Shown in pieces: positions 1 to 64,000 of a stretch of 64,000 bases of DNA. The notes beneath the pieces are model-generated. The model was not told the origin of the DNA. It searched no databases and worked only from the letters and a program-made list of their open reading frames with translations. A program made the position numbers and the translations under genes. Each line of letters starts with the position of its first letter. Within the stretch, counting starts at the first letter, position 1. This DNA is from Notolepis coatsorum (Eukaryota > Chordata > Actinopteri > Aulopiformes > Paralepididae), in contig OZ020586.1 of NCBI GenBank assembly GCA_963971535.1, positions 76,360,703 to 76,424,702 of the forward strand, given 5' to 3'.

Positions 1-683
1 CAAAGTGTTTCACAACAGTAAAAAATACAGGCATAAGCGAGCATAAAAAAAGATGGAGGTAGCAAGGTAAGGTAAATCAGTGTTTCACATTAGGATCTAG
101 CATCCCAATAGGCCTTTCTGTTTACAGTTTCATTCAGTAATAAACAAATAATAAAAATTGAATAGACGGAGTAAGAACAAAGTGCGGTTGGATTCAGTTT
201 AAAAAATAGGCAAAAAATTATAAAATAGAACGGACATACAACAGGGTATTTAATACAACAGAGCAGTGCATCAGTAAGAAGTAAAAAGTGTGATAAAATA
301 GTAGTTCTGGCAGTGACATCACCTTCTGGCGACACACATAATCATAATCAACTTAATTAAATAGCACATTTATAACAGTTGTGGCTGTACGAACGTGCTT
401 CACAGATAAAAGCATGGAGCAAAAAAACATATACAGTACATATACTAAAACATAATAGTGCAAATACAAATAAGTATAAGGGTTCAGATAGAAATAAAGA
501 ATTAAGATAAAAGAAAGAAAAGTGCAGCAGATTACAAACAAAAACTATAGTTCTATGGTTAAGTAGATGACCGTAAACAGCGGTCCCTTTATACAAAACT
601 CCTTCACTACTAACATTAACAATGAAGAGGGTCACATGGAAAACGTACCAGCAAAAAATCAAAGAAAGAAAACGAACCGATAT

Positions 684-1060
684 TTAAGATAAGATATTCC
701 TTTATTGATCCCCTTGGGGAAATTCAGGCATCATAGCAGCATGGGCGAGGGGGGAGGGGAGGTACAGGTACATGGTAATAGTAGAAGACATAATACAGGT
801 CATAAAATTATAGTACAGTAGAAAAGTACAAATAAATAGGCAGTGTAAACAATATAACAATATAATGAACTCGCATATGAGGAAGTAGGCAGTGTAAATC
901 AAGGTGCAGATGAGGTGCAGTTATATTTGCATTACAATAAATATAGTTACAATAGATTATAATCAAAATATATGCTGTAAGTATACAGTATACACAGGTG
1001 CAGTATGCATAAGGTACATATGCCGTGATATTCGTCATACGTTATACGTTGTCCGTTTAG
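684..1060 (-). repeat. LINE-like 3' tail remnant, minus strand
   Basis: The block begins with an AAGATAAGATA pentamer run and then TTCCTTTATTGATCCCC, the reverse complement of a 3' end of a kind common in fish retroelements. It is followed by AT-rich 3'UTR-like sequence with no long frame. The family is assigned by pattern only and the right-hand boundary is uncertain. Confidence 0.45.
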
Positions 1061-2179
1061 GTGGGAGTCAGACACACTAATTTCAGCGAGGCAACAAGTA
1101 CACAGGATGAGCTACACTACTGATTAACACATTCCCCGCCATAGGTTATATCCATCAATATAGCCAGTCTGCCAGCACTATAACCCTATGGAGATGTTTA
1201 CCTTCTTTGCAGGGCTATAACTTTTTAAATTGTATTGCTATATTGACATTACTATGGCCCATTCAACATCGATTATCTATCGTTCAGGATGTGGGAACGT
1301 TATATTTTTTTATTCATACATTGTTGTGTTACTAGCGTCGAGAATATAAGTGTTTTTAATCTTTTCTGCTGTAATTCCAAAAACAGTAGTTATAGGCCCT
1401 GAAGCATATATAGATTATCGATTGGCGTTTCTTTCCCATACACGCTATATTAAAAAATTCAAATGTATATGATCGGTATACATTATGCTTCATCATGCGT
1501 GAAGGAAAGGGGGGGGGGGGTCGTTTATAATTCCTTGATATGTTGAGCAGATGGTTTGCAGTGAAATGAATAAACAATCGGGTTGAAAATAACTTTACTG
1601 TCCTCTTACCGTGCGCCGATGAGACTGGATGAGAAAGATCCCAATTATTTGACGCCGATCTCCTACATCCATTTCCGGTTTGTATGGCGCAATAAACGCC
1701 GAAATCATATCGATTATTGCATTATGGCAGCGATCCATATGCACTATAGTGTTTGTCTGGATCCACGTAACAAGATGTGACTGTCGGAGGAATTTCCTCT
1801 ACACACCGATCACACCATCCGGTTTTGAGAGTGTACCTCGCCCGACCATCCACCAGGCGGCGGTATTGAGGCATTGCAGTCCCATTCAGGGTCCCGCTGC
1901 AGCACCGGAGGTTGGGTGGATGAATTATGAATGCCATGGCGAAAAAAATGAAATATTGATCTAAGCAGCGTTGTTGGCGTTCAACGCATGGCAGGCAATA
2001 ACGCTGTACAGCGTTTTTGGCGCTGGATGTGTTAAGAAGTCTTTATTTGTCATGCAGATTAACACACACATGCGAGACGGGCGACGCACAGGAACACACA
2101 CACACATGCACTGAGTCACAGATGAAATGTGTCTCTGCACTTTTCCCATCCCGTCGACCTCCCGTTACATTGATCAAAT

Positions 2180-2475
2180 CAAATGTATTTGTAGAGCCCG
2201 AGATCACATGGAATTGCCCCCATGGGCTGTACAAGTCAAGAAGACATCACAATAGAGCAAGAACAAAAACCACCATCAAATCCAAATATGCAACACTCCC
2301 AGACTTTCCCCAATGAAGATAAGGAACGACTCACTAAAAACCTAGCAATAGGAAAGAAAAGCACCACCGTGGAGGAGAGAAACCTCAGATGGGCCGTTCA
2401 AAGGGGATCCCCCATCAGGATGTCGGTGATAATATAAGATAAGATAAGATAAGATAATGGATGGATGGATGGAGA
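2180..2475 (+). repeat. Dispersed repeat ending in (ATAAG)n and (GGAT)n
   Basis: Starts near ATTTGTAGAGCCCGAGATCA and runs through the sequence before GGATGTCGGTGATAATATAAG into an (ATAAG)n run at 2434-2456 and a (GGAT)n run at 2457-2473. A short-tandem tail of this kind is typical of fish non-LTR elements and their SINE partners. No coding capacity is seen. Confidence 0.45.
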
Positions 2476-3305
2476 ATAGAACAGGTGAATAATTGGTATG
2501 TATGTATGTATATATACATGTAATGAAACACATATATATATATACATACATGGTAGCAATAGTATCTAAGGTACATAATAAAAGAAAATTATTTAAATAA
2601 ATAGAGCTAAGAACAACAACAAAAAAGCATAGGAAAACGAGCGCTGGTATTAAAATAAGATAACGGCTAAAAGTCCAGGCTCGGAGCTCAAAGTATCAGT
2701 CATATTCCCCAGGGGGTAGGAGAACCGCTCGGATCCAGTTGAAGTAGAGCGGGCATGGTTAGATGTCGGTCAACTGATGGCGACTGTGGTAGTCGGAACC
2801 GGTTTGAGGAAGAATAGCCGCTGCAGTCGATGCTGTTAGCCACATCAAGGACGTTGTCTGTCTAAGTCTTTTAATTCATTATTAATGAGGAGTGGGTTGA
2901 CGCTGTGTCCTTCTCCGCCAGATTTGTGTTCGTTTTGACGAACAGAAAGGTTCAGAGAGGATGAACTTTTGGAAGTGACTGATACGTTACCGTCCGCACT
3001 AGAGCTGTTGTTTCTGTAAAGGCGTGATTATGTTGGGTTAAAAAACCTTCCGTCAAATTTCGATCCGTTCATTGGCGGATCAATGTAGCCGCAGACTAAC
3101 TGTGTTTTCATGCATTTCTCTATGACTGCACGTGTATTACATTATATGAATGTTCAATTTTACATTTGACCGGGAAATTATAATCTTGTCGGCCAAAGAT
3201 GATTGGAAACCCTGGGTGTGTCGGGTACATTCTTGTGATTTTTGTGTGTTCAGATTTGGGTGTGTATAATATCCTTATTTCTGTGTGTGTTTGCTCTGGT
3301 TGCAG

Positions 3306-3350
3306 TCATTGCTCGCCAAACAGCCTCCTGTGACAGCAGGACGACCAGTG
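3306..3350 (+). CDS. dync1li1: dync1li1 exon encoding SLLAKQPPVTAGRPV
   Basis: This is a 45-bp phase-0 exon between CTCTGGTTGCAG and GTAAGAATC. Its 15 residues match the LIC1 segment that follows the conserved LQ pair, and the next exon continues directly with DATSRAPSGSPR. A 30-bp minisatellite begins about 16 bp after its donor. Confidence 0.9.
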
Positions 3351-6300
3351 GTAAGAATCTATTTATCTCTCTGTCCATCCATACCTCTATCAGTTCATCT
3401 CTCTGTCCATCCATACCTCTATCAGTTCATCTCTGTCCATCCATACCTCTATCAGTTCATCTCTGTCCATCCATACCTCTATCAGTTCATCTCTGTCCAT
3501 CCATACCTCTTATCAGTTCATATCTCTATTCATACATATATGATCTATGCACATGTATCTTGTGTTTTAAATAAATAAAACCTTTTTGTATTTAAATGTG
3601 TTTTATTTCATAAACCTTTTTGTATTTAAATGTGTTTTATTTCATTTCCAGGACGCCACTAGCAGAGCACCCAGTGGTTCTCCCAGGACAAGTAATCGGT
3701 CGGCAGCAGTCAACGTAGCCAACGCCATGCCCCAGTCAGGTACCAACCTCACTTCCAACCTTGTGCCCCAGTCAGGTACCAACCTCACTTCTAACCTCAT
3801 TCCCCAGTCAGGTACCAACCTCACTTCCAGCCTTGTGCCCCAGTCAGGTACCAACCCCACTTCTAACCTCATGCCCCAGTCAGGTACCAACCTCACTTCT
3901 AACCTCATGCCCCAGTCAGGTACCAACCTCATTTCTAACCTCTTGCCCCAGTCAGGTACCAACCTCACTTCCAACCTTGTGCCCCAGTCAGGTACCAACC
4001 TCACTTCTAACCTCATGCCCCAGTCAGGTACCAACCTCACTTCTAACCTCTTGCCCGTCAGGTACCAACCTCACTTCTAACTAGAGATGTTCCGATACCA
4101 TTTATTCCTTCCCGATCTGATTACGATACCTAAGCTTTGGATATCGGCCGATACCGATACAGATCCGATACAGTGCATACATTTTAAAAGGGGGAAAACA
4201 ATTATATTATATAAATTATAAAAAAATATATATATATTACAGCTACTGTTTTATACAGTATATACAGTTTTTTAGTAATAACTAGAAAGTAATGGTATTT
4301 ATTCAACAACAGGTGATTGTATAGATTAGTATTAGTATCATTAACTCATTGACCGCCACGCCCATATGACCAAATTAGGGCTAGCACGCCACTGCTTTAA
4401 TCAATGGGAGGACCGGGAAATTTGCGAGTGCTTAAAATATATCTTAAATTATGGCTATGGGTCTAATACACCCGTCGCTTATCAATGACTTGCTTGCAGT
4501 CAACATGTACGAAACGTTTTGAATACGAGTATAGTTTTGGAGATTTCTAGTAATTCCAGAGAAAGACGCGATAATAGCCCTTTAGTGGAATACACAAAAC
4601 ACGTTGTCATTTTTCGGCTGATTTATGAATCGTTTTCAAATAAACGCTAGATTATCGATAGTATATGTGCACAATACAAAAGTGGGCTGAAAAATCTATT
4701 ATCCGTGCCTTGCTCAGCACCGGCACGCACACACACGCACACACAGACACGTTGTGATCGCTATGAAAAAAACATCTGATTAACCCAAGACTGGTAACAT
4801 AGAGTCCTTACCTCACATCAGATGTTCTGCAAAAAGATTCATCCAATTCCTGATCGCCATTCCAAATATCGATCGCGTCCATTGATCCAACGTTAGAGTC
4901 CAAAACACATAATCCACGCTACTCCCAGTCCCCCCAGTCAACGTGGTACAATGATACTGCATGCTCATGCTACACTCAGGTACCAACCTCACTTCTAACC
5001 TCATGCCCCAGTCAGGTACCACTACCAACCTCACTTGGTCCCACCTCTATGACCTAACTTAAAAACATGACCCGATTTTAAAAACATGACCCGACTTAAA
5101 AACATGACCTGACTTAAAAACATGACCCGACTTAAAAACATGACTCGATTTAAAAACATGACTCGATTTAAAAACATGACCTGGCTTAAAAACAAAACAT
5201 GACCTGATTTAAAAACATGACCTGACTTAAAAACATGACCTGACTTAAAAACATGACTCGATTTAAAAACATGACCTGGCTTAAAAACAAAACATGACCT
5301 GATTTAAAAACATGACCTGACTTAAAAACTTGACCTGATTTAAAAATATGACCTGACTTAAAAACCTGACCTGATTTAAAAACATGACCTGACTTAAAAA
5401 CATGGCCTGACTTAAAAACATGACTCGATTTAAAAACATGACCTGGCTTAAAAACATGACCTGATTTAAAAACATGACCTGACTTAAAAACATGACCTGA
5501 TTTAAAAATATGACCTGACTTAAAAACCTGACCTGATTTAAAAACATGACCTGACTTAAAAACATGACCTGACTTAAAAACATGACTCGATTTAAAAACA
5601 TGACCTGACTCGGGCGGTGGTTAGACCTTTCGTTTAATTTTCGTTTCATTGTCATATGCGTTTCGCCGCGACGTGGCAGCCTCGAGTCACACTTTCGTTT
5701 TTGTCACCTGAGCACACTGATGTAGTACACTGCCAAAGCAGTAGGTGGCAGTAGGTGGCAAACATGAAGGCATTTTCAACCAATCATAACTTGAATGTGC
5801 CAATACACTTCCTGGAAGCTCCAGCAAAGAAAATGTCAACAAGGCAGGCGCCTATGCCGCGCCACCATCTTGCCTATTTACTCAATGCAGCAATTATTTT
5901 TCAGCAAAGCCTAATAAAAGTGCAATAAACAAAACGGATACATTCACTGTGTGTTCTGCCTGTCATTTGTTGATGAAACAAAACTAACATCAACACAAGT
6001 GACCACCAAGAGCGGATAGTTTAGTCTAAAAAAGATCGGTAGCATTGTTAGCTGCATGCTAACGTCAATGGAATTTGCCATTATAACAGTATAGCATTGT
6101 GGCTAGAAGCTAACGTTAGCTCACGCTACTTAGCCAGCACCAAACTGATGATATCGGGAGCTATCAGTAGTTAGATAACATTAGAGACAACGCTGTGTGT
6201 ATTAAACAAAGGTGAATAGATGACTGGGCCATTTTGTTTAATGCTTGTTAAGTTGAAAGAGGAGCTTTGAGCTAACATGGTCTGATAGCTCACGTTAGCC

Positions 6301-8262
6301 AGCTGCTCATGCAATCGGTAATGCTAGCAGAATGAATGGATGTAAACTTTATTTAACATATTGCATATGGGTACAATACAATACGGCTCAATACAAACCA
6401 TTGTTAAGGGAATGCAGACTGTTGTAGCTTGGACTGGGGTCCTTATAACAATAACTTGACAACACATGGTAGCTGCTGCAGCTATTTGGGACAGCTCTGC
6501 CTCTGTCCCAAACACACACACACACACTCTGTTGTCACCGGAAGGGCACGCAGATGGTATCTACTGCGCATGGGCGTTTTCGCAACAACGGCTCCGTGCA
6601 GACTACACGGCTGTTGTCGGCACGTTTTTTAGGGGTTCTCCAAAACGCAAACACAATTTAGCGTTTCAGCCGTATCCCCAAAAAAACGCCAAAAAACGCA
6701 TTTCTGTGTAATAGGGACATCAAACGTATTCAAAAACGTATAAAAACGAGCACAAAAACACTGTCTAACCCCTGCCTCAAAAGGCTTGTTTTCATAATTG
6801 TTGGAAGCCAAAATCAAGAAGAAGAAAAAAGTTGATTAAATGCCCAGCCCTAGTGTGTGTGTTTGTGTGTGTGTGTAAATGCCCAGCCCTAGTGTGTGTG
6901 TGTGTTTGTGTGTGTGTATAAATGCCCAGCCCTAGTGTGTGTGTGTATGTGTGTGAGTGAGGTGTATTCCATGGATTCAATTAAAATCCATGTAACCGGC
7001 CTGTCTCTGTATGTAGCAGGTCAAACCAGTGAGGGGGTGCTGGCTAACTTCTTCAACAGTCTGCTGACCAAAAAGGCCGGGGCAGGGAGTCCCGGGACGC
7101 CAGGCGGGGGCAACAGCACCCCAGGGACAGTACGCAAGTCAGGTAAGGGGCCGGACACACACACACACAACTTTGTTTAAACGGTTAGACCTGCAACTTG
7201 TTGTACAAGCTAGATTATTGAGTTGGGTTGAGTTGAACCAGAGTTGTCCTCCTAACAGCAATGCTGCCCTTATGAGCTCTTCTAGTCGGGCTGGACCAGT
7301 GCCGTGGAATCCATGAAAGACTACATTTCTAAAGCGTCAAATGTAGTCTTTCATTACTGTAGGTTTAAATCTACAAGCTGGGATTCATTTGATCAAGGTC
7401 AAACAGTACAAGGTGCCAATCTTCTATTAGTGTAGGTTTAAATCTACAACCTGGGATTAATTTGACAAATGTAAACTTTGGGTTTATACACATACGTCTT
7501 TGAAGATTTTGACTTGCAGACGGAAATGTATTTTTAGACGTTTTTTTTCTTTTTTTAGTAAAACTCGTGTTTATCTGAGAAGTCAAGTAAAACTCATGTT
7601 TATGAGAAATTTTGCAAAACTCATGTTTATCTGAGAAGTCGTGCAAAGCGCACGTTTATATGAGAAGTCGTGCACAACTCACGTTTATCTGAGAAGTCGT
7701 GCACAACTCGTGTTTATCTGAGAAGTTGTGCAAAACGCACGTTTATCTGAGAAGTCGTGCAAAACTCACGTTTAACTGCCACAGGCTGCCGGTCCTTGTA
7801 TCAAAGACACAGACAATACATTTCAGAGTGAAAAATGTATCTTCAGTCCAATAAATCACTAATGTTAACAAGGCCAGCTGTGGGCCATACTGGAATCATG
7901 AATTGGGCCTTTTAGTGTTGCGGTTCTACATAGGTTTGATAGGTATGTGTGTGTGAGGGAGAGTGTGAGGATTCATTCATTCATTTATTTATTTATTTAT
8001 TACATTAGTCATCAAAGTGTTTAATGTTAGTCTGTCACATCATTCCTCAGTCATTCCCATCTGTGCTTTTTCCCCTCTCATCCTTTATTCCCTCCTTTCT
8101 TCTTCCTTTGTTCTTTCTGTCCTTCCTTCGTTCTTTCTTTCTTCCCCTCCCTCTATTTTTACCTCCGTCCTCTCCTCTCCCTATACCTCTTACACCCGTC
8201 CTGTTTTTCCAGACCTCTGAAAGTGGCACATGGTCGAGAGACTCATGTCAGTGGATGATTGC

Positions 8263-8333
<71 letters not shown>

Positions 8334-11300
8334 GCACATACCACGCCTGTTTGTTACTGTGTGTGACACATCCATCTAATTCGTAGGCCCTTTTCTACAG
8401 CAGCCATTTTGAAGGGTGAACAACACAGGTGTAACTAATAAAACGACGGTTCTGCTCCATTTAGGTGCGTCAGAGAGCCAGGGTCCTGGTAGTGTACATG
8501 CCGGGCTCACTGGGTCGGCTCTGGCAAACCTAAACGGAACAGAACCACAATTCATCGTATTAGTTACATGCTGCCACGACGCGTCAAAATGGCCGCCATG
8601 AAAAGTGTGTATTCGTAACGTACAGTAGTAGCTCATAGTCTTCTGTAGGGGTGGGACGATAACGATTAATTCACAAGACTATACTGTGGCGGCATTTGGC
8701 CCTCAACAACGATAACGTCACGATACACGATATCTGTGATAATCGATATATTGCAAGACATTTAATCTACAATACAATACATGTAACTGAAGAAGAAAGG
8801 ATACCCATAAAAAGGCAAAAAGCAGGGATTATGTATCAGGGTTCGCACAAGGTCTTTGAAGTGCTTAAAGTGCTTGATTTTTTACCAAAAAAAGTCAAGG
8901 CCTGGAATTCCTTGAAAATAGCAATTTTTTTTAACAAGGTGCTTAAAAAGTAATTTTTTTTAACAAGGTGCTTAAAAAGTTATTGAAATGGAAATCAAAC
9001 ATTCGCATTGAAAGTTTTGTTCATCCATAATAAAATTGTTCTAAATCAAGAAATATAATTTTTTTTATCTAAAGTATAATTAATAGTCGGAAATTTGTTT
9101 TAAGCCATAAATATTTGATCAGAATTATTTTTTAATAAAGAAAACTGCATTTAAAAGTTCTTTTAAAATGAAAGATATTGCTTGGAAAAGTACTTTAAAG
9201 TCCTTGAATTTCATTTTGCAATGTCTGTGGGAACCCTGTTTTTTTTTTGCATAGTGCCTCTTTAAAACACACTGACTGCAACTTTGATTATTATTAATTA
9301 ACTATTAATGATGTCCCCAATGTGTATATATACATCATCTGTTTTATCTAATAAGATAACGTTTTCAGTCTGTTCACCTCATTCCAATATTTTTTATTGC
9401 AGTAAAATGGGATTGTCAAGAAATCGAGACTTGGGGTCACTGTATCTATATAATATCGGCATGCAAAATATCGCAATATATTGCTGTATCGGTTTCCCCT
9501 CCACACACCCCTATTGTTCTGTGTACAATTTCATTCTTAACATCATTCATGATATGTGTGTGTGTGTGTGTGTGCGCGCTAGTCAGGGGATGCTGGCCAC
9601 GTTAAGGTGTGTGCACAGGATGTTTGCATCGTTGCTCGTGCATCATTCCTCCTTGGAAACATCCCCCATCATCCTCCTTTGAACTCATCCCTGAACTGAG
9701 ATTCTCTTACTTTAATCAGCCCTCGTCCTCAACTAGGGATGTTCCGATCCAACTTTTTTTTGCCCCCGATTCTGATCCGAGTCATTTGGTATAAAGTTTC
9801 TGCCTGTACCGAGTCCCGATACGATATTTGTATTTTCCTAGATAATACAGCTGCACACTTAAAGCATATTAAAGTTAGTAAAAACCAATCCAGCTTAGGA
9901 AGGATATGCTTGGTCATTGAATAGCTCTGCTTAAAGAAAAGAATAGCCTCCATCACAGCTTTCCCTTTAATGATTTGCATTCATTCTTTAACAAATAAAG
10001 GATCGGAATTTGATCTGGCTTAATTTAGCTGATACCGATGAATGAATGAATGAATGAAAACTTTATTTAACAGATTGCAGAATGGGTACAATACAGTACG
10101 GCTCAATAGTACGATCAATTAAAACCTACTGGCTTCGAGTCCGATCTGGTCGGGACATCCCTATCCTCAACCCCTTAAACCTTACGCTACTTCCTCCAGC
10201 ATTCTACGAGGAAAAGTCTTTATTTATATCACAGGAGTCTGTTATATGGATATGATGCATGTAAGGTGATTATGTTTTCTTCAGGGTGTCTACAGGTCTT
10301 TTTTAGTATAGAAATTCCAGACACTGTGATATTCCCTCAATTCTGTGCGGAACACTCTATACCCATTGTCTACTGAACACTCTATACCCATTGTCTACTG
10401 AACACTATACACCCATTGTCTACTGAACACTCTATACCCATTGTCTACTGAACACTCTACACCCATTGTCTACTGAACAATCTACACCCATTGTCTACTG
10501 AACAATCTACACCCATTGTCTACTGAACACTATACACCCATTGTCTACTGAGCACTCTATACCCATTGTCTACTGAGCACTCTATACCCATTGTCTACTG
10601 AACACTATACACCCATTGTCTACTGAACACTCTACACCCATTGTCTACTGAACACTCTACACCCATTGTCTACTGAGCACTCTATACCCATTGTCTACTG
10701 AACACTCTACACCCATTGTCTATTGAACACTCTACACCCATTGTCTACTGAACAATCTACACCCATTGTCTACTGAACACTCTACACCCATTGTCTACTG
10801 AACACTCTACACCCATTGTCTACTGAACAATCTACACCCATTGTCTACTGAACAATCTACACCCATTGTCTACTGAACACTCTACACCCATTGTCTACTG
10901 AACAATCTACACCCATTGTCTACTGAGCACTATACCCATTGTCTACTGAACACTCTACACCCATTGTCTATTGAACACTCTACACCCATTGTCTACTGAA
11001 CAATCTACACCCATTGTCTACTGAACACTCTACACCCATTGTCTACTGAACAATCTACACCCATTGTCTACTGAGCACTCTATACCCATTGTCTACTGAA
11101 CACTCTACACCCATTGTCTACTGAACAATCTACACCCATTGTCTACTGAGCACTCTATACCCATTGTCTACTGAACACTATACACCCATTGTCTATTGAA
11201 CAATCTACACCCATTGTCTACTGAACAATCTACACCCATTGTCTACTGAACAATCTACACCCATTGTCTACTGAACAATCTACACCCATTGTCTACTGAA

Positions 11301-13160
11301 CACTATACACCCATTGTCTATTGAACACTCTACACCCATTGTCTACTGAACAATCTACACCCATTGTCTACTGAACAATCTATACCCATTGTCTACTGAA
11401 CACTATACACCCATTGTCTATTGAACACTCTACACCCATTGTCTACTGAACAATCTACACCCATTGTCTACTGAACACTACACCCATTGTCTACTGAACA
11501 ATCTACACCCATTGTCTACTGAACACTATACACCCATTGTCTACTGAGCACTCTATACCCATTGTCTACTGAACACTATACACCCATTGTCTACTGAACA
11601 ATCTACACCCATTGTCTACTGAACACTCTACACCCATTGTCTACTGAACACTCTACACCCATTGTCTACTGAACAATCTACACCCATTGTCTACTGAACA
11701 ATCTACACCCATTGTCTACTGAACACTATACACCCATTGTCTATTGAACAATCTACACCCATTGTCTACTGAACACTCTACACCCATTGTCTACTGAACA
11801 CTCTACACCCATTGTCTACTGAACACTATACACCCATTGTCTACTGAACAATCTACACCCATTGTCTACTGAACACTATACACCCATTGTCTACTGAACA
11901 CTATACACCCATTGTCTATTGAACACTCTATACCCATTGTCTACTGAACACTCTACACCCATTGTCTACTGAACACTCTACACCCATTGTCTACTGAACC
12001 TAGATTTTTGCTGAGATTGGCCTTACTGACCAGCATTAAAAATACTTTTAGTTTTTCTTTGTCTTGACTAGCCTGCAAACACCCTGTCATTAGTCCAGGG
12101 CCTGGGCCCATCAAACCTTATACAGATGTTGTATAGATATTATATTATATATAATCTATATATTATATAGACCTTGAACTAATACATCAGACTCCTGTGA
12201 TGACAGAAGGTCCCTCCTCTCTCTTCCTCCGTGAGAACACCCTGCCTTCATCGACATCTGTGTTCTTCTCTCTGTGCCTGACCCTGATCCCAGCCCTGTC
12301 TGTTTGCACGCTGCTGCATTTACATCTCATCACATCTGTCATCTCGAACGACCCTCCCATCCTTTGCTTCATGCTCATGTAATGTGTTCCTAACCCACGC
12401 TCCGTGCCCCCGAAACGCTCCGTTTACGGCATCTGCTGAAGTAGAATGGAAGTCGGGTATATATAGACCACCGCAACACTTCCGGTATTTTCAGCTCATG
12501 GAGGAGCGCAGGGGAGAAAATGAATGAATGTTGATGGGAGCCTTGAGGTAAGTCGTGGTTGTAGCTATGGCTGTGGGGGTGCTGGAGAGACATGATCCAA
12601 TATACATTTTTATGAGCCCAGCTGCCCAAGTCTCCTGAACACGGAGAGACCAACCCCAAGTCGATCAACACTTTTTCGGCCGAGCTATAGTCACTTTTCC
12701 ACACCTACTCTCCAAACTCTGCATGCGCAGATTGATAAACCTAGATCTCTGGACAATCCAGAGAGATTCCCGGGGCAATCTGCGCATGCGGCTATCCGTG
12801 TTACTGTTCAGGAGACTCGGGCGTATAAAAAAGTATATTGGATCATGTCTCCAGCACCCCCACAGCCGTAGCTACAACCACTTATGTCAAGGCTCTCATC
12901 AATATGCATTAGTCCCCCCCCCCCGCGCTCCTCCATGAGCTCAATGTAATGCGGAAGTGCAGTGGTCTATCGCATGCTCCTTGACTGTGCAGGTGTTCTG
13001 TGATGAAGATGTGTTGTGTGCTGTGTGGGTTGCAGGCTCAAAGCTGGGCCTGAGCGACGTGCAGGCGGAGCTGGACCGCATCTCCAGCCGGGACACCGAC
13101 CCAGACGCGACCAACGCCAACGCCAGTGAGACCTCCGCCACCGACGGCCAGGACACATGA
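3306..13160 (+). CDS. dync1li1: Cytoplasmic dynein 1 light intermediate chain 1, 3' part of gene (four exons)
   Basis: Spliced coding region: 3306-3350, 3652-3739, 7020-7142 and 13036-13160 (stop TGA 13158-13160). The product is a subunit of cytoplasmic dynein 1, the minus-end microtubule motor. In this family the N-terminal GTPase-like domain binds the heavy chain and the C-terminal tail recruits cargo adaptors; only the tail is in the window. Diagnostic strings are SLLAKQPPVTAGRPV, SGSPRTSNRS, SEGVLANFFNSLLTKK (the adaptor-binding amphipathic helix region) and LSDVQAELDRISSRD. The GRPVDA and DVQAELDR forms fit LIC1 better than LIC2. Exon phases match when spliced: 0, then a glycine codon split G/GT, then one split G/GC. 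The 5' exons are upstream of the window. One exon end is ambiguous because its donor is repeated in a minisatellite. Confidence 0.93.
3366..3530 (+). repeat. 30-bp minisatellite just after a dync1li1 splice donor
   Basis: About five units of roughly 30 bp based on CTGTCCATCCATACCTCTAT followed by CAGTTCATCT. The first unit starts about 16 bp inside the intron. Units differ by small CT indels. This explains the proline/serine-rich reading frames across this interval. Confidence 0.9.
3652..3739 (+). CDS. dync1li1: dync1li1 exon with repeated splice donor (shortest form given)
   Basis: The acceptor is TTTCATTTCCAG at 3651. The exon reads DATSRAPSGSPRTSNRS and then AAVNVANAMPQS, 29 codons plus one base (phase 1). 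The first donor is CAGTCAG/GTACCA with the intron starting at 3740. The same donor recurs every 36 bp (intron starts 3776, 3812, 3848, 3884, 3920, 3956, 3992, 4028) in the same phase with no stop codon between, so any of the nine could end the exon. Using a later one adds whole 12-residue blocks of the type TNLTSNLVPQSG. Joined to the next exon, each gives a glycine codon and then QTSEGV. Which donor is used cannot be told from sequence alone. Confidence 0.82.
3722..4080 (+). repeat. 36-bp exonic/intronic minisatellite carrying a 5' splice site in every unit
   Basis: About ten units of CCCCAGTCAGGTACCAACCT followed by CACTTCTAACCTCATG. Each has the donor-like CAG/GTACCA. Nine units are exactly 36 bp. 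The last (donor at 4062) has lost 2 bp, which shifts the frame. The array resumes at 4976-5036 with one or two more units, so 4081-4975 looks like later inserted material. The frames on both strands are repeat artefacts except for the + frame continuous with exon 3652. Confidence 0.93.
4081..4975. mobile_element. Mobile-element remnants inserted in the donor minisatellite
   Basis: Opens with TAGAGATGTTCCGATACC, the terminal motif of a hAT family seen complete at 9734-10163. A second block from about 4338 begins TTAACTCATTGACCGCCACG and resembles blocks near 1132 and 57915. No matching right terminus was found, so the boundaries rest on where the 36-bp array stops and restarts. A CA tract lies near 4730. 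No coding sequence is seen. Confidence 0.5.
5057..5612 (+). repeat. 18-19-bp minisatellite (TTAAAAACATGACCTGAC)
   Basis: About 30 tandem copies of an 18-19-bp unit alternating between TGACCTGACTTAAAAACA and TGACCTGATTTAAAAACA, with occasional larger units (AAAACAAAACATG). The 124-residue minus-strand frame with repeated FLSQVM/FLNQVM blocks is a by-product of this array. Confidence 0.93.
5612..6783. mobile_element. Non-autonomous Harbinger-like element, copy 1
   Basis: About 1.17 kb, closely similar along its length to 55548-56723. The ends are imperfect inverted repeats: GGTGGTTAGACCTTTCG on the left, and on the right a sequence whose reverse complement is GAGGCAGGGGTTAGACAG. It contains a minus-strand LINE tail from about 6330 (AACTTTATTTAACATATTGC). 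No transposase frame. The superfamily is taken from copy 2, which has a clean TTA target duplication. Confidence 0.65.
6850..6956 (+). repeat. TG-rich minisatellite, about 40-bp unit
   Basis: Three copies of AAATGCCCAGCCCTAGTGTG followed by a TG run. It ends about 60 bp upstream of the dync1li1 exon at 7020. Confidence 0.85.
7020..7142 (+). CDS. dync1li1: dync1li1 exon encoding the SEGVLANFFNSLLTKK adaptor-binding segment
   Basis: The 123-bp exon lies between ATGTAGCAG and GTAAGGGGC. It completes a glycine codon (GT), encodes 40 residues QTSEGVLANFFNSLLTKK... to RKS, and leaves one G. The FFNSLL helix is the best conserved part of the light intermediate chain tail and, in the known family, contacts cargo adaptors. 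A glycine/proline linker follows. Confidence 0.93.
7555..7775 (+). repeat. ~30-bp minisatellite (GTTTATCTGAGAAGTCGTGC)
   Basis: About seven units of GTTTATCTGAGAAGTCGTGC followed by AAAACTCAC, with single-base differences and some short units. Confidence 0.88.
8268..8333 (+). repeat. (CT)n microsatellite
   Basis: About 66 bp of CT repeat with a single TTT interruption. Confidence 0.97.
8391..8602. mobile_element. Foldback (palindromic) MITE-like element
   Basis: The arms around GTGTAACTAATAAAACGACG and GGTTCTGCTCCATTTAGGT pair with the reverse complement of the right side, which reads TGTAACTAATACGATG and then GGTTCTGTTCCGTTTAGGT. The outer ends share an AGCAGCCATTTTGA / TCAAAATGGCCGCC motif. 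No target duplication was established. Confidence 0.6.
8646..9513. mobile_element. hAT-type element (TAGGGGTGGGACGATAA end) with nested hAT
   Basis: Left end TAGGGGTGGGACGATAACG; right end reads into CACACACCCCTA, which is inverted to the left end at the tip. The flanking 8-mers are GTCTTCTG and TTGTTCTG (six of eight identical). A second element, 8837-9238, sits inside it with ends CAGGGTTCGCACA and TGTGGGAACCCTG. No transposase frame. Confidence 0.6.
8837..9238. mobile_element. Nested hAT MITE with CAGGGTTC ends
   Basis: Terminal inverted repeats are CAGGGTTCGCACAAGGTC and, on the opposite strand, CAGGGTTCCCACAGACATTG. The body contains repeated AAGTGCTTAAAGTGCTTGA-like words typical of this fish family. 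The target duplication is not clear. Confidence 0.65.
9734..10163. mobile_element. hAT element with TAGGGATGTTCCGAT ends and perfect 8-bp target duplication
   Basis: Left end TAGGGATGTTCCGATCC; right end GGTCGGGACATCCCTA. The flanks are TCCTCAAC at 9726-9733 and TCCTCAAC at 10164-10171, a perfect 8-bp target duplication as expected for hAT. A minus-strand LINE tail (AAAACTTTATTTAACAGATT) is inserted near 10034-10115. No coding capacity. Confidence 0.85.
10347..11999 (+). repeat. 25-bp minisatellite, about 66 copies
   Basis: Unit CACCCATTGTCTACTGAACA plus CTCTA or a variant (ATCTA, CTATA). Variant units (CTCTAC, AATCTAC, CTATAC, GAGCAC, TATTGAA) recur in mixed order, which points to repeated multi-unit expansion. 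At least one unit is truncated (near 10928). There are no spacers of different sequence, so this is a simple tandem array. Confidence 0.97.
12170..12322 (+). repeat. Left segment of a local duplication (matches 15280-15440)
   Basis: From TTGAACTAATACATCAGACT to TGTTTGCACGCTGCTGC this matches 15280-15440 closely, apart from a 9-bp and a ~20-bp insertion in the second copy. The copy then continues with sequence matching 13470-13655, skipping the terminal dync1li1 exon. Confidence 0.8.
12463..12971. mobile_element. Palindromic (foldback) element in the last dync1li1 intron
   Basis: The left arm starts ATAGACCACCGCAACACTTC and the right arm, inverted, starts ATAGACCACTGCACTTCCGC. Both continue through GCTCATGGAGGAGCGC, GGTTGTAGCTA and GGGGGTGCTGGAGA, then ATGATCCAATATAC. 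The arms are about 200 bp around a ~100-bp centre. A poly-C/poly-G tract sits in the right arm. A non-autonomous DNA transposon is likely; superfamily not determined. Confidence 0.75.
13036..13160 (+). CDS. dync1li1: dync1li1 terminal coding exon
   Basis: The acceptor is GGGTTGCAG. The exon completes a glycine codon, encodes SKLGLSDVQAELDRISSRDT followed by an Asp/Asn/Ala/Thr-rich tail ending in DGQDT, and stops at TGA 13158-13160. The DVQAELDRIS block is the C-terminal signature of light intermediate chain 1. The acidic tail differs from the mammalian end, as expected for a fast-evolving terminus. Confidence 0.93.
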
Positions 13161-13201
13161 AGAGACCACACCTCGCCCGCTCTCCCTCTCTCCTCCTCTT
13201 C

Positions 13202-13205
<4 letters not shown>

Positions 13206-13236
<31 letters not shown>
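13206..13236 (+). repeat. Poly-C tract
   Basis: An uninterrupted run of about 30 C, 45 bp after the dync1li1 stop codon, hence in the 3'UTR. Its exact length is likely to be unreliable in assembly. Confidence 0.95.
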
Positions 13237-13469
13237 TGCTCCCCATTCCTCCCTCCCACACTCCCGCCCGTCACAGAGAAAGAGAGAGACGGCGACAGGG
13301 GGAGGGGACGTAGGGAGAAGACATTACTTTGCCCCCCAGTTGTCCTTCACTCTCACCCCCACTCCCCCACCTCCCACCCTTGGAGCCCTGACGAGGAGAG
13401 CACACCCTCTCCTCCTTTCTCCTTTACCTCGCCCCTCACCCGTTGCACCCCCCCCCCCACACGTCTTCC

Positions 13470-13655
13470 TGCCCCATCCATCCATCCGTCCCCCTGTCTC
13501 TCTCTCTCTCTTTTCTTCCTGTGTGTGGCTGGCTGCTATGGCTGGGGCGAGAGAATTTGTCACTGTTACATATGGGACTGTCGCTGGAGCATAAAGGGGT
13601 TTTGGGGGGAATTGATGGGGGTGAGGAGACCGTATGGCATGGGATGACAAGAGAT
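13470..13655 (+). repeat. Right segment of a local duplication (matches 15440-15625)
   Basis: From CCCCATCCATCCATCCGTCC through GGCTGCTATGGCTGGGGCGA and CATATGGGACTGTCGCTGGA to GGCATGGGATGACAAGAGAT. It aligns with 15440-15625 in the same order. Confidence 0.8.
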
Positions 13656-13991
13656 GGGTGAAGAAGGAAAGGGGGAGGAAGAAGACGGAGATGAATTCAG
13701 AAAGTAAACGAAAAGGGAGACGGATAGAGAATGATGGAGAGAGAGAATTGGAAAAGGGATGGAGAGAGGAGGGGGAACCGAAGGTAAATGAGAGAGGGAA
13801 AGGAGGAGAGGTATTTTGCCCATCCATCTATTGACTTACTGTATCTTGAGCCCTGATCAAGAAAAAGGGGCGGGATTGAGATATGTCAATTGTGATGATG
13901 GTACAGTTAGTCTTTTTACTGTAGGAGCTTCTGAAGGCTGTGTGTGGATATAGACATACATTCGTACTGTATGGATGTGTGTGAGAGAGAG

Positions 13992-14029
<38 letters not shown>

Positions 14030-14177
14030 CGAGTGATTTACAGTATGTATGTGGAGCAAGGCAGACTTGGCCAGTAGTTTTGAAATGAAAAAGAGATGAA
14101 CAAAACAAATATGCCTGAAACGAAAACATTGTGGTCTTGTTTGCTAGCTGAAGGGAATGACAGACATAGCAGTATTA

Positions 14178-14214
<37 letters not shown>

Positions 14215-15277
14215 TGACTGTATGTGTGTGAGAGAGGGCGAGAGAGAGAGAGAGAAAGAGGGAGAAAGAAAGAGAGTGAGTGGATGGATGAATGAATGAT
14301 TGAAAGGAACCCAGAAAGTTACTTTGATCTAAAAATGTACATCTAGAGATATTGGCCGGTTTCAACCAAAAAACTAACAAACATTATTGCGCTTACACTA
14401 CAAGCATCATACATAGTACACTATTGTTATATAGCAGCCATGTTTGCACCTCTTGCGTAGCATTCACAAAGTACATCACCAAATCGAATTGACAAACGAC
14501 ACTACAGAACTAAACGTTTACAAACAAGCAGCACTAGTCACGCGTGCAAGGCACACAGGGTCAAACATGGCGTCCAGATCTGAAGTAGGCCAATATCTCC
14601 CTATGCTATATAACTGCTCAAACCAGTAGATAACAGTGCACTGAAAGGGGGTGGGGGGAGGGTAGTTGAGCTTTATTTGTACAGATAGGAGCGTTAGTGA
14701 TTCAACTCCATAGTTACTGCGGGGGGGGGGGGGGGGGGGGTGCGGCTGGGAGGGCTCAGGATAGTTGGGGTGGGGGTGCGGGGGTCATGTCAAGAATGTA
14801 CAGTCATTGTCTCGCTCTAATCTGATTGGTCCTGTTATTTCAGAGCTCTGTGTTGGCGTTTGTATAATCAGTTAATTAAAAGGTGTATTTATTCGGATTC
14901 AACAACCCGTCTCGTCGTCCTGTTCCTTCACCGTTGTATTTGCCTTTTTCCTCCGTCTCAAAACATCTTAACAACTGTGTTCCACAAGGCTTGTTTTTGT
15001 AACATTGAAAAGAACGTTGCTAGAACGGATCAAATTGAGAATTAAATTAAGGAATTATAGTTGCGGCAATGTAAATCGGCAGTATTGTGGCTTATTGATT
15101 GATTTTTTTCAATTTCTAAAGGAAATGTGTATACCCAATACCCATGTTATTATTCTCATATTTATTTTTGACAGTTTCAAATTAATTTGTTTAAATGTAT
15201 GCTCAGTTAGAAAGTAATGTTTTTGTACCTGTCCTCAGCAAGAGGTCACAATATCAAACTGATATATTATAACGACG

Positions 15278-15730
15278 TTGAACTAATATATCAGACTCCT
15301 GTGATGACAGAAGGTCCCTCCTCTCTATTCCTCCGTGCCCAAGAGAACACCCTGCCCTCATCGACATCAGTGTTCTTCTATTTGTGCCTGACCCTGATCC
15401 CAGCCCCGTTGGCACATCTCCCTGGTCTGTTTGCATGCTGCCCTATCCATCCATTCGCCCCCCTGTCTGTCTCTCTCTTTTCTTCCTGTGTGTGGCTGGC
15501 TGGTATGGCTGGGGGGAAGAGCATTTGTCACGGTTACATATGGGACTGTCGCTGGAGAATAAAGGGGTTTGGGGGAGAATTGATGGGGGTGAGGAGATGT
15601 ACGACATGGGATGACAAGAGATAGTATGTCAACTGTATGCTAATTGTATGTTATTTGCTGTGAAGCACTTTGAGCCGCAATCCATGTATGAAAGGTGCTA
15701 TAAAATTAAAGTTATTATTATTATCCTCCC
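15278..15730 (+). repeat. Rearranged second copy of the dync1li1 end region, followed by a retroelement tail
   Basis: 15280-15440 matches 12170-12322, and 15440-15625 matches 13470-13655, joined at CTGCCC near 15438. The intervening ~1.15 kb, including the last coding exon and the palindromic element, is missing. The segment then runs into GCTGTGAAGCACTTTGAGCC and AAGGTGCTATAAAATTAAAG with an (ATT)n tail, a retroelement 3' end also seen in reverse at 45840-45960. Confidence 0.75.
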
Positions 15731-16019
15731 AGCCATTGTGATCAGACACGAGTGGTTAGGTGGGACAGTAGTGGTGGGGGTGGGAGATGGTTTCGGTCAC
15801 AGTCTGTGTTGGTATGCAGACCATTTGACTGTTTGGCTCTGGAGTTCTCCAGGGATGGTCAGGATGAAACCATGCTACATCAGATGACCAGTCCCTGTGT
15901 TGGGTTACCTTCGCCTAGTAGTCAAAATGCTTTCATCAAGAATGTCCCTGGAGCCTTCCCCCACGGAAAGACAGCTGAGGGCAATACTAATTGAACCAGG
16001 TATACAATTAAGGGCATTA

Positions 16020-16228
16020 ACCCTTTCACTACCACACTACCTAATGGTTAACCCTTTCACTGCGACAATACAGAAGGTTAACCCTTTCACTGCCACACAA
16101 CAACGGGTTAACCCTTTCACAGCCACACTACAGAAGGTTAACCCTTTCACAACCACACTACAGGTTAACCCTTTCACTACCACACTACAGACGGTTAACC
16201 TTCTGTAGTGTGGTAGTGAAAGGGTTAA
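16020..16228 (+). repeat. ~30-bp minisatellite with an inverted last unit
   Basis: About six direct units of GGTTAACCCTTTCACTGCCA followed by CACTACAGAA. The final unit (16195-16228) is inverted, so the last two units form a hairpin with arms of about 30 bp. Confidence 0.88.
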
Positions 16229-16315
16229 ACACCAACGATCCTGACCCAGCTCTAATGCTCACTGCAGCAGAGAATGAGAGCTGTGTAGAGATGACACTAA
16301 ATAAAATGCTTATTT

Positions 16316-16879
16316 CAGTGTTGTAGTACTCAAGTCCAGGACTCGTGACTCGACTTGGACTTGAGCATTGATGACTTGGACTCGAGCATTGACTGCATTT
16401 GGACTCGGAAGGTGCAGACGAGGACTCTGACTTGTTAATTGATAAATATATATATTCTTTGTAATAGGCCCTAGTCATTTGGCATAAGTTATTGATGGCT
16501 ATATTAATACCGTGAATTTCTTTTATTTATTTATTTGCAAGGGCAGACACGTGTGTTCCACCTTAATGCGGATTCACGTTGATACCCTCATGTTCAGTAC
16601 TTAAGATGCCTAAAGAGACGCCCCGAATCACTTTGCTTACATGGATTTTACACTCAATTCCAGAAAGAGCACTGCTAGATGTTCCATATGCAAACAAACT
16701 AGTGAAGAGAAGACCGGGACCACCTCAAACTTCAACAGATATCTGTGGAGAGGACTCAACCTTGATGACTTGGACTCTGACTCAGACTAGGGTAATGGGG
16801 ACTCGACTCTGGCTCTTCCTTGGTGACTGACTTGTGACTCGACTGAGACTCGAGATTTAGTGACTCGACTACAACACTG
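16316..16879. mobile_element. hAT element with CAGTGTTGTAG ends and perfect 8-bp target duplication
   Basis: Terminal inverted repeats are CAGTGTTGTAGTACTCAAGT and, at the right, GACTCGACTACAACACTG. The flanks are GCTTATTT at 16308-16315 and 16880-16887, identical. The body is made of GACTTGGACTCG-like words. No transposase. Confidence 0.88.
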
Positions 16880-16887
16880 GCTTATTT

Positions 16888-18100
16888 CACCTCTTGAGGA
16901 CGAAAAAGGGCCTATAGGTGGTGTACCCATTGGTTGAGGTGCAGAAGTCGTCATTACGGTTAGTAGCCAACTTCGTTTTTGTGACTTGTAGTACAAATAT
17001 ATCAATTATTTTCAATTAAAAATGACTTAAGTAGATTAACTTCAAACACTATTGAAAGATGTGATTTTAGCACTTACATTTGCTTTATTAGTACCGGTAT
17101 GCCATGTTCTCCAACAGTGTTGTATCCAATTAAGATGGCACAGTAGTATTAATGAATGACAAATCAATTCTCTATTCTCTTGTCCAGCTGTAATATCCTC
17201 CACCTCGAGATAATGACCCTCTGTAGTTTGAGCTCTCTGGTAGGCTACTAGCATTGTGTGTGTTAGTGTGACACACAAGTCTATGCTCTGCCTTCTCATC
17301 CTCAGAGCTGGATTGCACACACAAGGTCCTCATAATGTCCATGCCAATATCAAAACAACGATTCAATGGAGACATAGCCACATCCGTGTGTCAATTTCAC
17401 CTATTTTAATTTTTTATTTTTTTTCCAGAAAAGCACGTTCTGAGCCTTGAACGAGATCACATTTCCCTGATTACGCAGAGATTGCAAAATGTGTATGCTT
17501 TTCTCGTGATGAGAAATTGAAGGTCTTGGATGATTTATGCCAACCTTTTGTGATGGGGTCATGGCACATGTGGCAAGTTTGTTGTCATCCTGGAGGTTGA
17601 CCATCTGAGAGGGCCAGATTATGAGGCCAAATACATTTGAAATTTAAATAAATAATTTGATGCTGCCTCTCTGGTCTATATTAATCTGCTCTCCCTCCGA
17701 TATACACACACAGGCATACATTGTTATGTCCCACACACATACACAAAGGGACAGCAAAGATAGATTATATCTGTGTGAGAGAGAGAGAGCTTTACACCGT
17801 ATCCTTAACCTTAAGGGTTGAGTGGTCAAGGTAACGAATAATGTCACCGAGTTGACGAATCCGCTCATCCTTTATCAAATAGCAGCCCATGGCACACATG
17901 CATTCCAATCTAATGAATGTACCTCGCCCTTCCCACCACTACTGTAAGAAGCTTACTACTATAATTTTTCATTTACGTCACTAATACAATTCAGGGTTGA
18001 AATTCCACTGTTCTTCACAAGGAAATATCCACGGTGTTGTATTCTGTGTAAAACGATAAATAGCTCATTCCAGTTTCAATAACTTCACGACAGCGGCCCT
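16888..18100. other. Intergenic sequence between dync1li1 and beta-catenin
   Basis: I see no gene, clear repeat family or RNA here. It contains scattered CA tracts and short AT-rich runs, and the ORFs are short and featureless. It should include distal promoter sequence of the beta-catenin gene. Confidence 0.6.
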
Positions 18101-18320
18101 ATATGTCTTGAGTGCGGCAGAATATTTTTTCTCCATTCGCCATCTTGGTGTTCGATCGAGGTAAAAAAAAAAAAAAGGGCGGAGGCATAATCTTCGACGG
18201 AGCGGCGGGTGTGGTACGGACTTTTACGGGTGGTTCACCTAGCAGTCCTTCTCCCGTTTCCACCGAGAGAAAGGAGTAACATCGACCTGGCGAGAAATAC
18301 GGAGGAGCCCATCGACTCTG
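18100..18320 (+). promoter_or_regulatory. ctnnb2: Probable beta-catenin core promoter and non-coding exon 1
   Basis: A GC-richer island after AT-rich flank. GCCATCTTGG (18139-18148) is a YY1-type element commonly found at transcription starts. The segment ending GGAGGAGCCCATCGACTCTG is followed by GTAAATATC, a plausible donor with the intron starting at 18321. The downstream exon 2 begins with untranslated sequence after a good acceptor, so an upstream non-coding exon is required. The transcription start is not determinable; somewhere near 18130-18190 is inferred. Confidence 0.5.
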
Positions 18321-20173
18321 GTAAATATCATCATAGCATTAACTGTATGAATAGTACAGCGTGTTTATTAAAACGCGACACTTGATAGTCTCGCCGAAGA
18401 ATAAGCATCTTTTCGCCGGGGAAGGGGCTCCGGTGTTGTGTTATTTGGGACTGTTGGCAGCGGAGCAGGGTTTGTACGGTGGCGGTTGGAACTACTTTTC
18501 ACGCCAGCTCGCTATAGCCGAGCTAACTAAACGAGCCTCGTAAATTTTTTTAAAAAAAAACCCGATAATCGAATTGAAAGACTTTATTTCGTCCGTATAT
18601 TCATTTGTTTCTACAACAACTTTTTCATACGGATAGCGTTTCCGCACACGCGTCTAAAAAAACCCAACTGTGAATGTGAGGCTGAGTGGTGTTTGTTTAT
18701 GTTACGCTAGTTAGCATAGCTAGCTCGTCACCGCTACGACGTCGCTAGCTTTGTGATGTCGAGCTACAGACGCTACAACACTCGGTCGTGTTTTTACAAT
18801 CGGGTGGCCTGTGATGTGACGGTGGTTCGATATATTCCACGCTATAAACCCCAATAAAATCTAAGCTCTTTGTTTTGTTTTTTTATTTGTTTCTTATACT
18901 CGCCTAGTGGTTGACAAACGACTGTTTACTTATATACATTTCTATAAGAAATCCCCCCCCCGTGTTCTGTTTTGTTTATTTTCATTGCACGTTTCGTGAT
19001 TTTTATTTGGAAAATGTTTATATTGCGTTGTATAGTCTCAAGAGTTTTTTTTTGTATGCTTTAAATATGTTTAATAATATATATATATATTTTTTCTAAT
19101 AACCGAATGATTAGCATTGCGATCTAACATGAGAGAGAGGGTGAGTCGTGGAAGTGATTGCGGGCGGAGGGAGGGGGGGGGTGTTCTCCCTGGAACCCCG
19201 AGCCTCGAGGTCGGAACTTGGCCGTGGAGGAGGGAGGGGGAGGGAGAGGGGGACAAATATGCCTTTGATGTCGGCTGCCGCTGAATGGTGAATTGTGTTC
19301 GTGCTGCTGGCCTGGAAATACCCGCCGCTCCGCTCCGTCGACTGGTGGAGGTGGAGGCTCGACATTTTCCCCTTAAAGGAAAACTCCCAACATTTTGGGA
19401 AATTAGCTTATTTGCCATCTACCCTGGAGTTAGACAAGAAGAAGCATACCCTTTTCTTCTCTGCATGCAGTAGGAGTAGGAAGACGTTCCAGTGACTTAC
19501 GCTAAGCTAGGCTAACTGTGCGCGTCTTCCTACTCCTACTGCATGCACAGAGAAGAAAACATGTATGTATCTTCTTGTCTACCTTCAGGGTAGATGGCAA
19601 ATAAGCTAATTTCCCAAAATGTTGGAGTTTTCCTTTAAAGGTACACACCGATATGATCGATGCTCTTCTTCAGAGTCGGGACAATACGATAGATACCGAT
19701 TCCCCCTCTGCTGCGCGTTCAGTAGAAAGCTATCCTATCTTGGCAGTTGGCACAAATTAATGGAAGCGGATACGGACCAGCTAGCCTAGCTGTTGTTGGC
19801 CAAAAACGACTCTTGGAAGTTTTCTTATTAGGTAGGCTAGTGATCCGTATCCCCTTCCATTAATTTGTGCTAAGCTAGGCTAGATGGCTTCCTCACAAGA
19901 GAGGACATTTGTGTCTACCTTCTTGTCTGACTAGAGAAGACGATACGCGCAGTTCCCATGTGTGTGTGTTCCTTTTGAACGTTTACCAAGAAAAACATAC
20001 AGTTGGGGCAGGCAGTAAGGCAACGTTAGGATTATCCAGTCAAACCGTATTGATCTGAAGAAGTACAATAACACTAGGTTTGGGTTAGCTTGCTTGGCCT
20101 TGCAAGCAAGAAGTTAGGATTGGAGTGAGGGGCGTCTCTATTGTACTTTGCATAACGATTTCTTTCTCCACAG
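18321..20173 (+). other. ctnnb2: Beta-catenin intron 1 (5'UTR intron)
   Basis: Begins in CpG-rich sequence (18321-18540) and becomes AT-rich. It holds a T2-type MITE (19377-19634) and a second short palindrome (about 19745-19872) with arms AATTAATGGAAG and CTTCCATTAATT. The only frames are short. Confidence 0.55.
19377..19634. mobile_element. T2/Kolobok-type palindromic MITE with TTAA target duplication
   Basis: Flanked by TTAA at 19373-19376 and 19635-19638. The ends read TTAAAGGAAAACTCC, matching the TTAAAGGRR terminus described for T2-type MITEs. The two halves are nearly perfect inverted repeats over more than 100 bp (arms include CATTTTGGGAAATTAGCTTA and GCATGCAGTAGGAGTAGGAA). Confidence 0.85.
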
Positions 20174-20209
20174 ATTTTGAAGCAGTGCGGGCTGAGGCGA
20201 GCAAGAACA

Positions 20210-20222
<13 letters not shown>
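20174..20222 (+). CDS. ctnnb2: Beta-catenin exon 2 with start codon
   Basis: The acceptor TTTCTCCACAG precedes 36 bp of 5'UTR, then ATG at 20210-20212 in context AACAATGG, then GCT ACT CAG T and donor GTAAGTAT. It encodes MATQ plus the first base of a serine codon. The same exon layout, a tiny coding part MATQ, is known for vertebrate beta-catenin. Coding part: 20210-20222. Confidence 0.93.
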
Positions 20223-63299
<43,077 letters not shown>

Positions 63300-63321
63300 G
63301 TGAGTGTGCCTACCTTTCCAG

Positions 63322-63469
63322 GGCTCTACGCTAACCTTTTTCCCAAGGAGCACATGTGCTCCTAAATGAGAAAATTTAGGAGCACACAAAGAAATTTAGG
63401 AGCACACAAAAATATTTAGGAGCACACAAAAATATTTAGGAGCACAGTGAAAATATTTCAAGTAACAAG

Positions 63470-63504
<35 letters not shown>

Positions 63505-64000
63505 ATATTTGTACTGTGCGTGCATGTGGGAACGGGACACACATCTGTGCAATAGCACATACCACCAAAGTCACTGGCCCACTGTGTGTGTGTATCTGCG
63601 TGTGCAAACGGGAATGGGACATTTGAACTACTAAGTGATTAATGCCTACTGTGGCAAAGTTGTAGCCAACAACTAGGCCTAATAAAAAAGGCAGTGACAT
63701 TGAACTACTGCTACAAAAGTAACAGTCACTTAACTTTAGCTTTTGCCCCTTTTATGCATACAATGCCTATGTTTTGGCTAGTGTTGCTCTTCTAGAAAAA
63801 GAATCCTTTCAGGGTTGCCTATTGAAATACTGTACACCTCCAGTACAGAAACATTGTTTATGAGTTTGCGTGTCAGGTAGACCATTGATTGACAGTCGAT
63901 TGACGTCACACCGCTTGCACCCATCTCTGCTGTTGATAACGCTAGCCATGTTAGCACACACACATACACACACGCACAGTGGGCCAGTGACTTTGGTGTA
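63322..64000. mobile_element. Probable foldback element running off the window
   Basis: Begins near CAGGGCTCTACGCTAACC, a hAT-like tip, followed by four copies of TTTAGGAGCACACAAAAATA and an A-run at 63473-63500. 63563-63604 (CACCAAAGTCACTGGCCCAC) reappears inverted at about 63955-63999. The right end is outside. Confidence 0.5.

Follow-up and report, generated by a model that had tools for sequence, protein, structure and literature searches.

A minisatellite spanning an exon-intron boundary carries nine in-frame copies of a dync1li1 splice donor in Notolepis coatsorum

Results

The dync1li1 locus

The window that we analysed is a 64,000-bp stretch (G000:C7:76360703-76424702) of the 3.42-Gb genome of Notolepis coatsorum. 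A genome search with a fish LIC1 protein (P0018) gave 17 matches, 11 of which belong to dync1li1 and lie on a single strand, plus, at C7:76345292-76373859; the other six, all on C4, belong to dync1li2. The four dync1li1 exons in Table 1 were read in a single translated frame, and the orthologous LIC1 exons stand in order on the plus strand with adaptor-binding helix 1 included. Exon order, homologues and genome matches agree on the name dync1li1 given in a first-pass annotation of this DNA, and its placing of the adaptor-binding helix in the exon downstream of a repeat array was borne out, as helix 1 in that exon matches the LIC1 peptides of PDB 6b9h and 6psd. By bit score, the closest of the 130 proteins compared were Aplochiton P0025 (90%, 492 columns), P0027 and Osmerus P0021.

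Table 1. Features of the dync1li1 region, in positions of the window (a solidus within a splice site marks the cut)
Feature	Position	Strand	Basis and remarks
dync1li1 exon, SLLAKQPPVTAGRPV	3306..3350	+	translation, homologues; donor GTG/GTAAGA, 7.95 bits (human matrix)
Next exon, ancestral form, DATSRAPSGSPRTSNRSAAVNVANAMPQS-G, ending at donor 1	3652..3739	+	41 of 120 best-listed homologues join exactly there
36-bp minisatellite across exon-intron boundary, consensus CATGCCCCAGTCAG/GTACCAACCTCACTTCTAACCT	3726..4081	+	TRF, unit table
Nine in-frame donors, TCAG/GTACCA (first intron base)	3740, 3776, 3812, 3848, 3884, 3920, 3956, 3992, 4028	+	sequence, translation
Donor 10, CCCGTCAG/GTACC (first intron base)	4062	+	unit minus 2 bp; use would truncate protein
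Segment splitting the array, beginning TAGAGATGTTCCGATACC	4082..4975	+	sequence
Further array sequence past the insert	4976..5036	+	donors with exon ends 4979 and 5015, out of frame
18-bp minisatellite, same intron	5049..5610	+	TRF
Tandem acceptor TAG/CAG/G	7014..7019	+	splicing to the first AG would insert an Ala (MPQSAGQTSEG), to the second would give MPQSGQTSEG
Exon encoding adaptor-binding helix 1 (QTSEGVLANFFNSLLTKK), followed by donor CAG/GTAAGG	7020..7142	+	translation, PDB match
Last coding exon and stop of dync1li1	13036..13160 (stop 13158-13160)	+	translation

A 36-bp array across the donor

The second of these exons ends within a minisatellite (TRF: period 36, 9.9 copies, 90% matches, 0% indels) whose unit runs CATGCCCCAGTCAG/GTACC over exon end 3739. 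Because the repeat consensus includes the end of the exon (CATGCCCCAGTCAG) as well as the start of the intron (GTACC), the unit runs over the boundary, and from its composition we infer that it is about 14 exonic and 22 intronic bases, over an old, weak donor, that were amplified. The motif TCAGGTACC marks an exon end at 3739 + 36k for k = 0-8 (to 4027) and then at 4061, 4979 and 5015; the first nine donors leave phase 1 and the last three phase 2. The donor 9-mer is identical in all 12 copies, and all eight full units share the same 10 bases upstream of the cut and the same 9 bases downstream of it. Genome-wide there were at least 11 copies of the motif with up to 3 mismatches (such counts being lower bounds), and 11/11 were at this locus (reversed control, 0); this search of one assembly, at up to 3 mismatches, found the motif nowhere else in the genome.

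When joined to the exon at 7020, all nine phase-1 donors translated into SEGVLANFF, and the full products of donors 3739, 3775 and 4027 with acceptors 7017 and 7020 (6/6) reached the native stop. The annotation had claimed a nine-fold, in-frame multiplication of a dync1li1 donor, each copy joining correctly to the QTSEGV exon, and both points held. It was also right that a tenth unit with a 2-bp loss shifts the frame: the donor 4061 product stops after LLPVRSNQ or LLPVSRSNQ, depending on the acceptor. Its count of nine in-frame donors plus a tenth was accurate but incomplete, as two more copies end the exon at 4979 and 5015; with either of these, a stop falls just after unit 10, before the junction.

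By their variable residue the units run V I V M M L V M L, an order that suggests block duplication, and because unit types recur in blocks a change in repeat number is plausible. Judging by the two copies beyond the insert, the array was formerly longer and was later split by ~0.9 kb. Its first bases suggest that this insert may be hAT-like; no terminal inverted repeats were found, an inverted-repeat search of 4040-5060 giving only an AT palindrome. The start of the insert (TAGAGATGTTCCGATACC) resembles 9734-9750 (TAGGGATGTTCCGATCC), a likeness that perhaps reflects a mobile element family, and the top-scoring donor-like site in 3652-5300 is within the insert (4310-4318, CAG/GTGATT, 8.42 bits, human matrix). 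A separate 25-bp minisatellite of 66 copies (10350-11999, TRF) occupies the last intron of dync1li1.

Donor strength and constraint on the units

On a human matrix, applied here to fish donors, the array donor CAG/GTACCA is weak (3.58 bits versus 4.02-11.41 for ten other placed donors); for an exon ending near L028:5002 the nearest GT scored -0.89 bits, and the placement of its donor is unsettled. Among the 3955 GT sites in the window, 490 scored at least 3.58 bits. Tandem repeats make up ~19% of the window (12,270 of 64,000 bp, in 45 hand-merged TRF loci), and since it is so rich in arrays, the landing of one on a donor is not astonishing.

The eight full units have seven variable columns, two purely synonymous and five not, and their changes look protein-neutral, about as in unconstrained sequence. 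The annotation's remark that no stop lies between the donors is true, but it carries little weight: a shuffled unit was open in a given frame in 73% of 20,000 trials, and the repeat itself is open in three of six frames (two plus, one minus). We dropped the lack of stop codons as functional evidence because openness is so common in shuffled units, and likewise dropped donor conservation as functional proof, the chance that none of the seven variable columns would fall in the nine donor positions being ~0.11 by hand calculation. A protein search with the array itself gave no hit at E <= 10 among 8000 scored candidates, though the matches listed also included no close relative of the host (nearest, 90%). 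No relatives were found in viral contigs (21 stretches matched a pattern, none of them confirmed), and no Rfam family was found in 3300-7200 at gathering scores.

Homologues and the ancestral junction

A homologue search with the protein tail gave 417 matches, the best 120 of which we read. Of these, 41 read PQ(S/A)(A)GQTSEG, as splicing from donor 1 to one or the other acceptor would give; 22 were of a short MQSG(G)QTSEG type, 24 had a long tail beginning KK(I/F)D(P/H), and 33 had other junctions, many being database models that read into the intron. The extra alanine of the PQSAG junction occurred in seven of the 120, including Oncorhynchus, Esox, Osmerus and Aplochiton. Because 41 of the 120 best-listed homologues join at precisely that point, donor 1 is by this comparison the ancestral junction. 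In reading frame donors 1-9 are interchangeable, as had been claimed; the implied picture of nine equals was not sustained, donor 1 being set apart by its homologues.

Judged by protein organism names, we take all 24 long forms to be outside Euteleostei (herrings, catfishes, characins, knifefishes, carps, loaches, milkfish, tarpon, halosaur, moray, bonefish, gar and sturgeon). Long and short isoforms with the same flanks, all of them database models, were available for Sardina (P0057/P0039), Megalops (P0067/P0042), Silurus (P0064/P0038) and Denticeps (P0092/P0073). In these models of earlier-branching fishes, the boundary at donor 1 is thus annotated as an alternative donor. Among the matches listed, the KKIDPN tail was absent from euteleost proteins. 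The 22 short MQ-type proteins include three from euteleosts (Oncorhynchus P0107 and P0110, Umbra P0114). A fourth euteleost protein, Dallia P0123, reads MQPGTSRSKGGQ / MQPGTSRSKGGQTSEG, which may be what is left of the long-form tail; because of these proteins, euteleost loss of the downstream donor may be incomplete.

In dync1li2 of the host, the homologous exon ends with that long tail, reading on to TAVKKPDPNLKG (reading frame, GSPLTAVKKPDPNLKG) before a donor-like AAGG/GTGAGC (8.72 bits, human matrix) in the same phase as the dync1li1 donor, and the dync1li2 acceptor at L025 has that phase too. At L025 1621-3123, the helix-1 exon of dync1li2 enters a stretch of N, either an assembly gap or withheld sequence, and its 3' end is unreadable there. 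Given the long and short isoforms of non-euteleost fishes, and this long reading frame with a donor-like end in dync1li2, a strong downstream donor was most likely present in the ancestral exon, with early-teleost LIC1 also using the upstream QSG/GTACC donor. By this comparison, the minisatellite multiplied the upstream donor of an ancestral pair. The alternative donors of non-euteleost dync1li1 (short MQSG versus MQSG-TKKIDPNMKG) resemble the host array in exon, in the upstream donor and in offering an in-frame choice of linker length, but there are two of them ~30 nt apart, whereas the host array has nine at 36-nt steps.

The stretch between NVANAM and SEGV would measure 6 residues for donor 1 and 18 for donor 2, each further donor adding 12, up to 102. 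This spacing was 6-8 residues in 63 and 18 residues in 25 of the 113 proteins parsed out of 130. By arithmetic only, the 12 residues added to the donor 1 product mean that donor 2 would recreate the spacing of the long form.

A duplicated donor in salmonid gene models

Two O. mykiss models (P0087 and P0093) read MPQSGTPCPVPQS(A)GQTSEG, alongside MPQSAGQTSEG (P0049), and Salmo model P0090 reads MPQSGTPCSMPQSG. The salmonid units, TPCPVPQSG and TPCSMPQSG, represent a 9-residue duplication of the same donor region. Among 22 proteins with PQSG followed by T, M or R, PQS was repeated in three (P0087, P0090 and P0093), and a search with the trout tail (best 120 of 136 matches) gave 10 new proteins, none with a further repeat of the salmonid type. 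In O. mykiss dync1li1, as in the host, the PQSG donor is repeated, there once, with both copies represented among the models; it differs in its 9-residue unit (TPCPVPQSG) and in having two copies only. Since the sequence of its unit differs from the 36-bp unit, the duplicated donor of trout is likely an independent parallel.

Complementarity to a neighbouring 18-bp array

The 18-bp minisatellite in the same intron contains ACCTGACT, which is exactly complementary to the donor core AGTCAGGT and so matches across the splice junction; the 11 copies in the intron lie at 5107-5610, and one copy occurs in the window outside 3652-7142. In a predicted fold of 3652-5640, the 8 nt around the nine cuts paired with the 18-bp array at a mean of 0.74, versus 0.12-0.34 in 11 dinucleotide shuffles, and the fold energy was -390 kcal/mol, versus -352 to -372 kcal/mol in 11 shuffles of the 18-bp array. 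The unpaired fraction around the cuts was little changed (0.25 versus 0.30-0.39 in shuffles), the cuts being mostly paired either way. Across 33 array consensuses, both strands, this complementarity was the second longest shared word. It may be chance, because another array has a longer word (9) in common with the unit, and we regard the predicted pairing of the two arrays as a lead only. In insect Dscam, docking and selector sequences pair, to which masking by an array can be likened: a donor array with an "anti-donor" array ~1 kb downstream could pair to mask varying numbers of donors and so set the reach of U1, making a linker dial of 6-102 residues. Since donor 2 alone would give 18 residues, as in the long form absent from the listed euteleost proteins, the array may in this view have restored a lost isoform. 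We consider this whole picture a very long shot.

Discussion

Tandem repeats at exon-intron boundaries are already known; what is new in dync1li1 of the host is their multiplicity and place. Boundary tandem repeats in human genes do yield alternative splicing (PMC2812944). The human segmental-duplication genes described there share with the host minisatellites with units of ~30 bp, some at exon-intron boundaries, and have alternative splice patterns; as reported, these boundary cases concern novel introns in recently duplicated genes, whereas the host has one conserved donor in nine in-phase repeats, and the motor gene concerned is itself conserved and listed only once. A second likeness is to duplication of proto-splice sites, in which short tandem units each hold a potential splice site (PMC4974935, PMC3629103), e.g., the Rogers AGGT model of intron gain, as told in PMC4974935 with a potato case, and the 24-nt repeats with AGGC that became introns in fission yeast (PMC3629103). 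The host units carry AG/GT and an acceptor-like CCCCAG. Proto-splice-site duplication, as these accounts have it, makes a new intron, whereas the host array, known from genomic sequence alone, multiplies the donor of an existing one. In the literature on donor-spanning repeats, duplication intron gain, fish genomes and DYNC1LI1, mostly at title or abstract level, we found no array of such kind. The aspects that stand out are the number, identity and phase of the donor copies and their position in the protein.

We propose that ordinary minisatellite turnover amplified a boundary unit until the donor stood in twelve copies, the first nine in the same phase. Donor 1 would stay the main site and U1 would use some later copies at lower frequency, which would yield an isoform ladder in 12-residue TNLTSNL(V/M/I/L)PQSG steps ahead of adaptor-binding helix 1. 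Such an array would be tolerated, since donors 1-9 all keep the frame and the linker that they lengthen is disordered. We think this stuttering use of later copies, with donor 1 as the main site, somewhat probable.

The array could instead be a silent intronic minisatellite, with donor 1 alone used, fixed by exon definition and the exon's enhancers, and copies 2-12 inert. The conserved junction at donor 1 and the neutral look of the units would fit this, and with ~19% of the window in tandem repeats, arrays at random places are expected; however, with the flanks of the cut identical in all eight full units, little local sequence distinguishes donor 1 from donor 2, and trout models use a duplicated donor. 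An intron-proximal donor can also win, as in DOK7, where nearby donors compete and SRSF1 promotes use of the one closer to the intron; that site is the preferred one of the pair, though it is also the stronger there (PMC5585400). A wholly silent array seems to us rather unlikely. The DOK7 case, together with the frame left open through unit 9, would equally suit an array that is mainly exonic, with the most intron-proximal in-frame donor (4027) dominating and eight extra units forming a coding VNTR. That reading we find improbable: donor 10 and the copies past the insert, which have the same 9-mer, should then win and truncate the protein, the array is in none of the homologues listed, and coding constraint was not seen in the units.

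Donors 10-12, or mini-introns within the array, might also give frame-shifted or decayed RNA, making the array an expression damper or a plain liability. Early stops from donors 10-12 point this way, as do a branch-point-like TTC(T/C)AAC in most units and the acceptor-like CCCCAG in all full units, and tandem repeats with proto-splice sites did become introns in fission yeast (PMC3629103, PMC4974935). Internal loss of multiples of 36 bp would, however, be in frame and not damaging, and none of the present results bears on expression level; we give this outcome very little chance.

The end of NVANAM in the window presumably corresponds to residues 418-421 of human LIC1. In human LIC1, residues 418-421 contribute to Spindly binding, helix 1 comprises residues 440-455, and five of six adaptors bind less well when residues N-terminal to helix 1 are removed (PMC6336354). 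A variable stretch, if real, would presumably have helix 1 on one side and, by human numbering, residues that reportedly contact an adaptor on the other. Use of later donors would make this a natural series in which one acceptor is fed by as many as nine evenly spaced donors of identical sequence that all keep the frame. The influence of spacing and order on the choice of 5' splice site could then be tested directly in vivo for a constant motif, and mutation in repeat number would be coupled to the length of the encoded protein, a core motor subunit. More generally, the locus would illustrate how an intron boundary can gain coding units stepwise without breaking the gene.
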